This document shows, piece after piece, positions 1 through 64,000 of a stretch of DNA of 64,000 bases (position 1 is the first letter of the stretch; each line of letters starts with the position of its first letter). A program made the position numbers and the translations under genes. This stretch comes from an uncultured Alphaproteobacteria bacterium. Lineage in GTDB: Bacteria; Pseudomonadota; Alphaproteobacteria; Micropepsales; Micropepsaceae. The stretch lies in contig CADEFU010000002.1 of NCBI GenBank assembly GCA_902826695.1, positions 248,001 through 312,000 of the forward strand, given 5' to 3'. The notes below the pieces were generated by a model. The model searched no databases. It was not told the origin of the DNA and saw nothing but the letters and a program-made list of their open reading frames with translations.

Positions 1-159
1 TATCGATGCGATGTTGGCGACCTTTCGCGACGCGAGGATGTAGCTTGAGATTTCGGCCACGCCAAAGAAGGTGAGCAGCATCATGGGAACCATGAGCGCG
101 AACTCGATAGCGGCGACACCGCTTTGCGAGGTGCGAAACCGGCGGAAGAATTTGTTCAT
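1..159 (-). CDS. TadE-like pilus assembly protein (partial, C-terminus outside window)
   Basis: The 53 visible residues begin MNKFFRRFRTSQSGVAAIEF, the N-terminus of TadE/TadG pseudopilins: a short basic segment, a polar stretch with Gly and Glu, then a hydrophobic membrane helix. Such proteins sit in the inner membrane and serve assembly of the Tad (Flp) pilus. The gene starts 9 bases after the stop of the next TadE-like gene on the same strand, so the two form one operon. The gene runs off the window's left edge. Family assignment is confident; TadE versus TadG cannot be decided from the fragment. Confidence 0.85.
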   Translation of the reverse strand, partial: MNKFFRRFRTSQSGVAAIEFALMVPMMLLTFFGVAEISSYILASRKVANIASI

Positions 160-168
160 GGCACTACC

Positions 169-723
169 TCAGTTCTGAATGGGGCCGTTGAACGGCTCGT
201 TCCGGAAGGCGATCGATGCCTCAAGGAGGCGCATGCCGCCGGCCATGTTCGAGAATTGATCGCCGACGGTCGGGGTCATCATCGGCCACGTATAGAAGGC
301 GCGGACGACGACCACGTCGCCGGCGCCACCGGGATCGAAATTCATGTTTCCGGTCAAATTGCCGTTTGCGTCCAGTGCGGCCGGCAAGTTTTGCGCCGGG
401 CCCCAGCCGTTGAAGGTGCGAACGTCGATCGCCAGCCGGGTGTCGCACGCCAAGAGCATGTCGATTTCGCCACAAACCAGGGCGCGGAATTCCTCTTCGC
501 TCATGTTCGCGGCCTGGGCTTGGCCGGTGCGAATCTGGCGAGCAGCGCTCACAATGCCGTTTTCCAGCGTTGTGGAGGCGAAGAAGATCAGCGAGACGTC
601 GAGGACCGCGTACAGCAGCAAGAAGAAGGGGAGTGCGACCAGCGCGAACTCAAGCGCGGCGACGCCGTCCTGGTTCTTCCTGAAGCGGCTTAGAAACAGC
701 ATTGTGTGCGGGAGAAGAAACAT
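169..723 (-). CDS. TadE/TadG-like pseudopilin of the Tad pilus
   Basis: About 184 residues. The N-terminus has the TadE pattern (RFRKNQDGVAALEFALV then a hydrophobic helix), followed by a periplasmic domain with two Cys. I take the ATG at 723, preceded by an AAGGG-type ribosome site; an internal ATG at 702 is also possible, and an upstream in-frame ATG at 816 would add a non-membrane leader in AT-rich DNA. It is transcribed away from tadG (997) and ahead of the partial tadE. Role inferred from family: minor pseudopilin or anchoring protein in the inner membrane. Confidence 0.85.
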   Translation of the reverse strand: MFLLPHTMLFLSRFRKNQDGVAALEFALVALPFFLLLYAVLDVSLIFFASTTLENGIVSAARQIRTGQAQAANMSEEEFRALVCGEIDMLLACDTRLAIDVRTFNGWGPAQNLPAALDANGNLTGNMNFDPGGAGDVVVVRAFYTWPMMTPTVGDQFSNMAGGMRLLEASIAFRNEPFNGPIQN

Positions 724-996
724 ACAGACACCCTTTCGACCCACCGGGACGCATTCAGCAGACTTTATAGCATCAGCTCTGGTCGTAGAGGCAGCCTTTC
801 TTTGGTTTAACACCAATATTCCCTTAAGTCTCTATTTGATACATGTCGATCCAACTCCTCTTTTTTCTTTTATGATTGTTTAATTACTTCAAGCGAGTTC
901 ATTCTTTCTTAAATCCGGCGGGTGCAAACTCTGGCGAGTCTGCAAACCGCGGTGGGTCTTGCCGCGTGCGCAGAAGCCATTTGGTGGAGCAAGAAC
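724..996. promoter_or_regulatory. Divergent intergenic region between the tadE-like operon and tadG
   Basis: This 273-base gap separates two divergent pilus genes. Its middle (about 780-915) is much richer in A and T than the flanks, with several TTAA and TTTAA tracts, as expected of promoter DNA. I could not fix a convincing -35/-10 pair on either strand, and found no TTAA-N7-TTAA (CtrA-type) site. Confidence 0.4.
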
Positions 997-2535
997 ATGA
1001 TGCGGTCACTCTTGTCACGGTTGCGCGGCACCGCTGCGCAATTTGTCAACCGGCGCGACGGCGCCGTCGCGATTGTCTATGCGCTTGCGCTCATTCCGAC
1101 GATTGCCGCGGTGGGTTCGGCGGTGGACCTTACGCGCGCGATGGTGGTCAAGATGCGGCTTGGCGAGGCGCTCGACTCCGCGGGGCTTTCGGTCGCCGGT
1201 ACGGTCGGCCTCACCGAGGCGCAGATGACCGCAAAGGCACAGCAGTTTTTTTATGCGAACTACCCGCCCGACGAACTCGGCACCGTGACTTCGCTCACTG
1301 TTACGCCGGCGGGGAATAACCTCGTGACGGTGTCCGGTTCCGCGCGCGTGGACACTTCGTTCATGGGTCTTTTTGGCATCTACTATCTTGACGTTGCGGT
1401 GAACGTCGAAGTTACGCGCGAGTCCAAGGGTCTTGAGATTGCGCTGGTGCTGGACAATACCGGCTCGATGGCGAGTAACGGCAAGCTCCCGGCGCTCAAA
1501 ACCGCGACGATGGAGTTGATCAACATTCTGTTCGGCGATCAAAATACGCCGGAACACTTGAAGATGTCGCTCGTTCCGTTCTCGCAAACCGTGAAAGTGG
1601 ACACAGCGCAGTTCAACAATAGCGGCTGGATGGACAGCACCGGCCAGGCCAGCACCGCGAAGCTTAACTTCGACAACAACAAGTACGCTTTCTCCGTTTG
1701 GCAGGCGATGAGCAACAAGAGCTGGGGCGGCTGCCTGGAAGCGCGGCCGAACGGCTATGAGGAGTTGGATACTGCTCCCTCGGCTGGCACGCCCGACACG
1801 CGCTGGGTGCCGTATTTCGAACCCGATGGCCCGGATAGCAGCGCGTATAGCGGGTACACGACTTATGTCAGCGACGGCGGCAGCGGCAACCAGGACACGC
1901 GCCTTCGCCGGTCGAGCAAGTACAACGGCCAGAACAAGACGAACCCGAACGCGGACTGCAACATGCAGAAGATTCTGCCGCTGACCAACAACAAGGTCAC
2001 GCTGCAGAGCTATGTCAACGGTATGATTTCGACCGGCTACACGCACATCGCGCTCGGCGCCGGTTGGGGCTGGCGGACGCTGTCGCCGACCGCGCCCTAT
2101 ACGGAGGGTTCCGACTACGGCGACGAGAATTGGACCAAGGCCATGGTGTTTCTCACCGACGGTTTGAACACGGTCGACAGCAACAACACGTGGCACAAGT
2201 CGACTTACACCGCCTACAACTATCTGATCCGCGGGCAACTCGGCACGACCAGCGCCGGGACAGCGGAGACCAATCAGGACACGCGAACCAATACCGTTTG
2301 CTCGCGAATCAAAGCCGAGGGGATCCGTATCTATACGATCCTTCTCGAAGAAGACGCTTCGCGCGCGCGCAATCTGATGGAATCGTGCGCAAGCGAGGAC
2401 GTGAGCAACAACACGGCAAACAAGTGCAACAACAATGCAAGCAAGCTTTGCTACGAGTCGCCGTCGGCTGCGGAGTTGCAAGGCATCTTCCAGGATATTG
2501 CTCAGGACTTGTCGAATCTGCGCCTCAGCCAGTAG
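997..2535 (+). CDS. tadG: TadG-like pilus assembly protein with vWA domain
   Basis: 512 residues from the ATG at 997, which has GGAG ten bases upstream. An N-terminal TadE/G segment (RRDGAVAIVYALALIP) forms the membrane helix. A von Willebrand factor A domain follows, with the metal-site motif DNTGS at residues 153-157. The rest of the vWA fold is enriched in Asn, Ser and Thr. TadG proteins are inner-membrane/periplasmic parts of Tad pilus biogenesis. A strong hairpin terminator lies just after the stop. In-frame sequence upstream to 922 lacks a ribosome site and is not included. Confidence 0.9.
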   Translation: MMRSLLSRLRGTAAQFVNRRDGAVAIVYALALIPTIAAVGSAVDLTRAMVVKMRLGEALDSAGLSVAGTVGLTEAQMTAKAQQFFYANYPPDELGTVTSLTVTPAGNNLVTVSGSARVDTSFMGLFGIYYLDVAVNVEVTRESKGLEIALVLDNTGSMASNGKLPALKTATMELINILFGDQNTPEHLKMSLVPFSQTVKVDTAQFNNSGWMDSTGQASTAKLNFDNNKYAFSVWQAMSNKSWGGCLEARPNGYEELDTAPSAGTPDTRWVPYFEPDGPDSSAYSGYTTYVSDGGSGNQDTRLRRSSKYNGQNKTNPNADCNMQKILPLTNNKVTLQSYVNGMISTGYTHIALGAGWGWRTLSPTAPYTEGSDYGDENWTKAMVFLTDGLNTVDSNNTWHKSTYTAYNYLIRGQLGTTSAGTAETNQDTRTNTVCSRIKAEGIRIYTILLEEDASRARNLMESCASEDVSNNTANKCNNNASKLCYESPSAAELQGIFQDIAQDLSNLRLSQ

Positions 2536-2556
2536 TGCGCATCGATAGACAAAAAG

Positions 2557-2590
2557 AGAGGCCCGGTGGAAACACCGGGCCTCTTCGTTT
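2557..2590 (+). terminator. Rho-independent terminator after tadG
   Basis: A perfect 12-bp stem (2557-2568 pairing with 2573-2584) with a GAAA tetraloop, followed by TTCGTTT. It sits 21 bases after the tadG stop, between two convergent genes. The A-rich tract at 2551-2555 on the other side would let it work on the minus strand too. Confidence 0.85.
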
Positions 2591-2614
2591 CCGCGTAACG
2601 ACTAGGTGTGAAGC

Positions 2615-3103
2615 CTATTCCTTGGCGCCGGTCGCTAGAACAGCGGACTTCGCACTCACGTCGACCTTGTGGTCTTGATGCTGATAGATATCTTCATGCT
2701 CGGCATCGCCGGCGGTCAGCGTGCGTTCGCAATGCGGGGCGCAGGCGAGGTTGCGTTGGCCTTGCGCGCCGCGATACAGCGTCACTTGCGCGACGTTGGG
2801 CGCACCGACGGTAACTTGGGTGTTCAGGATTTCCGTCCCGTTGCCATCAACAGCGATGACGTTCGTGTTGCCGAACAGGCGGCCCAACACATAGACGGTG
2901 CGATCGTTGACGAGTAGTGCGTCTGCGACGAGCGGATTGCCGACCAGCACGGTCTTGGCTGGGCGGTCGAGGCGGATCACAGTGCTTTGATCGTAGGCTA
3001 CCCGGACATGACTGGGTGCGGCGGCCGAGCCGTCGGCGTATGCAGCTGCCGGCACGACAGCAACCGCAACGGCTGCCAAAAGAGCGGCGCGAAGTACGGA
3101 CAT
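2615..3103 (-). CDS. Stand-alone pilus-formation N-domain protein (RcpA/CpaC N-terminal-like)
   Basis: 162 residues starting at 3103, with GGAG nine bases upstream; signal peptide MSVLRAALLAAVAVAVVPAA. The core (VIRLDRPAKTVLVGNPLVAD...VLGRLFGNTNVIAVD) closely resembles the domain at the N-terminus of the CpaC secretin coded at 5253-6752, but no secretin domain follows. The C-terminal 55 residues are different: two Cys, then a polar stretch with QHQDHK. It faces away from the pilin gene flp. Probably a periplasmic accessory of the Tad secretin; the tail's function is unknown. Confidence 0.8.
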   Translation of the reverse strand: MSVLRAALLAAVAVAVVPAAAYADGSAAAPSHVRVAYDQSTVIRLDRPAKTVLVGNPLVADALLVNDRTVYVLGRLFGNTNVIAVDGNGTEILNTQVTVGAPNVAQVTLYRGAQGQRNLACAPHCERTLTAGDAEHEDIYQHQDHKVDVSAKSAVLATGAKE

Positions 3104-3444
3104 GAGTGTCTCCACATGAGGGTTCAATCTCGGACGGTAGGGTCGCGCAAAGCCATTAAGGATGTCTGAACCGTCTTTTGAGCCAAGCCGGGCGATTCGC
3201 TGGTGGTGGGTGTGCCGTTTTGAGTCGAGTTGAGTCGAGTTGGTCAACTCTTCCTGTTTCCGGTTACCGATCTTTAAGCGTGATTTTCCTTTCTCTTCTA
3301 TTCGACTGATCCTTTGCATTCGAATGCTTCAGCAGCAATGCGTTGTTAAGCGAGTGGGGCCTATGCTCCTCGTGCTTACGCAAGCGGGTCGCAGAATCCG
3401 CGTGGGTAGGTTTGGTGTAGTGGTGTCAATTGAAGGAGGCCTCA
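3104..3444. promoter_or_regulatory. Long intergenic region upstream of the pilin gene
   Basis: 341 bases without a gene, between divergent genes. It holds an exact 10-base tandem repeat TGAGTCGAGT at 3221-3240, a palindrome GAGTTGGTCAACTC at 3237-3250 overlapping the repeat's end, and a perfect 12-base palindrome GCATTCGAATGC at 3316-3327. Pilin genes are usually the most strongly expressed gene of a Tad locus, so regulation here is likely. I saw no clear sigma-70 or sigma-54 promoter. Confidence 0.5.
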
Positions 3445-3606
3445 ATGAGCCGCTTTATGACTCGTTTTCTGAAGAATGAATCTGGTGCGACCGCCATTGA
3501 ATACGGTCTGATTGCCGCGCTGATCGCCGTTGTGATCATCGGTGCGGTGACGTCGGCCGGTGGCGCGATCAACGGTACGTTCACGACGGTTGCGGGCGCC
3601 CTCTAA
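3445..3606 (+). CDS. flp: Flp/PilA-type major pilin
   Basis: 53 residues beginning MSRFMTRFLKNESGATAIEY, preceded by a strong AAGGAGG ribosome site. The motif G-ATAIEYGLIAALIAVV is the Flp pilin signature: CpaA cleaves after the Gly, leaving a mature pilin starting with Ala and carrying Glu at +5 and Tyr at +6, followed by the hydrophobic assembly helix. It is the structural subunit of the pilus assembled by the proteins coded downstream. Two hairpins follow the stop, including a strong terminator, so flp is probably a highly expressed single-gene transcript. Confidence 0.97.
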   Translation: MSRFMTRFLKNESGATAIEYGLIAALIAVVIIGAVTSAGGAINGTFTTVAGAL

Positions 3607-3615
3607 GGGTGACCG

Positions 3616-3643
3616 CCGGGGGCGGCGTTCTGCGCCGCTCCCG
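3616..3643 (+). repeat. GC-rich hairpin directly after flp
   Basis: GGGGGCGGCG and CGCCGCTCCC around a TTCT loop form a stem of about ten pairs with one G-T pair. It precedes the true terminator and has no T-run, so it may protect the pilin mRNA 3' end. This is inference from position. Confidence 0.45.
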
Positions 3644-3660
3644 GACCGTTCAGAAACAAA

Positions 3661-3701
3661 AACGCCAGTCTCGCTTCGGCGAGGCTGGCGTTTTCGCTTT
3701 T
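3661..3701 (+). terminator. Rho-independent terminator of flp
   Basis: A 14-bp stem (3661-3674 with 3679-3692, one G-T pair) with a TTCG tetraloop, followed by a T-rich tail (TTCGCTTTTCTT). It separates flp from cpaA. Confidence 0.9.
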
Positions 3702-3788
3702 CTTGCCGGAAGCAGGACTTCTTAATGCCGCAGTAATCATGCCCGCCTAGGGTGACGCGATTGATCCTAGGGGTAGGGGCAAGACGCT

Positions 3789-4283
3789 ATGTTAGAGCCG
3801 GTACTGCTGGCCATCGTTGGCGCCGCCATGATTGCGGCCGCCGTCTACGATATCACCACGCTGACGATTCCGAATTGGATTTCAGCGGCACTCATCGTGC
3901 TGTTTCCGCTTGTCGCGTTCAATGCTGATTTGAGCTGGGCAGAGGCTGGAATTCATCTGGCGGTTGGCTTTGCTGCGCTTGTTGTGGGTGTGTTGCTGTT
4001 CGCGGGCGGGTTGATCGGTGGCGGGGATGCGAAGTTGTTCGCTGCCGTCTCGCTGTACATCGGCGCCGCTTCGTTCGGTCTCTATGTATTTGCTGTGGCC
4101 CTGGCAGGCGGCGCGCTTGCGGTGGCGGTGATCGCGTTGCGCTGGGCGGTTTCGTCCGGATTGACCGCGCGGATTAGCTGGCTGCAGCACCTTACCCAGA
4201 AGAGTGGGGCCCTTCCTTACGGTGTTGCGATCGCCGCCGGCGGGCTCTTCGTAATTCCGGCAACGCAATTGTTCGCGGCGTGA
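3789..4283 (+). CDS. cpaA: Prepilin peptidase CpaA/TadV (A24 family)
   Basis: 164 residues, almost entirely hydrophobic, with about six membrane segments. The two catalytic aspartates of the A24 family are visible: Asp21 in YDITTLTIPNWI and Asp80 in GGGDAKLF. It processes the Flp pilin and TadE/G-type pseudopilins at the cytoplasmic face of the inner membrane. Its length fits the short CpaA/TadV class, which lacks the methyltransferase part of PilD. First gene of the downstream cpa block; separated from cpaB by 139 bases. Confidence 0.95.
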   Translation: MLEPVLLAIVGAAMIAAAVYDITTLTIPNWISAALIVLFPLVAFNADLSWAEAGIHLAVGFAALVVGVLLFAGGLIGGGDAKLFAAVSLYIGAASFGLYVFAVALAGGALAVAVIALRWAVSSGLTARISWLQHLTQKSGALPYGVAIAAGGLFVIPATQLFAA

Positions 4284-4422
4284 ACGGGATGTGCCCCAAC
4301 TCACACAGCAGTGAGGCAACCGCTTCGCGCGTTAAGTCCGCGCTTACTAAGTCAACACTAGCTTCAAGCTCTAGAACGACGAAAAGCCGCCGCGACTTTG
4401 GCCGCGGCAGGAGATGGACCAG

Positions 4423-5241
4423 ATGAACCTGACACGTATCCTTATTCTTGTGGGCGCGCTTGGCGCAGCCGGTCTTGCGGCCTTTCTCGCACGCGGGTTG
4501 ATCGGCGGCGGTCAGAATCAGGCGGAAGCCGCACCGAACATGCAGCTGACTGAGATCGTCGTTGCGGCGCACGCGATCGAAGTTGGAACGAAGATCATGC
4601 CGGGCGACTTGAAGTGGCAGGGTTGGCCGAAGTCGGCGCTCGATCCGTCGTTCATTACGAAGGAAGCGCAGCCGCAGGCGCTTGAGGAGACGGCGGAAGG
4701 GTCGGTCTCGCGCATGCCGCTGGTCGCGGGCGAGCCGGTGACGGGGCAGAAAGTTATCAAAGCCGACGGTGCGGGCTTTCTCGCCGCCGTCTTGACGCCT
4801 GGCAAACGCGCAGTCGGCGTGAAGCTGTCGGCGGAACGCGGCGCAGGCGGCTTCATTCTCCCGAACGACCGCGTTGATGTCGTCATGACCCGCAAACTCG
4901 GGACCGATGCGTCCGGCGTTGCCGAGTATCGCGCGGCGACGGTCTTGCGCGACGTGCGGGTGCTTGCGGTCGACCAGACGTCGCAGGAAGAAGGCGACTC
5001 GAAGTCCATCGTCGGTAAAACGGCGACACTTGAGCTCAGCGCTCAGCAGGCCGAGGTGATCGCACTGGCCGAAGCGATGGGCGACCTTTCGCTGTCGCTT
5101 AGGTCGCTTACGAGTTCCGATCAGCCGAGCGATGACGAAGATCTGTCCAAAGCCTTCGGCGAGGACAGCGGTCAGCAAGTTGTGGTTCTGCGCTATGGCA
5201 TGCCGAGCACGGCAGCCTCCCAGCAATCAACCAAAGAATAA
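4423..5241 (+). CDS. cpaB: Flp pilus assembly protein CpaB (RcpC)
   Basis: 272 residues. An N-terminal signal/membrane segment (LTRILILVGALGAAGLAAF) is followed by an SAF domain (VVAAHAIEVGTKIMPGDLKW) and the RcpC/CpaB domain (GVKLSAERGAGGFILPNDRVDVVMTR). An ATG at 4414 also exists but abuts the AGGAG site; the ATG at 4423 has that site nine bases upstream and is preferred. CpaB proteins are periplasmic and act with the secretin, perhaps binding peptidoglycan through SAF. 11 bases before cpaC. Confidence 0.93.
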   Translation: MNLTRILILVGALGAAGLAAFLARGLIGGGQNQAEAAPNMQLTEIVVAAHAIEVGTKIMPGDLKWQGWPKSALDPSFITKEAQPQALEETAEGSVSRMPLVAGEPVTGQKVIKADGAGFLAAVLTPGKRAVGVKLSAERGAGGFILPNDRVDVVMTRKLGTDASGVAEYRAATVLRDVRVLAVDQTSQEEGDSKSIVGKTATLELSAQQAEVIALAEAMGDLSLSLRSLTSSDQPSDDEDLSKAFGEDSGQQVVVLRYGMPSTAASQQSTKE

Positions 5242-5252
5242 CGGGTGAAGCT

Positions 5253-6752
5253 ATGAAGTTTGTCCACCTTCTGACGATCGCGGCCGTTGCGATCAGTGCG
5301 AGCCTTCCGGCTTTCGCCAACGGTTCGGACAAGGATGCAGCTGCAAAGCCGCGTCCAGAGCCGACACAAACGCTGCGCATCCGCAAAGGCGGGGCGGGGC
5401 CGCAGTCGCAAAACGTCACGATCGGCCTCAACAAGGCGATCATCGTCGAATTGCCCGAAGACGCGCGCGACGTTCTGGTTTCCAACCCGCGTGTTGTCGA
5501 CGCGGTGGTGCGGTCGCCTCGCCAGATTTACCTCGTCGGAACGACCACAGGGCCGACGAATGCGTTCTTCTTCGCGTCGAGCGGCCGACAGATCCTCAAT
5601 CTCGAAATCAACGTTCAGCGCGATACGGCCACGCTGAAGCAAATCATCGAGCGCAACATCAAGGGCGCCGAAGTCACAATCGAGTCCATTAACGATAACG
5701 TCGTCTTGAACGGTACAGTGAAGAGCGCTGCCGACGCTGCAGCTGCGCGTGAGATGGCCATTCGATATCTCACCGATCCGGCCCAAGGCCGGACTCTGAA
5801 CAGGGACGGCGTGATCAGCCGCTTGGGCGTTCGCGGTGCCGACCAGGTTATGGTGCGCGTGCGGGTCGCGGAGATGCAACGCAACATCTCCAAGCAGCTT
5901 GGCGTTGACTTTGCGGCGGCATTCGACGTCGGCAAGAACCTGCCAATAACGCTTGCGAGCTCGAATCCGTTCTCCCTGCTGGGTCAGGCCCTGTCCGACT
6001 CGCAGAGCTTCAACTTCGGTAGCTTGGCTAACGGTAATTCGGTTGAAGCAATCTTGAAGGCGTTCGAACGCACCGGCCTCATCCGCACGTTGGCGGAGCC
6101 CACGTTGACGTCGGTGTCCGGCGAGTCGGCGAAGTTTCTGGCGGGCGGCGAGTTTCCGGTGCCGGTTGCGCGCGACCGCGACGGCAACGTGCAGATCGAG
6201 TTCAAGCCGTTCGGCGTCGGCCTCGGATTTACGCCGATCGTGATGTCGGAGGGCCGGATCAGCCTGCGGATTTCGACTGAGGTGTCGGAAATTACCAGCG
6301 AGAACTCGTTCGTGGCGCAGGGCGGTTTGGGTGTCGATGGCGACGGCGATCTCATCCAGGTTCCCGGCATTACCATTCCGGGCGTGCGCGTGCGCCGCGC
6401 GGAGACGACGGTCGAACTGCCGTCGGGCGGTAGCATGGTGATGGCAGGGCTTCTGCAGCAGACGACGAAGCAGAACATCGACGGCATCCCCGGCTTGAAG
6501 AACTTGCCGATCCTCGGATCGCTGTTCCAAAGCCGTGACTTCCAGTCCGGTGAGACGGAACTCGTCGTGATCGTCACGCCCTATCTGGTCGAAGCAACGT
6601 CGCCGAAAAACCTGGCGTCGCCGACCGACGGGTTTGTGCCACCCAGCGATGCAGAGTCGATCCTGCTGTCCCGCCTGAACGCCGTTTACGGCTCGAAAGG
6701 CAAGGCACCCCAGGGCGCGCTTAAGGGGCCGATAGGCTTCATCGTTCGCTAA
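5253..6752 (+). CDS. cpaC: Outer-membrane secretin CpaC (RcpA)
   Basis: 499 residues with a signal peptide (MKFVHLLTIAAVAISASLPAFA). In order: pilus-formation N-domain (about 50-125), BON-like domain (about 128-170), and secretin domain (about 240-465) with its hallmark region PGVRVRRAETTVELPSGGS and the GIPGLKNLPILGSLF strand. It forms the outer-membrane pore for the pilus. It lies between cpaB and cpaD in the usual order. The N-domain is a paralogue of the orphan protein at 2615-3103. Confidence 0.96.
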   Translation: MKFVHLLTIAAVAISASLPAFANGSDKDAAAKPRPEPTQTLRIRKGGAGPQSQNVTIGLNKAIIVELPEDARDVLVSNPRVVDAVVRSPRQIYLVGTTTGPTNAFFFASSGRQILNLEINVQRDTATLKQIIERNIKGAEVTIESINDNVVLNGTVKSAADAAAAREMAIRYLTDPAQGRTLNRDGVISRLGVRGADQVMVRVRVAEMQRNISKQLGVDFAAAFDVGKNLPITLASSNPFSLLGQALSDSQSFNFGSLANGNSVEAILKAFERTGLIRTLAEPTLTSVSGESAKFLAGGEFPVPVARDRDGNVQIEFKPFGVGLGFTPIVMSEGRISLRISTEVSEITSENSFVAQGGLGVDGDGDLIQVPGITIPGVRVRRAETTVELPSGGSMVMAGLLQQTTKQNIDGIPGLKNLPILGSLFQSRDFQSGETELVVIVTPYLVEATSPKNLASPTDGFVPPSDAESILLSRLNAVYGSKGKAPQGALKGPIGFIVR

Positions 6753-6808
6753 CTTTGTCTAGCTAGCCGCAAGACTTTGGCAATTACCGAAAGATTAGGA
6801 TGACCGTC

Positions 6809-7498
6809 ATGAGCCGCATTCCTCTCCTCCTTGCCCTGGGTTTGACCGGGATTGCCGCGACCGGCTGCACGTCGCCGCCGTTGAACAACGACGAGCGTCA
6901 GTACTATGACGCGGCGCAGCAGTTTCCCATCACGGTTGAGCCTCAGGTTCAGACCTTGGCCGTGCAGGTCGACAACGACCTGAACAGCTTGGCGCGCGGC
7001 GAAGCGGAGCGGATTTCCGCATTCGCACAGCGCTGGCGCAATCGCGGGCAGGGCCTCGTGAACGTGGCGACGCCGTCTGGCGCGCACGGCGACGGTGTTC
7101 TCGCGCAAGTGAAGAAGGTCTTGGCTGCGAATGGCGTCGACAAGGGCGCGGTGCAGTTCTCGACCTACAACCCGCCGAGCAGCGAGGGCGTTGCGCCGAT
7201 CACGCTGAGCTATGTCGCCTATGCGGCGACGGCAGCGGAGTGCGGCGGGGATTGGTCACGCAACCTATCGTTCGAGCCGCGCAACACCATGCGGCCCGAC
7301 TTCGGTTGCTCAACGCAACACAATTTCGCAGCGATGGTGGCTGATCCGCACGACTTGATCGAGCCAGCCACGAGCGAGCCGGCTGATGCGATGCGCCGTT
7401 CGATCGTGATCGAGAAGTACCAGAGGGGCGAGGCGACACAGTCAACGCGCAACAATCAGTACGAGAGCGGCCGTACGAGCAACGTGAATCCGAATTGA
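6809..7498 (+). CDS. cpaD: Pilus assembly lipoprotein CpaD
   Basis: 229 residues. The N-terminus MSRIPLLLALGLTGIAATGC is a lipoprotein signal with the lipidated Cys in ATGC. The body fits CpaD: an OmpA-like fold region with late Cys residues (ECGGDWSRN, FGCSTQHNFAAMV) and a closing RRSIVIEKYQRGE. Such proteins assist the CpaC secretin at the outer membrane. An ATG at 6800 would add three residues, but AGG abuts it; 6809 has better spacing. 28 bases before cpaE. Confidence 0.92.
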   Translation: MSRIPLLLALGLTGIAATGCTSPPLNNDERQYYDAAQQFPITVEPQVQTLAVQVDNDLNSLARGEAERISAFAQRWRNRGQGLVNVATPSGAHGDGVLAQVKKVLAANGVDKGAVQFSTYNPPSSEGVAPITLSYVAYAATAAECGGDWSRNLSFEPRNTMRPDFGCSTQHNFAAMVADPHDLIEPATSEPADAMRRSIVIEKYQRGEATQSTRNNQYESGRTSNVNPN

Positions 7499-7526
7499 CG
7501 AGATACCAGGTATCGAGAACGGTCAC

Positions 7527-8792
7527 ATGAGCAAGTCCAACACAACAGACCAAAACAACGATCCGCCGTTCGGCGCGGAAGTGCAGGATCGCCCGGTGCC
7601 CCGGATTTCGATCCATGCGTTCTGCGAGTCGCCGGAAACGGGCTCAGTCATTCAACGCGCGGGACAAGACAGGCGTCTTGCCAAAGCACACCTGACCGTT
7701 CACATGGGCGGAATCTTCGGTGCGGCGGAGTATTTCCAAGACTCCTCGACGCCGAACGTGATCATGGTCGAGACTCGGGTCACGGGACCCGCGATCCTGA
7801 AGGAGCTCGAAAAGCTTGCGCATGTTTGCGATCCGGGCACGAAGGTGATCGTGATCGGCGGGTCGAACGACATCACGCTCTATCGCGAGATGATCCGCCA
7901 GGGCGTGAGCGAATACATCGTGGCACCGCTCAATCCGCTGCAGGTGATTGAGGCGATCGCCGCGCTCTATCACAGCCCGGCAACGGCGCCGATCGGCAAA
8001 GTCTTTGCGTTCGTTGGCTCGCGCGGCGGCGCCGGCTCATCAACGATCGCACACAACACGGCTTGGGCGATTGCGGAAGACCTGCAAATTGCGACGACGA
8101 TCGTCGATCTCGACGTGTCGTTCGGCACCGCTGGGCTCGACTTCAACCAGGATACTACTCAAGGCATCGCCGAGGCGCTGGCAAGCCCGGAGCGGCTCGA
8201 CGACGTGTTGTTGGACCGCCTTTTGATCAAGCACACGAGCCGGCTCAACTTGTTCGTGGCGCCAGCGCAACTCGACCGTGAATCCATGTTCTCACCGGAA
8301 GCGGTCGAGATGGTGCTCGATGTGGTGCGCCAGGCTTCACCGTGCGTGGTGGTGGATCTTCCGCATGTTTGGGCGCCGTGGGTGAAGCAGATTCTCACGT
8401 CAGCGGACGAGATCGTGGTGACGGCGACGCCGGACCTTGCGAGCTTGAGGAACGGCAAAAACATCTACGACATCATCAATAGTGCGCGGCCGAACGACAA
8501 GCCGCTCAAGGTGGTGCTCAATCAGGTCGGCATTCCGCGCCGGCCGGAGATTCCGGTGAAGGACTTCGCAGAGGCAATGTCGGCGGAACCCAGCATCGTC
8601 ATGCCGTTCGATCCGCAGACGTTCGCGACCGCGAGCAACAACGGCCAAATGGTCGGTGAGCTTAGCCCGCAATCGCGCGCGGCGCAGAGCTTTCGCGAGT
8701 TGGCGATGAAGTTGACCGGGCGCGAGCCCAAGGTCGAAGCGAAGCCTACCAACAAACTCAGCTTTGATTTCCTTCGGCGCAAGAAAGCGTAG
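7527..8792 (+). CDS. cpaE: Pilus localisation ATPase-like protein CpaE/TadZ
   Basis: 421 residues. The first part (about 45-150) looks like an atypical receiver domain; from residue 158 there is a ParA/MinD-type domain. Its P-loop reads GSRGGAGSST (164-173): both lysines of a MinD-like KGGxGK[ST] motif are absent (Arg and Ser instead), as reported for other TadZ/CpaE proteins. TadZ marks the polar site of pilus assembly. Ends in a Lys/Arg-rich tail, 7 bases before cpaF. Confidence 0.93.
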   Translation: MSKSNTTDQNNDPPFGAEVQDRPVPRISIHAFCESPETGSVIQRAGQDRRLAKAHLTVHMGGIFGAAEYFQDSSTPNVIMVETRVTGPAILKELEKLAHVCDPGTKVIVIGGSNDITLYREMIRQGVSEYIVAPLNPLQVIEAIAALYHSPATAPIGKVFAFVGSRGGAGSSTIAHNTAWAIAEDLQIATTIVDLDVSFGTAGLDFNQDTTQGIAEALASPERLDDVLLDRLLIKHTSRLNLFVAPAQLDRESMFSPEAVEMVLDVVRQASPCVVVDLPHVWAPWVKQILTSADEIVVTATPDLASLRNGKNIYDIINSARPNDKPLKVVLNQVGIPRRPEIPVKDFAEAMSAEPSIVMPFDPQTFATASNNGQMVGELSPQSRAAQSFRELAMKLTGREPKVEAKPTNKLSFDFLRRKKA

Positions 8793-8799
8793 TTGAATC

Positions 8800-10242
8800 A
8801 TGTTCGGTAAGCGACCTGGTGGTGGAGGAGTAGAGACGGCGCCGCGGCCGAAGCCCGCCGCGCCTCAGGGGGCTTCGTCGGCGCCGCCGCCACCCCCGCC
8901 ACCCACTGCGAAGGCGATGCGGCAGGAGCCGGCCGTGCCGGCGCCGGTTGTGATCGATTCGCGTTCCGAGCAGTACTACGAAGTCAAGACGACGATCTTC
9001 AATGCGCTGATCGATACGATCGATCTTGCGCAGTTGGCGCAACTCGACGCGGAGTCGGCACGCGAAGAAATTCGCGAGATCGTCAATGAGATCATCTCGA
9101 TCAAAGCGGTCGTAATGTCGATCGCCGAGCAGGAACAGCTGCTCAGCGATATTTGTAACGACGTCTTGGGTTACGGTCCACTCGAGCCGCTGCTTGCGCG
9201 CGACGACATCGCCGACATCATGGTCAACGGCGCGGAGCGCGTGTTCATCGAAGTCAGCGGTAAGGTTCAGCTGACGAACATCCGCTTCCGCGACAATGCG
9301 CAGCTGATGAACATCTGCCAACGGATCGTGAGCCAGATCGGCCGCCGCGTAGACGAAAGCTCGCCGATATGCGACGCGCGCTTGCCCGATGGCTCTCGTG
9401 TGAACGTTATCGCGCCACCGCTTGCGATCGATGGGCCTACACTCACCATTCGTAAGTTCAAGAAAGACAAGCTGAAGATGGCGGACCTGATCCGCTTCGG
9501 GTCGATCTCTCCCGAAGGCGGCAAGGTGCTCGACGTCATCGGCAATTGCCGCTGTAACGTGCTGATCTCCGGCGGTACCGGTTCGGGTAAGACGACACTG
9601 CTCAATATGATGACGGCGTTCATCGATATCGACGAGCGCGTGATTACTTGCGAAGACGCCGCCGAACTTCAGCTGCAGCAGCCGCATGTGGTCCGCTTGG
9701 AAACGCGGCCGCCGAACCTCGAAGGCAGCGGCGAAATCACGATGCGCGATCTCGTCAAGAACTGTCTGCGTATGCGTCCGGAACGGATCATCGTGGGCGA
9801 GGTTCGCGGACCGGAAGCGTTCGACTTGTTGCAGGCGATGAACACGGGCCACGACGGCTCGATGGGCACGCTGCACGCCAACACGCCGCGCGAAGCCCTG
9901 CAGCGTATCGAATCCATGATTACGATGGGTGGCTATAATTTGCCCTCCAAGACCATTCGCGAAATGGTCGTGGGCGCTATCGACGTGATCGTGCAGGCAG
10001 CACGTCTGCGCGACGGTTCGCGCCGCATCACGCACATCACTGAAGTTATCGGTCTCGAAGGCGACGTCATCATCACGCAGGATCTCTTCCTCTACGAGAT
10101 CACCGGCGAAGATGAGCACGGCAAGGTCAAAGGCCGGCATGCATCAACCGGTATTTCGCGGCCTGCGTTCTGGGAACGTGCGCGCTATTTCAATCGTGAG
10201 CAGGAATTGCTCGAAGCGCTCGAGGCTGCGGCCGCAAAATAG
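8800..10242 (+). CDS. cpaF: Tad pilus secretion ATPase CpaF/TadA
   Basis: 480 residues. A Pro-rich N-terminal linker (about 20-45) precedes a three-helix region and the T2SS/E family ATPase core. Walker [10 protein letters not shown] at residues 258-266, Walker B-like [14 protein letters not shown] and the His box [11 protein letters not shown] are all present. It is the cytoplasmic hexameric motor that powers pilus assembly and, in some Tad systems, retraction. It lies directly ahead of tadB and tadC. Confidence 0.97.
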
Positions 10243-10276
10243 GGAGGGTGGGGTTCAAAGACTCCAATAGGCCGCT

Positions 10277-11269
10277 ATGGATCAGACGACATTGATTATC
10301 GGCGCGGTGGCGCTGATGGCGGCGCTGGCTGTTGCCGGCGTCGCGTTTGCCTTTTTGGGTGCGGGTGACAATTCGGCGAGCAAGCGCGTTGCGGCCGTGT
10401 CGCGGGGCCGCGGCGGGGTTGCGAAAGGCGCCGACGCTACATCGGGCGATTCAACTGCCAAGCGGCGGAAGCAAGTCCAAGATACGCTGAAGGAGATTGA
10501 GCGCAAGCAGGAGCAGCATTCCACAAAGCTCACGCTGGCTGCAATGCTCGATCAGGCGGACTGGAACGTCGACGTGAAGAAGTTCTACCTGATCACCGTC
10601 GGGCTGGGCGTGGTGACCATGGTCGGTCTGATTGTACTGGGGTATGCTTGGTACGCGGCTGTTGGCGTCGGCTTTGCCGCCGGGTTTGGTATGCCGCGGT
10701 GGCTGCTCGGCTTTACGATCAACCGCCGCAAGAAAGCGTTCACACGGGAGTTTGCGAATGCGATCGACGTGATCGTGCGCGGTGTGAAAGCGGGTTTGCC
10801 GCTCAACGAGTGCCTCAAGATCATCTCGCAGGAGTCGGGGGAGCCGGTGGGTCCGGAGTTCCGCCAGATCGTCGAAGGCCTAAAGGTTGGCGTGACGCTG
10901 GAAGATGGCCTGAAGAAAATGTACGAGCGTATGCCGATCGCGGAAGTGAACTTCTTCCAGATCGTGCTGACCATCCAACAGAAGACCGGCGGTAACTTGT
11001 CGGAAGCGCTCGGCAACCTGTCGGCTGTGTTGCGCGACCGCAAGCGGCTGCACGGCAAGATCCAGGCGTTGTCGTCGGAAGCGAAAGCGTCGGCGGGCAT
11101 CATCGGTTCGTTGCCGATCGTGGTTATGGGGCTGGTCTATGCGACAACGCCCGAATACATAGCGCTGTTGTTCACGGATCGGTTCGGCAACTTCTTGCTG
11201 CTCTGCTGCGCGACGTGGATGTCTGTCGGCATCTTCGTGATGAAGAAGATGATTTCGTTCAAGTATTAG
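10277..11269 (+). CDS. tadB: Tad pilus inner-membrane platform protein TadB (CpaG)
   Basis: 330 residues with an N-terminal membrane helix, a charged cytoplasmic stretch, two central hydrophobic segments and a T2SSF domain (FANAIDVIVRGVKAGLPLNECL... TGGNLSEALGNLS). C-terminal helices close the protein. TadB pairs with TadC as the platform on which CpaF acts. 34 bases after cpaF and 16 bases before tadC, with no internal promoter visible. Confidence 0.95.
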   Translation: MDQTTLIIGAVALMAALAVAGVAFAFLGAGDNSASKRVAAVSRGRGGVAKGADATSGDSTAKRRKQVQDTLKEIERKQEQHSTKLTLAAMLDQADWNVDVKKFYLITVGLGVVTMVGLIVLGYAWYAAVGVGFAAGFGMPRWLLGFTINRRKKAFTREFANAIDVIVRGVKAGLPLNECLKIISQESGEPVGPEFRQIVEGLKVGVTLEDGLKKMYERMPIAEVNFFQIVLTIQQKTGGNLSEALGNLSAVLRDRKRLHGKIQALSSEAKASAGIIGSLPIVVMGLVYATTPEYIALLFTDRFGNFLLLCCATWMSVGIFVMKKMISFKY

Positions 11270-11285
11270 GGGCCGAGGCAGCGTC

Positions 11286-12248
11286 ATGATGGAATTTATC
11301 AACCTGCTTTTCGATCGCCAGTTTATGGTGACCTTGCTGGCCGGGATTGCGACATTCGCGACGATCCTGACGCTCACCTACCCTATGCTGCAGGGCGATA
11401 AGCTAGGCTCGCGCTTGAAGGCGGTTGCGATGCGGCGCGAAGAGTTGCGCCGGATGCAACGCGAGGCCGTGGCGAAGAAGGGGCAACTGCGTTCGAATTC
11501 GACCGGGTTCATGAAGAACACGATCGAGAAGTTCAACCTGCGTAACATTCTGGAATCGGCAAATACCAAAGAGAAACTGTCGCGCGCGGGCTATCGCGGG
11601 CAGGCGGCAATCTACACGTTCATGTTCTTCCGCTTTGTGATGCCATTCTTGGTGTTCTTTACGCTTGTGGTTTATTTGTTCGTGCTCTCGGAACACAATC
11701 TTCCGCCGTTGGGCAAGATCGCGATTTCGTTCGGCGGCGCGTTTGCCGGGTTCTATTTGCCCGACCTTTACGTGCAGAACATCATCGACAAGCGCATGAA
11801 CTCGATCATGAAGGCGTTTCCGGACGCGCTCGACTTGATGCTGATCTGCGTCGAGTCAGGCATGTCGGTCGAGTCGTCCTTCAACAAAGTGGCGTCCGAA
11901 ATCGGCGGACAGTCGGTGGAGTTGGCGGAAGAGTTTGGTCTGACCACGGCCGAGCTGTCGTACCTGCCGGATCGCCGTCAGGCATACGAAAACCTCGGCA
12001 AGCGCTGTTCGCATCCGGGCGTTCGCGCGGTCTGCACATCGCTCATTCAGGCCGAGCGCTATGGTACGCCCCTGGGTACGGCGCTGCGCGTCATGGCGCT
12101 TGAAAACCGCGAAATGCGCATGATGGAAGCCGAGAAGAAGGCGGCCTCGCTGCCGGCTAAGCTGACGGTTCCGATGATCGTCTTCTTTCTGCCTGCGCTG
12201 TTCGTTGTCATCTTGGGGCCGGCGTCCATCAAGATCATGAACCTGTAG
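11286..12248 (+). CDS. tadC: Tad pilus inner-membrane platform protein TadC (CpaH)
   Basis: 320 residues. An N-terminal helix, a basic cytoplasmic stretch, two membrane segments (about 115-165) and a T2SSF domain (FPDALDLMLICVESGMSVESSFNKV) with a C-terminal helix. Paralogue and partner of TadB. The start ATG at 11286 is followed by a second Met; the upstream GGGGCCGAGG is a plausible ribosome site. Last gene of the plus-strand operon; a hairpin terminator follows. Confidence 0.95.
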   Translation: MMEFINLLFDRQFMVTLLAGIATFATILTLTYPMLQGDKLGSRLKAVAMRREELRRMQREAVAKKGQLRSNSTGFMKNTIEKFNLRNILESANTKEKLSRAGYRGQAAIYTFMFFRFVMPFLVFFTLVVYLFVLSEHNLPPLGKIAISFGGAFAGFYLPDLYVQNIIDKRMNSIMKAFPDALDLMLICVESGMSVESSFNKVASEIGGQSVELAEEFGLTTAELSYLPDRRQAYENLGKRCSHPGVRAVCTSLIQAERYGTPLGTALRVMALENREMRMMEAEKKAASLPAKLTVPMIVFFLPALFVVILGPASIKIMNL

Positions 12249-12275
12249 GCATTCGCGCCCAACGGCGTTGAGATT

Positions 12276-12314
12276 AAGGGGCTGCGCTTCTTCGGAGGCG
12301 CGGCCCTTTCCTTT
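12276..12314 (+). terminator. Terminator of the cpa/tad operon
   Basis: A 15-bp stem with three G-T pairs (12276-12290 with 12295-12309) closed by a TTCG tetraloop, followed by a T-rich stretch, 28 bases after the tadC stop. Confidence 0.75.
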
Positions 12315-12371
12315 GGGCGCTTTGGGCGTCTCCGTCGCTCTGCGCCGCGCAGCGCCTGATTTGGGCGCATG

Positions 12372-12405
12372 AAAAAGGGCCGCGGCCCTTTCGGGGCGCG
12401 GCCCT
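12372..12405 (-). terminator. Rho-independent terminator of tadD
   Basis: Read on the minus strand, AGGGCCGCG and CGCGGCCCT (12397-12405 and 12376-12384) form a 9-bp stem around a loop that itself contains CCC-GAAA-GGG, followed by TTTTTC. It lies just beyond the tadD stop. Confidence 0.8.
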
Positions 12406-12423
12406 GATTGGGGGCGGTTGCGC

Positions 12424-13572
12424 TTATTCGGAGGCGGCGATGGAGATCGGTGCCTGTGATTTGCGGAGCATCGGGGCAGGCTTCGTCGTCTCTGCGACCT
12501 TGTCCTTGGCGGGCGGCGTCACCGGCTTGGGCGCTGTGGTCGCTTTCGGAGCGGCCGGAATGACCAACTCATCGTCGGCGATCGGCTGCATAGTGAAACG
12601 GGCCGACACCGGGGTAGGGGAGGGGGCCGCCGTGGTTTCTGTCGTGACGACCGGAGGGTTTTCGATGATTGCAACCTCCTGCTCGGGCGCTGGCGTTTCA
12701 AGCGATGCCGCCGGGGCAGGTGCGGGGGCGTTGGCCGGTTCCGACGCTGCCGGGCTTTCGCCGACCGGGCTCAGGGTCTCGGACTTGATTGGCGCGTTGT
12801 GCAGGTCCATTTGCTTCAGGACCGCCATGTTGTTGGAGACTTCGGCCGCCGGAAGGTCTTGGCGGGCGAGCTGCTCGGCCTCGACGGCGTTACCCTTCAG
12901 GCTCTCGATCATCGCCAAATTTTGGCGCATCTGTGCGGTTGCGTCCGGGCGGGAGACCAGGCGGCGCAAAATGACTTCACCCTCGCCGACGCGGCCCGCC
13001 AGCACGTAGGACATGGCCATGTTGCTTTCGATCGTCGGGTTCTCCGGCGAGATTTTCAGAGCGGCCCTGTAGTTTTCCTGGGCAGCCGCGTGATTGCCGC
13101 TTTGGTCGAGGGCGACGCCGTAGGTCGAGAGCGTGGACCAGTCCGTGCTGTCCATTTGGGAGGCGCGGGCCAAGAAGGGGATTGCATCTTGGAAGCGACC
13201 GGCGGCCGTTAACGCCTTGCCGTACTCGGCCATGACCTTCGGATTGTCCGGCGACTTCATGACAATGTCTTTGAGAACCGCGACTGCCTGTCGCGCGCCG
13301 CCCATCATGCGCAAGTTGCGGGCGAAATTCAGGGCTGCGGTCGTGTCTTGGCGGTTGGTCTCGTATTTGGCGCCCCAATAGGCTGCGCCGCCGACGAAAT
13401 CCTCGCTCTCAGGTTGGTTTTTTTCGAAGGCAGCCATTGCGCTGGCGCGGTCGTCGCGGCTGGCGCCGAAGATCCCGGCGCTGCCGCAGCCGGTCAATAA
13501 GCTCGCCGCGGCGGCGGCGATTGCGATTCTGCTGGCGGTGCGCAGCAGCTCGCGGCTGACGTTGAAACCCAT
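12424..13572 (-). CDS. tadD: TPR lipoprotein TadD
   Basis: 382 residues. Lipoprotein signal with lipobox LLTGC (about residues 24-28), then tetratricopeptide repeats from about 60 to 230 (for example PKVMAEYGKALTAAGRFQDA and IESNMAMSYVLAGRVGEGE). The last 150 residues are Pro/Ala/Thr-rich and low in complexity. TadD acts as a pilotin-like lipoprotein for the secretin. It is coded convergently to tadC instead of within the operon and has its own terminator. Confidence 0.9.
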   Translation of the reverse strand: MGFNVSRELLRTASRIAIAAAAASLLTGCGSAGIFGASRDDRASAMAAFEKNQPESEDFVGGAAYWGAKYETNRQDTTAALNFARNLRMMGGARQAVAVLKDIVMKSPDNPKVMAEYGKALTAAGRFQDAIPFLARASQMDSTDWSTLSTYGVALDQSGNHAAAQENYRAALKISPENPTIESNMAMSYVLAGRVGEGEVILRRLVSRPDATAQMRQNLAMIESLKGNAVEAEQLARQDLPAAEVSNNMAVLKQMDLHNAPIKSETLSPVGESPAASEPANAPAPAPAASLETPAPEQEVAIIENPPVVTTETTAAPSPTPVSARFTMQPIADDELVIPAAPKATTAPKPVTPPAKDKVAETTKPAPMLRKSQAPISIAASE

Positions 13573-13707
13573 CGGAAATTCCCCTCGCTTTAGGTCGAGC
13601 GGCCAGGTTTCAGACGCATGCTGGCCGCCAGGTTGATGCGAGCCTAATTTCGCTGCAAAGCCGATAACAAAGGTTTAAGCATAATCGGGAGTTAACGCGC
13701 CTTCCCG

Positions 13708-13743
13708 ATGTTCGGGGCGAGGCGTATAACGCCTCGCGAGAGG
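13708..13743 (+). promoter_or_regulatory. Hairpin overlapping a likely -10 box upstream of the TAXI gene
   Basis: GCGAGGCG (13717-13724) and CGCCTCGC (13730-13737) form an 8-bp inverted repeat around TATAA. The loop plus one base gives TATAAC (13725-13730), a good -10 box, with TTCCCG 17 bases upstream as a weak -35. A transcript starting near 13737 would have a very short leader. Operator or fortuitous promoter overlap cannot be distinguished. Confidence 0.4.
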
Positions 13744-13746
13744 ATC

Positions 13747-14775
13747 ATGCCCGTGAAGCAAAAACTGCGACAGCTGACGAACGTGCTGATCGCGATTTGT
13801 GCTGGGCTGATGGTGGCGCCGCTCGCCGCCCAAGTCGCGCCACCAGAGACGCAGCGCATCTCGTTTCAGATCGCGACCGGACCTGTCTCAAGTTCCTACC
13901 TTCGTGTCGGCGAGACGATAGCCGGTATCATTTCCAATCCGCCGGGCTTGGGGCGATGCCGGGTCGCGGGCGTGTGCGGACCAGAGGGGCTGATCGCGAC
14001 GTCGCGCTCGTCGGGTGGATCGGTCGCGAATGCGATTGCGGTGAATTCCGGTCGCGTGAAGTCGGCGATCGTGCAGGGCGACATTGCGGCCGCGGCAATC
14101 GGCGGTACGGGGCCGTTCAAGGAGATTGGGCCGCTGCAGCAGCTTAGAGCGATCGCGCGGCTGCATGACGAAACACTGCATTTGGTCGTGGCGTCTCGGT
14201 CGCGAATTCGCAAGCTCTCCGATCTTCGCGGTAAGCGAGTTGCCATCGATGCGCCGACTTCGGCGACAAACCACACGGTGCGGTCGCTGCTTGGCGCGGC
14301 GAAGATTTCGTCGTCGCGGGTGCGCCTTTCCTTTGAGAGTGGCGAACAGGCTGCGGAGGCGCTGCGGGCGGGTCGCATCGATGCCTTTTTCGTGATCGGT
14401 ATTGCGCCGGTGAAGACCGTTGACGGGCTCGCCCGGCGGGGACAGGCGCGTGTGATCGGGATCGACGCGCGGGCCGTGTCGCAGTTGGCACAGCGCAATG
14501 CGCTCTTCAGCAGGCACGTGTTGCCGGGCGACACCTATCGCGCGTCGCGGGCGGTGACGACGCTCAACGTGGGCACTGTGTGGGTTGTGCAGAAGTCGAT
14601 GCCGGACAGCGTCGTGCGCGGTGTGCTGCGCTCGTTGTGGAATCCGGCGAACAAAGGCGACCTGCGGCGCTTGGGCAAGGCCGCGAATACGATCGTGCCG
14701 GCGCGCGCGGCGGAGAACTTGCCGCTGCCGCTGCATGGCGGGGCTGAGCGCTTTTACGCCGAAGCCGGACGGTAG
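13747..14775 (+). CDS. TAXI-family TRAP transporter solute-binding protein
   Basis: 342 residues with a signal peptide (LTNVLIAICAGLMVAPLAAQ). The family pattern is clear: TGPVSSSYLRVGETIA near the start, SRSSGGSVANAIAVNSGRV, the IRKLSDLRGKRVAIDAPTSAT block and FFVIGIAPVKTVDGLA. TAXI proteins are periplasmic receptors for dicarboxylate-like solutes or glutamate. The usual partner, a fused 4TM-12TM permease, is not adjacent; only a small membrane protein follows. I start at the ATG at 13747 because an upstream ATG at 13708 would put a promoter-like hairpin inside the gene. Confidence 0.88.
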   Translation: MPVKQKLRQLTNVLIAICAGLMVAPLAAQVAPPETQRISFQIATGPVSSSYLRVGETIAGIISNPPGLGRCRVAGVCGPEGLIATSRSSGGSVANAIAVNSGRVKSAIVQGDIAAAAIGGTGPFKEIGPLQQLRAIARLHDETLHLVVASRSRIRKLSDLRGKRVAIDAPTSATNHTVRSLLGAAKISSSRVRLSFESGEQAAEALRAGRIDAFFVIGIAPVKTVDGLARRGQARVIGIDARAVSQLAQRNALFSRHVLPGDTYRASRAVTTLNVGTVWVVQKSMPDSVVRGVLRSLWNPANKGDLRRLGKAANTIVPARAAENLPLPLHGGAERFYAEAGR

Positions 14776-14793
14776 GGCACGGAGGACTTCACG

Positions 14794-15369
14794 CTGAGCC
14801 AGCCGTACGGAAGTTATGCCGCGATGCTTGCGTTGGGGGCGGCACCGACGCCGTTCGTGCTGTACTATTACAACGTGCTGTCGAACCGGACGGTCATTCA
14901 GTGGGACATGTTCGGCAACACGACGATTATCGGGACTCGGCCTTCGACCGTTCTGATGATTGCCTATGTTGGGATCGCGATCTCGGTAACGGCTGTTCTG
15001 GTGGCTATGTGGCAGCAACGGGCGCTGGTCGAACTGGGGCTTCGGCGGGCGTATTTGATGCTCAATTTTGCGCAGATCGTTGCGATCGACCTCACCTGCG
15101 CAATGATCGTGACCGATGCGCTAGGGTTTGGGTTGACGCTGAAGCCCGCGATACCGCCCGCGATGGCGGTGTTGCTCGTGGCGGGCGCGGTGCTTTGTTG
15201 GCGGCTCGGGCAAAGGGCGGGGCGGGTGGTCGCTTGCGTGCTTGCGATCGCGGGCATCGGGCTTTTGGCACTCGGGGCGATTGCGGCAAACGCGGTGGTT
15301 GGCTACTACGCATCGGCATTGGCTCTGCTTGCAATGGCGGCAGTGGTCTTGCCCGATAGAGTGCGCTAG
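14794..15369 (+). CDS. Small polytopic membrane protein, possible CTG start
   Basis: About 191 residues if translation starts at the CTG at 14794, which has a perfect GGAGG eight bases upstream; the first ATG (14824, giving 181 residues) has only a weak GGAAG eleven bases away. About five hydrophobic helices. The segment VIQWDMFGNTTIIGTRPST resembles the conserved N-terminal loop of DUF1648/SdpI-type membrane proteins (pattern hWnxxG), which is suggestive only. It lies between the TAXI receptor and an aminopeptidase and is probably cotranscribed with both. Function unknown. Confidence 0.7.
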   Translation: MSQPYGSYAAMLALGAAPTPFVLYYYNVLSNRTVIQWDMFGNTTIIGTRPSTVLMIAYVGIAISVTAVLVAMWQQRALVELGLRRAYLMLNFAQIVAIDLTCAMIVTDALGFGLTLKPAIPPAMAVLLVAGAVLCWRLGQRAGRVVACVLAIAGIGLLALGAIAANAVVGYYASALALLAMAAVVLPDRVR

Positions 15370-15379
15370 GGGAATTTCC

Positions 15380-16768
15380 ATGAACATCAGCGAGTTGTTC
15401 GCTACGTCGGCACGGAATGCGGTGCCGATTTACGCGGTGACGAATTCAACGCTTGAGCCGCTGCTCGGCGGGCGTCTGGAAGCGCACGCGAAGTGGATCA
15501 AAGCTTCCGCGTTCACGGGAGCTGCGGGCAAGGTGTTATTGTTGCCCGGTGCGGATGGTGCGATCGCGGGCGTTCTCGTCGGGCTTGGGAACGATGAGGA
15601 TGCGCTGGCGACGGCAGCGCTCCCGGCTCAATTGCCGCCGGGCACTTATGCTTACGCGGTGACGCCGGGTTCGCATGACGGCGGGCGCGTCGCGCTGTCA
15701 TGGGCGCTTGGATCATATGCGTATACGCGCTTCAAGTCGGCGGACAGGGCACGCGAGCGGCCGGTTCTGGTGTGGCCGGCCGATGCCGACCAGCGGGACG
15801 TGACGCGCGTTGCGCGCGGAATGTTCCTGGCGCGCGATCTCGTCAACACGCCGGCGAATGAGTTAGGCCCCGCGGAGTTAGCTCGGGCTGCCGGTGAGGT
15901 TGCGGGTGAACATAGCGCGCGGATCGCTGTGATCGAAGGGCGCGATTTGATTGCGCAGAACTATCCAATGGTTTGGACGGTTGGTGCGGGTTCGACGCGC
16001 GCGCCGCGCCTCATCGATGTGCGCTGGGGCGACGCTTCGCTGCCGCGGCTGACGCTTGTCGGCAAGGGCGTGTGCTTCGACTCCGGCGGGCTCGACATCA
16101 AGCCGTCGAGCGCGATGCTGACAATGAAGAAGGACATGGGTGGGGCGGCCGCCGTGTTGGCGCTTGCGCACATGATCATGGATGCAAAACTGCCGGTGGC
16201 ACTGCGCGTTCTTGTCCCCGCGGTCGAGAACAGCGTGTCGGGCGACGCTTACCGGCCCGGCGACGTGCTCAAGAGCCGGAAGGGGATCACGGTTGAAATC
16301 GGCAATACGGATGCGGAAGGGCGCCTCGTCTTGGCCGATGCGCTAACGGAAGGTGACAGCGAAGCGCCGGACTTGATGATTTGCATGGCGACATTGACCG
16401 GTGCCGCGCGCGTTGCGACGGGGTTCGACTTGCCGCCGTTTTTTACGCAGGATGAAAAGCTTGCGGGCGACTTGATGGCGGCCTCCGTGCGTGAGGCTGA
16501 TGCGATGTGGCGGTTGCCGCTTTGGCGCGGCTATCGCGAGTTGATCGACAGCAAGGTCGCCGATCTCAACAACAGCCCGAGCAGTCCGAACGGGGGGGCG
16601 ATCACGGCGGCGCTGTTCCTCGAGCGGTTCGTCGAGAAGGCGCATGCGTTCGCGCACTTCGACATTGCCGCGTGGAACGAACGGGCACGGCCAGGGCGGC
16701 CGATCGGCGGCGAGGCGCAGGCGGTGCGCGCGATCTATGCGATGCTCAAAGCGCGCTATCGTCAATAG
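15380..16768 (+). CDS. M17-family leucyl aminopeptidase
   Basis: 462 residues from the ATG at 15380, preceded by AGGGGA. The N-terminal regulatory domain is shorter than in PepA. The catalytic domain has the M17 landmarks: Lys229 and Asp234 in GKGVCFDSGG, KKDMGGAAAVLA, and the signature NTDAEGRL at 309-316. It is a cytoplasmic, dimetal exopeptidase that releases N-terminal amino acids. Its length and domain layout match the PepB-like alphaproteobacterial subgroup. The 3' end overlaps the convergent dehydrogenase gene by 7 bases. Confidence 0.93.
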   Translation: MNISELFATSARNAVPIYAVTNSTLEPLLGGRLEAHAKWIKASAFTGAAGKVLLLPGADGAIAGVLVGLGNDEDALATAALPAQLPPGTYAYAVTPGSHDGGRVALSWALGSYAYTRFKSADRARERPVLVWPADADQRDVTRVARGMFLARDLVNTPANELGPAELARAAGEVAGEHSARIAVIEGRDLIAQNYPMVWTVGAGSTRAPRLIDVRWGDASLPRLTLVGKGVCFDSGGLDIKPSSAMLTMKKDMGGAAAVLALAHMIMDAKLPVALRVLVPAVENSVSGDAYRPGDVLKSRKGITVEIGNTDAEGRLVLADALTEGDSEAPDLMICMATLTGAARVATGFDLPPFFTQDEKLAGDLMAASVREADAMWRLPLWRGYRELIDSKVADLNNSPSSPNGGAITAALFLERFVEKAHAFAHFDIAAWNERARPGRPIGGEAQAVRAIYAMLKARYRQ

Positions 16769-17700
16769 CCGCGGGTGAAGTCCACCAGGTTCTCCGGCGG
16801 CAAGCCTTGGTCGATGCGTTGGATCGTCGTTGCGACTTGACGCATGAACGATGCCGGGTCGGTGAACGCCGCCGAGTGCGACGTGATGACGATCTTCGGA
16901 TGCGACCAGAGCGGGCTCGTCGCCGGTAACGGTTCGGTGTTGAAAACGTCGAGCGAAGCGCCGCGCAGGTGTCCTCGGTCGATTGCCGCGATCAGGTCGC
17001 CTTCGACGAGGTGGCCGCCGCGTGCGGCATTGATCACGCAGGCGCCGTTCGGCAGGGCTGCAAACGTCTTTTCATTCAGGATGCCGCGCGTGTCCGGCGT
17101 GAGCGGCAACAGGCAGACGAGGATGTCGGTTTCACCCAGGAACGCGTGCAGTTGGCCCGAACCATGGAACGTGCGGACGCCGTCAACGTTTTTCGGCGTC
17201 GCGCTCCAGCCGAGTAGTTGGTAGTTCAGCGCGCTCAATGCGCGTGCGGCTGCTTGGCCGAGCACGCCGAAGCCTAGGATGCCCACGCGCACGAACGGTG
17301 CGCGCGGCGCCGGAAGTTGGCGCCACTTGCTTTCGCGTTGCAGCGCCGCGAAGTCGTTCATGCGGCGGTGCCAATAGAGCGTGTTGAAGACGACGTACTC
17401 GCTCATTGCTTGGGCGAGCGTGTCGTCTACGACGCGGGCGAGCGGGATGTGGCGCGGATAGGTCGTATCGGCCATGATGCCGTCGACGCCCGCACCCATC
17501 GAGAAGACGATCTTCAGGTTTGGGAGTTTGCGCAGCATCCCAGGCTGCGGCTTCCATGCGACGCAGTACATGATGTCTTTGGCGGTTGCCTCGTCGAACG
17601 AGGCGCGGACGTCGAGATCGGGCAAAAACCGTCGCAGGTGGGTCGTCCACGTGTCGTGCGGGAAGTTCGGTAGATCGAAGAGGAGCGCACCTTGCGGCAT
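16762..17700 (-). CDS. D-2-hydroxyacid dehydrogenase (glyoxylate/hydroxypyruvate reductase-like)
   Basis: 312 residues. Rossmann motif GILGFGVLGQAAARAL, the catalytic Arg in NAARGGHLVEGDL, a Glu (DVFNTEPLP) and a His (ITSHSAAFTDP) follow the order of the D-isomer-specific family; overall it is closest in form to GhrA-type reductases. It would reduce glyoxylate or hydroxypyruvate with NAD(P)H in the cytoplasm, though the substrate cannot be read from sequence. The start MPQGALLFDLPN is chosen because the in-frame upstream extension overlaps a terminator. Confidence 0.85.
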   Translation of the reverse strand: MPQGALLFDLPNFPHDTWTTHLRRFLPDLDVRASFDEATAKDIMYCVAWKPQPGMLRKLPNLKIVFSMGAGVDGIMADTTYPRHIPLARVVDDTLAQAMSEYVVFNTLYWHRRMNDFAALQRESKWRQLPAPRAPFVRVGILGFGVLGQAAARALSALNYQLLGWSATPKNVDGVRTFHGSGQLHAFLGETDILVCLLPLTPDTRGILNEKTFAALPNGACVINAARGGHLVEGDLIAAIDRGHLRGASLDVFNTEPLPATSPLWSHPKIVITSHSAAFTDPASFMRQVATTIQRIDQGLPPENLVDFTRGY

Positions 17701-17727
17701 GGACGTGTGTCTCGTTGCGGCCAAATG

Positions 17728-17764
17728 AAAAGGCCGCGGAGCATGCGTAGCTCGCGCGGCCAAA
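17728..17764 (-). terminator. Terminator of the cytochrome c gene
   Basis: On the minus strand GGCCGCGCGAGC and GCTCCGCGGCC pair with one bulge around a TACGCAT loop, followed by TTTTC. It lies between the stop of the cytochrome gene and the start of the dehydrogenase gene. Confidence 0.65.
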
Positions 17765-17784
17765 ATCAATGATGTCGACGGAAG

Positions 17785-18513
17785 TTAGTGGCCGGGTGCT
17801 GCCGGCGCGGGTTGTGCGGGGGCTGGTGCCGCCGGCGCGCCAGTCGGCGGCGCGGCGGGCGTCGCTCCCGGCGTCGCTGCAGGCGCCGCGCCCGGCGGTG
17901 GGGCCTGTACTTCGCCCGCGGGTTCGGCGGCGCCATCCGTTGGTGCAGCCGGTGCTGGCGGGGCGACCGGGTTCGGCGCCGGTATCGCAAGCGGGCTGTC
18001 GGAATGTGTGCGCAAGAAGGCAATCACGTTGATGCGGTCTTGCTGCTTTGAGAGGCCCGCGAACGACATCTTGGTGCCAGGGACCGCCCCTTTTGGATTC
18101 TTCAAGAAGGAATCGAGTTCGTCGTAACCCCAGGTCTTGTCTGCGAGCGCCTTCATCGAGCCAGAGTATGTGAATGTGGGATTAGAAGCGTGCTTCGCGC
18201 CAACGACGCCATAGATCGCGGGGCCAACCTTGTTCGGGCCGCCCTTTGCGATGTCGTGGCAGGTCGTGCAGCGCGAGAACACCTTCTCGCCCGCCGCAGC
18301 GTCTGCCGCCGGGATGACTGTGCCCCAGTCAGGTTTCACTTCGGCGACGACGGGACCGCTGCTGTCCGGCGTCTCAGCGACTTCGACCGCCATGCCGGGT
18401 TTGCCCGACTGGTGCGGCGCCATCCACTTTCCAACGACGATGTTCAAGCCGACGATGGCTAGAACGGTGGCGAGGACCCAGCCGAAAACTTTGTTCCATT
18501 CATAGGAATCCAT
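17785..18513 (-). CDS. Membrane-anchored class I cytochrome c
   Basis: 242 residues. An N-terminal membrane helix (about 10-28) is followed by a class I cytochrome domain with haem motif CTTCH (82-86) and the axial Met149 in PGTKMSF. The last 65 residues (178-242) are almost only Pro, Ala, Gly and Thr, a flexible tail not found in typical members. It should be anchored in the inner membrane facing the periplasm, carrying electrons to a terminal oxidase, as in CycM-like proteins of alphaproteobacteria. It is divergent from kdsB. Confidence 0.9.
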   Translation of the reverse strand: MDSYEWNKVFGWVLATVLAIVGLNIVVGKWMAPHQSGKPGMAVEVAETPDSSGPVVAEVKPDWGTVIPAADAAAGEKVFSRCTTCHDIAKGGPNKVGPAIYGVVGAKHASNPTFTYSGSMKALADKTWGYDELDSFLKNPKGAVPGTKMSFAGLSKQQDRINVIAFLRTHSDSPLAIPAPNPVAPPAPAAPTDGAAEPAGEVQAPPPGAAPAATPGATPAAPPTGAPAAPAPAQPAPAAPGH

Positions 18514-18677
18514 CAGTGCAATCCTTGACTCAACTGTGCTGGAAGGGGGTCGAAGCCGCCGCGCCGGCGGCGCAACGTTATGAAGGCGGCGAGACAATAG
18601 CGGTGGCGCTTTTCGGGTCATTGCGGCGGAACGTCGCATTTTGGCGGCGCGCTTAAGGCTAGAACACACTCGCCCAC

Positions 18678-19421
18678 ATGAGCGACGCACTGATCCTTAT
18701 TCCGGCCCGTATGGCCTCCACCCGGTTGCCGGGCAAACCTCTCGCAGACATCTGCGGTGCGCCGATGATCGTGCAGGTCTGGCGGCGCGCGATGGAGGCC
18801 AAGTGCGGGCGTGTTGCCGTCGCTGCCGCGGAGCGCGAAATCGTCGACGCGGTGACCCGGTCGGGTGGGGAAGCCGTGCTCACAGATCCCAACCATCCGT
18901 CGGGATCGGATCGAATTTACGAGGCGCTGAAGACGCTTGATGCGACTGCGACGCATGACGTCGTCGTCAACGTGCAGGGCGACCTGCCAACGCTTGACCC
19001 GGCCTTGGTGAGGGCGGTTGTCGAGGCGCTGAAGAATTCGGGTGCGGACATGTCCACCCTTGTGACCGAGATTCGCGAGCCGTCGGAGCGAACGAATCCG
19101 AACGTGGTGAAGGCGGTCGTTGCACTGCCAGATGGGGCAGCCGAGGGGCGGGCGCTTTACTTTACGCGGGCGACAGCGCCTTCGGGTGATGGGCCGCTTT
19201 ATCACCACATCGGTATTTACGCTTACCGCAGACAGGCGCTTGATCGCTTTGTGAAGTTGCCGCCATCTCCGCTGGAGAAGCGCGAGAAGCTGGAGCAGCT
19301 GCGCGCGCTTGAGGCGGGGATGACGATTGCGGTGCGCGTTGTCGATACAATGCCGCTTGGTGTCGATACCCCGGAAGATTTGGAACGCGCGCGGCAGATG
19401 CTGGCGAAAGGGATGAAATGA
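18678..19421 (+). CDS. kdsB: 3-deoxy-manno-octulosonate cytidylyltransferase
   Basis: 247 residues starting [20 protein letters not shown], the nucleotide-binding signature of CMP-KDO synthetase. Other family blocks are present ([43 protein letters not shown]). It activates KDO with CTP for lipopolysaccharide inner-core synthesis in the cytoplasm. The stop overlaps the start of pheA (ATGA), so the two are translationally coupled. Confidence 0.97.
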
Positions 19422-20275
19422 GTCCGAGGCCGAACACGATCGCGTTCCAGGGTGAGCTTGGCGCCAATTCGCACTTGGCGTGCCGGGAGGTCTTTCCGGC
19501 GATGGAAGGGCTGCCGTGCCAGACGTTCGAGGATGCTTTCGCGGCGATGAGCGAAGGCAAGGCAAAGCTTGCGATGTTGCCGATCGAGAATTCGCTGCAC
19601 GGACGGATCGCGGACATTCATCACCTGCTGCCGGATTCCGGGCTCTACATTATCGGCGAACATTTCGTGCGCATTCATCATCAGCTGATGGCGATGAAGG
19701 GGGCGACGCTTGAAGGCCTTAAGTCGGTGATGAGTCAGACGCCGGCGCTCGGGCAGTGCCGCAACATCATCCGTTCGCTGGGCTTATCGATGATCGTGGG
19801 TGCGGATACCGCGGGCTCGGCGCGGCGGGTGGCCGAGATGAAGGACCCGACTGTGGCTGCGCTTGCATCCACGTTGGCGGCGGAAATCTACGGGCTCAAC
19901 ATTTTGAAGGCCAACGTCGAAGATGCTGCGCACAACACAACGCGGTTCTTGATCCTGGCTAGCGAACCGGACGATGCGGAAGCCGGCACCGGCGATGTCG
20001 TGACGACATTCGTGTTCCGCGTGCGCAATGTGCCGGCGGCGCTGTACAAGGCGATGGGCGGGTTCGCGACGAACGGTGTGAACATGACAAAGCTTGAGTC
20101 GTATCAGCTCGAAGGCTCGTTCAACGCGACGCAATTCTACGCCGACGTCGAGGGGCATCCTGAGGATCGGCATGTGCGGCTTGCGCTGGAAGAGCTGCAG
20201 TTCTTTACGACGCACCTGCGGATCTTGGGTGTTTATCCGGCGCATCCGTTCCGGAAGTCCGTGGCCGCGAGCTAG
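19418..20275 (+). CDS. pheA: Prephenate dehydratase
   Basis: 285 residues: a stand-alone prephenate dehydratase with a C-terminal ACT domain and no chorismate mutase part. The start [18 protein letters not shown], the catalytic region NTTRFLILA and the ACT-domain [20 protein letters not shown] are all visible. It converts prephenate to phenylpyruvate; the ACT domain mediates phenylalanine inhibition. It overlaps kdsB by four bases and converges on nudC, with 9 bases between stops. Confidence 0.96.
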
Positions 20276-20284
20276 GCCACGCGG

Positions 20285-21220
20285 CTAAGCGTCTTCGACC
20301 CAGCTTTTTACCAGCTGGTGTGCGATGGCGAGCGATGGGGGCATGCGCAGCTCCGGCGTGCCTTTTCGCAGGGCGGCCCGGCATTGATCCTTCGTGAACC
20401 ACTGTGCGTCTGAGAGTTCGTTCATATCGAGCGTGATCTCGGTCGTGGCGGCGGTCGCGTAGCAGCCGATCATCAGCGACGACGGGTAGGGCCAAGGCTG
20501 CGTCGAGTGGAAGAAGACCTCACCGGTTCTGATGCCGGCTTCTTCGTGGAGTTCGCGGGCGACGGCTTCTTCGATCGTTTCGCCCGGTTCGACGAAGCCC
20601 GCGAGCGCCGAATAGAAGCCTTGCGGCCATTTCGCTTGACGGCCGAGTAGGCATTTGTCGCCGTTGAGCGCCAGCATGATCACGACGGGATCGGTGCGCG
20701 GGAAGTGCTCGGTGTTGCAGTTATCGCAGTAGCGTTTGTAACCGGCGTCGGCGAGGACGGTGGCTGCGCCGCAGTTCGCGCAGAAGCCGTGGCGCTGGTG
20801 CCAATCGATGATCGACTTGGCTTGCGCGAGGATTGCCGCGTCGCCCGCGTCGATTTCTTCGGCGATTGTGCGCAGATCGGAGAACTGGCCGAGCCCTGCG
20901 AGCGGGCCGTCGGCTGCCGGGTCGGACTGCTTCGAAATGTCGATCGCAAAATGCGCGGTGTCGCGCAGAAGCCCTAAGAAGACAACCGGGGTTCCCGGTT
21001 TGATCAGCTGGGTTGCGAGTTCGGTCGTGATCCAGCCGGTCTCGCGCTTGCCTTCGCGGTTTTTGATCAGGAACGGCATCAGCTTCCAAACCGGGATGAA
21101 CAGCGAGCGCTTGTCCGCGACGGCCGCGCCCAGCCATTCCTGGTTCACGCGATAGTGCGCGGCGCGATCCAGCGGCGAGTTTGCGAAAATGTTCGGGTTT
21201 TTGGGCAGAAGCAGGCTCAT
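20285..21220 (-). CDS. nudC: NAD+ diphosphatase / NAD-decapping Nudix hydrolase NudC
   Basis: 311 residues. An N-terminal domain, then a zinc ribbon with four Cys (CANCG ... YCDNCN), then the Nudix box GFVEPGETIEEAVARELHEE and the NudC-specific SQPWPYPSSLM-type motif. The enzyme cleaves NADH to NMNH and AMP and in other bacteria removes NAD caps from RNA. Only one member of this family is seen in the window. The gene stands alone, divergent from ffs. Confidence 0.96.
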   Translation of the reverse strand: MSLLLPKNPNIFANSPLDRAAHYRVNQEWLGAAVADKRSLFIPVWKLMPFLIKNREGKRETGWITTELATQLIKPGTPVVFLGLLRDTAHFAIDISKQSDPAADGPLAGLGQFSDLRTIAEEIDAGDAAILAQAKSIIDWHQRHGFCANCGAATVLADAGYKRYCDNCNTEHFPRTDPVVIMLALNGDKCLLGRQAKWPQGFYSALAGFVEPGETIEEAVARELHEEAGIRTGEVFFHSTQPWPYPSSLMIGCYATAATTEITLDMNELSDAQWFTKDQCRAALRKGTPELRMPPSLAIAHQLVKSWVEDA

Positions 21221-21342
21221 ACGCCCCCCAAGGTCGTGCGGCGAAAATCCACAGAAACGGGCGCGACAATTGCACGAGGCTTAGGGCCGCTGCAACGGAG
21301 GAAAGCTTGCGTTTGCGGGTGCTCGTTCTGCTATAGTTTTGG

Positions 21343-21440
21343 CGGGAGGTTGGCGGCGGACGTGTCCCTCGCCAACCCGGTCAGATCCGGAAGGAAGCAG
21401 CCGTAACGAGTTTCGACTCGGGTCGTTCACCAGCCTCCCA
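21343..21440 (+). ncRNA. ffs: Bacterial signal recognition particle RNA (4.5S, small type)
   Basis: The nearly invariant SRP domain IV strand (GGTCAGATCCGGAAGGAAGC at 21379-21398, continuing into AGCC) is present with its GGAA tetraloop. The ends (GGGAGGTTGG near 21344 and CCAGCCTCCC at 21430-21439) pair to close the rod. A TATAGT -10 box lies at 21332-21337. The RNA binds Ffh and targets membrane proteins; the position directly before dnaX is the conserved alphaproteobacterial arrangement. Ends are estimated from pairing, give or take a few bases. Confidence 0.96.
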
Positions 21441-21471
21441 CCTTCGCCCCGCTTCGCGGGGCTTCGGTGGG
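21437..21471 (+). terminator. Hairpin after ffs, in the ffs-dnaX gap
   Basis: CCCACC-TTC-GCCCCG-CTTCG-CGGGGC-TTC-GGTGGG forms two stacked stems with a symmetric TTC/TTC internal loop. It starts within the last bases of the SRP RNA and ends 27 bases before dnaX. There is no T-run, so it may act as a processing signal or partial attenuator instead of a full terminator. Confidence 0.5.
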
Positions 21472-21497
21472 CGCAGCCCACCTACGCGGACCATCGG

Positions 21498-23324
21498 ATG
21501 GCGAAGAAGGATAAGGGGTCGGACGCTCCTGCGGACGAGCCGGGCTTGGACTTGAAGGATGTGCCCAAACACATTGTGCTTGGGGCGCCTAAGCTTTCGT
21601 CGCAAAGCAAGATCCATACGCCGTATCGGGTGTTGGCGCGCAAGTACCGGCCGCAGACGTTTGAGGATGCGTTTATCGGGCAAGCGGCGATGGTGCGCAC
21701 GCTGGCGAATGCGTTCGCTGCGGGGCGGATTGCCCATGCGTTCATGCTGACGGGCGTGCGCGGGGTGGGCAAGACGACGACGGCGCGCATTGTGGCGAAG
21801 GCGCTGAACTGCATTGGCAAAGATGGAAAGCGCACAGAGCCGACGGTGACGCCGTGCGGCGTGTGCGAGCCTTGCAAGTCGATTGCGGAGTCGCGGTGCA
21901 CGGACGTGTTCGAGATGGACGCGGCGTCGCGGACGGGCATCGACGATATTCGCGAGATCGTCGAAGGCGTGCGCTACGCGCCGGCCGAGGTCCGGTTCAA
22001 GGTCTACATCATCGACGAAGTTCACATGCTGTCGAAGCAGGCGTTCAACGGGTTGCTCAAGACGCTCGAAGAACCGCCGCCGCATGTGAAGTTCATTTTC
22101 GCGACAACGGAAATTCGCAAAGTGCCGATCACGGTGCTGTCGCGGTGCCAGCGGTTCGATCTGAAGCGCGTGCCGGTGGACGAACTCGCGGCGCATTTGG
22201 GATTTGTGTGCAAGTCGGAGGCGCAGCCGGCCGACGATGCGGCGCTGGCGCTGATTGCGCGGGCGGCGGAAGGGTCGGCGCGCGATGCACTGTCGTTGCT
22301 CGATCAGGCGTTCGCGCATGCGGGTGGCGCGAAGATCGAGGAAGAGGCCGTACGCACGATGCTGGGCCTTGCGGATCGCAGCCGTGGGCTTCAGCTGTTT
22401 GCGATGCTGATGCGCGGGCAGATCGGCGAGGCGCTGGTCGAGTTTCGGACGCAGTACGATTCCGGCGCCGACCCGCTCGCGGTGCTGCAGGATCTCGCGC
22501 AGATTTGTCATGAGGTGACGCGGACGAAGGTGTTGTCTGGCGTGTCGAGTGCGGGGGCGACTGCGGAAGAGGCGAAGCGCCTGAAAGAGCTGGCGGAGAA
22601 GCTCTCCGTGCCGCAGCTTGCGCGGACGTGGCAGCTGATGCTGAAGGCGCTGGCCGAAGTGCAGGCGGCGCCGGATGCGGCGGCGGCGACCGAGATGGCG
22701 CTCATTCGCGTGGCCTATGCGGCGGAGTTGCCGCCGACGGATCAGTTGTTGCGGAACGCCGGGACGGGGGCGCCGGCGGCGTCGCCCTCATCGCCGGCGC
22801 GCAGCGGTTCGAGTGCGCCGCCGCCAGCGCCCTCGTTGCGCGCAACGAGCGGACCTCAGGCCGCGCGTACTGAGCCGACGATGAGTGCGGCGCCTCAGGC
22901 AGTGCAAGCCGCGCCGCGCGTCACGTTGCAGAACTTTGCCGACATGGTCGCTCTTGCGCGTGAGAACCGCGAAGTCAGACTGGTCTATGCGCTTGAGCAT
23001 TGGGTTCATCTGGTGCGTTTCGAGCCCAAGCGGCTTGAGCTGCGGCTCGATCCGGCGGCACCACCCGCGTTGCCGGGCGAGTTGTCGGACAAGCTTGCGC
23101 GGTGGACCGGCGAGCGCTGGGTTGTCACGGTGTCGAGTGCGCAGGGCGAGGCGACGATTGCCCAGCAGAAAGAAACCGAGGATCAGGCGCGGCGCGCGTC
23201 GGCGGCGCAGGATCCGCTGCTGAAGGCGGCGATGGCCGCGTTTCCCGGCGCAAAGATCGTTGCCGTGCGCGACCGCGATGCGTTCGATGTCGAAGGCGAA
23301 GTTGAAGGTGGGGAGGCCTCGTGA
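21498..23324 (+). CDS. dnaX: DNA polymerase III subunit gamma/tau
   Basis: 608 residues from MAKKDKGSDAPADE. The clamp-loader AAA+ core starts with YRVLARKYRPQTFEDAFIGQ, then Walker A GVRGVGKTTT, a zinc site with the spacing C-x14-CGVCEPC, the DEVHMLS box and the sensor region ATTEIRKVPITVLSRCQRF. A Pro/Ala-rich linker (about 420-470) leads to a C-terminal tau-type domain. It is the central subunit of the replicative clamp loader. The reading frame is open back into ffs, but no ribosome site supports that. No A-rich slippery site was seen. Confidence 0.97.
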   Translation: MAKKDKGSDAPADEPGLDLKDVPKHIVLGAPKLSSQSKIHTPYRVLARKYRPQTFEDAFIGQAAMVRTLANAFAAGRIAHAFMLTGVRGVGKTTTARIVAKALNCIGKDGKRTEPTVTPCGVCEPCKSIAESRCTDVFEMDAASRTGIDDIREIVEGVRYAPAEVRFKVYIIDEVHMLSKQAFNGLLKTLEEPPPHVKFIFATTEIRKVPITVLSRCQRFDLKRVPVDELAAHLGFVCKSEAQPADDAALALIARAAEGSARDALSLLDQAFAHAGGAKIEEEAVRTMLGLADRSRGLQLFAMLMRGQIGEALVEFRTQYDSGADPLAVLQDLAQICHEVTRTKVLSGVSSAGATAEEAKRLKELAEKLSVPQLARTWQLMLKALAEVQAAPDAAAATEMALIRVAYAAELPPTDQLLRNAGTGAPAASPSSPARSGSSAPPPAPSLRATSGPQAARTEPTMSAAPQAVQAAPRVTLQNFADMVALARENREVRLVYALEHWVHLVRFEPKRLELRLDPAAPPALPGELSDKLARWTGERWVVTVSSAQGEATIAQQKETEDQARRASAAQDPLLKAAMAAFPGAKIVAVRDRDAFDVEGEVEGGEAS

Positions 23325-23638
23325 AGAATTTCGGCGATATCATGAAGCAGGCGCAGCAGCTGCAGAAGCAGTTCCAGGACGCTCAGGAGCGTGTGACCGC
23401 GCTCGAAGCCGAGGGCCAATCCGGCGGTGGCATGGTGAGGGTCAAGATCAACGGCAAAGGCTTGGTGTCGGGCGTGCAAATCGACCCGTCGCTGATCGAC
23501 CCGAAAGAGCCGGGCCTGCTCGAAGATCTGGTGCGCGCGGCGGTGAACGATGCGCGCGCGAAAGTGGACGCGCTGGTCGAGAGCGAGATGGCGAAGGTCA
23601 CAGGTGGCTTGCCGTTGCCGCCGGGCTTCAAAATTTAA
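23321..23638 (+). CDS. ybaB: YbaB/EbfC family nucleoid-associated protein
   Basis: 105 residues with a GTG start that overlaps the dnaX stop (GTGA) and a GGGAGG site upstream. The pattern [41 protein letters not shown] and [14 protein letters not shown] is typical. The small dimeric protein binds DNA and is coded between dnaX and recR in most proteobacteria. Confidence 0.97.
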
Positions 23639-23642
23639 CCCA

Positions 23643-24245
23643 ATGGCGGCGCTCTCCGGACCTGAGATCGAACGGTTGGTTCAGCTCTTGAGCCGCTTGC
23701 CCGGCTTGGGCCCGCGGTCGGCGCGGCGGGCGGCGCTGGTGCTCATCAAGAAGAAGGAAAGTCTTTTGCAGCCGCTCGCGGCCGCTCTGGAAGAGGCGGG
23801 ACGGGTGATCAAGTCGTGCGGGACGTGCGGCAATCTCGATACGTCCGATCCGTGCGGCGTGTGCGCCGACGCGAAGCGGGACGCGGGCCTCATCTGCGTC
23901 GTCGAAGATGTTGCCGATCTCTGGGCGCTTGAACGCGCGGGCGTGTTTCGCGGGCGCTATCATGTGCTCGGCGGCACGCTGTCCGCGCTTGACGGGCGCG
24001 GGCCGGATCAACTGAACTTGGGCTCGCTGATCGAGCGGGTGAGGGCCGGCGGTGTTCGGGAAGTGGTGCTTGGGCTGAATGCGACCGTGGAAGGGCAAAC
24101 GACCGCGCACTACGTGACGGACATGATCGCGCCGCTCGGCGTGTCGGTGACCCGGTTAGCGCACGGCGTGCCGGTGGGCGGGGAACTGGACTATCTCGAC
24201 GAAGGCACGCTGGCGGCCGCGTTTGCGGCGCGGCGGGCGATGTAG
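23643..24245 (+). CDS. recR: Recombination mediator RecR
   Basis: 200 residues from the ATG at 23643, four bases after the ybaB stop. The helix-hairpin-helix region [16 protein letters not shown], the four-Cys zinc finger ([16 protein letters not shown]), and the Toprim domain ([35 protein letters not shown]-type end) are present. RecR works with RecO and RecF to load RecA at single-strand gaps. Confidence 0.97.
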
Positions 24246-24283
24246 CTAGCGCCAGGCGGTGAGGGGCGCTAAACCCTCGCGCC

Positions 24284-25654
24284 ATGTTTCTTTCGATTTC
24301 GACCACGCACCGGCCTGCGACCGATCTGGGCTTCCTTTTGATGAAGCATCCAGAGCGCATGCATGAGGTCGAGGTGGGGTTTGGGAAGGCGGTCGTCTTC
24401 TATCCGATCGCGACGGACGAGCGTTGCGAGGCGGTGCTGACGCTCGACGTCGATCCTATCGGGCTCGTGCGCGGACGCGGCGAGGCGGAAGGGTTGCTCG
24501 ATCAATATGTGAATGACCGGCCGTATGCTGCGTCTTCGTTTCTGTCCGTGGGGTTAAACCGCATCTTCCGAACCGCGATGACGGGGGTGTCGCGGGAACG
24601 AGCGGAACTTGCGGCTGCAAAGATTCCGCTTGTTGTGAAGGTTTGTCCGCTGCCGGTGCGAGGCGGGGAGGAGTTGCTCGGCACGTTGTTCGCGCCGCTG
24701 GGGTGGAAGGTTTCGTTCGAGCGGGTCGAGGGGCCGCATGGGCCGTCTCGGTATGTTTCGCTGACGCTTGAGGGTGAGCAGCGGGTCGCGGAGGCGTTGT
24801 CGCATCTCTACGTGCTGATCCCCGTGCTCGATGACGACAAGCATTACTGGTCGGGCGATGATGAGGTGGAGAAGCTGCTCGCGAAGGCGGGGGCTTGGCT
24901 TGGCACCCACCCGTCGAAGGAACTGATCGCGAAGCGTTACCTGAAGCGGCGGCGGCTTGCGCGCATGGCGTTGGCGCGGCTCGCCAGCGAAGATCAAGCG
25001 GAGCTTGAGGCGCCGGAGGTGCGGCAGACGCGCGAGGAGGCGCTCGAGGCGCCTGTCCGGTTGAACGATCTACGTCTTGATGCGGTCGTCGAGGCGTTGG
25101 CGGCGACGGGTGCAAAGTTCGTCGTGGACCTTGGGTGCGGCGAGGGGAAGTTGCTTGGCCGGCTCATGCGCGACCGGCGGTTTGAGAAGATTGTCGGGCT
25201 CGACGCGTCTTCGCGGGCGCTGGAGACGGCGCGCGATCGGTTGAAGCTCGATATGGCGGGCGGGCCAAAGCGCGAGCGGGTGACGCTGCTTCACGGCGCA
25301 CTGACCTATCGCGATGAGCGGTGGGCCGGTGCGGAGGCGGTGTCGCTGGTCGAGGTGATCGAGCACTTGGACGCAGATCGGCTGCCCGCGCTTGAGAAGG
25401 CCGTGTTCGGCGTGGCGCAACCGAAGCACGTCGTCGTGACCACACCGAATGCGGAATACAACGTGCTGTTCGAAAAGCTAACCGCGGGGGCCTTCCGGCA
25501 TCCGGATCACCGCTTCGAGTGGACGCGGGCGGAGTTTGCGGCGTGGGCCGGCGGCGTGGCTGAGCGTTGCGGCTATGCGGTCAGCTATGCCGGGGTTGGC
25601 GAGGCGCATCCGGAACACGGGGCACCGACGCAGATGGCGGTGTTTGCGCGATGA
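24284..25654 (+). CDS. hen1: Bacterial Hen1: 3'-terminal RNA ribose 2'-O-methyltransferase
   Basis: 456 residues. The N-terminal ligase-activating domain (about 1-240) begins MFLSISTTHRPATDLGFLLMK and includes ASSFLSVGLNRIFRTAM. The C-terminal domain is a SAM methyltransferase: VVDLGCGEGKLLGRL, then the Hen1 metal-site residues in SLVEVIEHLDADR and in HPDHRFEWTR. Bacterial Hen1 adds a 2'-O-methyl group at the 3' end of damaged RNA before Pnkp seals it, preventing recleavage. The stop overlaps the start of pnkp (ATGA). No ribosome site is evident ahead of the ATG. Confidence 0.94.
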   Translation: MFLSISTTHRPATDLGFLLMKHPERMHEVEVGFGKAVVFYPIATDERCEAVLTLDVDPIGLVRGRGEAEGLLDQYVNDRPYAASSFLSVGLNRIFRTAMTGVSRERAELAAAKIPLVVKVCPLPVRGGEELLGTLFAPLGWKVSFERVEGPHGPSRYVSLTLEGEQRVAEALSHLYVLIPVLDDDKHYWSGDDEVEKLLAKAGAWLGTHPSKELIAKRYLKRRRLARMALARLASEDQAELEAPEVRQTREEALEAPVRLNDLRLDAVVEALAATGAKFVVDLGCGEGKLLGRLMRDRRFEKIVGLDASSRALETARDRLKLDMAGGPKRERVTLLHGALTYRDERWAGAEAVSLVEVIEHLDADRLPALEKAVFGVAQPKHVVVTTPNAEYNVLFEKLTAGAFRHPDHRFEWTRAEFAAWAGGVAERCGYAVSYAGVGEAHPEHGAPTQMAVFAR

Positions 25655-28218
25655 CCAGGGCCAGCGACGAAGTGCTTTCTGTGCCGGATTTTTCCCTGAT
25701 CGTGCTGATCGGCGCGACAGGGTCGGGGAAGAGCACGTTTGCGGCGAAGCACTTTCTGAAGACCGAAATCGTGTCTTCGGACTATGCGCGTGGGCTCGTG
25801 GCGGACGATGAAAACGATCAAGCGTCGTCCGGGGACGCGTTCGATCTGGTACGTGCGATTGCAGAGAAGCGGCTCAAGAACCGGCGGCTGACCGTCATCG
25901 ACGCGACGAATGTGCGCTCGGCCGATCGCAAGCAATGGGTTGAAGTGGCGCGACGTTGGCATGCACTGCCGGTGGCGATTGTGATCGATCCGGGGCTCGA
26001 TGTTTGTATCGAACGCAACAAGTTGCGGCCTGACCGGCAGTTCGGGCCGCAGATTCCGCAACGGATGATCCATGAAATCCGGCGCGGTTTGGGCGGACTG
26101 CAGCGCGAAGGGTTCCGGCAGATTTGGCGACTGTCGTCGGTCGAGGGGGTTGATGCTGCACGTGTGGAACGCAGACCGCTGTGGACCGACCGGCGTGGCG
26201 AGAAGGGGCCGTTCGATATCATCGGCGATGTGCACGGGTGCGCGGACGAGTTGGAGCAATTACTTGCGGAGCTTGGCTATCGCGTGACGTGGGGCGCGGA
26301 TCGTTCTGTGCATGTCGAGGCACCCCATGGGCGTACCGTTGTGTATGTCGGCGATCTTTGTGATCGCGGCCCGCGGTCGCCGGATGTCTTGCGCATCGTG
26401 ATGTCGATGGTGGCGGCCGGCACCGGCATGGTCGTGCAGGGAAACCACGATAAAAAGCTGATGCGTTGGCTCGACGGTCGCGACGTGAAGATCGCGCACG
26501 GGCTGCAAGAGACGATTGACCAGATGAATGCGGAGACCCCCGAGTTCCGCAGAGTGGTGAAGACGTTTGTCGACGAGCTGCGCAGTCACTATTGGCTCGA
26601 TGGCGGGCGGCTCGCTGTGGCGCATGCGGGTTTGAAGGAAGATATGATCGGGCGCGGGTCGCCGACGGTGCGCGACTTTGCGCTCTATGGCGAGTCCACG
26701 GGGGAGATCGACGAGTTTGGGTTGCCGGTTCGGCTCGATTGGGCTGCGAAGTATAGAGGGGCAACGACAGTCGTTTACGGGCACACGCCGGTGCCGGAGG
26801 CGGAGTGGGTCAACAACACGATCTGCATCGATACAGGCTGCGTTTTCGGCGGCAAGCTAACAGCTCTGCGCTGGCCGGAGCGGGATCTCGTCAGTGTGCC
26901 GGCGGCGCGCGTCTATTACGAGCCGATCAAGCCGCTGCATGCGGTTTCGGCGCGCTCTGCGCAGAGCGAAGCGGACGATATGCTCGACTATGCCGACGTG
27001 TCGGGGCGGCGGTGGATCGATACGGCGCTGACGAAGCGCATTGTTGTGCCGGAGGAAAATGCGGCGGCAGCGCTTGAGATCATGAGCCGGTTCGCGATCG
27101 CGCCGCAGTGGCTGATCTATCTGCCGCCGACGATGTCACCGGTGGAGACGTCACCTGTCGATGGATGGTTGGAGCGGCCCGAGGAAGCGTTTGCGTTCTT
27201 CAAGAGCCGCGCTCAGGCGGAGATCGTTTGCGAAGAAAAGCACATGGGATCGCGTGCGTTGCTGGCGGTGTGCCGTGACAATGCGGTGGCGCGGCGGCGG
27301 TTTGGGGTTGTGAGCGACGAGGCTGGCGCTATTTGGACGCGCACGGGGCGGGCGTTTTTCCCTGACGCCGCGACCCGCGATGCAGTGCTTGAAGGTGTGC
27401 GCCAGGCGGCCGATCGCGCGGCGTTGTGGGAAGAGCTGGGCACGGACTGGCTGTTGCTCGACGCCGAGATCATGCCGTGGTCGGCAAAGGCTTCGAGTTT
27501 GATCGAGCAACAGTATGCGCAAGTGGCGGCGTCGGCTGTCTCGGGGCTTTGTGCCTCGGCGGAGGCGGCGGCGCGGGCGGTCGCGCGCGGGGTTGATCTT
27601 GGTGGGATGGACGGGCGGCTCTCGGAGCGCTTGGTGCGGGCGCAGAAATACTCGTCGGCGTGGGCGCCCTATGTGTGGCCGGTGAACGGGATTGGTGACC
27701 TGCGGATTGCGCCGTTTCATCTGCTTGCGAGCGAAGGTGCCGTGCACTTCGACAAGGATCATCTGTGGCACATGCGGATCAGCGAGCGGCTCGCGGAACA
27801 TGGCGGGCCGATGATGACGGTTACCGACTACCGGATTGCGCGGACCGATGACGATGCGGTGCTGAGTGCGTTGGCGCAGTGGTGGGAGGAGCGCACGTCG
27901 CGCGGAAGCGAAGGGATGGTCGTGAAGCCGCGTGCGTTCATCGCGCATGGGGAGAAGGGGATTGTGCAACCGGCATTGAAGGTGCGGGGGCGCGAGTATC
28001 TGCGCATCATCTATGGGCCGGAGTACGATGCGCCGGAGCACCTTTCGCGATTGAAATCTCGCGGGCTTGGGGCGAAGCGAGCGCTGGCGCTTCGCGAGTT
28101 TTCGCTGGGGCATGAGGCACTGACGCGGTTTGTCGCGCGGGCACCGCTCCGGCGGGTGCATGAGTGCGTGTTTGCGGTGCTGGCGCTTGAAAGCGAGCCG
28201 ATTGATCCTAGACTTTGA
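25651..28218 (+). CDS. pnkp: Polynucleotide kinase-phosphatase-ligase Pnkp (RNA repair)
   Basis: 855 residues from the ATG overlapping the hen1 stop. Three domains in order: 5' kinase with P-loop GATGSGKST at 21-29; metallophosphatase with GDVHG at 192-196 and GNHD at 264-267, for 2',3'-cyclic phosphate and 3'-phosphate removal; and a C-terminal ligase-like adenylyltransferase with nucleotidyl Lys530 in EEKHMGSRA. This is the full domain set of bacterial Pnkp. With Hen1 it forms the complex that repairs RNA cut by ribotoxins such as tRNA anticodon nucleases. Next is def, 57 bases on. Confidence 0.95.
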   Translation: MTRASDEVLSVPDFSLIVLIGATGSGKSTFAAKHFLKTEIVSSDYARGLVADDENDQASSGDAFDLVRAIAEKRLKNRRLTVIDATNVRSADRKQWVEVARRWHALPVAIVIDPGLDVCIERNKLRPDRQFGPQIPQRMIHEIRRGLGGLQREGFRQIWRLSSVEGVDAARVERRPLWTDRRGEKGPFDIIGDVHGCADELEQLLAELGYRVTWGADRSVHVEAPHGRTVVYVGDLCDRGPRSPDVLRIVMSMVAAGTGMVVQGNHDKKLMRWLDGRDVKIAHGLQETIDQMNAETPEFRRVVKTFVDELRSHYWLDGGRLAVAHAGLKEDMIGRGSPTVRDFALYGESTGEIDEFGLPVRLDWAAKYRGATTVVYGHTPVPEAEWVNNTICIDTGCVFGGKLTALRWPERDLVSVPAARVYYEPIKPLHAVSARSAQSEADDMLDYADVSGRRWIDTALTKRIVVPEENAAAALEIMSRFAIAPQWLIYLPPTMSPVETSPVDGWLERPEEAFAFFKSRAQAEIVCEEKHMGSRALLAVCRDNAVARRRFGVVSDEAGAIWTRTGRAFFPDAATRDAVLEGVRQAADRAALWEELGTDWLLLDAEIMPWSAKASSLIEQQYAQVAASAVSGLCASAEAAARAVARGVDLGGMDGRLSERLVRAQKYSSAWAPYVWPVNGIGDLRIAPFHLLASEGAVHFDKDHLWHMRISERLAEHGGPMMTVTDYRIARTDDDAVLSALAQWWEERTSRGSEGMVVKPRAFIAHGEKGIVQPALKVRGREYLRIIYGPEYDAPEHLSRLKSRGLGAKRALALREFSLGHEALTRFVARAPLRRVHECVFAVLALESEPIDPRL

Positions 28219-28275
28219 GGGCTAACCATCGTGCCGTCTTGACGAGGTGGGGCGTTGGATTTACGTCCACGGGCC

Positions 28276-28836
28276 ATGGCTAAGCTTCCTATTCTTGTTG
28301 CTCCCGATCCGGTGTTGAAGCAGGTGTCGCAGCCCGTTGCTGAGGTGACGGACGAGTTGCGCCGTCTGATGGACGACATGCTGGAGACGATGTATGCGGC
28401 GCCGGGGATCGGCTTGGCCGCGATCCAGATCGGCGTGGCCAAGCGCATCATCGTGATCGACCTCGGCAAGGATAAGCCCGGCGCGGACGACGGCGGCGAC
28501 GCCGAGAAGAAGAAAGAGAAAGATCCCGATCCGATGTACTTCGTGAACCCGGAGATCGTCTGGGCGTCGGACGAGCTTGTGATGTGCGAGGAGGGGTGCC
28601 TGTCGGTGCCGGACCTCTATGAGGAGGTCGAGCGGCCGGCGCGAGTGAAGGTGCGGTACCTCGACTATCACGGGAAGAGCCAAGAGATCGATTGCGAGGG
28701 GATGCTCGCGACCTGCATTCAGCACGAGATGGATCATCTTGAGGGCGTGCTCTTTATCGATCATCTGTCGCGGCTGAAGCGCGAGATGATGCTCAAGAAG
28801 CTCGTGAAAGCGCGGAAGCGCGAATCGGTTGGTTAA
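28276..28836 (+). CDS. def: Peptide deformylase
   Basis: 186 residues from [15 protein letters not shown]. All three deformylase motifs are present: [19 protein letters not shown] (metal Cys) and QHEMDHLEG (metal His residues). It removes the formyl group from new proteins. A charged insertion (about 70-90, rich in Asp, Lys and Glu) lies between motifs 1 and 2. It overlaps the start region of fmt, so def and fmt are coupled. An upstream in-frame TTG at 28255 is less likely. Confidence 0.97.
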
Positions 28837-29740
28837 ATTGCGCCTCGCGTTTCTCGGCACGCCGCCGTTTTCGGTGCCGACGCTTGAGGCGTTGGTGGCG
28901 GCCGGGCACGAGGTCGTTTGCGTTTACTCGCAGCCGCCACGGCCTTCCGGGCGTGGGCACAAGTTGCAGCCGTCGGCGGTTCACGCTGCGGCCGATGCGC
29001 TTTCGATTCCGGTGCATGTGCCCGTCAGCTTGAAGAGCGCGGAGGAGCAGGCGGCGTTTGCGGCGCTTTCGCTCGATGCGGCGGTGGTGGTGGCGTATGG
29101 GCTGTTGCTGCCGAAGGCGATTTTGGCGGCGCCGCGGCTTGGGTGTTTCAATTTGCACGCGTCGCTGCTGCCGCGTTGGCGCGGGGCGGCACCTATTCAC
29201 CGCGCCGTGATGGCGGGCGACACCGAGACCGGCGTCATGGTGATGCGGATGGAAGAGGGGCTCGATACAGGCCCGGTGCTCTCGACGTGGCGCTGCCCGA
29301 TCAGCGACGCGACGACCACAGGCGAGTTGCAGGATGTGCTCGCGCGTGAAGGTGCGCGGCTGATGGTTGCGACGCTCGGCGGCGACTTGCGTGACGTGGC
29401 GCAGAGTGCCGCGGGTGTGACCTACGCGAAGAAGATTGTGCCGGAAGAGGCGCGGATCGATTGGTCCAAACCGGCGCGCCAGGTGCTGCGGCACATCCAT
29501 GGGCTTAACCCAGCGCCGGGGGCGTGGACGATGGCGGGGGAGGCGCGGTTGAAAATTTTGCGTGCGCGCCTTGTCCCGGGCGGCGGTGTGCCGGCAACGG
29601 TCATCGCGGCGCCGTTCGTCGTGGCGTGCGGTGAGGGGGCGATCGAGGTCGTGGAATTGCAGCGCGCTGGGCGCGGCGCGCAGGGCGTCGACGAGTTTCG
29701 CCGCGGGTTTCCCATGGCGGTCGGGATGCGGCTCGGCTGA
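28829..29740 (+). CDS. fmt: Methionyl-tRNA formyltransferase
   Basis: About 303 residues. [19 protein letters not shown], the folate-site block [20 protein letters not shown] and [10 protein letters not shown] identify Fmt. No ATG is available: the start must be TTG at 28829 (overlapping the def stop by 8 bases) or TTG at 28838, which would give the family-typical opening MRLAFLGTP. It formylates initiator Met-tRNA. The stop overlaps the truA start (TGATG). Confidence 0.95.
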
Positions 29741-30498
29741 TGCGGTGGAAGCTGATCATCGAGTATGACGGGTCGCCGTTCGTCGGGTGGCAGCGGCAAG
29801 ACAATGGCCCTTCCGTTCAGGCGGCTGTCGAGCAGGCGATCCTGAAGCTCTCCGGCGAGGTCGTAACGATCGCGGCGGCCGGGCGGACAGATGCCGGCGT
29901 GCATGCGTTCGGTCAGGTGGCGCATGCCGACATCGCGAAAGAGCTGACGCCGGACAAGATGCGCGATGCGCTGAACGCGCACTTGCGGCCGCATCCGGTG
30001 GCCGTGTTGTCGGCGGAGATTGTCGCGGACGCATTTCACGCGCGGTTCGATGCGACGGGGCGGCACTATCTCTATCGCATCGTCAACCGGCGCTCGCCGT
30101 TGACGTTCGATCTGGCGAAGGCTTGGCAGGTGCAGGCGCCGCTTGACGCGGAGGCTATGCACGCCGCGGCGCGACGGCTCGTTGGGCACCACGACTTCAC
30201 GACGTTTAGGGCGGCGGAGTGTCAGGCGAAATCGCCGGTGAAGACGCTCGACCGGCTGGACGTTTCGCGGGTGGGCGAAGAGATATCCGTGCGCGCGTCG
30301 GCGCGGTCGTTCCTGCACCATCAGGTGCGCTCGATGGTGGGGACGCTGAAGATGGTGGGTACGGGCAAGATGACGGCGAACGATGTCGCGGCTGCGCTGG
30401 CGGCGCGCGATCGCACGCAGTGCGGGCCGGTGGCGCCGCCGGATGGGCTGTATCTTGTGCGCGTGGACTACGGCGTGAGGTCGACGAGTTCGACCTGA
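29740..30498 (+). CDS. truA: tRNA pseudouridine(38-40) synthase
   Basis: 252 residues. [16 protein letters not shown] at the start and the catalytic Asp in [15 protein letters not shown] mark TruA. It converts uridines 38-40 in the anticodon stem to pseudouridine. The start overlaps the fmt stop by one base; the 3' end runs 31 bases into the end of the convergent murI gene. Confidence 0.97.
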
Positions 30499-31283
30499 TC
30501 GGTTGCGATCGGCCTGCCGAAGAAGCCACTGCCGACGCGGGCGAAGCGTTCGGGCGCATCGGTTCCCATGAACGTGGGCAGCTTGGTGGGACCGGTGCGA
30601 CGCAAGGCCCGGGTGTCGAGGAGATGTTCGACCTCTTGGGCTGTGGTCGCGGCGCTGTCCACGAGCATGACGTTTTGGCCCACGGCCTTTGCGATCGGTG
30701 CGACGAGGACGGGGAAGTGCGTGCAGCCGAGGACCAGCGTGTCGGGGCGGTCTGCCGCTTTGAAGATGTCGTCGAGGTAGCGTTCGGCGGCGAGTTCGGG
30801 GACGGGACCGTCGGTCCAGCCTTCTTCGGCAAGCGAAACGAAAAGCGGGCAGGCGCGTTGGACGATCCGGGCGCCGGGTTTGAGCGCGTGGATTGCGCGG
30901 ACATAGGCGCCGCCGCGGACGGTGCCTTCGGTCGCGATGACGGCGATGGGACCGCCTTTGCTTGCGGCGACGGCGGCGCGGGCGCCGGGCTCGACCACGC
31001 CGAGGACGGGCACCGGTGCGTAGGCGGCTGTGAGGACGGGCAGTGCGACGGCTGAGGCGGTGTTGCAGGCGACGACGATCAGCTTTGGCTGAAAGCGCAT
31101 GAGCGCGCGGGTGGCTTGCACGGCGTAGCGCGTGACGGTCTCAGGGCTCTTCGTGCCGTAGGGCAGGCGGGCGGTGTCGCCGAGATAGACGAGATGTTCG
31201 GCAGGCAGGCGCTTGGCGATCGCGGCGGCGACGGTGAGCCCGCCGACGCCGGAGTCGAAGATCGCGATCGGGGCGTCGCTCAT
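30468..31283 (-). CDS. murI: Glutamate racemase
   Basis: 271 residues from [18 protein letters not shown]. Both catalytic Cys are visible (VVACNTASA and VLGCTHFP), with GDTARLPYG between substrate-site motifs. It makes D-glutamate for peptidoglycan in the cytoplasm. The gene is last of a minus-strand operon, dapE-membrane protein-murI, with only 2 bases after the previous stop. The open frame extends upstream through the neighbouring gene but has no role there. Confidence 0.95.
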
Positions 31284-31285
31284 TG

Positions 31286-31918
31286 TCACGAACCTGGCGG
31301 CAGCCAAAGGCTGGCGGCGAAGGGCAGGCCGAACTGGAAGTAGTAGATTTGCAGGACGAAGCCTATGAGCGCGACGCTTGCGGCAATGCTCCAGCCTGCG
31401 TCGAGGGCCGTCTCGGCGATGTAGTAGCGATAGTAGAGCGTGAAGACCATCGCGAACATGTAGAGGCCCATCACGTCGTTGGCGGCGACGATGCCGCCTG
31501 CGTACATGAGAAATGGGATCATGCTGAACAGATAGACGACGATCGTGCCCCAGTTGTGCGCGACGATCAGGGGCGCGTAGCGATGCGACAGCCCTAAGAA
31601 GCGCAGCACGAAGATCATCGCCAGCGGGAAGATCATCCATTGAAGGGTAAAGGCGATCGTCGAGAACATGACTTCCGCAAAGCCAAAGGCGTCGATCAGC
31701 GCGGGCTGGCCGTGCCTCATGCGCAAATCGTTGGCCACGTCTGTTGCGATGATGTCCGTTACGATGTTCATCGGCGCGACGATCAGGATCGCCAGGAACG
31801 AGCGGTAGAAGCCCTCGACGGAGAGGTCGAACTTGTCCCAGGCGCGCTTGTCGCGCAGCACGAGCGCGAAGGCGGCGTCGAGGGAGCGGTTGATGTAGGC
31901 GAGGTTCACCGTGGTCAT
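31286..31918 (-). CDS. Conserved hypothetical membrane protein between dapE and murI
   Basis: 210 residues from [20 protein letters not shown], overlapping the dapE stop (ATGA). After a soluble N-terminal 40 residues there are about five membrane helices (near 45-65, 85-115, 125-155, 160-180 and 185-205), with a cluster of Tyr residues (LYYRYYIAE). I do not recognise a family of known function; the pattern is loosely like YIP1-type proteins. Tight coupling with dapE and murI hints at an envelope-related role, which is inference only. Confidence 0.8.
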
Positions 31919-33096
31919 GGCGTCGTCTCGGCGAAGTATGCGTTGAGGATCGCTTCGTAGATTTTCGTCAGGCGTTCCAGGTCGGTGAGCCGAACGCACT
32001 CATCCGTCTTGTGCATCGTCGTGCCGGCAAGGCCGATCTCGGCGACCGGGCAGTGGTGGTGGATGAAGCGGGCGTCTGAGGTGCCGCCCGTGGTCGAGAA
32101 GTTCGGCTTGTCGCCCGTCGCACCGGCGATCGCTTGTTCGAGCAGGGACGTGAACGTGCCGCGCTCGGTCAAGAATGGGTGGGCGCCACGGGTGAACTTT
32201 AGCTCGTGCGTCAGGCCCAAGGGTTTCAGTGCGGCGTCGCATTCGCCTTCGATCCAGCGTTCGAGCGCTTCGGCGGATTGTTGGGTGTTGAAGCGGGTGT
32301 TGAACGTCGCGCGGGCGCTCGCCGGGATCACGTTGGTCGCCGGGTTGCCGACGTCCACGGTCGTGACTTCAAGGTTTGAGGGTTGGAAGTCTTTCGTGCC
32401 GGTGTCGAGTTTGCGAGCGGTGATGCGCGCGAGGGCGGCGACAAGGCCTGGGATCGGGTTGCGGGCGCGGTCGGGATAACCGACATGGCCTTGCACGCCG
32501 TTGACCGTGAGGTAGCCTGTCAGGCTGCCGCGACGGCCAATTTTCACGGTGTCGCCGGCCTGGAACTCCGCTGTCGGTTCGCCGACGATGCAGTGGTCGA
32601 TGCGCTCGCCGTTTTGCTTCATCCATTCGAGGACGCGTACGGTGCCGTCAACGGCGGGGCCTTCTTCGTCACCCGTGATCAGGAGGCTGATCGAGCCGCG
32701 GTTGCGGTGGCGCTCCCCCAAGCGGGCGACCGCGGCGACGAAGGCTGCAATCGCGCTCTTCATGTCGGCGGCGCCGCGGCCGAACAGCGTGCCGTCGGCG
32801 ACTGCGGCCTCGAACGGGTCGAAGCGCCAGGTGGACGCGTCGCCGGGCGGGACGACGTCGGTGTGGCCGGCAAAGCAGAAGTTCGGAGCGGCGGTTCCGA
32901 GGCGTGCGTAAAGGTTCTCGATCCTCGGGCCGCCGGTCGCGAAGGCCAGCCTGGTACAGGTGAAGCCCAAAGCCGTGAGCGCGGCTTCGAGCGCGGCCAG
33001 CGCGCCGCCATCGGCGGGGGTCACGCTACGGCAACGGATCAGGTCACGCGCAAGCGGTAACGGATCGGACAGGCTCGCGCGCACTTGTGTTTCCAT
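31915..33096 (-). CDS. dapE: Succinyl-diaminopimelate desuccinylase
   Basis: 393 residues, M20 peptidase fold. Metal-binding motifs [12 protein letters not shown] and [13 protein letters not shown], the dimerisation-domain [11 protein letters not shown] and the closing [11 protein letters not shown] are as in DapE. It releases succinate from N-succinyl-LL-DAP in lysine and peptidoglycan synthesis. dapD, the earlier step, is 7 kb away at 39836. The start overlaps nothing; the divergent SDR gene begins 70 bases away. Confidence 0.96.
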
Positions 33097-33165
33097 GGGG
33101 GCGATTTAGAACCGGTGGGTGGTCACGTCAAACTCAACCACATACGGGTTAACAGCGAGGAAGCT

Positions 33166-34041
33166 ATGGCGGGACGTCTTCACGGAAAAGTGGCCATTGT
33201 AACAGGCGGCGCGTCGGGGATCGGGCGGGGGACAGTCGATCTTTTCGTGCGCGAAGGGGCCAAAGTGGTCGCCGCCGACATTCAGGACGACAAAGGGGCG
33301 CGCCTCGTCGAGGAGCTGGGCGGAGCCGTCCGCTACGTGCGCTGCGACGTGACGCGCGAGGGTGACGTGAAGGGGGCGGTTGATCTTGCGGTAAAGGCGT
33401 TCGGACGGCTCGACTGTATTTTCAACAACGCGGGAACGCCGGGCGCGATCGAGAACGCGGAGACCGTGACGGGTGAGAGCTTCGATGCGGTCATGCGCCT
33501 GCATGTGCTGGGGGCCATGTTCGGCATGAAGCATGCTGCGCCTGTAATGCGCGAGCAGGGCGGCGGGTCGATCATTTCGACGGCGTCGATTGCCGGTCTG
33601 CGGAATGGCTATGGGCCGCTTCTCTATTCGGTTGCGAAGGCTGCGATCGTGCATATGACGAAGGTGTCGGCGGCGCAGCTTGGGCCGATGAACATCCGCG
33701 TGAACTGCATTTGTCCCGGTCTGATCGCGACGCCGATCTTTGCAAAGGGGGTTGGGCTCGCAACCCAAGTTGCCGATCAGACCGTGACGGCGATCCAAGG
33801 CGTGATGAAAAATTCTCAACCGATCCCGCGTGCGGGGTTGCCGGCGGACATTGCCGAGGCGGCACTGTTTCTTGCTTCCGACGGATCCGGGTTCGTGAAC
33901 GGTCATGCGCTTGTCGTCGATGGCGGAATCACCGTTGGACCGACGGGCGCGGCGCAGGAGGCGGTCTATGCGCCCTTCATACAGGCGATGGGGATCGATC
34001 CGGCAACGCTTGAGCAAATGAACGCTCCGGCGAAAGGGTAG
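33166..34041 (+). CDS. Short-chain dehydrogenase/reductase
   Basis: 291 residues with a GAGGAAG site before the ATG at 33166. NAD-binding TGGASGIGRG near the start, NNAG, the active-site Ser (STASIAG) and YSVAKAA with the catalytic Tyr and Lys, and a C-terminal FVNGHALVVDGG are all present. A classical SDR of about 250 residues is extended here by a C-terminal tail of about 30 residues. Substrate unknown. It is followed 4 bases later by a small monooxygenase-like gene. Confidence 0.9.
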   Translation: MAGRLHGKVAIVTGGASGIGRGTVDLFVREGAKVVAADIQDDKGARLVEELGGAVRYVRCDVTREGDVKGAVDLAVKAFGRLDCIFNNAGTPGAIENAETVTGESFDAVMRLHVLGAMFGMKHAAPVMREQGGGSIISTASIAGLRNGYGPLLYSVAKAAIVHMTKVSAAQLGPMNIRVNCICPGLIATPIFAKGVGLATQVADQTVTAIQGVMKNSQPIPRAGLPADIAEAALFLASDGSGFVNGHALVVDGGITVGPTGAAQEAVYAPFIQAMGIDPATLEQMNAPAKG

Positions 34042-34045
34042 AACC

Positions 34046-34345
34046 ATGATCATCGTGGCGGGCAGCGTGCGTGTCGATCCGGCGAAGCGCGAAGCGGCGC
34101 GGGCGATCATGGAGAAAGTGATTACGGCGTCGCGTGGCGAAGACGGGTGCATCGACTATGCGTATGCGGTCGACGTGCTCGATCCGGGCCTCGTGCGCGT
34201 GTGGGAGGTGTGGCGCGACCGCGAGACGTTGCAGCGGCACTTTCAGACGCCGCACTTGGGCGAGTGGCGGGCGGCCTGGCCGACATTCGGGATCAGCGAC
34301 CGGAAGCTCGCGATTTACGATGTCAGCGGCACGACGGCGCTCTGA
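34046..34345 (+). CDS. Antibiotic biosynthesis monooxygenase (ABM/YgiN-like) domain protein
   Basis: 99 residues of a single ABM-fold domain: VAGSVRVDPAKREAARAIME, DGCIDYAYAVDVLDPG and the closing VWEVWRDRETLQRHFQTPH. Such small dimeric proteins act on quinones or polyketides or bind small molecules; the function here is not determinable. It is in one operon with the SDR upstream (4-base gap). It converges on the CinA-like gene. Confidence 0.88.
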   Translation: MIIVAGSVRVDPAKREAARAIMEKVITASRGEDGCIDYAYAVDVLDPGLVRVWEVWRDRETLQRHFQTPHLGEWRAAWPTFGISDRKLAIYDVSGTTAL

Positions 34346-34349
34346 CGGC

Positions 34350-34847
34350 TCAGCTTGCTCGCGGGGCTGCATTCAGTGCTTCGACAATAAGTTCCAACGC
34401 CGCTTCGGCGAACCAGTTCATGTTTGTCCAACGGTCGCTTGTGCCAGTGCGTAGCGTTCGTACGATCGAAACGGGACCCGAGACTGCAATGCAGGTGTGG
34501 CCCGCCGGGTCGCCGTAGCCGTTGCCGTCGGGGCCAGCTGCGCCGGTTTCGGCGAGGCCCCATTCGACGCGGTGTTTGGTTTTGATCGTTTCAGCGAGGA
34601 ACGCGGCGTAGGGTTCGCTTGACGAGCGCATGCCGCCCAAGCTTTCGCGATCGAGATTGAGCAGGCCTTTGAAGGCGCGCGGCGAATATATGACGCCGCC
34701 GCCTGCGTAGTAGGCAGAGGCGCCGGGGACTGCGAGCAGGGCAGCCGAGATGAGTCCGCCGGCTGAGGACTCTGCGACCGCGATGCGCTCTTTGCGGGCA
34801 ATGAGGAGGATGGCGGCCGTGGCGGCGGTCGGGCGTGGGTCGTGCAT
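34350..34847 (-). CDS. CinA C-terminal domain protein (NMN amidohydrolase-like)
   Basis: 165 residues from MHDPRPTAATAA. The core IAVAESSAGGLISAALLAVPGASAYYAGG matches the CinA C-domain, except that the usual SCTGG reads SSAGG, so the Cys and Thr of that motif are replaced. Later, ETGAAGPDGNGYGDPAGHTCIAV keeps the family's GPxG pattern. Related enzymes deamidate nicotinamide mononucleotide. It is the last gene of the SDR-sterol reductase operon, 8 bases after the previous stop. Confidence 0.8.
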   Translation of the reverse strand: MHDPRPTAATAAILLIARKERIAVAESSAGGLISAALLAVPGASAYYAGGGVIYSPRAFKGLLNLDRESLGGMRSSSEPYAAFLAETIKTKHRVEWGLAETGAAGPDGNGYGDPAGHTCIAVSGPVSIVRTLRTGTSDRWTNMNWFAEAALELIVEALNAAPRAS

Positions 34848-34855
34848 GTAGGGTC

Positions 34856-35932
34856 CTAGTAGATGCCAGGGATGATGCGGTAGGGCACGCGTTTGACGTA
34901 GCTGTCCCAAAGCGCGCCGTATTTCTCGGCGCAGCGGCGGTCGTCGTCGATCTGGCGGGGGACGAGCAAGGCGACGTAGTAGAGCGGGTAGAGCCACGGT
35001 CCGATGTGGGTTGGGTAGCCGAGCGCGAGTGCGAGGCCGATGGCCATCAGGAACTCACCCAGATAGTTCACGTGGCGTGAAACGCCCCAGAACCCGTTGA
35101 CAAGGAGTTTGTGCTTGCCGTCGGTCAGGACTTCGGGGGCGATCCCGAGGAACTTTGCGGTCGGGTCGCGCTTGAATGTGTATTTTTGCATGTTCGCGCC
35201 GCGTGCGAGTGACCAGCCTGCGAAGAAAATCGCTGCCGCAGCGACGAGCATTGCCGTTGGCGTGTGCGGGTTGGGCAGCTCTGCGGTCGACCAGAGGCCG
35301 ATCGTGTAGAAGTACGGGTAGAAGAGCAGGCATCCCCAGCCGAGCTTGAAGCCCATGCGCTCGGCGAAGAAGTCGTAAGTATAAAGATGCACGCGCTCGA
35401 AGAAGAGGTACTCGCTCAAGAAGAATGTGAATAGCGCCGCGTAGAGCGCAACGCCGGGCGAAGGGTCGCCGGGGTGAGTCAGATAGTGATGCGCGGCGAA
35501 CGAGTAGATGTTGAGGCCCAGCATCGTCGCGCCGACCATATAGAGCCACATCTTTGCGTCGATGCGCCCGCCCAGCCATTGTGGGTTTGGGGCGCGGCCG
35601 AGGAAGAGGTCGGCTAGCAGGCCTTTGCCCGTGCTTGGTTCGGGCAGGACGACGGCTGCCGTGAACAGCAGACCGAATACACAGGCGCCTGCCAACCCTT
35701 CCCAACGCGTGGTCCAGAAGAAATCCCACGCGAGCCATCCCGATTGGCAGGCGAGCGCCCAAAGGGCGATCGTTAGTACAAAAACGATGAGGCCGTTGAG
35801 GCGATAGCGGAGGGGCTTTCCGGTCGTGGGGTCCGTTACGTAGCCGTCCACGGTGCGCGCGGGGACGATGAGGTGCAGCGCCGTTACGAGTGCGTACACG
35901 GCCAAGGGTGCCAAGAATCCTGCGATGGTCAC
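34856..35932 (-). CDS. Sterol reductase-like membrane protein (ERG4/ERG24/DHCR7 family)
   Basis: 358 residues with about nine or ten membrane helices. The C-terminal half carries the family's NADPH-binding signature: ANMQKYTFKRDP, then LLVNGFWGVSRHVNYLGE and the terminal run DDRRCAEKYGALWDSYVKRVPYR...PGIY, which match delta-14/delta-7 sterol reductases. Such enzymes reduce ring double bonds of sterols in the ER membrane of eukaryotes; bacterial members are few. The true substrate is unknown and could be another isoprenoid. It overlaps the SDR gene upstream by four bases. Confidence 0.85.
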   Translation of the reverse strand: MTIAGFLAPLAVYALVTALHLIVPARTVDGYVTDPTTGKPLRYRLNGLIVFVLTIALWALACQSGWLAWDFFWTTRWEGLAGACVFGLLFTAAVVLPEPSTGKGLLADLFLGRAPNPQWLGGRIDAKMWLYMVGATMLGLNIYSFAAHHYLTHPGDPSPGVALYAALFTFFLSEYLFFERVHLYTYDFFAERMGFKLGWGCLLFYPYFYTIGLWSTAELPNPHTPTAMLVAAAAIFFAGWSLARGANMQKYTFKRDPTAKFLGIAPEVLTDGKHKLLVNGFWGVSRHVNYLGEFLMAIGLALALGYPTHIGPWLYPLYYVALLVPRQIDDDRRCAEKYGALWDSYVKRVPYRIIPGIY

Positions 35933-36729
35933 GAGAGATCCTTCGTTGAGCGGGCGAAGATTTCGATGGCGGTGCGGCGCGGCAGCATTCGGCCAAGTAC
36001 GAAGCGCGCAATGCGGTTTGTGGTACCCGGCACGACCACGGGGCCGCGGCCTAGTGCGTCGAGCGTCTGTTCCGCGACGGTGGCGGCATCGAGCGTGCCG
36101 GGGGCATCTTTACCGGCGGCTTTTGCATAGCCTGGTGTGCGGATGGCGCCTGCGCTTGAGACAATAACGTCAACGCCGTGTGGCTCCAGCTCGCGCCAAA
36201 GGCCTTCGCCGAGCACGATGTTGAAGGCTTTGGACGCGGCGTAGGTCGCGATGCGTGGCGCGCCTTGATAGCCCGCCAACGACGACATCAAGACGATGCC
36301 GCCGCGGCCGCGTGCCGTCATCTTCGGCGCGAGCGTGCGGGCGACAATGAGCGGGCCGCGGATGTTGACGTCCACAACGCCGAGCAGATCGTCCATCGGG
36401 CGGCTTGTGAGTTCGCCGACGGGCGCGAACGCGGCGTTGTAGACGGCGAGGCCAATGTCGGTATTCGCGATGAGCGTGGCAAGTGCGTCGGCGAGGTCGG
36501 GGCGCGCGAGGTCGAAGGCTTGCGTGCGGACTTGAACGCTGGTGTTCGCGCGCACAGTTTCGGCCACGGCTTGAAGGTGGTCGGCTCTGCGCGCCAGCAG
36601 GAGTAGGTTTAAGCCACGCGTTGCGAGTGCTGCCGCGAAGGCTGCGCCAAGGCCCTCCGATGCGCCTGCTACGAGTGCCCAAGGGCCGTACTTTCGGGCG
36701 AAGGGCGTTGCCGTGGTGCTTTCGTTCAT
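35929..36729 (-). CDS. Short-chain dehydrogenase (DltE-like), first gene of sterol-reductase operon
   Basis: 266 residues from MNESTTATPFARKYGPWALV. The NAD motif is VAGASEGLGAA, the active site has MSSLAGYQG and YAASKAF, so Ser, Tyr and Lys are present. The C-terminal part (TTNRIARFVLGRMLPRRTAIEIF) is typical of SDRs related to 17-beta-hydroxysteroid dehydrogenase 12-like proteins. It starts the minus-strand operon and overlaps the sterol-reductase gene (ATGA), so the two products probably act on the same lipid substrate (inference). Confidence 0.85.
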   Translation of the reverse strand: MNESTTATPFARKYGPWALVAGASEGLGAAFAAALATRGLNLLLLARRADHLQAVAETVRANTSVQVRTQAFDLARPDLADALATLIANTDIGLAVYNAAFAPVGELTSRPMDDLLGVVDVNIRGPLIVARTLAPKMTARGRGGIVLMSSLAGYQGAPRIATYAASKAFNIVLGEGLWRELEPHGVDVIVSSAGAIRTPGYAKAAGKDAPGTLDAATVAEQTLDALGRGPVVVPGTTNRIARFVLGRMLPRRTAIEIFARSTKDLS

Positions 36730-36951
36730 TTCGGATGCGTCTCGCAGCGTCGCGCTACAATACAACAATTCTTCCCATGTACAGGCGGGACCGATCATGC
36801 GTGGCGGCGTCACTTGTAGCGTCCGCATCTGGCAACGCCTGCATGTCAAGGCAGGCGGGCGGTATCGCCTCGGTCCACGCCCGCGAGGGCGGGTCGGCTT
36901 CGCAGAACTGTCACATCGGCTTCCCACCTTAGGGCAAACAGGGAGGATTGC

Positions 36952-37200
36952 TTGACGAAGGTTGTTTGGTCGAAGCCGTGGTACCGGTCACGCGGAATAT
37001 GGGGCGCGTTCTTTGGGTTTGTGGGCACAATCTATGGGCTGTGGGCGACCGTGCTGCCGTGCGGGCCGGAGCAGATGTTGCACAACTATCTGTCGGCCGC
37101 TGTGACGTTCTATGGGGCGTATCTCGCGTTCGTGGGGCGCACGTCGGCGTCGCAGCCGGTGCACATTTTCTGGCGGCGGAAGGTCGAGGTACTGGACTAG
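36952..37200 (+). CDS. Small hypothetical membrane protein, TTG start
   Basis: 82 residues from a TTG at 36952 with GGGAGG five bases upstream. The sequence has one or two hydrophobic helices (about 17-35 and 45-62) after a basic start (KPWYRSRGIWG). Its stop shares the palindrome CTAG with the stop of the convergent MBL gene. I do not recognise the family; the 220 bases upstream hold no gene. Confidence 0.6.
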   Translation: MTKVVWSKPWYRSRGIWGAFFGFVGTIYGLWATVLPCGPEQMLHNYLSAAVTFYGAYLAFVGRTSASQPVHIFWRRKVEVLD

Positions 37201-38057
37201 AGTTTGTTGATCGGGATTTTTAGGTAGCTCGTGCCGTTCTGCTCCGGCGGGGGCAAGTTGCCGGCGCGGATGTTCACCTGGATCGAGGGGAGTATGAGCA
37301 CCGGCATGGAAAGCGTCTTGTCGCGTGCCGTGCGCATCGCGACGAAGTCGTGTTCGCCGATACCGTCGTGAATGTGCACGTTTTTTTCGCGTTGTTCGGC
37401 CACTGTCGACTGCCAGGCGTAGGTGTCGCGGCCGGGCGCTTTGTAGTCGTGGCACATAAAGAGGCGCGTCGCAGGCGGTAGGGCCAAGATGCGTTTGATC
37501 GAGCGATAGAGAGCGCTGGCGTCACCACCGGGGAAGTCGGTGCGCGCGGTGCCGTAGTCGGGCATGAATAGCGTGTCGCCGACGAAGACCGCGTCGCCGA
37601 TCTTGTAGCTCACACAGGCTGGGGTGTGGCCGGGGGTGAACATGACCTCGATGTCATTGCTGCCGAGCGGGAGTTTGTCGCCGTCGCGCACCAACCGATC
37701 AAAGTCGCGGCCGTCCACGGATTGGTCGGCTTGATTGAAGATCGTGCGGAACACGTTTTGGACTTTGGTGATGTGCTCGCCGATCACGATCTTGGCGCCG
37801 GTCTTGCCGCGCAGATATGCGCCGGCGGAGAGGTGGTCTGCGTGGGCGTGGGTTTCGAGGATCCAACCGATCGAGAGGCCGTTCTCCTTTGCGGCTGCAA
37901 GGACCGCATCGGCCGATCGGGTCGATGTGCGGCCGGATTTTTGGTCGTAGTCGAGGACTGGGTCGATGACAGCGGCACTGCGGGTCGCGGGGTCCGACAC
38001 CAGATAGGTGACGGTGAACGTTGCTTCGTCAAAGAAGGCTTGGATCCGGGTTGGCAT
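37197..38057 (-). CDS. blh: Persulfide dioxygenase-like MBL-fold hydrolase (Blh/ETHE1-like)
   Basis: 286 residues. Metallo-beta-lactamase motif [12 protein letters not shown], later Asp ([12 protein letters not shown]) and His (MCHDYK) metal ligands, and the opening [18 protein letters not shown] follow the Blh/ETHE1-type glyoxalase II relatives, which oxidise persulfides (GSSH) to sulfite. A GGAGAG site precedes the ATG. It is divergent from an ArsR-type gene with a double operator between them, and the neighbouring rhodanese and TauE/SafE genes support a sulfide-detoxification role. Confidence 0.9.
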
Positions 38058-38075
38058 GTATTTCTCTCCGTTGGC

Positions 38076-38116
38076 TTGACTTATATATTAGCGATCACTA
38101 AATTAGCAAGTGCTAA
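38076..38116 (+). promoter_or_regulatory. Promoter with two tandem operator palindromes (ArsR/BigR-type)
   Basis: TTGACT (38076-38081) and TAAATT (38099-38104) form a -35/-10 pair with 17-base spacing. Two 14-base palindromes, TTAGCGATCACTAA (38088-38101) and TTAGCAAGTGCTAA (38103-38116), sit 15 bases centre to centre, over the spacer, -10 box and start region. They are AT-rich as in BigR-type operators. The regulator coded downstream is the obvious ligand and would repress both divergent transcripts. Confidence 0.8.
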
Positions 38117-38130
38117 ATTATAGGTCTCCT

Positions 38131-38463
38131 GTGAACGCGCTAACCACCCATGAAATGAAGGCGATGCAGGCCAGCGCCGGGGCGGCGGCCGACCTGCTGC
38201 GGGCGCTATCGAACGAAGCGCGGCTTTTGGTGTTGTGCCGGCTTGGACAAGGAGAAATGCCGGTCGGGGCATTGATCGACGCCGTCGGATTGAGCCAATC
38301 GGCGTTGTCGCAACATCTGGCGAAGCTGCGCGCCGACGGACTTGTGGCGACCCGGCGCGAGGGGCAGACGATTTTCTACCGCATCGCCGATGCGCGCGTG
38401 GGCGCGTTGATCGGGGCGCTGCATGGGATTTTTTGCAAACCAGCGAAGGAACGAAAGACATGA
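38131..38463 (+). CDS. ArsR-family transcriptional regulator (BigR-like)
   Basis: 110 residues from a GTG at 38131. The winged helix includes LLRALSNEARLLVLCRL, LSQSALSQHLAKLRADGLVATRREGQTIFYRI. Cys42-type Cys (VLCRLGQ) and Cys near the C-terminus (GIFCKPAKE) fit thiol-switch BigR/SqrR-type repressors, which release DNA when persulfides form a disulfide or tetrasulfide. The upstream GTG at 38110 would lie inside the operator and is rejected. Stop overlaps the rhodanese start (ATGA). Confidence 0.88.
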   Translation: MNALTTHEMKAMQASAGAAADLLRALSNEARLLVLCRLGQGEMPVGALIDAVGLSQSALSQHLAKLRADGLVATRREGQTIFYRIADARVGALIGALHGIFCKPAKERKT

Positions 38464-39014
38464 CAACCAACGAATGCGGGTTCACGGCGCTGAAACCGCT
38501 CGAAGCGAAGCGCCTTTTGGACGAAGGGCGCGCAATCCTGGTGGATATCCGCGATCCAAACGAGTTCGCGCGCGAGCATATCATCGGGGCGCGGCTTGTG
38601 CCGCTTGCCTCACTCGACGCGCACGACTTCGACCGGGAGCGGGCGGCGGGGAAGGTTGCGATCTTCCAATGCCAAAGTGGGCGGCGCACGGCGATGAATG
38701 CGGCGCTGCTGATCGGGGCAGGGTTCAAAGAGACCTATGTGGTGGACGGCGGGCTGAACGGATGGCGTAGTGCGGGGCTGCCGGTGCACTTGGACCGCGG
38801 CCAACCGATCGATCTGCAGCGTCAGGTGCAGATTGCCGCCGGCAGCTTGGTGCTGAGCGGGGTCGCTCTCGCCGCGCTGGTTTCGCCGTGGTTCGTGGTG
38901 CTGAGCGGATTTGTGGGCGCTGGGCTTGTGTTTGCGGGTGCGAGCGGATCGTGCGCGATGGCGCAAGTATTGGCCCTGATGCCGTGGAACCGGCCGCGCG
39001 CGGTTGCGGCGTGA
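38460..39014 (+). CDS. Rhodanese with C-terminal membrane domain (YgaP-like)
   Basis: 184 residues. Rhodanese domain (about 5-110) with active-site Cys in FQCQSGRRT; then two hydrophobic helices (about 125-170) of a DUF2892-type membrane part, as in YgaP. It should transfer sulfane sulfur at the inner membrane. It overlaps both neighbours, the ArsR gene (ATGA) and the TauE/SafE gene (GTGA), so the three are one tight operon. Confidence 0.92.
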   Translation: MTTNECGFTALKPLEAKRLLDEGRAILVDIRDPNEFAREHIIGARLVPLASLDAHDFDRERAAGKVAIFQCQSGRRTAMNAALLIGAGFKETYVVDGGLNGWRSAGLPVHLDRGQPIDLQRQVQIAAGSLVLSGVALAALVSPWFVVLSGFVGAGLVFAGASGSCAMAQVLALMPWNRPRAVAA

Positions 39015-39802
39015 GCGACTTCATCCTGACGATTGCCGATCTACTTGCGGTTCTGTCGGGTACCGTGGTGGGCTTGACATTGGGTGTCGTGGGCGGTGGC
39101 GGATCGATCTTGGCCGTGCCGCTGTTGCTCTATGTCGTTGGCGTCTCCAATCCGCATGTTGCGATCGGGACGAGCGCGCTTGCGGTGTCGGTGAATGCGT
39201 TCGCAAACTTGATCGCTCACTCGCGCGCTGGGAACGTGAAGTGGCCTTGCGCAGTGGTGTTCGGCGCGTCAGGCGTTGCGGGGGCGTTTGCGGGATCTAC
39301 GCTCGGCAAGCTCGTGGACGGCGAGAAGCTATTGTTCCTTTTCGGGCTTGTGATGGTAGCGGTTGCGATCGCGATGCTGCGCCCGCGGCAAGCGGAGGGC
39401 GATCCCAACGTGCGGATCACGCCTCAGATTGCGGTTCGGCTGGTCGCGATCGGCTTGCTAACAGGATTGCTTGCCGGGTTCTTCGGGATCGGCGGCGGGT
39501 TCTTGGTGGTGCCGGGCATCATGCTGGGCAGCGGGATGGCGATGCTGAGTGCAGTCGGGTCGTCGTTGTTTTCGGTCGGTGCGTTTGGCCTTACGACTGC
39601 AACAACCTACGCGCTCGACGGGCTCGTCGATTGGCGGATCGCCGCGGAATTTATCGCGGGCGGCCTGTTGGGTGGCTTGGGTGGACTCGCCCTGGCGCAA
39701 CGTTTGGCCACACAGAAGGGGATGCTGACCAGGGTGTTCGGTGTGTTGGTGCTCGCTGTGGCCGGCTACATGCTTTGGCGCAGCGCGGGCGCGCTCACTT
39801 AG
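39011..39802 (+). CDS. TauE/SafE family sulfite/anion exporter
   Basis: 263 residues from a GTG overlapping the rhodanese stop. About eight hydrophobic helices, with the family repeats GVVGGGGSILAVPLLLYVVG and GFFGIGGGFLVVPGIML. Members are predicted to export sulfite or related anions. In this operon it would remove sulfite produced by the persulfide dioxygenase-like enzyme. It converges on dapD, 33 bases away. Confidence 0.92.
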   Translation: MSDFILTIADLLAVLSGTVVGLTLGVVGGGGSILAVPLLLYVVGVSNPHVAIGTSALAVSVNAFANLIAHSRAGNVKWPCAVVFGASGVAGAFAGSTLGKLVDGEKLLFLFGLVMVAVAIAMLRPRQAEGDPNVRITPQIAVRLVAIGLLTGLLAGFFGIGGGFLVVPGIMLGSGMAMLSAVGSSLFSVGAFGLTTATTYALDGLVDWRIAAEFIAGGLLGGLGGLALAQRLATQKGMLTRVFGVLVLAVAGYMLWRSAGALT

Positions 39803-39835
39803 ATCGACTTTGAAATCGATGTGCACTGCACCTTC

Positions 39836-40663
39836 CTAGTCGCGGAGGAGTTCGTTGATGCTCGTTTTCGAGCGCGTGCGTTCGTCCACGGTTTTGACGA
39901 TCACGGCGCAATAGAGCGACGGTTTGCCAGGTGCGCCCGGCAGCGTGCCTGCAACCACGACCGAGTATGGCGGCACGCGGCCTTGGTGGATTTGGCCGGT
40001 TGCGCGGTCCACGATTTTCGTCGACTGGCCGATGAAGACGCCCATGCCGATGACGGCACCTTCGCCGACGATGACGCCTTCGGCGACCTCGCTGCGCGCG
40101 CCGACAAAGCAGTTGTCTTCGATGATGACCGGGTTTGCTTGCAGCGGTTCCAGCACGCCGCCGAGGCCCGTTCCGCCGGAGATGTGGCAGTTCTTGCCCA
40201 CTTGCGCGCACGAGCCGACGGTTGCCCAGGTGTCGATCATCGTGCCTTCGCCGACGCTGGCGCCGACATTGATGAAGCACGGCATCAACACCGCGCCGCG
40301 GGCGACGTGGGCCGAGTGGCGCACGATTGCGCCCGGTACGGCGCGAAAGCCGGCGCGCGCGAAGTCGGCGTCGGTCCAGTTCGCGAACTTGGAAGGGACC
40401 TTGTCGTACCAGGGCGCGCCGCCGGGGCCGCCTGCGATCGGTTCCATCGGTTTCAGGCGGAAGGAAAGCAGCACCGCTTTCTTGATCCATTGATGCGTGT
40501 GCCACTCGCCGCCGGTCTTCTCGGCGACTTTGAATTCGCCGCAGTCGAGGGCAGCCAGCGTTTCCTCGATCGCTTTGCGCGCGGGACCGGTGGTCGCGGG
40601 CGAGATCGTGTCGCGCGCTTCCCAGGCTTGGTCGATCGTGGCTTGCAGGTTGGTCCAGCTCAT
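39836..40663 (-). CDS. dapD: 2,3,4,5-tetrahydropyridine-2,6-dicarboxylate N-succinyltransferase
   Basis: 275 residues. After an alpha-helical N-domain, hexapeptide repeats form a left-handed beta-helix ([30 protein letters not shown]-type region, [24 protein letters not shown]). It succinylates tetrahydrodipicolinate in the lysine/DAP pathway. Its start overlaps the stop of the 5'-nucleotidase gene by four bases. Confidence 0.97.
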
Positions 40664-41367
40664 CGGGCGTCCTTGAGGCGAATGGTGGTGAGGAATTTTG
40701 CGAGATCGTCGGTTCTAAAGTGCACGTGCTTTGCGTCGGGTGGGACCTCGCCCCAACCGCGCACGGCCGGGTCGGCATGGCCTTCGTCGGATCGAACGAG
40801 CACGGTCGTCATACCCAACTCGTGCGCGGGGGCCAAGTTGCGGTCGAGGTCTTCGAACATGGCGGCGCGTTTCGGGTCGACTGCGTGCTTGTCGATGAAA
40901 CGGGTGAACGTCTCGCGCCTTGGCTTCGGGATGAAGTCGGCGTGGACAATGTCGAAGATGTCTTCGACATGGTCATGGATGCCGATGCGGTCGAGGACGC
41001 GCTTGGCGTGGGCGACGGTGCCGTTCGTGAAGACAAGGCGGCGGCCAGGAAGGTGCGTTAGCGCGTCGGCGAGCGCTTCGTTTGCTGGGATGACGGAAAC
41101 GTCGATGTCGTGCACGAAGCTCAGAAACTTTTCCGGCTTGATGGCGTGCAGTTTCATGAGACCGGCAAGCGTCGTGCCATGCTCGCGATAGTACTGTTTC
41201 TGCAGGCGGTAAGCTTCGTCGCCGTCGACTTGCAGCAGGTCGGTGATGAACGCCCGCATCTTGACGTCGATCTGTTCGAACAGATTGCAGGACGGCGGAT
41301 AGAGCGTGTTGTCGAGGTCGAAGACCCAGGCGTCGATATGGGTGAAGTCGGGCTTAGGTTGGGTCAT
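40660..41367 (-). CDS. HAD-family pyrimidine 5'-nucleotidase
   Basis: 235 residues. HAD motif [12 protein letters not shown] near the start with both Asp, motif [13 protein letters not shown], and KPRRETF with later [14 protein letters not shown] as motifs III/IV. The alphaproteobacterial version of this SDT1-like family is commonly coded next to dapD, as here. It dephosphorylates nucleoside monophosphates. Confidence 0.9.
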
Positions 41368-41485
41368 GGAGGTGGCGGAATAGCGCGGGGACGGCCGTAC
41401 CGCAACCGAATGTTAACCAGGTTGGGAAAAGCGGCCTTAAGCCCAAGCGCCGTAGGCTTACGGCTTCGAATTCGAAGGTGGTGTC

Positions 41486-41974
41486 ATGCTGAAGCGGCTG
41501 ATCGGCAAGATCGCGGACGGGGAGCTTTTCCCGGGCAAGATGACGTATCACGAGGCGCGCGCGTCGCTTGAGGCGCATGCGCACAGTGCGCGCGTTTTTC
41601 TGGCAAAGCGGCCGGATGTCGAGCCTGAGATCCTTTACTACCTCGCAACCGACGATGCCGTGGAAGTGCGCCGGTTGGTGGCGGCTAATCCGGGGACGCC
41701 GCAGCAGGCGAACCGCCTGTTGGCGCACGACCGGGATGAGGATGTGCGGTGCGAGTTAGCACGCAAGCTTGGGCGTCAGTTTAGCGACGCGGGGATGGCG
41801 TGGACGCCTCGGGCGCGGGCGCTGGCGTTCGAGGTTGCCGACATGCTTGCCCACGACAAGGTTGTGCGCGTGCGGGAAGCGTTGGCTGATGAGATGAAGT
41901 CTGCGATGCCGATGCACGTCTTCGAAGAGCATCCGCGCGAAGCGAAACACTCGCCGCTGTTGCACGCGTCGTAG
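41486..41974 (+). CDS. Short DUF2336-like protein
   Basis: 162 residues. HEAT-like helical repeats (YYLATDDAVEVRRLVAANPGTP, LLAHDRDEDVRCELARKLG, MLAHDKVVRVREALADEMKS) resemble the N-terminal part of DUF2336 proteins, which are about twice as long in alphaproteobacteria. Beyond ADEMKS the similarity stops and the protein ends after about 25 residues in HVFEEHPREAKHSPLLHAS. No continuation was seen in other frames before the next gene at 41979. Either a short family member or the front half of a truncated one. Function unknown. Confidence 0.75.
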   Translation: MLKRLIGKIADGELFPGKMTYHEARASLEAHAHSARVFLAKRPDVEPEILYYLATDDAVEVRRLVAANPGTPQQANRLLAHDRDEDVRCELARKLGRQFSDAGMAWTPRARALAFEVADMLAHDKVVRVREALADEMKSAMPMHVFEEHPREAKHSPLLHAS

Positions 41975-41978
41975 TTGG

Positions 41979-43223
41979 TTACGGTGCCGGCGGAGCGGTC
42001 GGCGCTTCTTCGCGGCGTGCGGCGAACTCAAACGTCAGGCCGCCGCGGCCGCCAGTATCGATCTCCAAGAAGCCTGTGCTCTTGAAGCTTCGGCCGGCGC
42101 AGTCGGTGGCGTCTTCAATTTCGAAGCTCGCGTCGCGGGTGCAAAACTGCTTCGGGCCGCCCCAGGTTTCCGCGGGACCCTCTGTACGCTCGGCGGCGGC
42201 GAAGGCGTAGACGAAGCGTTCGGAGAGGCGATCCTTGATGACCTTCTCGCACTGGCCGGGTTGCAGGCGCCACCAGCCCATTGAGCGTTTTTTGCCCTGC
42301 GCTTCGAGGCCGAGCGCGGACCAGATGATGTCCTGCGTTCGATTGCAGAATGTGAGGCCGGCGGCGGCCTGGTTCTTGGAAGCTTCGGCAAGGAGCTTGT
42401 TGTAGAGACCCGCGCCATCGCCCGAGCCGACGCCAAGGGCGGTGCGGACTTGGGCGAGCGCTTCGTTGAACTTCGGGCCGGCGACACCATCGACCGTGCC
42501 TTCGAACCGGCCGAGATCGGCCAACAGGCGCTGCAAGCCGGCGACGCGCGCTTGCTCGAGTGACTTGAAGCCAGGCGCCTCGGCGAGCGTCGTCGTCCAG
42601 GCCGTTTTGCCCTCGGTGTCAACACGGGCAAAGCCCTGGACCTCGTAGCCGGGGCCGCATTGGTCGGAGCCGTCGCTCGTCGCTTGGAATGTGCCTTTGC
42701 CGGTGCAGAGCATCTGCGAACCGCCCCAGGTGCGGATCGGGCCCGCATGCGCGAAGGAGGAGCGGGCGAAAGTGTAGAACGTGGGCTGCTTCAGCTCACC
42801 TTTGATGACGACGCGGCATTCGCCCGCCGGCACGCTCCACCAGCCGCGGGTGGCGAGCAGGCCGCCGTTACGGATGCCGACGGCGACGGAGACGGCATAG
42901 GAGGTGCGGTTGCAGAATGTGTAGTCGCTGGTTGCGTTCTTGGCGGGGCGTTCGGGTTGGATTGCGCCGCCTGCGGTCTTGCCCGCGGGTGTCGTGGCGG
43001 CGCTACCCGGTGCCGAGACGATGCGCGGCTTCGTAGGCTTCGGGTTGTTCGCTGTGGGCTGGCGCAGTTCGCTGCCAGGTGTCATCGGCAACACGGCTGG
43101 ACGCGTCGGCGCGGACGTCGGTGGGGCGTCTGACGGTTGGTCTTGCTGCGCTTGGGCGATGCCGCTTGCGAGCAAAAAAGCCGTGCCGATTAAGAGCGCG
43201 AGGCGGCGCAGCGAAGGGATCAC
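41979..43223 (-). CDS. Secreted protein with two DUF1036 domains around a PG-binding-like domain
   Basis: 414 residues with a signal peptide (LALLIGTAFLLASGIAQA). After a Pro/Thr-rich stretch there are two DUF1036 domains, starting at YTFCNRTSYAVSVAVG and at LTFCNRTQDIIWSALG; each has a GWW...GEC or GQC segment and WGG followed by a Cys, suggesting disulfides. The middle part (LQRLLADLGRFEGTVDGVAGPKFNEAL) resembles a peptidoglycan-binding helix bundle. Probably periplasmic; function unknown. It sits 24 bases after argB. Confidence 0.88.
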   Translation of the reverse strand: MIPSLRRLALLIGTAFLLASGIAQAQQDQPSDAPPTSAPTRPAVLPMTPGSELRQPTANNPKPTKPRIVSAPGSAATTPAGKTAGGAIQPERPAKNATSDYTFCNRTSYAVSVAVGIRNGGLLATRGWWSVPAGECRVVIKGELKQPTFYTFARSSFAHAGPIRTWGGSQMLCTGKGTFQATSDGSDQCGPGYEVQGFARVDTEGKTAWTTTLAEAPGFKSLEQARVAGLQRLLADLGRFEGTVDGVAGPKFNEALAQVRTALGVGSGDGAGLYNKLLAEASKNQAAAGLTFCNRTQDIIWSALGLEAQGKKRSMGWWRLQPGQCEKVIKDRLSERFVYAFAAAERTEGPAETWGGPKQFCTRDASFEIEDATDCAGRSFKSTGFLEIDTGGRGGLTFEFAARREEAPTAPPAP

Positions 43224-43247
43224 TTCAAGTCCTTGAAAACGCAGGTC

Positions 43248-44195
43248 TTACCCGCGGACGATCATGGTGCCTGCGCCGTGCTCTGTAAACAGTTCGATGA
43301 GCAGAACGTGTTGAACACGGCCGTCGAGAATGACAGCGGCATGAACGCCGCGCTCCACCGCATCGATGCAGGTTTCAACCTTGGGGATCATGCCGCCAGA
43401 GATTGTGCCGTCTTTGATGAGTGCGCGCGCTTCGGTTGTGGTGAGCTGTTCGATCAAGTTCCCGTTGCGGTCCATTACCCCTGGAACATCGGTCAGGAGC
43501 AGCATGCGATCGGCGGCGAGGGCACCTGCAACAGCGCCTGCAACCGTGTCGGCGTTGATGTTGTAGGTCTCGCCGTCGCGGCCCACACCCACCGGCGCGA
43601 TGACGGCGACCATGTCGGCACGCACGATCGTGCGCACGACTTCGATGTTGATCTCGTCCGGTTCGCCGACGAAGCCGAGGTCGATGACCTCCTCCTTGCC
43701 GGTTGCGGGGTCCTTCTTCTTACGGAGCAGTTTCTTGGCGATGATCAGCTGGCCGTCTTTGCCGGAGATGCCCACCGCCTTGCCGCCGGCGTTGTTGATG
43801 GCAGAGACGATCTGTTTGTTGACGGTACCCGTCAGCACCATTTCGACGACGTCGATGGCGGCTTGGTCCGTCACGCGCAGGCCGTCGATGAAGTGCGACT
43901 TGATCTCAAGCTTCTTCAGCATCGCGCCGATCTGCGGCCCGCCGCCATGGACGACGACGGGATCGATGCCGGTTTGGCGCATGAGGACGATGTCTTGGGC
44001 AAAGTGCTTGGCAACGCCTTCTTCGCCCATCGCGTTGCCGCCGTACTTAACCAGCACCGTTTTCTGGTCGTACTTCAGGATGTGCGGCAGCGCCTCGGTC
44101 AGCACGCGCGCCGTGGCACGCCACTTTGCGAGCTGGCGCAGGTTTTGGACGCGCTCGTCTTTGCCTTGGAAGGTCGGGTCTTCGGGAGAACTCAT
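43248..44195 (-). CDS. argB: Acetylglutamate kinase
   Basis: 315 residues. LVKYGGNAMGEE, VVHGGGPQIGAMLKKL and NINADTVAGAVAGALAADRML are the kinase's substrate and nucleotide blocks; ARALIKDGTISGGMIPKVETC is the arginine-sensing region seen in feedback-inhibited members. It performs the second step of arginine synthesis. Starts 8 bases after the engB stop. Confidence 0.97.
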   Translation of the reverse strand: MSSPEDPTFQGKDERVQNLRQLAKWRATARVLTEALPHILKYDQKTVLVKYGGNAMGEEGVAKHFAQDIVLMRQTGIDPVVVHGGGPQIGAMLKKLEIKSHFIDGLRVTDQAAIDVVEMVLTGTVNKQIVSAINNAGGKAVGISGKDGQLIIAKKLLRKKKDPATGKEEVIDLGFVGEPDEINIEVVRTIVRADMVAVIAPVGVGRDGETYNINADTVAGAVAGALAADRMLLLTDVPGVMDRNGNLIEQLTTTEARALIKDGTISGGMIPKVETCIDAVERGVHAAVILDGRVQHVLLIELFTEHGAGTMIVRG

Positions 44196-44203
44196 GCGCG
44201 CCT

Positions 44204-44875
44204 CTAGTGACGGCGCGCCTTATAACGCGTTTCGGCGAGATCCGCGAGATGGGCACGCAGTTCTTCCATGCCGGTTTTGGTCTCGGCGGACGTGGCAATC
44301 ACGTCAGGGTGGGCGGCGACGTGCTTAAGCGCGTGGGCCTTGGCAGCGTTAACCGCCTCTTCGAGTTCGCGCGGTTTTAGCTTATCGATCTTGGTCAGGA
44401 CGATCACGAAGGACGCGGCAGCGGCGTCGAGAAGCTTCATCATCAGCTGGTCGTTTTCATTCGCGCCGTGGCGGGCGTCAATGAGCAAGCACACGCGGCG
44501 TAGCTGCGGGCGGCCTTGAAGATAGGCCGAGATAAGGCGTTGCCATTCGTCGGACATGGCTCTTGCTACGCGCGCGAAGCCGTAGCCCGGGAGGTCGGCC
44601 AGCGTGAGGTGCCCGCCGAGGTCGAACAGGTTGATGTCGCGGGTGCGGCCAGGCGTGTTCGAAACGCGGGCGAGCCGGTTGCGGTTCGTGAGCGCGTTTA
44701 GAAGGCTCGACTTGCCGACGTTCGAGCGGCCGGCGAATGCGATCTCCGGCAGCTTCGTTGGCGGCAAGTCCGCGAACGCCTTCACGGGGCGCAGGAACTT
44801 GCACTCTTGTGCGAAGAGCAGGCGCGCGTTTTCGAGGCGCTTCTTCACCCCGAACTCGCTTTGCCGCCAAGCCAT
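44204..44875 (-). CDS. engB: Ribosome biogenesis GTPase EngB/YsxC
   Basis: 223 residues from [18 protein letters not shown]1 AGRSNVGKSSLL, G3 DLPGYGFA, G4 LTKIDKL and the switch TPGRTRDIN are present. Its start lies 31 bases inside the end of yidC, an unusually long same-strand overlap, which argues for coupling. An upstream in-frame ATG at 44938 would overlap yidC further and is less likely. Confidence 0.96.
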   Translation of the reverse strand: MAWRQSEFGVKKRLENARLLFAQECKFLRPVKAFADLPPTKLPEIAFAGRSNVGKSSLLNALTNRNRLARVSNTPGRTRDINLFDLGGHLTLADLPGYGFARVARAMSDEWQRLISAYLQGRPQLRRVCLLIDARHGANENDQLMMKLLDAAAASFVIVLTKIDKLKPRELEEAVNAAKAHALKHVAAHPDVIATSAETKTGMEELRAHLADLAETRYKARRH

Positions 44876-46644
44876 TTGGGTAGTTTGAGGTTGTCGAACA
44901 GCTCGATTGGAACATTCAGACGGCGCATGATCACCCATTGTTGTGCGATCGAGAGCACGTTGTTGAGGGTCCAGTAGATGACCAGGCCGGCGGCGAACTG
45001 GCCCATCATGACGGTCATCATGACCGGCATGAACGACATGACCTGCTGTTGAACTGGGTCACCGGCGGGCGGGCTCATCTTCATCTGGATCCACATCGTG
45101 ATCCCCATGAGCAGCGGCCAAACGCCGATTTGCAACCACACAGGCACCACAAACGGCAACAGGCCGAACAGGTTCACGAACGAAGTCGGGTCGCCGGCGG
45201 ACAGGTCCTGAATCCAGCCGAAGAACGGCGCATGACGCATCTCAAGCGTGATGGTCAAAACCTTGAACAGCGAGAAGAAGATCGGGATCTGCAGCAGGAT
45301 CGGAAGGCAACCCATGAACGGATTGATCTTCTCGCGCTGGAACAGAGCAATCTGCTCGCGCTGCATCGCCATCGCGTCGCCCTTGTGCCGTTCCTTCAGC
45401 GCCGCCAACTCGGGTTGGACCTTCTTCATCTTGGTCATCGACTCGTAGGACTTATTGGCCAAGGGGAAGAACAGGATTTTGAGTACGATCGTCAGCAGGA
45501 TGATCGCGACGCCAAAGTTGCCAACGAGCTGGTAGAAGAAGCTGAGCGTCCTAAAGATCCAGTAGGTGAAGAACGAGAACCAACCCCAGTCCATCGTCAT
45601 GCTGAAGCGCTCGATGCCGAGCTCTCTCTCGTATTTCTCGATCAGCGAGATCACCTTGGCGCCGGCGAAGATGTGGTGCGTGACGGTTTCGGATTTGCCG
45701 GCGGCGACGTTGCGGGGCCCAAGCAGATAGTCGCCGCGGAAGGCTTCGCCGGTGGCGCTTTTCGAATAAGAGAATCGGCCGGTGAATTTCTCCTTCTGCG
45801 GGGGGATGATGGTGGCAATCCAATACTTGTCGGTGATGCCGAGCCAGCCACCCGTGCTTTCGAGTTTCTTCTCACCGTTCTCGAACTCGCGTGCCTCGGC
45901 ATATGTCGTTTCATTCTGCAGGATGCTTTGCAGAACGCCGAGCAGGCCTTCGTGGATGAGCCAGTTGGCCTGGTGCTTCGGCTCGCCGTCGCGGGTGACG
46001 AGGGCGTAGGGGTAAAGCGTGATCGGGGCCGCAGACGTGTTCTCGACCTTGTCGGTGATCGTGAACATGTAGTTGTCGTCGAGCGCGATGGTGCGGACGA
46101 AGCGCAGACCTTGGCCGTTATCCCAGGTTAAGGTCACGGGCGTCGTGCCGGTGAGCTTGTTGGATGAGGCGGTCCACACGGTGTTTGGACCCGGCAGCTG
46201 GGTGCTCGAACCCGGCGCACCGGTCCAGCCGACTTCGGCAAAGGTTGCGCCTTGCGTGCCTTGCGGCGTCAGGAAGACGATCTCCGGGCTCTTCGGATCC
46301 AACGTTTCGCGGTGTTCGCGCAGGCGCAGGTCGTCCAGCACGGCACCGGTCAGCTTGATTGAGCCGTCGATCTTGCCGTTGTCGAAAGCAAGGCGCGGGC
46401 CGCTCTTGCCGACGGCCTCTTCACGCGATACCGGTGTGTTGGCGACGGGTCCGGCCGGGGTCGGCGCGCCTGTAACCGGCGTGGCTTGGGGCGCTGTTGC
46501 TTGCTGTTCGATCTTCGCCTTCTCGGCGGCGACCCGCTGAGCTTCGCGCATCGGCCAAGCATAGAAATACTCCCACATGAAGATGACGCCGACGCACAGC
46601 ACCATCGCCAACATCCAGTTGCCGCTGTCTTGCTGTTTGTTCAT
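44845..46644 (-). CDS. yidC: Membrane protein insertase YidC/Oxa1
   Basis: 599 residues: N-terminal helix, a Pro/Ala-rich linker, a large periplasmic beta-domain (about 70-340) and a five-helix C-terminal insertase domain ([21 protein letters not shown] through [16 protein letters not shown]). It inserts inner-membrane proteins alone or with Sec. The gene order rpmH-rnpA-yidD-yidC-engB is the conserved bacterial arrangement. Stop overlaps the engB start region. Confidence 0.98.
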
Positions 46645-46928
46645 TGCGCGCTCTTTGCGTGATGGTGGCGTTTGCAGTCGGGGACGGGGTCATAACCTTC
46701 GCCGCCGCCGAGCCACTTGACCGGATGGCAACGGGCGAGGCGGCGGAGCGTGAGCAAGGAGCCTTTCACGGCCCCATGCTTTTCGATCGCTTCAAGCGCG
46801 TAGGCCGAACACGTCGGCTGAAAGCGGCAGGAGGGGCCGATTAGCGGCGAGATCGCGTAGCGGTAGACGTGGATGGGCGCCTGCGCCAGCCGTTTGGCTA
46901 CGTGCAGCATCGCCGTCGCAATCGTCAT
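46641..46928 (-). CDS. yidD: Membrane protein insertion efficiency factor YidD
   Basis: 95 residues: the motif [31 protein letters not shown] and the later [22 protein letters not shown] identify the family. It lies between rnpA and yidC and overlaps both by four bases. It assists YidC; the C-terminal tail is His/Lys-rich. Confidence 0.97.
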
Positions 46929-47314
46929 TGCTCCTCCGCTTTTGGGGAACGCCCCCCATGCACTTTGCGGAGAGCCAGAGTCAGGTCTTCGATCAGGGAC
47001 GCGAACGGGCGTTCGGCCGTCGCTTCGCGACCGATGAGAACATAGTCATGGCCCGGCTTGCCTGAAAGGGGCAGGACCGCGCGCACGGCCTCGCGCAGGC
47101 GCCGCTTCACGCGATTGCGTACCACGGCGTTGCCCAATTTCTTCGTAGCGGTGAAACCGACGCGTATCGCGGCGATGGGTTCTGGGGTTGGGGCCATTTG
47201 CAGGACAAGTCCGGGGGAAGCCCACTTGCGACCGCGCGACAGGCGCAAAAAATCGGCGCGCTTGATCAGACGCGACATTTTGACGGGAGGCGGGGGCGTG
47301 CCGAGGCCGGTCAC
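46925..47314 (-). CDS. rnpA: Ribonuclease P protein component
   Basis: 129 residues with a GTG start at 47314 (an ATG at 47278 is also possible and gives the more usual opening [16 protein letters not shown]). The RNR motif [15 protein letters not shown] is clear. It is the protein partner of the RNase P ribozyme in tRNA maturation. It is 15 bases downstream of rpmH. Confidence 0.96.
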
Positions 47315-47329
47315 GCGGCGTCTTCGGCC

Positions 47330-47464
47330 TTAGGCCGACAGGCGCTTGCGGCCATGGGCACGGCGGCGTGCCAGCACCTTTTTGCCGTTGAGGGTGGCCG
47401 AACGCGAACGGAATCCGTGCCGGCGCTTGCGGACGATTTTGGACGGTTGGTAGGTGCGCTTCAT
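47330..47464 (-). CDS. rpmH: 50S ribosomal protein L34
   Basis: 44 residues, [20 protein letters not shown] through [15 protein letters not shown]: the complete, highly basic L34 sequence. It opens the rpmH-rnpA-yidD-yidC-engB-argB group. A small inverted repeat (TCGGCC-TTA-GGCCGA, 47324-47338) spans the stop codon. Confidence 0.98.
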
Positions 47465-47664
47465 GGCCACGGCAGTAAATTCCTTAAGGACGGCGTCTTC
47501 GGTTTCCGAGCGCGCGCATATAGGGAATTGGCGCGTCTAAGTCAAATCTTGATGGGTTACCAAGGGCTTGGAGGCGTTCACGGGCGGCTGATGAAGCTGT
47601 TATGTCGCGGTGTGGACGGGCGGTGCCATAAGCGCCAGGTTCTCACCCGATCAGGGAGGAGCCG

Positions 47665-48477
47665 ATGAGCTTCGTTCGCGCCGCCGTGTTTGCTCTCGTG
47701 TGCCTGGCTTTCGTACCTGCCCAAGCGGGGGAGTTAGATGCGTATTTTTCCACCAATAACCAGAACGCCACGATGACCGTCGATCACAGTGCTTGGGACA
47801 AGCTTCTCGCGACGTATGTCGCCGCGTCGCCGGATCGCATCAACCGCTTCGCGTATGGGCGGGTGAGCGCGGCCGATAAGAAAGTGCTGAAGGCTTACCT
47901 CGCGGCGCTGCAAGGCGTGAAGGTCACGGCGCTGAAAGCGGACGAGCAACGGGCGTTTTGGATCAATCTCTACAACGCGCTGACGATCGACGTCGTGCTC
48001 GATCACTACCCCGTCAAGACGATCAAGGACATTTCGCTGGGCGGCGGGTTCTTCAGCTCGGGGCCATGGAAGAAGGCGCTCGTGAAGGTCGAGGGCAAGG
48101 CGCTGTCGCTCGACAATGTCGAGCATGACATCTTGCGGAAGGTTTGGACAGATCCGCGCGTTCACTATGCGGCGAACTGTGCGTCGATCAGTTGCCCCAA
48201 TTTGATGGCGAAGGCGTTCACAGGGGCGAACTTGGACGAGATGCTGACGCAAGGGGCGAAGGACTATGTCAACCACCCGCGCGGGGCGCGCGTGAGCGGG
48301 GGCAAGGTCACGCTGTCGCGAATCTATTCGTGGTACCGGTCGGACTTTGGGTCGAGCGATGCGGAGGTTCTGCGCCATGTCGCCAAATATGCTTCGGCGA
48401 CCCTCAAGAAGCAGCTCGCGGATATCGATACAATAGCCGGGTACGACTATGACTGGTCGTTGAATGAGGTTAAGTGA
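47665..48477 (+). CDS. DUF547 secreted protein
   Basis: 270 residues with a signal peptide (FVRAAVFALVCLAFVPAQAG). The DUF547 core reads RAFWINLYNALTIDVVLDHYPV, with HYAANCASISCPNLMAKAF (two Cys) and LSRIYSWYRSDF later. The fold is related to transglutaminase-like proteins, but no catalytic triad can be assigned with confidence. An AGGAGG site stands seven bases before the ATG. Its end overlaps or abuts the VTT gene. Confidence 0.9.
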   Translation: MSFVRAAVFALVCLAFVPAQAGELDAYFSTNNQNATMTVDHSAWDKLLATYVAASPDRINRFAYGRVSAADKKVLKAYLAALQGVKVTALKADEQRAFWINLYNALTIDVVLDHYPVKTIKDISLGGGFFSSGPWKKALVKVEGKALSLDNVEHDILRKVWTDPRVHYAANCASISCPNLMAKAFTGANLDEMLTQGAKDYVNHPRGARVSGGKVTLSRIYSWYRSDFGSSDAEVLRHVAKYASATLKKQLADIDTIAGYDYDWSLNEVK

Positions 48478-48481
48478 AGGT

Positions 48482-49219
48482 ATGGAAACACCCAGCACGC
48501 CACCTAAAGCCACATTCTCGATTGTCCGCCTAGCGCCCCTCATTTTGCTAGTGGCGGGGCTTGTGGCGTTTTTTGCGCTCGGGTTGAACAAGTATCTGAC
48601 GCTCGACCTTTTGAAGGAGAACCGTGAAGCGCTGAAGCTTTGGGTTTCCGACAACAAGAGCGCGGCCGTGTTCGCCTTTATTCTGGCCTACGTCGCGGTT
48701 GCTGCGTTTTCGCTGCCGCTGGCGGCGGTTGCGAGCGTGGCAGGCGGGTATCTTTTCGGCAGCGTGTTCGGCGCGGCATGGATCGTGATCGGGGCCACCA
48801 TCGGGGCGACGATCTTGTTCTTGGTTGCGAAGTCCGCTTTGGGCGATCCGTTGCGCGCACGGTTTGCAACGCAAGTTAAGGGCATGGAGGAAGGGTTCAA
48901 GAAGAACGCCTTCAGCTACCTGCTTCTGCTTCGGTTGGTGCCGTTGTTTCCGTTTTGGGCTGTGAATTTGGCGTCGGCGTTTTCTGGTGTGTCGGTGGGG
49001 ACGTTTGCGATCTCGACATTCATCGGGATCATTCCGGGCTCATTCGTGTTTGCGAGTATCGGCAACGGACTCAACGCGCTGTTCGAGGCGGGTGAGACGC
49101 CGGACTTGAGCCTCACCGCATTGCTTTCGCGGCCTGACTTCTACGTTCCCATTGTTGGGCTTGTGGTGCTGTCGCTTATCCCAATCGTTTATCGCGCGCT
49201 GACCGCGAAGAAGGCTTGA
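48482..49219 (+). CDS. TVP38/TMEM64 (VTT-domain) membrane protein
   Basis: 245 residues, five or six helices. The conserved block of the VTT domain (LPLAAVASVAGGYLFGSVFGAA and FSYLLLLRLVPLFPFWAVNLASAFSG) is present. Members are DedA-like and are thought to be lipid scramblases or transporters. An ATG at 48464 overlapping the DUF547 gene is possible as well. Immediately followed by a flavin oxidoreductase gene with overlapping reading frames, a pairing that suggests a joint job. Confidence 0.9.
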   Translation: METPSTPPKATFSIVRLAPLILLVAGLVAFFALGLNKYLTLDLLKENREALKLWVSDNKSAAVFAFILAYVAVAAFSLPLAAVASVAGGYLFGSVFGAAWIVIGATIGATILFLVAKSALGDPLRARFATQVKGMEEGFKKNAFSYLLLLRLVPLFPFWAVNLASAFSGVSVGTFAISTFIGIIPGSFVFASIGNGLNALFEAGETPDLSLTALLSRPDFYVPIVGLVVLSLIPIVYRALTAKKA

Positions 49220-49224
49220 ACGCG

Positions 49225-50643
49225 ATGGCCACAATCAAAGCGGACCTGTGCATCATTGGGGCGGGCTCGGGCGGCCTTTCGGTTGCAGCGGGTGCCGCGC
49301 AGCTTGGGCGCAAGGTCGTTTTGATCGAGCGGCACAAGATGGGCGGCGATTGCCTCAACTATGGTTGTGTGCCGTCTAAGGCACTGATTGCGGCGGCGAG
49401 CCATGCGAATGCCATTCGTAGATCGCCGCTGTTCGGTGTCGACGCTGGAGAGCCCAAGGTCGATTTTCCACGCGTGATGAAGCATGTGCATGAGGTGATC
49501 GCGGCGATCGAGCCGAACGATTCCGTCGAGCGGTTCGAGAAGCTGGGCGTCAAGGTGATCAAGGCGTCGGCGAAATTCGTTTCGGATCGCGAGGTCGATG
49601 CCGGCGACGAGCGGATCGCGGCGAAGCACTTCGTGATCGCGACCGGATCGTCGCCTGCGAGGCCGCCGATACCGGGGTTGGATCAGACACCTCACTTTAC
49701 GAACGAGACTGTGTTCGAGAACATAGTGCTGCCGGAGCATCTGATCGTGATCGGCGGAGGCCCGATCGGGCTTGAACTTGCGCAAGCGCACCGGCGTTTG
49801 GGAGCACGTGTGACCGTGCTCGAAGCGATGCGTATCATGCCGAAGGACGATCCTGAGGCGGTTGCGATCGTGCGCAAGTCGCTTGAGGACGATGGTGTCG
49901 TCATCCGCGAGGGTGCGGCGGTCACGGCTGTCAGCAAGACCGACGGCGGGGTTGCGGTTACGATTTCACGCAACGGGCAGACCGAGGCGCTGGCCGGGTC
50001 GCATCTGTTGCTGGCGGTTGGGCGCGCGCCGAATGTCGATGGGCTTGGACTCGATGCGGCGGGCATCAAGTACTCGCGCCGGGGTATCGAGGTCGATGCG
50101 AGCCTTCGCACGTCGAACCGGCGCGTGTCGGCGATCGGGGACGTCGCGGGCGGGCTGCAGTTTACGCACGTCGCCGGGTATCACGCAGGGCTGATCATTC
50201 GCCGCGTGTTGTTCAAGATCCCGGCGAAGGCGAATACGTCGGCGATCCCGTGGTGCACTTACACCGACCCTGAACTGGCGCATGTCGGGCTGACCGAGGC
50301 GCAGGCGAAAGAGCAGGGTCTTTCGCATTCCGTGTCGCGTTGGCCGTTGCACGACAACGACCGCGCGCAGGCCGAACGCGAGACGCACGGACTTGCAAAG
50401 ATCGTCGTATCGAAGGGGCGGGTCGTGGGGGCGACGATCGTCGCGCCACATGCGGGCGATCTAATTTTGCCATGGGTGGCCGCGATCGGGCAGCGGACGA
50501 AAGTCTCTACGATGGCCGGGCTGGTCGCGCCTTATCCGACGCTGGGTGAGATATCGAAGCGGGTAGCGAGCGCTTATTTTACGCCGACTTTGTTCTCGGC
50601 GCGGTCGCGGACGCTGGTTAAAGTCCTGTCATGGTTGCCGTGA
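49225..50643 (+). CDS. FAD-dependent pyridine nucleotide-disulfide oxidoreductase (MerA-like subgroup)
   Basis: 472 residues. FAD motif IIGAGSGGLSVAAGAAQLG, the redox Cys pair in GGDCLNYGCVPSK, NAD motif VIGGGPIGLELAQAHRRLG and the C-terminal dimer domain are intact. The His-Glu pair of lipoamide dehydrogenase and glutathione reductase is not: the usual HPT(L)xE reads PYPTLGE. That fits the MerA-like subgroup found next to VTT proteins, not a 2-oxoacid dehydrogenase E3. No mercury-binding Cys tail is present. The substrate is unknown. Confidence 0.88.
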   Translation: MATIKADLCIIGAGSGGLSVAAGAAQLGRKVVLIERHKMGGDCLNYGCVPSKALIAAASHANAIRRSPLFGVDAGEPKVDFPRVMKHVHEVIAAIEPNDSVERFEKLGVKVIKASAKFVSDREVDAGDERIAAKHFVIATGSSPARPPIPGLDQTPHFTNETVFENIVLPEHLIVIGGGPIGLELAQAHRRLGARVTVLEAMRIMPKDDPEAVAIVRKSLEDDGVVIREGAAVTAVSKTDGGVAVTISRNGQTEALAGSHLLLAVGRAPNVDGLGLDAAGIKYSRRGIEVDASLRTSNRRVSAIGDVAGGLQFTHVAGYHAGLIIRRVLFKIPAKANTSAIPWCTYTDPELAHVGLTEAQAKEQGLSHSVSRWPLHDNDRAQAERETHGLAKIVVSKGRVVGATIVAPHAGDLILPWVAAIGQRTKVSTMAGLVAPYPTLGEISKRVASAYFTPTLFSARSRTLVKVLSWLP

Positions 50644-50717
50644 CGCGCGGGTCGCTCGGTTAATCCGCCAAGTTCCGCCTTTTGTGTTTCGCAAGCTGTG
50701 CTATCCCTCGGGCGGGC

Positions 50718-52160
50718 ATGGTCGGCACTTTTCAGAAGCTTCAGGCGTTTTTGCATCGGCACTTGGTCGCAAGTTTGTCGGGACGGCTGCTGTTTTTTAC
50801 GACGCTGTTCGTGTTGCTTGCCGAGGTGATGATTTATTTTCCGTCGTCCGCGCGGAACTATCACGATCTTTTGGCGGCGCGCCTCGCTTCGGCGCAGATT
50901 GCGGTGCTGGCGCTGGACGAGGTCAGCGATGCGCAGCTCTCGGAAGAGCTCAAGCGTGAGATTCTTGCGAATGCCGGTGCGCGCCTTGTGGGCTTGAAGC
51001 GCAACAACACGCGCAGGCTCTATCTTGCCGAGTCGGTCCCGCCGCAGAAAGACGTCGAGGTCGATCTGCGGACCGACGGGATGGTCGAACTGATTTGGAT
51101 GAGCCTCGACTGCATGATGTTCGGCGGCGAGCGGGTCGTTCGCATCGTCAGCGTGCCGAGGCTTGGCGCCGGCGACTTGATCGAGGCGTTGGTCGATGAG
51201 GCGCCGATCCGGGCCGAGATGCTGGCTTATTCGGTGCGGATATTGGGGTTGTCGCTTCTGATTGCGGTGGTGACGTCGGGGCTTGTGTTCACGGCGCTCT
51301 TCTTCATGTTCGTTCGGCCGATGCAGCGGCTCACTCAGTCGATGGTGAGATTTCAGGAACGACCCGACGATGCGCAGCGGATCATCGTGCCGAGCCTGCG
51401 CGCGGACGAGATCGGACAATCGGAGCGGGTGCTCGCGGCGATGCAGACGGAGTTGCGGCAAGCGCTGCAGCAGCGCGAGCACCTGGCGGCGCTCGGGACG
51501 GCTGTCGCGAAGATTCAGCACGACTTGCGCAACATCTTGGCGAGTGCGCAGCTTGCTTCGGACCGGCTGGCGCTGAGCAAGGATCCGACAGTGCAGACGC
51601 TGGCGCCGCGGCTGGTGACCTCCATCGACCGGGCGATCGAGCTTGCCACGAACACGTTGAAATACGGGCGCGCGGAAGAAGCGCCGCCGCGGCGACGGCG
51701 GCAACCTTTGCTTGGTGTCGCCGATGAGGCGATGCATGCTGCGCTGGCCGCCGGTGACGGGCGGACGGCGTGGAGCAATGCGTTCGCTCCGGATCTTGAG
51801 ATCGATGCCGACGGGGATCAGCTGCTGCGCATCTTGATCAATGTCGGTCGCAATGCCGCGCAGGCGCTTGAAAGCCGTCCAGGGGCGGCGATCACGCTTT
51901 CGGCCCAGCGCAAGAACAATGTCGTGACGATCGACCTTGCCGACAACGGTCCGGGGCTTCCCGAGGAAGCGCGCAAGCGGCTGTTCGAGCCGTTCGCGGG
52001 CAAGGGGCGTGCGGGCGGTACGGGGTTGGGACTCGCGATCGCGCGCGAGCTTGCGCGCGGGCACGGCGGTGAGGTTGCGCTCTTTAACACGGGACCTTCA
52101 GGCACGACGTTTCGCATCACGATCCCCGATGTGGCGGCGCTCGGAGATGCACCGCCATGA
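50718..52160 (+). CDS. Membrane sensor histidine kinase
   Basis: 480 residues: helix near 25-45, a periplasmic sensor region of about 130 residues, a second helix near 180-205, HAMP, then the kinase. The phospho-acceptor is His268 in QHDLRN, a variant of the H-box with an LRN ending. N-box (GRNAAQALE), G1 (DNGPGLPEE) and G2 (GGTGLGLAI) are present. No response-regulator gene is adjacent. It overlaps glk (ATGA), so the two are coupled. Confidence 0.92.
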   Translation: MVGTFQKLQAFLHRHLVASLSGRLLFFTTLFVLLAEVMIYFPSSARNYHDLLAARLASAQIAVLALDEVSDAQLSEELKREILANAGARLVGLKRNNTRRLYLAESVPPQKDVEVDLRTDGMVELIWMSLDCMMFGGERVVRIVSVPRLGAGDLIEALVDEAPIRAEMLAYSVRILGLSLLIAVVTSGLVFTALFFMFVRPMQRLTQSMVRFQERPDDAQRIIVPSLRADEIGQSERVLAAMQTELRQALQQREHLAALGTAVAKIQHDLRNILASAQLASDRLALSKDPTVQTLAPRLVTSIDRAIELATNTLKYGRAEEAPPRRRRQPLLGVADEAMHAALAAGDGRTAWSNAFAPDLEIDADGDQLLRILINVGRNAAQALESRPGAAITLSAQRKNNVVTIDLADNGPGLPEEARKRLFEPFAGKGRAGGTGLGLAIARELARGHGGEVALFNTGPSGTTFRITIPDVAALGDAPP

Positions 52161-53104
52161 GCTCGGACTTTCTGCTCGCCGATATCGGGGGCACGAACGT
52201 GCGCTTTGCGGTGCTGCGCGGCGATGGGCGTGTCGAGGGTCATGAGGCGTGGCTGACTGCGCTCTATCCCGATATCGGTTCTGCCGTGCGGGCGTATGCG
52301 GAGCTGACGGGCTTGCGCTTGCCGCTGGCTGGGGCTGCGGTGTGTGCAGCGGGACCTGTCGTCGGCGATGCGATCAAGCTCACCAATTGCACGTGGGCGA
52401 TTTCGACGGCTGAGATTGCGGCAGCGACCGGCGGACGGGTCACGCTCGTCAACGACTTTGCGGCGGTGGCGCGGGCGTTGCCGACGCTGACGGCGGAAGA
52501 CGTCGTGCAGATCGGCGGTGATGCACCGCTCTCGCATGCGCCGAAGGTGGCGCTTGGGCCGGGTACCGGGCTTGGTGTTGCGAGCGCCGTGTTCGACGGC
52601 GCGCGCTGGGTTTCGGTGCCGGGCGAGGGCGGGCATGTCGATCTTGCGCCGACGAACGATCGCGAGCTTGCGGTCGTGTTCCAGTTGATGCGCGAACGCG
52701 GACATGTTGCGGCCGAAGATGCGGTGTCGGGGTTGGGTCTTGAGAACGTCTATCTCGCGATTGCGTCGCTCGACGGCGTGATGCTCAAAGCGAAACCAAT
52801 TGCGGCCGACATTGCGAAAGCGGCGCGTGCCAAGACGGACCCGGTTGCGGTTGAGGCGGTGGCGCTGTTCACCGGTTGGCTCGGCAGTGTCGCCGGCAAT
52901 CTTGCGCTGACGCTCGGCGCGCAAGGCGGCGTCTATATCGCGGGCGGCATCGTCGCGCAGTGGGGTGACTTGTTCGACGCGAAGCTGTTCCGCCGCCGGT
53001 TCGAGGCGAAGGGGCGGATCAAGTATTTCCTGGACCCGATCCCGTGCTACCTCGTGACCGCGAAGGACCTCGCGTTCCGCGGGCTCGCGGCGATGGTGCG
53101 TTAG
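52157..53104 (+). CDS. glk: Glucokinase
   Basis: 315 residues. FLLADIGGTNVRFAVLRG (ATP site), LVNDFAAVARALP, and the ALGPGTGLGVA loop match the Glk (PF02685) family instead of ROK. It phosphorylates glucose with ATP. It is cotranscribed with the sensor kinase upstream. The stop overlaps the ggt stop on the other strand by four bases. Confidence 0.95.
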   Translation: MSSDFLLADIGGTNVRFAVLRGDGRVEGHEAWLTALYPDIGSAVRAYAELTGLRLPLAGAAVCAAGPVVGDAIKLTNCTWAISTAEIAAATGGRVTLVNDFAAVARALPTLTAEDVVQIGGDAPLSHAPKVALGPGTGLGVASAVFDGARWVSVPGEGGHVDLAPTNDRELAVVFQLMRERGHVAAEDAVSGLGLENVYLAIASLDGVMLKAKPIAADIAKAARAKTDPVAVEAVALFTGWLGSVAGNLALTLGAQGGVYIAGGIVAQWGDLFDAKLFRRRFEAKGRIKYFLDPIPCYLVTAKDLAFRGLAAMVR

Positions 53105-54822
53105 TCTCCGCCAACTGTGCCTTCGCGTCTGGGGTCGGCGGCGGCGTCGAAGCCGTTGGGCGTCACGCGGATGCTGTTCAAGCCGCTCACGCTGATGCCG
53201 TAGTCGGTGACTTTGACGTCGTGGCCGAGGGTGCGCAGGGCTTCGATCGCGGCTTCCGGCGTTCGGCCTTGTTCGATCTCGGTCGGTGCACCGCGGCCGG
53301 TGGTGTTGGGCAAGGCAATGGCGTCGGCCATGGACATGTTCCAATCGATCAGGCCCATCACCGCTTTCGTCACGTAGGGGATGATGCGCCCGCCTCCAGG
53401 GGAGCCCACGACGGCGAAGACGCGGCCCTTGTTGTCGAAGATGATCGTGGGCGTCATCGAGGACATTGGGCGCTTACCGGCTTGCGGGGCGTTGGCCGTG
53501 CGGACGCCTTCGGTTGTCGGTTCGAACGTGAAGTCGGTGAGCTGGTTGTTCAGGATGAAGCCGCCGGCCATCAGGCGGCTGCCGAAGGGGCCTTCGACAG
53601 TCGTCGTCATGGCGAGCGCGTTGCCTTGCGCGTCGATCAGACTGATGTGGGCGGTGCCGGGGCGGGCGCGGTCCGGGTTGCTCAGTTGGCGCAGGATCAG
53701 GTTTGTGCCGGCGGGGCGGCCGGGCTTGATCGTGCTGCGGTCCACGATCTTCTCAAGGGTGAGGGCACGGGAGCGGTTCGCGAGATATTTCGAGCCGAGC
53801 AGACCTTGCGTTGGCACGCGGATGAAATCCGGGTCGGCGATGTAAGCGCCGCGGTCGGCGTAGGCGAGGCGCAGCGCTTCCGTCGTCAGGTGGATCGACG
53901 GTGCGCCCGCCGGATCGAGTTTGGCGACGTTGAAGCGCTCCATCATCTTCAGCGCTTGCAGCATGGTGAGGCCAGAGCTCGGCGGGCCCATCGTGCAGAT
54001 TTTGTGCGCGCGGTAGGTGGCGCAGACGGGCGGGCGCTTCTTTGCTTTGTAACGGCTAAGGTCTTCGTGTGTGAACTTGACCGCGCTGTGCTGCGCGGTG
54101 GTCACGGCGTCCACGATCGCGTCGGCGAGGCGGCCCTTGTAGAAGCCGTCGGCGCCCTTTGTGGCGATGTCGCGCAGGCTTGCGGCGTAGTCTGGGTTTT
54201 TGATCAGGTCGCCGACTTGCGGGGCTTTGCCGTTCGGGCGGAAGTAAGCAGCGGTCGCGGCGACGAGCGGGATACCTTGGTCGCGCTCGATCAGCATGGC
54301 CAGGCGCGGGCCGACGGGGAAGCCGGCTTCAGCGAGTTTGATCGCCGGGTCGAACAGCGTCGCCCACGGCAGGCGGCCGTGTTCCTTGTGTGCAAGCGCC
54401 AAGACCGCAATCGTACCGGGGATGCCGACGGAGCGCCCGCCCAATACGGCCTGCGGATACGGCATGGGCTTGCCGTCTTTCATGAACATGTCGGGCGTTG
54501 CGGAGGCTGGGGCGGTTTCGCGGCCGTCGTAGGTTTCGACGCGCTTTGTCTTTGCGTTCCAGAGGACGAGGAAGGTGCCGCCGCCAATGCCGGAGGATTG
54601 CGGCTCGACCAGGCCCATGACGGCTTGCGCGGCGACGGCGGCGTCCACGGCACTGCCGCCCTTGCGCAGCATTTCGAGCCCCGCATCGGTCGCGAGCTTG
54701 TGGGTGGCGACGATGACGTGGCGGCGCGGCAACTCGGCCGCGGTTGCCGTTGCGGCGAGCATCGTGGCAAGCGCCAGCAGCGAATTGCGTAGTGCGCGGG
54801 CGAAGGCTAGCGTCGGCATCAT
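53101..54822 (-). CDS. ggt: Gamma-glutamyltranspeptidase
   Basis: 573 residues with a signal peptide (MMPTLAFARALRNSLLALATMLAATATAA). The proenzyme layout is clear: large chain, then the autocleavage/nucleophile Thr390 in PGTAHISLID, and small chain with RPMSSMTPTI and GSPGGGRII. Periplasmic; cleaves glutathione and gamma-glutamyl bonds. The ATG at 54822 (or at 54819) overlaps the ATG of the divergent peptidase gene, leaving no room between the two starts. An upstream in-frame start would overlap that gene further. Confidence 0.94.
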   Translation of the reverse strand: MMPTLAFARALRNSLLALATMLAATATAAELPRRHVIVATHKLATDAGLEMLRKGGSAVDAAVAAQAVMGLVEPQSSGIGGGTFLVLWNAKTKRVETYDGRETAPASATPDMFMKDGKPMPYPQAVLGGRSVGIPGTIAVLALAHKEHGRLPWATLFDPAIKLAEAGFPVGPRLAMLIERDQGIPLVAATAAYFRPNGKAPQVGDLIKNPDYAASLRDIATKGADGFYKGRLADAIVDAVTTAQHSAVKFTHEDLSRYKAKKRPPVCATYRAHKICTMGPPSSGLTMLQALKMMERFNVAKLDPAGAPSIHLTTEALRLAYADRGAYIADPDFIRVPTQGLLGSKYLANRSRALTLEKIVDRSTIKPGRPAGTNLILRQLSNPDRARPGTAHISLIDAQGNALAMTTTVEGPFGSRLMAGGFILNNQLTDFTFEPTTEGVRTANAPQAGKRPMSSMTPTIIFDNKGRVFAVVGSPGGGRIIPYVTKAVMGLIDWNMSMADAIALPNTTGRGAPTEIEQGRTPEAAIEALRTLGHDVKVTDYGISVSGLNSIRVTPNGFDAAADPRREGTVGGD

Positions 54823-55852
54823 GGTTCGTCCTGGTTCGCGCAATCTCATCACCGATGTCCGCGGCATTGCGGTCGGCAACGCCGAAGATGCTACGGCCAT
54901 GAGCGGCTTAACAGTGATATTTGCGGAGGGGCGCGCGGTCGGCGCGGCCGACGTGCGCGGCGGGGCACCGGGGACGCGGGAAACCGAGGCGTTGGCGCCG
55001 GAGGGGCTGAACGTCGGGGTTGATGCGATCGTGCTCTCGGGCGGGTCGGTCTATGGTCTCGACGCTGCCGGTGCGGTTACGAATTGGATCGCGCAGGCCG
55101 GGCGCGGCTACAAGCTGGTCGGCGCGCCGATGGTGGCGCCGATCGTCCCGTCAGCGATCCTGTTCGACTTGACGAACGGCGGCGACAAGAATTGGGGCGC
55201 GGAGCCGCCGTACCGCAAGCTCGCGCTGAAGGCGTGCGAGGCTCAAGGACAGACATTCAAACTCGGCAATGCCGGTGCGGGTTATGGCGGGCGCGCGGGG
55301 GCCTACAAAGGCGGGCTCGGCTCGGCGTCGGCGGTCACCGATGAAGGGTTTGAGATCGGCGCGATCGTGGCGGTGAATTCGTTCGGCTCGCCGGTGATGC
55401 CGGGAACGTCGGCACTGTGGGCGTGGCCGTTCGAACAGAACGACGAGCTGGGGCGGCAAGTCCCGCCACGCGCGGGCGGCGTGCCGATGGGTAATCCGGA
55501 CGATGTGAAGAAGCCGCCGGTGCCGGCTGGGAATACGACGATTGCGGTGATCGCTGTGAACGCGGAGCTAACGCCGGCGCAGGCAAAGCGCATTGCGATC
55601 ATGGCGCATGACGGGTTTGCGCGCGCGCTTCGGCCGGTCCATACGCCGGTCGATGGCGACGTGATCTTCGTGATGGCGACGGGGGCGAAGCATCTGGGCG
55701 AGCCCGCGCTGGCGCGCCTGGGCGAGCTTGGATCGATTGCGGCGGACTGTCTGGCGCGGGCGATCGGGCGGGCGGTATTCGAGGCGGACGCACTCGGGCC
55801 GTGGGAGGCCTATCGCACGGTGCATGCGAACGGGTTCAGTTTGCGGAAGTAA
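54821..55852 (+). CDS. P1-family (DmpA/S58) aminopeptidase
   Basis: 343 residues from MVRPGSRNLITDVRGIAVGN. The opening ITDVRGIAVGN, SGGSVYGLDAA, and the region GNTTIAVIAVNA match P1 peptidases. By alignment with DmpA (nucleophile Ser250) the likely nucleophile after self-cleavage is Thr239, just after Gly-Asn; this is inference. Related enzymes hydrolyse N-terminal residues, D-Ala amides or beta-peptides. No signal peptide, so cytoplasmic. Divergent from ggt. Confidence 0.88.
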   Translation: MVRPGSRNLITDVRGIAVGNAEDATAMSGLTVIFAEGRAVGAADVRGGAPGTRETEALAPEGLNVGVDAIVLSGGSVYGLDAAGAVTNWIAQAGRGYKLVGAPMVAPIVPSAILFDLTNGGDKNWGAEPPYRKLALKACEAQGQTFKLGNAGAGYGGRAGAYKGGLGSASAVTDEGFEIGAIVAVNSFGSPVMPGTSALWAWPFEQNDELGRQVPPRAGGVPMGNPDDVKKPPVPAGNTTIAVIAVNAELTPAQAKRIAIMAHDGFARALRPVHTPVDGDVIFVMATGAKHLGEPALARLGELGSIAADCLARAIGRAVFEADALGPWEAYRTVHANGFSLRK

Positions 55853-56869
55853 TCAGCGCGCGTAGATGCGGACCTCGTGCGCCTGAGCCGCCGAGTTGAT
55901 GGCGTTCAGCAGGCGGATCTTCGTCGCTTCGACACCGAGGGAGGCGAGCGTGGTTGCGACCTCTTGCGCCTTTGCGGTTGCTTCGGGCGTCATCACGCGG
56001 CCGGCCGCGACGCCGACGACGTCGAATGTGGTCGCGGGGTTGCGGCGCTTGGCGGCGGAGACGGCCTGGGCGAGCGCGTCGCGGTAGGTGACGTTCGGCC
56101 GGTCGAACTTGATTGTCACGAATGCTGGTTGGGAAAGCAGGCTCGCGCTCGCCGAGGCAGGCGTCGCGGCGGGGCCGGAATTCGTGACCACGGTTGCGGG
56201 TAAGCCGGTCGAGAGCGTGGCAAGCGCCGCGCGCTCTTTCGCGATGAACGCCGATTGCAGCGCCCATTCGTTCGAGATTTCGTTGACGAGGCGGTCGAGT
56301 TGGTTCGCTGTTTGGCTGATCTCGCCACGCAGCGTGTTCAGCTGATTCTGATCTTCCTCGGTTCCGTTTTTCACGGCGACGGACTCGTTCATCAGCTTGT
56401 TTGCTTCTGCGGCCCCTTTGGCGAACACGCGCATCTCGCCGTCGAGCGCGGTGGTGTTCGCATGCAGGCGGTCGAGGGCGCCTTGTGCCTTTTGATACTG
56501 CTGGGGTGTGGGCGTCGTGGCTGTGGCGAGGTCGCTCTTCGTGATGCGATAGAGCGCGCCGTCACTCGCCAGGCGTTGGCGGATTTCGGAGAGGCTTGCG
56601 TTGCGGGCGGAGATTTCGCCCTGGATCGCGACCAGGCGCCCGCGCATGCCGCCGATCTGCTGGCCTTGCGGCGTGCCGGTCGAGGCGCCAGGCGTGACGG
56701 GAACGGGCGTGAAGAACGAGGTGCCGGCCAGCGGCATGGTCGCGGTAGATGCGGGTGGGACCGGGCTCGGCGGCTTGTCCGGGAATAGGTTGCTGCTCAT
56801 CGTCGAGCAGGCGGCAAGCGAGAGCGCGGCGCTTAGGGCCAAAAGCCCACGGGCTTTCATCAGCAGCAT
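55853..56869 (-). CDS. Lipoprotein of unknown function with coiled-coil middle
   Basis: About 338 residues. The signal MLLMKARGLLALSAALSLAACS has a lipobox ending in AAC. A Pro-rich stretch follows, then a long helical, probably coiled-coil, region (about 90-235: IQGEISARNASLSEIRQRL, TLRGEISQTANQLDRLVNEI). The C-terminal 100 residues (FVTIKFDRPNVTYRDALAQAV, VVGVAAGRVMTPEA) look like an OmpA-type fold but lack clear peptidoglycan-site Asp and Arg. Its stop is one base from the peptidase stop. Start could also be the ATG nine bases further in. Confidence 0.82.
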   Translation of the reverse strand: MLLMKARGLLALSAALSLAACSTMSSNLFPDKPPSPVPPASTATMPLAGTSFFTPVPVTPGASTGTPQGQQIGGMRGRLVAIQGEISARNASLSEIRQRLASDGALYRITKSDLATATTPTPQQYQKAQGALDRLHANTTALDGEMRVFAKGAAEANKLMNESVAVKNGTEEDQNQLNTLRGEISQTANQLDRLVNEISNEWALQSAFIAKERAALATLSTGLPATVVTNSGPAATPASASASLLSQPAFVTIKFDRPNVTYRDALAQAVSAAKRRNPATTFDVVGVAAGRVMTPEATAKAQEVATTLASLGVEATKIRLLNAINSAAQAHEVRIYAR

Positions 56870-57105
56870 CAGATCATCATCCCCGCGAACGCGCGTTAAC
56901 GCGTCCGCTCGCTTCAACCATCGATTTGCGGCGACAATACGTCAGGCGCGCCGTCTTGCAATGCGCAGAAACGGCCGGTGGACCCCGCGACGTTCCGTCA
57001 TTGTCCGGCGTTTCGTCCCTTGCGCGTACATGGGCGCTGCACTAAGTTCCGCGCCTTCTTGGCACCCGGGCCGGTTTTTCGCCGTTCCTATGTGGGGCGT
57101 CATGG

Positions 57106-57182
57106 GCACCCGTAGCTCAGCTGGATAGAGCACCAGACTACGAATCTGGGGGTCAGAGGTTCGAATCCTTTCGGGTGCGCCA
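57106..57182 (+). tRNA. tRNA-Arg(ACG)
   Basis: 77 nucleotides including an encoded CCA. GCACCCG and CGGGTGC form the acceptor stem; D-loop AGCTGGATA; anticodon loop CTACGAA with anticodon ACG (inosine-34 reading CGN); TTCGAAT in the T loop; discriminator G. No other tRNA is near. Confidence 0.98.
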
Positions 57183-57292
57183 TTCTTGGCGCGAGATGAC
57201 ACTGAATGGCGCAGCCGGTGGCGGCGCCCGGCCGATGGTGTCCGTCGTGACATCCGCTTGAGTTGACCCACACCGCCCTGGAGAATTTCGCG

Positions 57293-57610
57293 ATGACCAA
57301 AGAAGAGTTGACTGCGTGGGCGCTGGCCAACGGGTGGCAGATGATCGGTGAGCATCTCAGCCTGGTGAAGCCGACGAGCCCCAAGGACCCGATCGTGCGG
57401 TTGGTGCTGAAGGCGACGGTGGCGCAGGTTGAAATCAAGAAGCCTTCGGGGAAATGGGAGAAGGTTGCGGGCGAGAGCTACGCCAAGATCGCGCTCGACG
57501 AATATTCCGAGTTGCCCACCGGTCTTGGGCTGACGACGATTTCGGGGCTGACAAGGCTGATGCAGGACAACAAAGACCGCATGGCGTTCTCAAAGTTCGG
57601 CGCGCCTTAG
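57293..57610 (+). CDS. Conserved hypothetical protein
   Basis: 105 residues from MTKEELTAWALANGWQMIGEHL, with GGAG nine bases before the ATG. The charged sequence (SLVKPTSPKDPIVRLVLKATVAQVEI, LTRLMQDNKDRMAFSKFG) looks like a small single-domain soluble protein with an alpha/beta pattern. I do not recognise it. It stands alone after the tRNA and before an operator region. Confidence 0.75.
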   Translation: MTKEELTAWALANGWQMIGEHLSLVKPTSPKDPIVRLVLKATVAQVEIKKPSGKWEKVAGESYAKIALDEYSELPTGLGLTTISGLTRLMQDNKDRMAFSKFGAP

Positions 57611-57639
57611 GGCACCGTTCGCCAACCTCGACAAATTGG

Positions 57640-57691
57640 TTGCACTTGAGTGCAATGAAGCGTATATAGAATTCGCTGCACTTAGATGCAG
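57640..57691 (+). promoter_or_regulatory. Promoter with paired operator for the cupin-TetR operon
   Basis: TTGCAC (57640-57645) and TATATA (57663-57668) form a -35/-10 pair with 17-base spacing. A palindrome TTGCACTTGAGTGCAA (57640-57655) covers the -35 box, and a related imperfect palindrome CTGCACTTAGATGCAG (57676-57691) lies over the start region, 36 bases centre to centre. The half-site is TGCACT. The TetR regulator in the operon is the expected ligand. Confidence 0.8.
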
Positions 57692-57719
57692 TGAATTTTC
57701 GACCCGTGGGAGGGACGCT

Positions 57720-58148
57720 ATGAACGAGGACGGCCAGGCTGCTCAGCCCCAAGAAAGCCACTTTGTGCTGGGCGAAACGCTTAAGCCCATGCTGACGAAT
57801 TCGATGGGCTCTGCCATCGAGATTTTCGACACCAAAGGTATTCCAGGTGGCGGCCCGCCGCCGCACAAGCATGCGTGGGAAGAAATCTACGTCGTGCTGT
57901 CGGGCGAGATGGACGTTAGCGTGGACGGCAAGACCCGGCGGCTCGGGCCTGGCGGCTATGCGCATGTGCCCGCGAATACGCCGCACGCCTACAAGACGCT
58001 CGACCACACGCACTTCCTCACCATCGTGAGTCGCGGCAACGCATCGAAGTTCTTCAAGCAGGTCGCCAACGAAGTCGCGATGGACCCGCCCGATATCGCC
58101 GGCGTCTTGCGCGTCGGTGCCAGCCACGGGATCACGTTTCTTGTATGA
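57720..58148 (+). CDS. Cupin-domain protein
   Basis: 142 residues from the ATG at 57720, with GGGAGGG eight bases upstream. A single cupin: PPPHKHAWEEIYVVLSGEMDV (metal site with two His and Glu) and the second motif PGGYAHVPANTPHAYKTL (His). Likely binds a divalent metal; dioxygenase, isomerase or sensor cannot be told. It overlaps the TetR gene (ATGA) and shares its operator-controlled promoter. Confidence 0.9.
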   Translation: MNEDGQAAQPQESHFVLGETLKPMLTNSMGSAIEIFDTKGIPGGGPPPHKHAWEEIYVVLSGEMDVSVDGKTRRLGPGGYAHVPANTPHAYKTLDHTHFLTIVSRGNASKFFKQVANEVAMDPPDIAGVLRVGASHGITFLV

Positions 58149-58738
58149 CTGAGGTCCGTTCCTATGCGAGCCCGAAGCGTGCCGCACAGGCGGCCGCAAC
58201 GCGCCGGGCCATTCTTGAGGCGTTCGCCGAGCAACTGTCGGAGCCTGGGCGGGATACGCTTTCGCCCAGCGAAGCGGCGGCGCGCGCCGGCGTTTCGCTG
58301 CGCACCGTGCACTTCCACTTTCCTAACGAGGCGAGCCAGGTCGCGGCGCTCGGCGAGTGGTTCGACGGCGTTCTCTATCCGCATGGCGTTGTTCTTTGCG
58401 CGGGACCCGATGATCTCCCACGCTATTTTCGCGACATCCACCGCGATGCGCTCAAGCATCCGGTGAGCCGCGTTTTGGCCTCCGACAAAGGCGTATGGCG
58501 CGAGATGCGCCAATTGCGGCGCGCCAAGCGTCTGGAGGCGATCCGCAAAGCTGTGAAAGCGATCGGTGCGCCGCCGCGCGCGACGGCTGACGCGACGGCG
58601 ATGCTCTTAAGCCTCTCGGGCGCCGACGCGTCGTGGCCGCTGCACGATCACGGCCTGCCGCTTGAGCGCATTCCGGGCGTGATCGCGAACACGGTTGAGC
58701 TGATCGTCAAACAGTTGCGGGCGGAGGCAAGGCGCTAG
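58145..58738 (+). CDS. TetR-family transcriptional regulator (cupin operon)
   Basis: 197 residues. The N-terminal helix-turn-helix domain (AATRRAILEAFAEQL, EAAARAGVSLRTVHFHFPNEASQVAAL) is followed by a helical ligand-binding domain. It overlaps the cupin stop and probably represses the operon through the paired operator at 57640-57691. Confidence 0.9.
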   Translation: MTEVRSYASPKRAAQAAATRRAILEAFAEQLSEPGRDTLSPSEAAARAGVSLRTVHFHFPNEASQVAALGEWFDGVLYPHGVVLCAGPDDLPRYFRDIHRDALKHPVSRVLASDKGVWREMRQLRRAKRLEAIRKAVKAIGAPPRATADATAMLLSLSGADASWPLHDHGLPLERIPGVIANTVELIVKQLRAEARR

Positions 58739-58767
58739 CGGGTGTCCGCGCTGGCTGTGCCGGTGCT

Positions 58768-59727
58768 CTAGTAGCCAAGGTAAGTTCCGCCAACATGGCG
58801 TCCGAATTTGGGGACAAACATCTCTTCAAAGCCATGCCAGGTGCCGTATTTCGGTTGGAGCCTGGCATAGGCCGCGCGCAATGCTGCCTTCAACAAGGGG
58901 CCGTCGGTTGGGGCTTCGATGCCGCGGGCGAGGATTTCTTCTCTGACCGTTGTCTGGAATTCCACGGTCATCTCGCGATAGGCGATCAGGTCGTCGCGCG
59001 TGCCGCGCCACGTGTGGCTCGGCACGTAGTGCTTTGCGTTCAGCGCGATCAGCCGGTCTAGCGCCCGGATGTAGCCGGGGTAGTAGAAGTCGGGGAAGTC
59101 GAACGGCGGAAGGGTTTTGACGAACATCATGTCGGGGGCAAAGACGGCGCTGGCCGAAGGGACGTGAAAGCCGTAGAGCGTGTGGGAGTGCGAGAACGGC
59201 ATGTAGAGCGCCTGCACTTCCAGGCCGCCGAGCGTCAACGTCTGGTCGCCCGTGATCGTGCGCGTGATCTTCGCGATGCCCGTCGCGGCGTCGCCCCAAT
59301 CGGCGACGAGTTGGCTCACGTCGGCGTGGGCGATCACTTCGGCGCCGTCGAATAAAGCCGAGCCGCGAATGTGGTCCAGGTGGTTGTGCGAGAATACGAC
59401 CCAGCGCACGGCCTCGCCCGGAAACGCCTCGGTGATCGCCTGCTTCATGGCAGCGGCGTGCTTATCGCTAAAAGTGTCGAAGACGGCGATGCCTTCGCCT
59501 GTGCGCAGGACGAGCGACCGGGTGAACCCCATCTCGAACGCGTAGACGGGGCCCGACACCTGATAGAGCGCCGGTTTGATCGTGTCGAAGTGCGAGAAGT
59601 ACGCGGCGGGCATGGCCTGCGTGTAGATCCACGGCCGGATCGAAGCGCCGAACGCGAAGATCAATGCGGCGAGTACCGCCACGACCGCTACGCCGCCGCC
59701 GATGAGTTTCGCTCTGCCGTGGCCCAT
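58768..59727 (-). CDS. Membrane-anchored MBL-fold hydrolase
   Basis: 319 residues. An N-terminal helix (about 9-28) anchors it. The metallo-beta-lactamase motif VVFSHNHLDHIRG, later HSHTLYGFH and VPSHTWRG are the metal ligands and region. Substrate unknown; the family includes hydrolases of lactones and phosphodiesters. Divergent from a TetR gene, which likely regulates it. Confidence 0.87.
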   Translation of the reverse strand: MGHGRAKLIGGGVAVVAVLAALIFAFGASIRPWIYTQAMPAAYFSHFDTIKPALYQVSGPVYAFEMGFTRSLVLRTGEGIAVFDTFSDKHAAAMKQAITEAFPGEAVRWVVFSHNHLDHIRGSALFDGAEVIAHADVSQLVADWGDAATGIAKITRTITGDQTLTLGGLEVQALYMPFSHSHTLYGFHVPSASAVFAPDMMFVKTLPPFDFPDFYYPGYIRALDRLIALNAKHYVPSHTWRGTRDDLIAYREMTVEFQTTVREEILARGIEAPTDGPLLKAALRAAYARLQPKYGTWHGFEEMFVPKFGRHVGGTYLGY

Positions 59728-59743
59728 GACAATCTCCGCCCGA

Positions 59744-59773
59744 TTGCTAATTTTGTACGATCTAGTACGTTAA
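59744..59773 (+). promoter_or_regulatory. Likely operator between the MBL and TetR genes
   Basis: GTACGATCTAGTAC (59755-59768), an inverted repeat with GTAC arms, lies between the divergent genes. TTGCTA (59744-59749) and TACGTT (59766-59771) could be a 16-base-spaced promoter on the plus strand, overlapped by the repeat. A further CGTACG lies at 59797-59802, just before the TetR start. Confidence 0.55.
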
Positions 59774-59802
59774 TCGCCGGCAACGGTCAAGAATTTCGTA
59801 CG

Positions 59803-60414
59803 ATGGCGGATAAAACTGTGAAAGCGGCGCGCGGCAGGCCCCGGGCGTTTGACGAAGGGACGGTGCTTCGCCGTGCGCAGCAGCTGTTCCTGGAGCAGGG
59901 GTTCGAGGCGGCGTCTTACGACGAGGTCGCGGGCGGCCTTGGTCTGTCGAAACCGAGTCTCTACAACGCGTTCGGCGACAAGGCCGCGTTCTTCGAGCGC
60001 GCGATCGCCGACTACGCACATGGTGCCCACGCGCAGATCATGGCGGAATTCACGGGTGGGGGCAGCCTTCGCGAAGCGGGCCGACGACTCCTGCTCGCCG
60101 CTGCAGATGTGTATTCGAAGCCCGAAGGGCCATCCACGGGATGCCTTCTGGTCGGTACGGCACTGCCCGCTTGCGTCGCGCTCGAAGGGCCGCGGCACAC
60201 CTTGAGTGAGTTCATTGCTACGCTTGAAGCGTCGCTCGAGGCAGCGATCGACGGTCGCTATGCGAAGGATGCTGCGCGCACCGGTAAGACGCCGCGTGCA
60301 CTTGCCCTGCAACTGAGTAGTCTGTTGTTCTCGCTCGCCGTGCGCGCGCGCATGGGCCTGTCACGCCGCAAGCTGCGGGCGATTGCAGCCGAGCTCGCGG
60401 AGCTTGTGGGTTAA
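59803..60414 (+). CDS. TetR-family transcriptional regulator
   Basis: 203 residues from MADKTVKAARGRPRAF; the open frame extends upstream but without a start. The helix-turn-helix (LRRAQQLFLEQGFEAASYDEVAGGLGLSKPSLYNAFGDKAAFFERA) is standard. It has a two-Cys ligand domain (GCLLVGTALPACVA). Divergent from the MBL-fold gene with an operator-like repeat between. Confidence 0.92.
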   Translation: MADKTVKAARGRPRAFDEGTVLRRAQQLFLEQGFEAASYDEVAGGLGLSKPSLYNAFGDKAAFFERAIADYAHGAHAQIMAEFTGGGSLREAGRRLLLAAADVYSKPEGPSTGCLLVGTALPACVALEGPRHTLSEFIATLEASLEAAIDGRYAKDAARTGKTPRALALQLSSLLFSLAVRARMGLSRRKLRAIAAELAELVG

Positions 60415-60472
60415 GCTGGCCGAGGATGATCCGGGGCGTGCTTTAGCGCGTATCTGTCGCTCGAGGTGTTTC

Positions 60473-60871
60473 ATGAAATGGCTTCTGGCCTATGTTGCGA
60501 CGGCGATTGTGTTCGCCGCATTGGACTTTGTGTGGCTCACCACAATGGGTGACGCCGTTTACCGGCGGGCCTTGCAAGAGTTGATGGCAGCGGAAGTGAA
60601 CTATCCGGCTGCGGTCCTGTTCTATGTCGTTTAGATCGCTTGCGTGGTGTTTCTGGCGGTGCGTCCGGCCGTGCAGGCTGGGTCGTTCACGCTCGCACTT
60701 CTCAACGGGGCGGTGTTGGGGCTTTGCGCCTATGCGACCTACGATCTTACCAACATGGCCACACTGAAGACCTGGCCGATACACGTCGCTGCGCTGGACA
60801 TCGCTTGGGGCACGGTGCTGACCGCCGTAGCTGCTTCGGCTGGGTATCTCGCGAGCAGGCACCGCGGCTAG
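60473..60871 (+). pseudogene. DUF2177 membrane protein interrupted by an in-frame TAG
   Basis: The frame opens MKWLLAYVATAIVFAALDFV with GAGG before the ATG, reaches LFYVV at codon 53, meets TAG (60632-60634), and continues in the same frame through IACVVFLAVRPAV, YATYDLTNMATLKTWP and DIAWGTVL to a stop at 60869. Joined, the 132 residues are a complete DUF2177 protein with four helices. The position of the TAG is where members have Tyr (FYLxY pattern), and TAG differs from a Tyr codon by one base. Either a recent nonsense mutation or a sequencing error. Confidence 0.85.
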
Positions 60872-60874
60872 GTT

Positions 60875-61480
60875 CTAGCCGGGTAGTGCGCCCTTGCGCA
60901 GGCCTTCGATGAATATGGTGACGGTGAGGTCGGCGATGGCCGTGGGCTTTGCCGGGCCTTTGGGGTCGAGCCAGGTGTGCATCCAGTTGATCATGCCGAA
61001 GTAGAGCATGGTCGCGGGGCGCTTCAGGGCCGGTTGGCGGGCGAGGTCGGGGCGCAGCGCGGTGAGAATGTCTTCGACGATATCGAGGAGGTGGCGCTGG
61101 ATGCCGACGACCTGCTTGCGTCTTGTCGTCGGCAGGTGGCGCAGTTCGTTGACGAGCACGCGTTGGTTGGCGGCGGCAGTCAGATAGAGCGCCATGAAGC
61201 GGTGGGTGAGTTGGCGGAGCTTCTCGTCGGGGCTCAGTTTCGCTTTCGCGACCTCTTCGGCGGCATCGAGCAGGGCCTTTACATGGTCGTGCATCGCGTC
61301 GAACAGGATGTCCTCTTTCGAGGCGTAGTAGTGATAGAGCAGCGACTTCGACGTGCCGCAGGCCTCCGCCACCTGGCTGATCGAGGTGCCGTGGAAGCCC
61401 TGTTCGGCGAACAGGCGTGCGGCTTTCGCGACGATCTCGCCCCTTCGTTCCGCGTAATCTTCAGCCTGTGTGCGCGCCAT
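60875..61480 (-). CDS. TetR-family transcriptional regulator (PaaR/AcrR-like)
   Basis: 201 residues. Helix-turn-helix: ARLFAEQGFHGTSISQVAEACGTSKSLLYHYYASKEDILFDAM. The ligand domain resembles regulators of fatty-acid and aromatic catabolism. Divergent from the E1/E2 oxoacid dehydrogenase genes; an inverted repeat with ACCG/CGGT arms lies between. Autoregulation and control of the dehydrogenase operon are plausible inferences. Confidence 0.9.
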   Translation of the reverse strand: MARTQAEDYAERRGEIVAKAARLFAEQGFHGTSISQVAEACGTSKSLLYHYYASKEDILFDAMHDHVKALLDAAEEVAKAKLSPDEKLRQLTHRFMALYLTAAANQRVLVNELRHLPTTRRKQVVGIQRHLLDIVEDILTALRPDLARQPALKRPATMLYFGMINWMHTWLDPKGPAKPTAIADLTVTIFIEGLRKGALPG

Positions 61481-61509
61481 TTGCGCCGCACTATAACGGT
61501 TGAAAATTG

Positions 61510-61523
61510 ACCGTCCATTCGGT
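61510..61523 (-). promoter_or_regulatory. Candidate TetR operator
   Basis: ACCGTCCATTCGGT, an inverted repeat with ACCG/CGGT arms, 30 bases before the TetR start and about 53 bases before the E1 start. The arms resemble those of PaaR-type operators. A single short site with a six-base centre, so support is modest. Confidence 0.4.
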
Positions 61524-61575
61524 TTATTAATCGGGCTTCCCGAAACCTCATTCGCTCACTCAAGAAAGTCCTTCG

Positions 61576-63660
61576 ATGTCCGTCGCGATGCCGAAGCGCG
61601 CAGGCGCATCCGAAAACCGTATCGACCGCGACGTCGATTGGCGGCGCGCGGCCTGGCTCGTGCAGGCGTCGCGTGCGTGCGACGAGCTGGAAGAAACCAA
61701 GCTCGTGCCTGAGCGGAAGATTTTCTATCAGTTTTCTGCGCGCGGGCATGACGTGGCGCAAGTGCTGCTCGGGCTGCAGCTGACCAACAAACACGATGCG
61801 GTTTGCGGGTACTATCGCTCGCGACCGGTCTTGCTCGCGCTCGGCGTTTCGATTGCCGATGCGCTGGGCTCGTCGATGGCGCGGGCGGGCGGATATTCCG
61901 ACGGGCGCGATATCGGGGCGGTGTTCAACTACCCCAATGCCAACGGCGCGTCGGCACTGCCGATGTGCGGCGGGGTGGGGGCGCAGTACACGCCGACGGC
62001 CGGTTGGGCGCAGGCGCTCGAGTACCGGCGCTCGGTGCTGAAGGATCGCGACTGCGAGGGCGCCATTTCGGTCGCGCTTGGCGGCGACGGGTCGGTGGCG
62101 ACGAACGGGTTCTGGGCGGCGCTGAATATGGCGGCGGTGCTGCAGCTGCCGATGCTGTTCTACATCGAAGACAACGGTTACGGCATCTCGGTGCCGGGGT
62201 CGCTGCAGACGCCGGGTGGCGATATTGCGGCGAACCTGAAGAGCTTCAAGCAGCTTTCCGTGATCGCGGGCGACGGCACTGATCCCGCGGAAGCGGGCGC
62301 CTTGATCAAGGATGCCGTGCGCCATGTGCGCGAGCGTCGTGGTCCGGCCTTGCTCAGGCTTACCGTGCCTCGGCTTGAAGGGCATTCGTTTCAGGACACG
62401 CAGACGTACAAATCCGCCGAGGTGATTGCCGCCGAGAACGCGCGCGACCCGCTGCCGAAGTTGCGCGAACATATGGTGCCTGCGGTTTGCGATGCGGCGG
62501 AGTGGGATCGCATCGGCGCGGATGCGCGCGCGGCGGTCGAGGCGGCGCGCGTGCTAGCTGAGGCGCGGCCGATTGCCGATCTCGCGCGCACGGCGCGGCA
62601 CGTCTTCTTCGAAGGCGAGATGCAGGTGAAGGGTGGACAGGCGACGCAGGGCTATGTCAGCCCGGGCACGACGGACGTGCCTGCCGCCGATGGCCAGCGC
62701 ATCAACATGGTGACCGCCATCCGCCGCACGCTTGAGCACGAACTCACCGTCAATCCGCGCGTCGTCGTGTTCGGGGAAGATGTGGGGCCGAAGGGCGGCG
62801 TGCATGCGGTGACGTTGGGGCTGCAGGAGAAGTTCGGGGTTGAGCGCGTCTTCGACACCTCGCTTTCCGAGGAAGGGATCATCGGGCGCGCTGTGGGCAT
62901 GTCGCTTTGCGGGCTGATGCCCGTGCCGGAGATTCAGTTCCGCAAGTATGCCGATCCCGCGGCGGAGCAGATCAACGACTGCGGCACGATGCGCTGGCGC
63001 ACGAACAACCGGTTCGCAGCGCCGATGGTGGTGCGCATGCCGATCGGTTTCTTCAAATGCGGCGATCCGTGGCACAGCCAGACGAACGAGGTGCAGTACG
63101 TACACTCACCCGGTTGGAAGGTTGCGGTCCCGTCGAATGCCGAAGACGCGGTGGGGCTGTTGCGCACGGCTCTGCGCGGCAATGACCCCGTCATGTTCTT
63201 CGAGCATCGCGCGATGCTGGATGCGCCTTCGGCGCGCAGGCCTTATACGGGTGACGATTTTGCGCTGGCGTTCGGTGTGGCGCGGGTGGTGCAGGAGGGC
63301 GATGACCTGACGATCGTCACCTGGGGCGCGATGGTGGAGCGCGCGCAAGAGGCTTCGGAGGGGCATTCGGTCGAGATCATCGATTTGCGCACGCTGGTGC
63401 CATGGGATCGCGAGGCGGTGGTTGCTTCGGTGAAGCGGACGCGGCGGTGTCTGATCGTGCATGAGGATTTGATCACGGCGGGGTTCGGGGCGGAGATCGC
63501 GGCGGTCGTCGCGGAGAACGCGTTCCTCGACCTCGATGCGCCGGTGTCGCGGCTCGCGATGCCCGACATTCCAAGCCCGCACAATCCGGCGCTGATGGAG
63601 TGGGCGCTGCCGTCGGTCGAGGGTATTCGCGCCAAGATCGAAGCGTTGGTGGGGTTCTAG
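61576..63660 (+). CDS. Fused E1 alpha-beta subunit of a branched-chain-type 2-oxoacid dehydrogenase
   Basis: 694 residues. The alpha part (about 20-350) has the thiamine diphosphate motif GDGS at 170-173 with NNGYG-like EDNGYGIS about 27 residues on. The beta part (from about 375) has NMVTAIRRTLEHEL, VVFGEDVGPKGGVH and the C-terminal transketolase domain (VTWGAMVERAQEAS, LVPWDREAVVASVKR). Alpha and beta are normally separate genes in alphaproteobacteria, so the fusion is notable. The start of E2 abuts the stop. Likely substrate is a branched-chain 2-oxo acid. Confidence 0.9.
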   Translation: MSVAMPKRAGASENRIDRDVDWRRAAWLVQASRACDELEETKLVPERKIFYQFSARGHDVAQVLLGLQLTNKHDAVCGYYRSRPVLLALGVSIADALGSSMARAGGYSDGRDIGAVFNYPNANGASALPMCGGVGAQYTPTAGWAQALEYRRSVLKDRDCEGAISVALGGDGSVATNGFWAALNMAAVLQLPMLFYIEDNGYGISVPGSLQTPGGDIAANLKSFKQLSVIAGDGTDPAEAGALIKDAVRHVRERRGPALLRLTVPRLEGHSFQDTQTYKSAEVIAAENARDPLPKLREHMVPAVCDAAEWDRIGADARAAVEAARVLAEARPIADLARTARHVFFEGEMQVKGGQATQGYVSPGTTDVPAADGQRINMVTAIRRTLEHELTVNPRVVVFGEDVGPKGGVHAVTLGLQEKFGVERVFDTSLSEEGIIGRAVGMSLCGLMPVPEIQFRKYADPAAEQINDCGTMRWRTNNRFAAPMVVRMPIGFFKCGDPWHSQTNEVQYVHSPGWKVAVPSNAEDAVGLLRTALRGNDPVMFFEHRAMLDAPSARRPYTGDDFALAFGVARVVQEGDDLTIVTWGAMVERAQEASEGHSVEIIDLRTLVPWDREAVVASVKRTRRCLIVHEDLITAGFGAEIAAVVAENAFLDLDAPVSRLAMPDIPSPHNPALMEWALPSVEGIRAKIEALVGF

Positions 63661-64000
63661 ATGGCCGTCGATATCGTTGTTCCCGCCGAGCAGGAAGGCA
63701 CGACGGCGGTCGTGAAGAACTGGCTGAAGAAGGTCGGCGAGAGGGTCAGCGTCAACGATCCGGTGGTCGAGATCGAGACCGACAAAGTCGCGGTCGAGAT
63801 CGCGGCGACGGCAGACGGCGTGCTTTCGGAAATCCTGCTCGACAGCGGGGCGGAGGTTGAGCCCGGCACCGTGTTGGGGCGCATCGCGGGCGGGGTTGCT
63901 GCAACTGTTGAAACGAAGCGCGAGGCTCCGGCGGCGCGAGCGTCTGCGGGTGTGGCGCGCGTCGCGAGCGATCAGCTGCCGCCAGGTATTCGCCGCATGC
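63661..64000 (+). CDS. Dihydrolipoyl acyltransferase (E2), N-terminal part
   Basis: 113 visible residues: a lipoyl domain with the lipoyl-lysine in ETDKVAVEI, then an Ala-rich linker and the first residues of what may be the E3-binding domain. The start ATG directly follows the E1 stop. The gene is cut by the window edge. Confidence 0.9.
   Translation, partial: MAVDIVVPAEQEGTTAVVKNWLKKVGERVSVNDPVVEIETDKVAVEIAATADGVLSEILLDSGAEVEPGTVLGRIAGGVAATVETKREAPAARASAGVARVASDQLPPGIRRM

Follow-up and report, generated by a model that had tools for sequence, protein, structure and literature searches.

Bacterial genes of the PF01222 (ERG4_ERG24) family are easily taken for sterol C-14 or C-7 reductases, and their presence for a sign of sterol synthesis. 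For MaSR1, the delta(14)-sterol reductase of Methylotuvimicrobium alcaliphilum (PDB 4quv), one paper describes N359 and R395 as lining the NADPH pocket (PMC4951196), and another proposes Tyr241, from modelling, as the catalytic residue in C-14 reductases (PMC12489058). Moliner et al. (2009) left proteins of Plesiocystis pacifica and HTCC2080 outside their C-7, C-14 and C-24 clusters, and C-7-type homologues occur in amoeba-associated bacteria (PMC2667531). For the enzymes of the amoeba-associated Legionella, Protochlamydia and Coxiella, an action on sterol intermediates obtained from eukaryotes has been proposed. Wei et al. (2016) listed ERG24 for Plesiocystis, Sandaracinus and others, some methanotrophs being without one (PMC4919349), a DHCR7 homologue was assigned by similarity in Nannocystis (PMC10152446), and operons with ERG24, CYP51 and LSS were presented in a paper on Ircinia sponges (PMC9531527). 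A 2026 paper on an 8,14-sterol reductase (PMC13277303) deals with an NTF2-fold protein and is unrelated. Our literature search, which covered few subscription papers, found no account of the clade or of the gene pair described below, and one may exist.

Here, we analyse a window of 64,000 nucleotides from the genome of an uncultured alphaproteobacterium (assembly GCA_902826695.1, contig CADEFU010000002.1). The original prediction, made from the sequence alone, was that it holds a gene resembling the delta-14/delta-7 sterol reductases, in an operon with a short-chain dehydrogenase/reductase (SDR) and a CinA-domain gene. The features concerned are as follows.

34350-34847, minus strand: CinA/PncC-domain protein of 165 aa, a neighbour only (PF02464 128.1 bits; PncC_domain over cut-off)
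34856-35932, minus strand: ERG4/ERG24-family membrane reductase of the SDR-coupled clade, 358 aa, GTG start (PF01222, 4quv, AlphaFold model, tree, residue table)
35420-35422, minus strand: codon of Phe171, at the position of MaSR1 Tyr241, the proposed catalytic Tyr (alignment to MaSR1)
35929-36729, minus strand: classical SDR partner of 266 aa (Pfam adh_short 113.5 bits, residues, junction, linkage in 70/80 loci)

Family and fold of the reductase

The 358-residue membrane protein carries all the motifs that had been claimed for it, namely ANMQKYTFKRDP, GVSRHVNYLG and DDRRC...KYG...YR. In the Pfam search, PF01222 matches residues 11-358 with 162.9 bits (E 1.4e-47), compared with a curated cut-off of 27 bits, and the same family matches 60/60 scanned members of the clade. 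DUF1295 scores 28.7 bits (cut-off 20.4) over residues 226-302 only; no match to SRD5A (steroid 5-alpha-reductase) was obtained in Pfam, and no model at all in NCBIfam, both at E 0.001. The best solved relatives are the sterol C-14 reductases 4quv (MaSR1, E 1.4e-37) and 9l5r. The AlphaFold model, computed from 60 sequences (pLDDT 90.2, pTM 0.90), superimposes on 4quv with Z 33.6 and rmsd 3.2 over 343 aligned residues at 30% identity, and the runner-up folds are SRD5A (Z 11.3 and 10.7) and ICMT (Z 10.1). Consequently, the gene is a true member of the ERG4/ERG24 family, as had been predicted, and has the MaSR1 fold. The Z scores do not support an SRD5A identity. An ICMT/DUF1295 origin is rejected, a question judged on profile scores and fold, the tree being composed without ICMT or DUF1295 rows. 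Searches for viral counterparts gave no match at E 0.001 in a viral structure library, and 78 pattern hits, none of them confirmed, in viral contigs searched with the sterol-operon alignment.

The SDR partner and the neighbouring genes

The SDR lies upstream of the reductase, and its stop codon TGA falls within GTGA, shared with the GTG start of the reductase; this 4-bp overlap bears out the coupling of the two genes. The CinA-domain gene starts 8 bp past the reductase stop. Relatives were sought in a genome collection of 84,980 species, where 262 pattern matches were obtained, 193 of which encode a relative; the best 80 were kept. These best 80 of 193 are 51-91% identical to the window reductase, a match far beyond chance.

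An SDR homologue is linked to the reductase in 70/80 loci: in 51 it is the gene immediately upstream, in the same orientation, and in 19 it lies downstream in convergent orientation. None was seen in the other 10/80, three of which (L031, L070 and L093) lie at contig ends. Nearly all the convergent cases (18/19) fall within a single clade of the reductase tree, which has 23 rows, mostly from Bacteroidota, and where the upstream form is found in 0/23 rows. The gene order thus changed, and an SDR partner stayed. The convergent SDRs are 32-42% identical to the window SDR (57% in L074), and given this low identity a swap for a related SDR is possible at these loci. The SDR and reductase distances are correlated, with Mantel r 0.83 for 44 upstream pairs and 0.85 for 17 convergent pairs (0/999 permutations as high), a correlation that is also fed by shared host-lineage ancestry. 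The SDR and the reductase thus co-evolve, and their linkage spans phyla.

The window SDR has the glycines of the cofactor loop (G22/G26/G28), R47, S150, Y163 and K167; Ser150, Tyr163 and Lys167 are present in 47/47 aligned upstream-type SDRs, the window's included. Arg47 may point to a preference for NADP(H). Among the NCBIfam models, a mycolate (keto-lipid) reductase scores best, with 133.8 bits, far below its cut-off of 380, and 7beta-HSDH comes next.

The CinA-domain gene does not share this linkage. A CinA homologue near the pair occurs in L016 only, of 80 loci, and there a NUDIX gene stands between it and the pair. Therefore, the CinA-domain gene is ruled out as part of the unit, and its proposed place in the operon has to be given up. 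Clustering of all the neighbours and of the close same-strand neighbours at the 80 loci revealed, beyond the SDR, local synteny only. For example, four related Bacteroidota have a common run of neighbours, and three other loci share an upstream radical-SAM-like gene and a downstream peroxiredoxin-like gene, as identified by eye.

Phylogenetic position and active-site residues

In the first tree (95 rows), 10 canonical rows are split from 85 others with an SH-aLRT of 100, and a like split appears in the second tree (69 rows, 100/100). The final tree consists of 52 rows chosen for spread, with three DHCR7-like rows as outgroup, and is without fungal ERG4 or a named DHCR7. There, 30 rows of the window clade and the C clade lie on one side of a branch with 100/100 support and a stem of 1.71. 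Their sister group is formed by the bacterial reductases of sterol-operon type (100/99), inside the sterol-reductase family. The three DHCR7-like rows, unnamed proteins given this label by their motifs, are set apart (100/100). The placement of L091 nearer the C clade has weak support (86/96, second tree), and the window clade is not established as a single clade if L091 is counted. The window protein belongs to a separate bacterial clade beside the bacterial sterol-operon reductases. The tree with bacterial members that had been suggested as a check therefore gives a separate clade inside the sterol-reductase family; for DHCR7, its comparison is with DHCR7-like rows only.

The residue table compares 78 distinct window-clade proteins (those of 77/80 loci and the window) with 32 other family members, the PDB chains being represented by their aligned parts only; L037, L068 and L070 are outside it, having no 300-aa frame. 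In MaSR1 numbering, W352, R395 and D399 are invariant in 78/78 clade members and in the 32 others. N359 and K319 are invariant in 78/78 clade members as well, these positions being N/H and K/R in the other family members. Across 60 sequences from many phyla, 61 alignment columns show no variation, the NADPH-site residues included. The window protein has thus retained the NADPH-site residues N359 and R395. The two outcomes named beforehand as speaking against the family assignment, i.e. a placement with ICMT/DUF1295 proteins and the absence of NADPH-site residues, did not occur.

The position of Tyr241 is different. It is Phe in 78/78 distinct clade members (Phe171 in the window) and Tyr in 32/32 others, and Tyr is found in 4/5 members of the C clade. 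Further changes throughout the clade are 252 His, 256 Tyr, 266 Lys, 275 Tyr, 309 Trp and 320 Tyr. Asp363 is replaced by Glu in the window clade, a residue also found in 23/32 other family members. Position 271 is Cys in 74/78 clade members and in 3/3 DHCR7-like rows, and the change at 271 alone is consequently no argument against sterols. Since the cofactor-site residues are kept and the pocket positions are altered, the clade has retained the cofactor half of the enzyme and remade the substrate side. With a separate clade and Phe in place of Tyr241, the identification as a delta-14 sterol reductase is not borne out. The data lend no support to a delta-7 reductase either, the comparison here being with the three rows called DHCR7-like by their motifs.

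Sterol-synthesis genes and distribution

The window genome (4.3 Mb, 99.7% complete) has one PF01222 gene. At E 0.001, the whole genome gave 0 matches to PF13243, the C-terminal domain of squalene/oxidosqualene cyclases, and 0 to the squalene epoxidase domain PF08491, which is not very specific and rang in the E. coli and Caulobacter controls. The absence of both enzymes noted for the window thus extends to the 4.3-Mb genome, which was the search for SQE, OSC and SHC genes that had been proposed. Because there is no squalene-hopene cyclase match, hopanoids of the bacterium's own, which had been among the suggested substrates, are unlikely.

The relatives come from alphaproteobacteria, myxobacteria, gammaproteobacteria, actinobacteria, Bacteroidota, Treponema and other Spirochaetota, a Verrucomicrobium and Bacillota. 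Some of these carriers, MAGs among them, belong to lineages known as anaerobes, in which sterol synthesis, being dependent on oxygen, is not expected. PF13243 is over the cut-off in 13/80 relatives' genomes (10/50 and 3/30), some of these 13 matches resembling hopene cyclases or being partial, and 67/80 are without a cyclase over the cut-off. A second, canonical reductase (>200 bits) is present in 8/80 genomes (8/50 and 0/30), in 7/8 of them together with a cyclase match. Five gammaproteobacterial genomes (G520-G524) are an example. Here about 4 kb separate the OSC match from the canonical copy on a shared contig, and in G521 the canonical copy lies between a P450 and a Rieske oxygenase. A window-clade copy was not seen in a sterol operon, and in G520-G524 it is located away from the region with the OSC and the canonical copy. 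Therefore, the clear sterol operons hold a different member of the family, and a second, canonical reductase is usual in genomes whose cyclase is of the sterol-operon kind.

The window gene is accessory, with full-length copies in 6/96 genomes of its own family and in 1/398 genomes drawn from its own phylum, the one being the window's own. Among 395 Bacteroidota genomes, canonical copies were found in 6 and lower-scoring copies in 3, one of which is the window-clade centre. The other two (G788 and G812, both of which also have a cyclase match and a canonical copy) could be taken for window-clade carriers by score; this is ruled out by residue checks, which assign them to the C clade, and they were therefore left out of the enrichment in sterol genomes. 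The sole intact copy of window-clade score among 369 Gammaproteobacteria genomes is that of the centre, G993 having broken fragments. Among 282 Myxococcota genomes, where classes were assigned by score and G500 and G504 only were residue-checked, 10 have a window-clade-score copy, 39 a canonical copy and 4 both. The canonical copy thus accompanies 4/10 window-clade copies, compared with 35/272 of the other genomes (Fisher p 0.036; p 0.11 when the centre genome is left out). In Myxococcota, a slight enrichment of the window clade among genomes with a canonical reductase is possible; such an enrichment would also fit a role in endogenous sterol metabolism, and may count against the explanation that we favour below.

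Proposed function

We consider it about evenly probable (roughly 0.5) that the pair is a two-enzyme module, composed of an NADPH-dependent C=C reductase and an SDR, which acts on an acquired sterol or similar lipid. The clade would have split from the sterol-reductase family next to the sterol-operon C-14 reductases, and its substrate pocket would have changed afterwards. Using cytosolic NADPH, the membrane-embedded reductase would saturate a C=C bond of a hydrophobic substrate drawn from the membrane, and the SDR would interconvert the neighbouring alcohol and ketone of the same substrate. The reductase activity, the division of labour and the substrate class are what we infer from the data above. 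Speculatively, the absence of the proposed acid Tyr would be in keeping with a substrate that reaches the reductase already activated, as an enone formed by the SDR, which would give the SDR a role. The substrate would most likely be a sterol or a similar polycyclic or isoprenoid lipid taken from outside. We favour such an acquired lipid because the nearest clade is that of the sterol operons, the gene has a patchy distribution among phyla, and most carriers cannot make sterols or hopanoids. The acquired sterols or other isoprenoids of the original prediction are possible substrates. A bolder proposal, which we regard as improbable, is that the pair carries out an oxygen-independent hydrogenation of sterols or steroids, in which the SDR would oxidise an allylic or homoallylic alcohol to a ketone, the reductase would saturate the enone with NADPH, and the SDR may reduce the ketone again. 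If so, bacteria without sterol synthesis could saturate sterols from their surroundings, and the pair would be a possible genetic basis of the stenol-to-stanol reduction in anoxic sediments, soils and animal guts.

The main rival to an acquired lipid is an endogenous isoprenoid. The pair could modify an endogenous non-sterol lipid, such as a polyprenol, a quinone side chain, a carotenoid or a long-chain ketone, just as eukaryotic polyprenol synthesis and fatty-acid elongation use pairs of an SDR and a 5-alpha-reductase-like enzyme. The carriers without cyclases in many phyla, the lack of recurrent sterol genes near the pair and the mycolate reductase as top, below-cut-off match of the SDR (133.8 of 380 bits) would agree with such a role. 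However, so patchy a gene (6/96 in its own family, 1/398 in the phylum draw) is ill-suited to a core lipid, the fold resembles that of MaSR1 and not that of SRD5A, and the sterol-operon reductases are the nearest clade, which makes the endogenous lipid unlikely in our view, though still a rival to be reckoned with.

That the protein is an ordinary sterol C-14 or C-7 reductase working on intermediates taken from eukaryotes seems to us improbable too. Family and fold are shared, Cys at position 271 is like that of the three DHCR7-like rows, and C-7-type homologues are reported from amoeba-associated bacteria (PMC2667531). These points have to be set against a clade apart from both the C-14 and the DHCR7-like rows and against Phe at the catalytic Tyr position in 78/78 members. 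Moreover, the C-14 task is already filled in the relatives with a canonical copy, since 7/8 of them also have a cyclase match. If the membrane protein had kept its fold but were non-catalytic or moonlighting, this would explain why the proposed catalytic Tyr is lost in all members, but hardly the 61 invariant columns, NADPH-site residues among them, or the tie to an SDR whose Ser-Tyr-Lys is intact in 47/47 aligned upstream-type partners; we regard this as very improbable.

A clade that has kept the cofactor site, altered the pocket and acquired a constant association with an SDR, and is found mostly in bacteria unable to make sterols, is a warning against calling sterol synthesis from PF01222 alone. 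The SDR and the reductase form a two-gene unit that is directly testable for sterol or isoprenoid reduction, and if the pair acts on environmental sterols, it would bear on the origin of the stanols used as biomarkers.

Comparison with known systems

The C-14 reductases of bacterial sterol operons, which occur in OSC genomes beside P450 and Rieske genes, are the sister clade (100/99), and resemble the window protein in their length of about 360 aa, the NADPH-site residues and Glu at MaSR1 position 363. The differences are at four positions: the window clade has Phe at 241, Lys at 266 and Tyr at both 256 and 320, and the sterol-operon enzymes have Tyr, Met/Ala/Thr, mostly Trp, and His/Asp/Asn there, respectively. 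The latter are also located, where looked at, in sterol gene clusters and not beside the SDR, whereas the window clade is SDR-linked. The Ircinia operons with ERG24, CYP51 and LSS match this canonical type (PMC9531527).

MaSR1 has N359, R395 and D399 in common with the window protein, which is in a different clade, is without the first ~70 residues, and has Phe171 for Tyr241, Glu293 for Asp363 and Cys201 for Asp271. The DHCR7-type delta-7 reductases of bacteria and eukaryotes belong to the same Pfam family, and the three DHCR7-like rows share Cys at 271 (3/3). However, these rows are about 430-456 aa long, have Arg/His at 319/359 and stand apart from the window clade. Finally, Plesiocystis pacifica carries both a window-clade copy (L023, 63% identity) and a canonical copy (L130), either of which could be the protein of Moliner et al. 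(2009). The window clade may correspond to the Plesiocystis/HTCC2080 group that was left unplaced there (PMC2667531).

Surroundings of the CinA-domain gene

Two genes on the plus strand, which encode a second classical SDR, different from the partner SDR of the reductase, and an ABM-domain protein, point toward the CinA-domain gene in the window, and together they occupy 33085-34345.

Within 33085-34345, plus strand: second classical SDR
34046-34345, plus strand: ABM-domain protein (PF03992)

In the closest relative (L016), the reductase and CinA-domain genes are separated by a NUDIX gene (L016:7097-7531), and the same interval in the window is 8 bp.

Other PF01222 copies

A third PF01222 group, termed the C clade, is represented by the loci L159 (contig C6 of genome G507), L160, L207 and L208, and its members share about 39-44% identity with the window protein. 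In an Acidimicrobiales genome two C-clade copies stand in tandem, and in three genomes of sterol type C-clade members accompany canonical copies as neighbours.

On the IMG/VR contig L204 (L204:3-3541), a phage tail gene (PF10145) directly adjoins the 3' part of a reductase gene of the window clade, and this adjacency may reflect a prophage edge, phage cargo or an assembly join. In addition, plasmid p2 of the cyanobacterium Planktothrix agardhii (L206, NZ_LR882940.1 35294-48028) has a PF01222 gene of the canonical sterol type, which scores 244.8 bits. It is clustered with genes for an SDR, an FAD oxidoreductase, an emopamil-binding protein, a P450, a carbamoyltransferase and three Rieske proteins, and the whole looks like a sterol-type gene cluster carried by a plasmid.

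PF01222 copies scoring 350-447 bits were also found in several myxobacterial genomes, some of which contain two. Among them, those at loci L221 and L224 form their own branch in the tree, with Gln, Arg and His at the positions corresponding to 316, 319 and 359, respectively, of the sterol C-14 reductase MaSR1 (PDB 4quv).
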